From positions 1 to 6,809 of the forward strand of contig JAHJSF010000171.1 of the NCBI GenBank assembly GCA_018830405.1: a stretch of DNA of 6,809 nucleotides. Reading direction: 5' to 3'. This DNA comes from Nitrospinota bacterium. Lineage in GTDB: Bacteria; Nitrospinota; Nitrospinia; UBA9942; JAHJSF01. A model generated the notes under the pieces. The model was given only the letters and a program-made list of their open reading frames with translations. It ran no database searches and was not told the origin of the DNA. Below are positions 1 to 6,809 of this stretch, piece by piece (within the stretch, counting starts at the first letter, position 1; each line of letters begins with the position of its first letter). The translations under genes were made by a program, and so were the position numbers.

Positions 1-249
1 ACCGACTCATTCTGCGGATTCAAAGGATACCGAATTGAGGCACTATCAAAACTATCCCTAACGGAGCAGGGGTACGGGATGCCCCTGCAACTATGGATAC
101 AGGCCTGTAAAGAAAAACTTAAGGTAGCTGAAAAGGCAACCAAGAGGATATATTCAAATGTCGGACGAATATTCGGTGGGGAATTGGATGACCCTGAAAA
201 GAGGTTCATCTACTACAAAAAGATAATGGAGGTAGAAATACACAAATGA
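1..249 (+). CDS. Glycosyltransferase family 2 protein, C-terminal part (5' truncated by window edge)
   Basis: An open frame runs from base 1 to a TGA at 247-249 and gives 82 residues without a start, so the N-terminal catalytic part lies outside the window. The visible part begins TDSFCGFKGYR and continues with EQGYGMPLQLWIQ, then IYSNVGRIFGGELDDPEKR and a Tyr-Tyr. From family knowledge, this succession (D-S-x-C-G-F-K-x-Y-R, a G-Y-G-M-P-L-Q-x-W helix, then F-G-G-x-L-D-D-P) is the end of a dolichol-phosphate-mannose-synthase-like GT2 domain that moves a sugar from a nucleotide sugar to an acceptor. No membrane segment is visible in this part, which suggests a cytosolic enzyme. Its TGA overlaps the ATG of the deacetylase gene by four bases (ATGA, 246-249), so the two are probably co-translated. 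Donor and acceptor cannot be inferred. Confidence 0.85.
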   Translation, partial: TDSFCGFKGYRIEALSKLSLTEQGYGMPLQLWIQACKEKLKVAEKATKRIYSNVGRIFGGELDDPEKRFIYYKKIMEVEIHK

Positions 250-929
250 ATATACTATGTGTAGGGGCTCACCCTGACGATGTTGATATCGGTATGGGGG
301 GAACAATATTAACCCTTATTGACCAGGGGCACAAAGTTTCTATTCTTGATCTAACCGATGGGGAACCAACCCCAAAAGGAACACACGAAAAGAGGATGGC
401 CGAAAGCGCCGCCTCATCAGAGATTTTGGGGATAGCCGAGAGGATAACCTTAGACCTGGAAAACCGTTTTCTGGAAGATAGCAAAGAGGCCAGAAGGAAG
501 GTAGCCGCCGTTATAAGAAGGATAAAACCGGAAATATTGTTCATTCCTTACTGGGTAGATGCACACCCGGATCATATAGCCGGCTCCAATCTGGCGGTGG
601 CCGCGGCCTTCACCGCCAAACTAACAAAAACAGATATCGAAGGTGAACCATTCCAGCCTAAAAAGGTCTTCTCCTATTTCTCATCCCACCTCCGCCTTAT
701 CATTAAACCATCATTCATAATGGACATAAGCAAGTTTATGGATAAGAAGTTAGAGGCCCTTACCTGCTACAAGTCGCAGTTCGCCGAGCAGGATAGGGAA
801 GAATATCTTAAAGATATGATAAGGAGCAACGGACATCATTGGGGGGCGATGATAAAAAGGGAATATGGGGAAGCATTCGCCTGCCGTGAAGAGGTAGGGC
901 TAAAGGGGATAGAGGACTTAGTAATTTGA
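246..929 (+). CDS. LmbE/PIG-L family zinc-dependent N-deacetylase, BshB1-like
   Basis: The 227-residue product carries the family signature AHPDD at residues 8-12 and HPDH at 107-110. By analogy with BshB and MshB, His9, Asp12 and His110 would bind zinc, Asp11 would be the general base and His107 would assist. The stretch DLTDGEPTPKGT (35-46), the following Arg-x-x-E-A-A-like helix and the VxDISxFMDKKxEAxxxYxSQF-like segment (159-179) resemble BshB1, which deacetylates GlcNAc-malate in bacillithiol synthesis. Length is normal for the family and there is no signal peptide, so it should act in the cytosol on an N-acetylated sugar. The ATG overlaps the upstream glycosyltransferase stop; GGAGG at 228-232 lies a rather long 13 bases before it. 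Its own TGA overlaps the TTG start of the next gene. Family assignment is secure. The exact substrate is inference, because LmbE members act on many N-acetyl-glucosaminyl compounds. Confidence 0.92.
   Translation: MNILCVGAHPDDVDIGMGGTILTLIDQGHKVSILDLTDGEPTPKGTHEKRMAESAASSEILGIAERITLDLENRFLEDSKEARRKVAAVIRRIKPEILFIPYWVDAHPDHIAGSNLAVAAAFTAKLTKTDIEGEPFQPKKVFSYFSSHLRLIIKPSFIMDISKFMDKKLEALTCYKSQFAEQDREEYLKDMIRSNGHHWGAMIKREYGEAFACREEVGLKGIEDLVI
911..928 (+). promoter_or_regulatory. Ribosome binding site and TTG start of the BshC-like gene
   Basis: AGAGGA (911-916) lies nine bases upstream of TTG (926-928). The TTG shares three of its bases with the stop of the deacetylase (TTGA, 926-929). There is no in-frame ATG before residue 103, so this site decides the start. 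The arrangement indicates translational coupling. Confidence 0.6.
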
Positions 930-2467
930 AAAATGGGAAGATAGAGATTCCTGACCAAGATGGGGGGATTTTAACAATCCCAGATCCTGAGGATATCCCC
1001 CAATACATCGAAACCAACCGGAATATATTCTCCGCATGGAGCTTCAACATCGGCGGAATAGACGCCAAATCATTTAGAGAAATAGCCAGAGGAGAGGCGT
1101 CTGAACTCTCCAATAAATATACAGCCAACTTTTCCCCGAAACCCCACATCATAGACAAAGATACTATAGTTATAGAAACGGGTCATCAGCCCGGCCTCTC
1201 CCACCCCGGAATTATCGCCAAATACCTTTTGATGAATAATCTGATTAATAAGAATAATTATGCTGGGCTTAATTTAATCGTCGATTCTGATAACTTTCAA
1301 GACATTAGCCTATATATCCCAAACAGAGAAAAATCTACTATTCCCCTCCTATCGCTCAACAAACCTATCCCCTTCGAAACCGCCGAAGAGATAGATGCGG
1401 ACAGGGTTAACCAATTCCTCGATGATATAGATGAATCCCTTTCCCCCCCTTATCTGAATACGGTTAGGAATAATTTTGTGCAATGGAAAAAAGAGGTTAA
1501 GAATAATCCTTCCCAATCTTCAAACCTGACAACCCTTCTTACCCATCTCCGCCGAATCTTTACAAGGGGGAAATTAGGAGAACTCCCCATATCACTACAA
1601 TCGGAAGGAACCACCTTCCTAACCTTCTTCCTCCATATTGTCCAAGATGCCGAGCGTTTCACCCAAATATACAACAGTCAACTCTCACTCTACCGTAAGG
1701 TCAACAAAGTAAGGGATAAGGCCCACCCCTTCCCCAATCTGAAGATTGATAATTGCATCGAACTCCCCTTCTGGCATATAACCGGCGATGAGAGAAGGAG
1801 GATAGCTGTAAAGATAGATAGGGAGAAGATATATCTAAAAAGTAACGGCCAAGAATTGGCGGTTATCGCGGCAGATAATATAGGCCGGGGGATAGAGATA
1901 CTCAGGGAAAAGGGGCTAAAGATAAGGCCAAACGGTCTGACCACAACCATGTTTAACCGGATGTTCATAGCCAATCTCTTCGTCCACGGAATCGGCGGGG
2001 CCAAATATGACCTCGCAACAGATGCCGTCATTAGAGAATTTTTCGCTGCCGAACCTCCCCTCTACGCAACCATCACCATGACCAAATACCCTGATGTCAC
2101 AGTTGGAGATAAATCTGAGAGGATAAAGCTGCTGGAGGATAAACTGCGCAACATCGAGTATAACCCCGACCGTTACGTAGATAATAAAAACCCCTTAGTG
2201 ACCGATAAGAAAAGGCTTTTGCTCGAGATCACCAAACAACATGCCGACAAAAAATCGATAGGGGGAAGGATATCAGCCATTAACCAGGAGTTGCTCTCCA
2301 TCCTAAGGGAGGAGATTAAAGATGATAGAATGGAACTGGATAAACTTAAGGAAGAGATGGAAATAAACTCTTACATCAGAAGGAGAGACTATCCCTACTT
2401 CTTCTTTAAGGCCGCAAAACTCAACGAATTGATTGTTAATAATATACAGAGTGGCAGAACAAAGTAG
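926..2467 (+). CDS. BshC-like protein of unknown function (candidate ligase acting after the deacetylase)
   Basis: This 513-residue protein starts at TTG (926-928). The start overlaps the deacetylase TGA, and AGAGGA at 911-916 stands nine bases before it. The first internal Met is residue 103, so a later ATG start would delete conserved parts. Visible landmarks are TGHQPG (85-90) followed by HPGIIAKY (93-100), NLIVDSDNFQD (116-126), a central helical region, RPNGLTTTMFNR (334-345), and VHGIGGAKYDLATDAVI (353-369) followed by FFAAEPP. A charged, probably coiled-coil stretch covers about 425-480, and the end has RRRDYPYFFF (485-494). The TGHQPG block recalls the T-G-x-Q-x-G-L block of BshC, the putative bacillithiol cysteine ligase, and the late coiled coil also fits BshC. 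The rest differs strongly. I recall similar uncharacterised proteins from planctomycetes, but could not check this. No signal peptide or membrane segment is seen. Position after a BshB1-like deacetylase suggests it processes the freed amine; that is inference. Confidence 0.7.
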   Translation: MKNGKIEIPDQDGGILTIPDPEDIPQYIETNRNIFSAWSFNIGGIDAKSFREIARGEASELSNKYTANFSPKPHIIDKDTIVIETGHQPGLSHPGIIAKYLLMNNLINKNNYAGLNLIVDSDNFQDISLYIPNREKSTIPLLSLNKPIPFETAEEIDADRVNQFLDDIDESLSPPYLNTVRNNFVQWKKEVKNNPSQSSNLTTLLTHLRRIFTRGKLGELPISLQSEGTTFLTFFLHIVQDAERFTQIYNSQLSLYRKVNKVRDKAHPFPNLKIDNCIELPFWHITGDERRRIAVKIDREKIYLKSNGQELAVIAADNIGRGIEILREKGLKIRPNGLTTTMFNRMFIANLFVHGIGGAKYDLATDAVIREFFAAEPPLYATITMTKYPDVTVGDKSERIKLLEDKLRNIEYNPDRYVDNKNPLVTDKKRLLLEITKQHADKKSIGGRISAINQELLSILREEIKDDRMELDKLKEEMEINSYIRRRDYPYFFFKAAKLNELIVNNIQSGRTK

Positions 2468-2480
2468 ATCGAGACGCAAC

Positions 2481-2526
2481 AAATCCCCCCTGCCCCCCCT
2501 TTACTAAAGGGGGGATGGGGGGATTT
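2481..2526. repeat. GC-rich palindromic intergenic repeat
   Basis: The left arm (2481-2503: AAAT, six C, TG, seven C, TTTA) and the right arm (2505-2526: TAAA, six G, AT, six G, ATTT) are near-perfect reverse complements around a single central C at 2504. The only defects are a TG/AT mismatch and one extra C in the middle of the arms. As RNA or single-stranded DNA it would form a long, very stable hairpin. It sits 13 bases after the BshC-like stop and before fxsA. It could slow or end transcription of the upstream cassette, but no T-run follows on either strand, so it is not a classical intrinsic terminator. Palindromes of this C-run/G-run style occur as dispersed intergenic repeats in many environmental bacterial genomes. 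That this copy is one of them is inference, since only one is present here. Confidence 0.85.
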
Positions 2527-2568
2527 AAGAGCAAAACGTTATACAAAGTTATTAGGCTCTGTAAATAT

Positions 2569-2574
2569 AGGAGG
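2569..2574 (+). promoter_or_regulatory. Shine-Dalgarno site of fxsA
   Basis: AGGAGG is a full match to the anti-SD core. It lies 12 bases before the ATG at 2587, which is longer than usual but there is no competing in-frame start. It supports independent translation of fxsA, unlike the coupled genes upstream. Confidence 0.7.
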
Positions 2575-2586
2575 ATTATTTAGAAA

Positions 2587-3003
2587 ATGTTATTCAAATT
2601 ATTCATGCTCTTTGTAATATTGCCCATCGTAGAACTCTCAATATTGATAAAGATAGGGCACATTATGGGGGTCTTTAACACCGTTATGCTGATACTCCTG
2701 ACGGCGATGGTAGGCTCATTCATGGTCAAAATGGAAGGGCTTAACGTCCTCTACCGTTTTCAGGAAAATACCAACCGCGGTATATTCCCGGCCGAAGAGC
2801 TCTTTGACGGGGTCCTGATATTGATAGCCGGCGTTCTGCTGATTACCCCCGGCGTAGTAACCGACTTTATCGGGTTTCTCTTTGTATTCCCCGCCTCAAG
2901 GGGGGTAATAAAGAAGCTGATAAAAAAATATCTTAAGACACAAATAATCGTCAACAGCGGAGGTGGTGGTGGCAACGACGACAACAATATTATCGATGTT
3001 TAG
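2587..3003 (+). CDS. fxsA: FxsA family inner-membrane protein
   Basis: The 138-residue product has three hydrophobic segments: about residues 3-22, 29-48, and a long hydrophobic stretch at 74-102. The last holds the family motif P-G-x-x-T-D-x-x-G (88-96) ending in a Pro at 102. An early Pro-x-x-E-L (PIVELSI, 13-19) and G-x-x-x-x-x-L-x-x-x-T-A-x-x-G spacing (28-43) are also typical of FxsA. In E. coli, FxsA (YjeG) is a membrane protein whose overproduction relieves exclusion of phage T7 by the F plasmid product PifA; its normal role is unknown. The C-terminus (103-138) is basic and then polar, with five consecutive glycines at 125-129 and an acidic Asp/Asn end, so it is probably a flexible cytosolic tail. 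Length is usual for the family. The gene stands alone between the palindrome and the repeat-rich spacer. No convincing promoter was found directly upstream, so read-through from the cassette is possible. Confidence 0.9.
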   Translation: MLFKLFMLFVILPIVELSILIKIGHIMGVFNTVMLILLTAMVGSFMVKMEGLNVLYRFQENTNRGIFPAEELFDGVLILIAGVLLITPGVVTDFIGFLFVFPASRGVIKKLIKKYLKTQIIVNSGGGGGNDDNNIIDV

Positions 3004-3178
3004 GTAGCCTCGCTTATTCAGAACAAAACAGACCGAGGCGCGACTAAGTCTATTGTGCGGAGATGAGTTCGAGGCTATAACAAGGCAACGAGGAGAGAAC
3101 GGCGCAAACATACTTTGGGGTATGTTGAGGAGTTCTCGACGAGGGCTAACGAAGTTAGGGTTTGAATAAAGCTTTGTA
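3004..3178. repeat. Structured, repeat-rich intergenic element between convergent genes
   Basis: This 175-base spacer separates the converging ends of fxsA and the TatD-radical SAM gene and has no plausible ORF. CGAGG occurs four times (3034, 3070, 3089, 3140). A perfect 7-bp stem AACATAC/GTATGTT (3107-3113 with 3120-3126, loop TTTGGG) is nested inside GAGAAC/GTTCTC (3095-3100 with 3132-3137). Another hairpin is CTAAC-GAA-GTTAG (3146-3158). AGCCTCG (3006-3012) can pair with CGAGGC (3034-3039) or CGAGGCT (3070-3076). AAAGCTTT (3168-3175) is a palindrome. The ends (ACTAAG...TATT near 3043-3054 and AATA...CTTTGTACT near 3165-3180) may pair imperfectly, making one long folded unit. It looks like a dispersed repeat or noncoding RNA element more than random spacer. 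No T-rich terminator tract is present. Function and strand are unknown. Confidence 0.5.
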
Positions 3179-4558
3179 CTAGCCTATCCGGTTATACTCC
3201 CTGACCCGCAGCCCAACCCCCACCCCCTCAGCAATCTTACGGCATCTTTCAATATCAACCTTCCCCGGAATGGCCACAACTGTTAACACCACGGAAGGGA
3301 TATATTTTTTGGCCTCCTCGGCAAAATCAACAATCTCCTCAAAAATTCCCCCGTCATAGACAGGCTGACACAACTCCATATACCCCTCTTCATTATCCGA
3401 ATCGAGCGATATCGAAACCGCATCTACAAGCCCTTTAAGCTCGGGAAGAATATTACGGCGGTTGATAATATTCCCATGCCCGTTGGTATTAATCCTAACC
3501 TTACCCCCCTTCTCCTTGACGTAGGCAGCTACCTTCTTCATGGTCTCCAGCCTCAGGGTCGGTTCCCCGAAACCGCAAAAGACAACCTGGTCGAAAGATT
3601 TAGGGTCTCCCATTTTAGCAATAATCGCCTCGGCTGAGGGCTCGCTATGCAGTTTAAGGTTATACCCCTCCACCTCAGGCCTGACCTCTCTGGGGCAGAA
3701 GATACAATCGTTGGTACATCTATTGGTCAGGTTTACATAGAGGGAGTTTCTAATCTTGTAGACAATGGTATCCTCTTCACCAAAATCCTTTATCCCAAAG
3801 AGTTTGGCCACATTGGTAAATAACTGTCTCGAAAGCTCCTCTTCCGAAATACCCTTTATTTCGGCCATCTTCTCGGCCACAAAGCGGACATAGGAAGGTT
3901 CGTTCCTCTCCCCCCTAAACTGCTGCGGCGCAAGATAGGGGCAATCGGTCTCAATCAAAAGCCTATCGAGAGGAATCTCCTTAACAATCTCCCGCAACTC
4001 CTCCGCCTTCGGGTAGGTGATAACTCCGGTAAAGGAGATGAAGAAGCCCGTCTCCAGACACCTCCTGGCCATATCAAGATCCCCCGAATAGCAGTGGATA
4101 ACCCCCCCTACCCTCTCGGCCCCCTCCTCTTCGAGAATCTTCAGGGTATCCTCCTTGGCATCCCTCGTATGGACTATAAGAGGCTTATTAATCTCTATGG
4201 CCAATCTTATCTGCCTTCTAAAGGCCTCCTGCTGAACATCAGCCGGAGAATAATTCTTAAAATAATCAAGCCCCGTCTCCCCCACCGCAATAACCTTGTC
4301 GCGTGAAAGGAGCTCCCTAAGGGTATCGTAATCCGACTCAAACAGCCCCTCCGCATTATGGGGGTGAGCCCCCACGGTGGCGTATATCTGCGGATAGCTT
4401 TCAGCCAAGACAACCGACCTCATACTCCCCTCAACATCCGTCCCAACATTTATAATGGCAGTTATCCCGCTATTCGTTGAGCGTTCTATCACCTCATCCC
4501 TATCGATATCAAACTGCTCCATATCGAGGTGAGCGTGGGTATCAATAAAAGGAATCAT
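3179..4558 (-). CDS. Fusion of TatD family metal-dependent hydrolase and TatD-associated radical SAM domain
   Basis: The 459-residue protein has two domains. Residues 1-256 are a TatD (YcfH-type) TIM-barrel nuclease: THAHLD (7-12, His8 and His10), GETGLD (93-98, Glu94), IVHTRDA (128-134, His130), IHCYSG (154-159, His155) and ETDCPYLAP (203-211, Asp205) supply the two-metal site. Members act as Mg-dependent 3'-5' DNA exonucleases or related hydrolases. Residues about 265-459 are a short radical SAM domain: CTNDCIFC (281-288) gives the Cys-x3-Cys-x2-Cys set for the 4Fe-4S cluster, GFGEPT (329-334) is the SAM-contacting GE motif, and RINTNGHG (355-362) and VSISLDS (381-387) mark later strands. 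This matches the TatD-linked radical SAM family, which occurs fused to or beside TatD; its reaction is unknown. The ATG overlaps the dsbD stop by four bases, with GGAGAGG ten bases upstream inside dsbD, so it is coupled to dsbD. Both domains keep their key residues. Confidence 0.93.
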   Translation of the reverse strand: MIPFIDTHAHLDMEQFDIDRDEVIERSTNSGITAIINVGTDVEGSMRSVVLAESYPQIYATVGAHPHNAEGLFESDYDTLRELLSRDKVIAVGETGLDYFKNYSPADVQQEAFRRQIRLAIEINKPLIVHTRDAKEDTLKILEEEGAERVGGVIHCYSGDLDMARRCLETGFFISFTGVITYPKAEELREIVKEIPLDRLLIETDCPYLAPQQFRGERNEPSYVRFVAEKMAEIKGISEEELSRQLFTNVAKLFGIKDFGEEDTIVYKIRNSLYVNLTNRCTNDCIFCPREVRPEVEGYNLKLHSEPSAEAIIAKMGDPKSFDQVVFCGFGEPTLRLETMKKVAAYVKEKGGKVRINTNGHGNIINRRNILPELKGLVDAVSISLDSDNEEGYMELCQPVYDGGIFEEIVDFAEEAKKYIPSVVLTVVAIPGKVDIERCRKIAEGVGVGLRVREYNRIG

Positions 4559-6477
4559 TTCTTTAATGCCTCTCCGATAACCTTATCAAAGGTATCAACC
4601 GCATCATACTCCGTCCCCTCCCAGTAGAGGCTTCCATCGTAACTAAAAAGGGCAAAATAGGGGAGCCCCACCTGCAGCTCGGCATGGTCAGGATTCTTCT
4701 TAAAGGTTTCGAAGGCGGGATCGGTATCGTATATCTTGACCAAGACAACCTTTTTCAAGGCGGCATTAAGTTTGGCATCGCTGGCGGCCAGTTTCCCAAA
4801 CTCCAGACAATTGGCGCACCAATCGGCGTAAAAGTCGACAAAGATAGGTTTCTTCTCCCTAAGGGCAACCCACTTGGCCTCATCAAAATCCCTGTGCCAG
4901 GCAAGTCCCCCCTCCCCCTCTTCAATAAGGGTTTGATCCGCTCCGACTATAGGGACGTAGATAGCAGTCCCCCGCCTCCTGTAACCCCCATAGACAACCA
5001 TCATCCCTATGGCCAGAATGATAAAGGCCAGATAACTCCTCGGCCTGCATTTCTCGCGGTAGGTAATCCCAAATCTAAGGAGAAGGGAAAAAACAACAAT
5101 CACCAATAGGATAAGATATCCGGCCTGGTGTTTAACCCCGGCCAGGTTCATCCATTTCAGGTAATAGGTTCCGGAAATATAAAGTATTACTATACCCAAA
5201 AGATACTTAACATAAACCATCCACCCCCCCGCTTTGGGGATGTGGTGACTAAAGAAACCAACCAAGAGGAATGGAAGCCCAATCCCCAAACCGAACCCGG
5301 CCATCAAAATAGCCCCCGAAAGAGCTATATAGGATGATTGCCAAACGGAGAGTGTCCCCCCCAAACCGGCAACAATCATATTCGCCTCGGCAATCCTCTC
5401 GGCCACCCGAAGAAGGAGGGTAAAGACAACCGGGGCCACACAGGGGGAGATAATAATACCGGCTCCCATCCCCATAAATAGCGTCCCCGTTAATCCCCCC
5501 CTATGCTGAAATATCTTCCCAAAAGGTGTTTTGGAAAGTCTCTCCATAGAAGGAAAAACGAAGACATCAAACATCGAAAAGGCGAAGATAAAAAAGAGTC
5601 CTGCTAAAAGCAGGTTGGCCGTTGCGGTTCTCATCAGCAGGCTAAAGGCACCGCCGGTCATTCCGGCGATATAGCCGAGAAGGGCGTAGCTTAAAACAAT
5701 CCCCAAAAAATAGGCAATGGTATGTATATGAATCTTTTCATGCCCCTTATCCCTCTTCAGAAGGATAGCCGAGGTTATCGGAATCATCGGGTATACACAG
5801 GGGGTGGCGGCCGAGAAGATACCGGCCAACACCATCAGGAGAAAGGCGTATAAGAAATTCTTTGAATGCCTGTCGTAAAGATTATTTATCCTCTCCCCAA
5901 ACCCATTTGCCGAATAGCCGCCCCCGGTATCGGAAGAAATAGTATATTGCGAGGAAAGATTAATCTCCCCAAACATGGGGGGATAACATATCTTGGTCAA
6001 ATCGTTGCAGGTCTGATATTTAACCTTAACGGTTCTCGGAATCCTCTTCTTAGCCCCACCTCTTTTGACAATTGAAAAAGTAAAGTTCCCCCCGCCTCTC
6101 AAGACATTAACCCCGCTGGCTTCATCATAGCTCCCCACTGGTTTATCAATAGGGATAACATCGTAACCGGCTGAATCAAAACCTGAGAAATCGAAGGATA
6201 AGGGGATAAAAAGCCCCTCACGCCCGCTATCAAGATAGACATGGCTATTTAGCGGAACAGATATATGAATAGATAACAGCCCCTTCGCCCCCTTCTCAGG
6301 GAGACCAAAGGAATTTACCGAAAAAGATGCGGCCGGAATCTCCTCCCCCGCCTGAACCAGGGAGAGTATAGTGGTAGATTCTACATCCGCTTGGGGAGGT
6401 AAAAACAATATGGGTAAAAACAGGAAGAGGAGAAACCAAAATTTGGCTACCCCCTTCAAAAACCTCTCTAATTTCAT
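4555..6477 (-). CDS. dsbD: Thiol:disulfide interchange protein DsbD (cytochrome c biogenesis transmembrane reductase)
   Basis: The 640-residue protein has the full three-domain DsbD plan and should carry electrons from cytosolic thioredoxin across the inner membrane to periplasmic thiol proteins. A signal peptide occupies about residues 1-30 (basic start, hydrophobic 13-27, likely cut after the Ala at 30). The periplasmic alpha domain (about 31-185) ends with TCNDLTKICYPP, giving the Cys157/Cys164 pair. The beta domain (about 205-500) has eight or so membrane segments with Cys227 in ATPCVYPMIPIT and Cys346 in ISPCVAP. The gamma domain (about 525-640) is a thioredoxin fold with DWCANC (552-557; Cys554, Cys557) and a cis-Pro in GLPYFAL (604-610). 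All six catalytic cysteines are present. The alpha pair is Cys-x6-Cys, one residue wider than the Cys-x5-Cys of E. coli. The ATG has no clear SD; the leader from the predicted promoter is about 20 bases. It is first in a two-gene operon with the TatD-radical SAM gene. Confidence 0.95.
   Translation of the reverse strand: MKLERFLKGVAKFWFLLFLFLPILFLPPQADVESTTILSLVQAGEEIPAASFSVNSFGLPEKGAKGLLSIHISVPLNSHVYLDSGREGLFIPLSFDFSGFDSAGYDVIPIDKPVGSYDEASGVNVLRGGGNFTFSIVKRGGAKKRIPRTVKVKYQTCNDLTKICYPPMFGEINLSSQYTISSDTGGGYSANGFGERINNLYDRHSKNFLYAFLLMVLAGIFSAATPCVYPMIPITSAILLKRDKGHEKIHIHTIAYFLGIVLSYALLGYIAGMTGGAFSLLMRTATANLLLAGLFFIFAFSMFDVFVFPSMERLSKTPFGKIFQHRGGLTGTLFMGMGAGIIISPCVAPVVFTLLLRVAERIAEANMIVAGLGGTLSVWQSSYIALSGAILMAGFGLGIGLPFLLVGFFSHHIPKAGGWMVYVKYLLGIVILYISGTYYLKWMNLAGVKHQAGYLILLVIVVFSLLLRFGITYREKCRPRSYLAFIILAIGMMVVYGGYRRRGTAIYVPIVGADQTLIEEGEGGLAWHRDFDEAKWVALREKKPIFVDFYADWCANCLEFGKLAASDAKLNAALKKVVLVKIYDTDPAFETFKKNPDHAELQVGLPYFALFSYDGSLYWEGTEYDAVDTFDKVIGEALKK
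4569..4575 (-). promoter_or_regulatory. Shine-Dalgarno site of the TatD-radical SAM gene, inside dsbD
   Basis: On the minus strand GGAGAGG lies ten bases before the ATG (4558-4556), within the last codons of dsbD. Together with the ATGA stop/start overlap (4555-4558) it fixes the start and implies translational coupling. Confidence 0.65.
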
Positions 6478-6504
6478 CTAAACACTGCTTATAAAAGGAT
6501 TGAC

Positions 6505-6532
6505 GCTATATCTATCGGCAGAAAATTGTTAA
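6505..6532 (-). promoter_or_regulatory. Candidate sigma-70 promoter for dsbD
   Basis: Read on the minus strand, TTAACA (6532-6527, five of six matches to the -35 consensus) is followed after 16 bases by TATAGC (6510-6505, four of six to the -10). Transcription would begin near 6498, leaving a leader of about 20 bases before the dsbD ATG at 6477. A second, weaker possibility further upstream is TTGAAT with an 18-base gap to TATTCT. This rests only on consensus match. Confidence 0.4.
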
Positions 6533-6545
6533 ACAGAATAAATCC

Positions 6546-6553
6546 AACCGGTT
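6546..6553. promoter_or_regulatory. Small palindrome AACCGGTT between divergent promoters (possible operator)
   Basis: AACCGGTT is a perfect 8-bp palindrome. It extends to AAT/ATT (6541-6543 with 6556-6558) after a two-base mismatch, giving an 18-base dyad. It lies between the predicted dsbD and rarA promoters, where a regulator could affect both. A dyad this short can occur by chance. Confidence 0.2.
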
Positions 6554-6557
6554 AAAT

Positions 6558-6586
6558 TATTCAAACAAGTTTTTATATTCTATAAT
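6558..6586 (+). promoter_or_regulatory. Candidate promoter for rarA
   Basis: TATAAT at 6581-6586 is a perfect -10 hexamer in an AT-rich stretch. The matching -35 position 17 bases upstream (TATTCA, 6558-6563) is poor, with three of six matches. There is no extended -10 TGn. Transcription would start near 6593, giving a leader of about 38 bases before the rarA TTG. It is the only good -10 in the divergent region on this strand. Confidence 0.45.
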
Positions 6587-6619
6587 GAATAGTCAGCCTT
6601 AACAAGAAATCTGTGAGAT

Positions 6620-6633
6620 AAGGAAGAAAATTG
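6620..6633 (+). promoter_or_regulatory. Ribosome binding site and TTG start of rarA
   Basis: AAGGA (6620-6624) stands six bases before TTG at 6631. An in-frame TAA at 6619-6621 rules out any start further upstream. The next ATG (6676) would remove the conserved PLAERMRP segment of the family. These facts together select TTG. Confidence 0.65.
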
Positions 6634-6809
6634 AAGGATAATCAGAACGAAAATATAGCCCCGCTGGCCGAAAGGATGCGCCCAACCACCATAGACGAGT
6701 TTGTCGGGCAAGGGCACATCATCGGAGAGGGGAAGATTGTCCGCAAGATGATCGAGAAAGACTCAATCGGCTCGATGATTCTTTGGGGGCCGCCAGGCTC
6801 AGGGAAAAC
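6631..6809 (+). CDS. rarA: RarA/MgsA family replication-associated recombination AAA+ ATPase, N-terminal part (3' truncated)
   Basis: Translation from TTG at 6631 gives 59 full residues and runs off the window. The segment PLAERMRPTTIDEFVGQGHIIGEGK, then a basic helix, then SMILWGPPGSGKT matches the start of RarA (MgsA in E. coli, WRNIP1 in eukaryotes). GPPGSGKT is the Walker A motif; the final Thr codon is cut by the window edge. In the family this tetrameric AAA+ ATPase acts at stalled replication forks and is related to the clamp-loader subunits and RuvB. RuvB also has an R-P-x-x-x-x-E-F-x-G-Q motif, but the PLAERMRP opening and SMILWGPPG favour RarA. It is divergent from dsbD and has its own predicted promoter. 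The TTG start is supported by an upstream in-frame stop and an SD-like AAGGA. Confidence 0.88.
   Translation, partial: MKDNQNENIAPLAERMRPTTIDEFVGQGHIIGEGKIVRKMIEKDSIGSMILWGPPGSGK

Follow-up and report, generated by a model that had tools for sequence, protein, structure and literature searches.

The GT2-LmbE-ORF513 locus

The window, by which we mean the whole 6,809-nucleotide stretch of DNA that was analysed, is contig C163 of a Nitrospinota genome assembly (1.42 Mb, 87% complete). Three open frames on its + strand encode, in this order, the end of a GT2 glycosyltransferase, an LmbE-type deacetylase and a 513-residue protein, ORF513, which starts with a TTG codon on that strand (Table 1). 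Each frame overlaps the next by 4 bases, which confirms the layout given in a first-pass annotation of this DNA. An FxsA gene follows 119 bases past ORF513, and the genes after FxsA are on the opposite strand.

The GT2 gene is truncated by the start of the contig. Contig C58 shares 141 bases identical to the window start and supplies, in frame, the 151 N-terminal codons that the window lacks, giving a complete GT2 of 233 residues. This overlap, together with the existence of full-length GT2 homologues, argues against an artefact at the window start.

Table 1. Features of the cassette, with positions in the window and the evidence for each
Feature	Position	Strand	Evidence
C-terminal part of GT2, soluble, DPMS/ArnC-like	1..249	+	Open frame; C58 overlap; single copy in 47/47 genomes; DPMS/ArnC/GpgS fold
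Predicted BshB1-like LmbE/PIG-L zinc N-deacetylase, 227 aa	246..929	+	TIGR04001 score; closest PDB chains
AHPDD motif of deacetylase (presumed zinc/catalytic)	267..281	+	Conserved in alignment of relatives; role assumed
HPDH motif of deacetylase (presumed zinc/catalytic)	564..575	+	Conserved in alignment of relatives; role assumed
ORF513, BshC-fold putative amino-acid (cysteine) ligase	926..2467	+	AlphaFold pLDDT 95; Foldseek 4wbd; Z 25.2
T-G-H-Q-P-x-L-x-H-P-G block, ORF513 residues 85-95	1178..1210	+	57-sequence conservation; hhalign register
H-G-I-G-G-A-K-Y-D motif, residues 354-362, ORF513 family signature	1985..2011	+	57-sequence conservation
C-terminal helical hairpin of ORF513, residues about 442-484	2249..2377	+	DSSP of model: H442-459, H461-484

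Two further genes of the window were identified on the - strand. At 3179-4558, a TatD nuclease and a radical SAM domain (TIGR04038, TatD-associated radical SAM) are fused in a single frame of 459 residues. This frame overlaps by 4 bases a gene at 4555-6477, whose DsbD-like product is a membrane protein containing a thioredoxin domain; this thiol-redox gene lies near the cassette on the opposite strand.

The LmbE deacetylase

The LmbE protein matches the Pfam PIG-L family and the NCBIfam BshB1 equivalog model TIGR04001 (213.4 bits; cut-off 182.5), in keeping with its earlier description as a BshB1-like N-deacetylase, and it is the sole TIGR04001 match in its own genome. The closest PDB chains are TT1542, LmbE-related protein and GlcNAc-malate deacetylase 1 (N-acetyl-glucosaminyl L-malate deacetylase). 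It contains both AHPDD and HPDH, which we take to be the zinc and catalytic motifs of the LmbE/PIG-L family. A role as a BshB1-like zinc deacetylase that frees a sugar amine is therefore a prediction, well supported by family membership; activity on GlcNAc-malate would follow only by analogy.

Sequence and fold of ORF513

The relationship of ORF513 to BshC is not visible to ordinary sequence searches. Pfam and NCBIfam models give no BshC match for ORF513, and a search of its own genome with the BshC model PF10079 finds nothing even when E values as high as 10 are allowed. BshC is also absent among the Pfam families listed for 57 members of the ORF513 family (the first 25 of 38 families). Against PDB sequences, neither phmmer with ORF513 alone nor hmmsearch with the 57-row family profile retrieves BshC, so that the link to BshC is one of fold, with weak support from hhalign.

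An AlphaFold model of ORF513, built from the 57-sequence alignment, is confident (pLDDT 95, pTM 0.91). Foldseek returns a single PDB match for it below 0.001, which is Bacillus subtilis BshC (4wbd, E 1.9e-12). A second aligner superposes the model on 4wbd over 459 residues with Z 25.2, 13% identity and an rmsd of 6.9, a value which suggests that the domains are probably set differently. Class I lysyl-tRNA synthetase (LysRS) comes next, with Z 19.6 and rmsd 3.2 for 273 aligned residues. The cysteine ligase MshC and cysteinyl-tRNA synthetase (CysRS) appear later, near Z 10. The predicted structure shows the BshC fold, with a Rossmann core, connecting peptides and a C-terminal coiled coil. The first-pass annotation had called the protein remotely BshC-like, with a late coiled coil; its fold is indeed that of BshC and not an unrelated one, and the coiled coil corresponds to the C-terminal helical hairpin of the model.

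Sequence evidence for the same link is weak. It comes from an hhalign comparison of family profiles, in which the BshC profile consisted of four sequences, namely 4wbd (verified against the PDB bar one residue) and three annotated bshC genes. ORF513 TGHQP falls in register with BshC TGQQA (E 0.0023 for one comparison, probability 12.5%), and ORF513 residues 85-95 align with BshC TGQQAG; the first-pass annotation had noted a TGHQPG block in common. Residues invariant in all 57 ORF513 sequences include G86, H87, P89, G95, K99, D120, N250, W283, R290, R345, H354, G355, G358, K360, Y361 and R487, while H93 is kept in 54 of the 57. We infer a resemblance between H93-x-G95 and HIGH, the signature of class I synthetases.

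The 57 sequences contain no invariant cysteines that could form a zinc site like that of CysRS or MshC. This, together with LysRS as the second best structural match, fits an alternative in which ORF513 is a BshC-fold ligase that attaches a non-cysteine amino acid, or some other acyl group, to a conjugate of glucosamine, yielding a non-thiol metabolite. We regard this alternative as improbable: BshC stands clearly ahead of all other matches, and BshC itself likewise lacks invariant cysteines (four aligned sequences).

The GT2 glycosyltransferase

The cassette glycosyltransferases form a tight subfamily, with 40-61% identity to the first row of their alignment, and only one of 28 members has a hydrophobic stretch suggestive of a membrane helix. 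By profile and fold, the closest PDB relatives are dolichyl-phosphate mannose synthase (DPMS) and ArnC, with GtrB and GpgS near. The GT-A fold of a homologue from locus L070 is related to that of DPMS and ArnC (Foldseek E 1.1e-13 to 9ep0 and 1.8e-13 to 9bhe); the enzyme is of GT2 and not GT4 type, as first annotated. The best NCBIfam match is PpgS, a polyprenyl-phospho-GalNAc synthase (NF058614), which aligns over nearly the full length.

The GT2 is closer to polyprenyl-phosphate transferases such as DPMS and ArnC than to any small-molecule transferase, and for this reason the main rival to a thiol pathway is a lipid-linked or envelope amino-sugar. Here GT2 would make a polyprenyl-phosphate-HexNAc, LmbE would deacetylate it, ORF513 would add an amino acid to the amine, and the unit would then be passed on to an envelope glycan. 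GpgS, however, an enzyme acting on 3-phosphoglycerate, is also close, and five relatives of the window GT2 score only 70-107 bits against the PpgS cut-off of 370. The cassette GT2 further differs from DPMS, ArnC and PpgS, whose fold and sequence profile it shares, in having no clear membrane helix and in its partner genes, whose BshB1 equivalog score and BshC fold point to soluble thiol precursors. No glycan-export or membrane-transferase family recurs beside the cassette among the families looked at. We consider the lipid-linked reading unlikely, though it cannot be set aside.

GT2 enzymes are as a rule inverting, and bacillithiol and mycothiol are alpha-linked. A beta-glycoside is therefore expected of this GT2, unlike either of those thiols. 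This general consideration bears on a further rival, that the cassette makes bacillithiol itself through non-orthologous enzymes, with GT2 using malate and ORF513 producing Cys-GlcN-Mal. The BshB1 score of LmbE and the fold of ORF513 would both suit such a route, whereas the expected linkage would not, and we hold it to be very doubtful.

Distribution and gene order

When GTDB species genomes were scanned with an alignment, 503 relatives of ORF513 came to light, most of them in Planctomycetota; a scan of genome contigs with the single ORF513 sequence had found none. The best 80 of the 503 are again mostly from Planctomycetota, including anammox bacteria, and also comprise Nitrospinota, Nitrospirae, Coriobacteriia and Bacillota records. 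Adjacency was counted in six frames, as a count based on open reading frames misses GT2 frames hidden under longer overlapping frames. By this count, GT2, LmbE and ORF513 are contiguous in 11 genomes of several phyla (the window's own, G004, G008 and those of L036, L045, L056, L065, L069, L070, L084 and L103), more than chance would explain. The trio is real, conserved and co-occurring. At 35 further loci, nearly all planctomycete, GT2 is directly beside ORF513 without LmbE, and BshB1 is located elsewhere in the genome. The association of ORF513 with LmbE/BshB1 and GT2, which the first-pass annotation had put forward as a check, thus holds across neighbourhoods or genomes.

One Nitrospinota genome, G003, keeps GT2 and LmbE (L168 4798-6350, -) with ORF513 absent from the cassette, which suggests either loss of ORF513 or use of the GT2-LmbE pair without the ligase. 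In two other Nitrospinota genomes, a multihaem cytochrome c554-like protein precedes ORF513 (L021 3249-4622, L022 5125-6477), and BshB1 and GT2 are elsewhere.

Co-occurrence with thiol pathway genes

Forty-seven ORF513-bearing genomes, which are not independent of each other, were compared. The GT2 subfamily is present in exactly one copy in all 47 (E below 1e-45), including 13 in which it is not beside ORF513 (G007, G011, G077, G078, G079, G082, G083, G086, G091, G092, G098, G100 and G108), and four Nitrospinota genomes that lack ORF513 yielded no copy of it. BshB1 passes its cut-off in 38 of the 47; some match to the BshB1 model occurs in 46, but LmbE paralogues are common. BshA (TIGR03999) is over cut-off in only two genomes and BshC in none. 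Almost all of the ORF513-bearing genomes examined lack canonical BshA and BshC, and GT2 and ORF513 therefore occur where these two are absent. The window's own genome, at its 87% completeness, has neither over cut-off, so that the canonical bshA or bshC that might have stood elsewhere was not encountered. Weak PF10079 matches in five genomes were taken as chance, the best being 19 bits and below cut-off, with internal stops in three of the five.

The reductase of bacillithiol disulfide, YpdA, reaches its cut-off in just one of the 47 genomes. Its failure to reach cut-off in the other 46 speaks against bacillithiol itself as the product, and also lends some support to a non-thiol product.

Within Nitrospinota (77 genomes), ORF513 is found in six genomes and BshB1 is over cut-off in six, with five in common (Fisher P 1.8e-6, uncorrected for relatedness); BshC is in none of the 77. 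Two genomes depart from this pattern: in G002 a contig end truncates ORF513, and G003 carries GT2-LmbE but lacks ORF513.

Neighbouring genes

At ten planctomycete loci (L055, L080, L082, L083, L086, L096, L097, L100, L105 and L106), a gene for an Eis-like GNAT acetyltransferase lies on the same strand within 250 bases downstream of ORF513, and it may be a fourth pathway gene in planctomycetes. These proteins give only weak matches to Eis-type models and none to the MshD model, and the window has no MshD. Four planctomycete loci encode an enzyme of the cystathionine gamma-synthase/lyase type, 54-55 bp upstream of GT2. An ATC-hydrolase-family gene overlaps ORF513 at L037, and a beta-eliminating lyase lies 8 bases downstream at L071. 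These neighbours are lineage-specific, and together they lean towards cysteine chemistry; the sulfur amino-acid enzymes among them, which adjoin several planctomycete loci, count against the addition of a group other than cysteine. Stand-alone planctomycete BshB1 loci have no common neighbour of clear meaning, and mutS or guaA beside anammox ORF513 genes was taken as uninformative.

A proposed pathway and its relation to known thiols

We propose that the cassette encodes a pathway parallel to those of bacillithiol and mycothiol, a reading that we judge somewhat likelier to be right than wrong, with the acceptor, the cysteine and the thiol function all inferred. The soluble GT2, replacing the GT4 enzyme BshA, would transfer an N-acetylhexosamine (probably GlcNAc, donated by UDP-GlcNAc) to an unidentified acceptor. 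The latter is probably a small acid or phosphate compound and cannot be named from sequence. The BshB1-like zinc deacetylase would then free the sugar amine, a step well grounded in family membership, and ORF513 would couple an amino acid to it; the BshC fold of this protein is seen in the model, and cysteine is inferred as the most likely substrate. In some planctomycetes, the amino acid may then be capped by the Eis-like GNAT encoded downstream, in the manner of MshD in the mycothiol pathway. The expected product would be a sugar-linked low-molecular-weight thiol distinct from bacillithiol.

This parallel pathway is supported by BshC as the sole PDB match of ORF513 below E 0.001, with MshC and CysRS among the next structures, by the LmbE score over the BshB1 cut-off, by the TGHQP/TGQQA register, by co-occurrence and, in some lineages, by the neighbouring genes. 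It is also supported by the status of Planctomycetes, as of 2018, as a major lineage without a documented or predicted low-molecular-weight thiol (PMC6282198). Counting against it are the likeness of GT2 to DPMS and ArnC, the scarcity of YpdA, the weak BshC sequence link, the G003 gene pair, the restriction of GNAT and PLP-enzyme neighbours to certain lineages, the lack of direct evidence for cysteine and the non-independence of the 47 genomes. The first-pass annotation had inferred a bacillithiol-like, non-canonical amino-sugar conjugate pathway, to be refuted by an unrelated ORF513 fold, by lack of co-occurrence with LmbE or by canonical bshA and bshC elsewhere in the genome; the inference is supported, and none of these refuters came true.

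The cassette shares with the bacillithiol pathway of B. subtilis (BshA-BshB1-BshC) a BshB1-equivalog deacetylase, a third enzyme of BshC fold and the order of steps. It differs in having GT2 in place of GT4 BshA, in an ORF513 that lies outside the BshC sequence family, and in the rarity of BshA and absence of BshC over cut-off in the genomes that bear it. With the actinomycete mycothiol pathway (MshA-MshB-MshC-MshD), it has in common a glycosyltransferase, a deacetylase, an aaRS-like ligase (for cysteine, as inferred here) and, in some planctomycetes, a GNAT following the cassette genes. In contrast, MshA belongs to GT4 and uses inositol phosphate, MshC is homologous to CysRS, and the cassette-side GNAT is Eis-like with no MshD model match. 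The steps of mycothiol synthesis, including MshD acetylation, have been laid out elsewhere (PMC4360819), and the same 2015 review notes that in vitro evidence for cysteine ligation by BshC was still lacking and that the mechanism was not known.

No description of a GT2-LmbE-ORF513 cassette or of a planctomycete thiol was found in the open literature (subscription papers and preprints were outside the scope of the search). The trio recurs in Planctomycetes and other bacteria without a predicted thiol of this kind, which makes it a testable candidate for the missing thiol, and a concrete and genetically testable one in cultured planctomycete species. It is possible, though we put this forward only tentatively and would sooner expect it to fail, that GT2, BshB1 and a new ligase of BshC fold together make a third glucosamine-based thiol family, and that this family provides the main low-molecular-weight thiol of Planctomycetota, including anammox bacteria, and of parts of other phyla without a known thiol. 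ORF513 also widens the BshC fold class, and the conserved H-x-G beside its TGHQP block may ease the study of ligation chemistry.

A separate arrangement was observed at one planctomycete locus, L146 (G107:C178:48000-62000), where a canonical BshA adjoins BshB1. A second BshB1 is elsewhere in this genome, which has the ORF513 set and no BshC.
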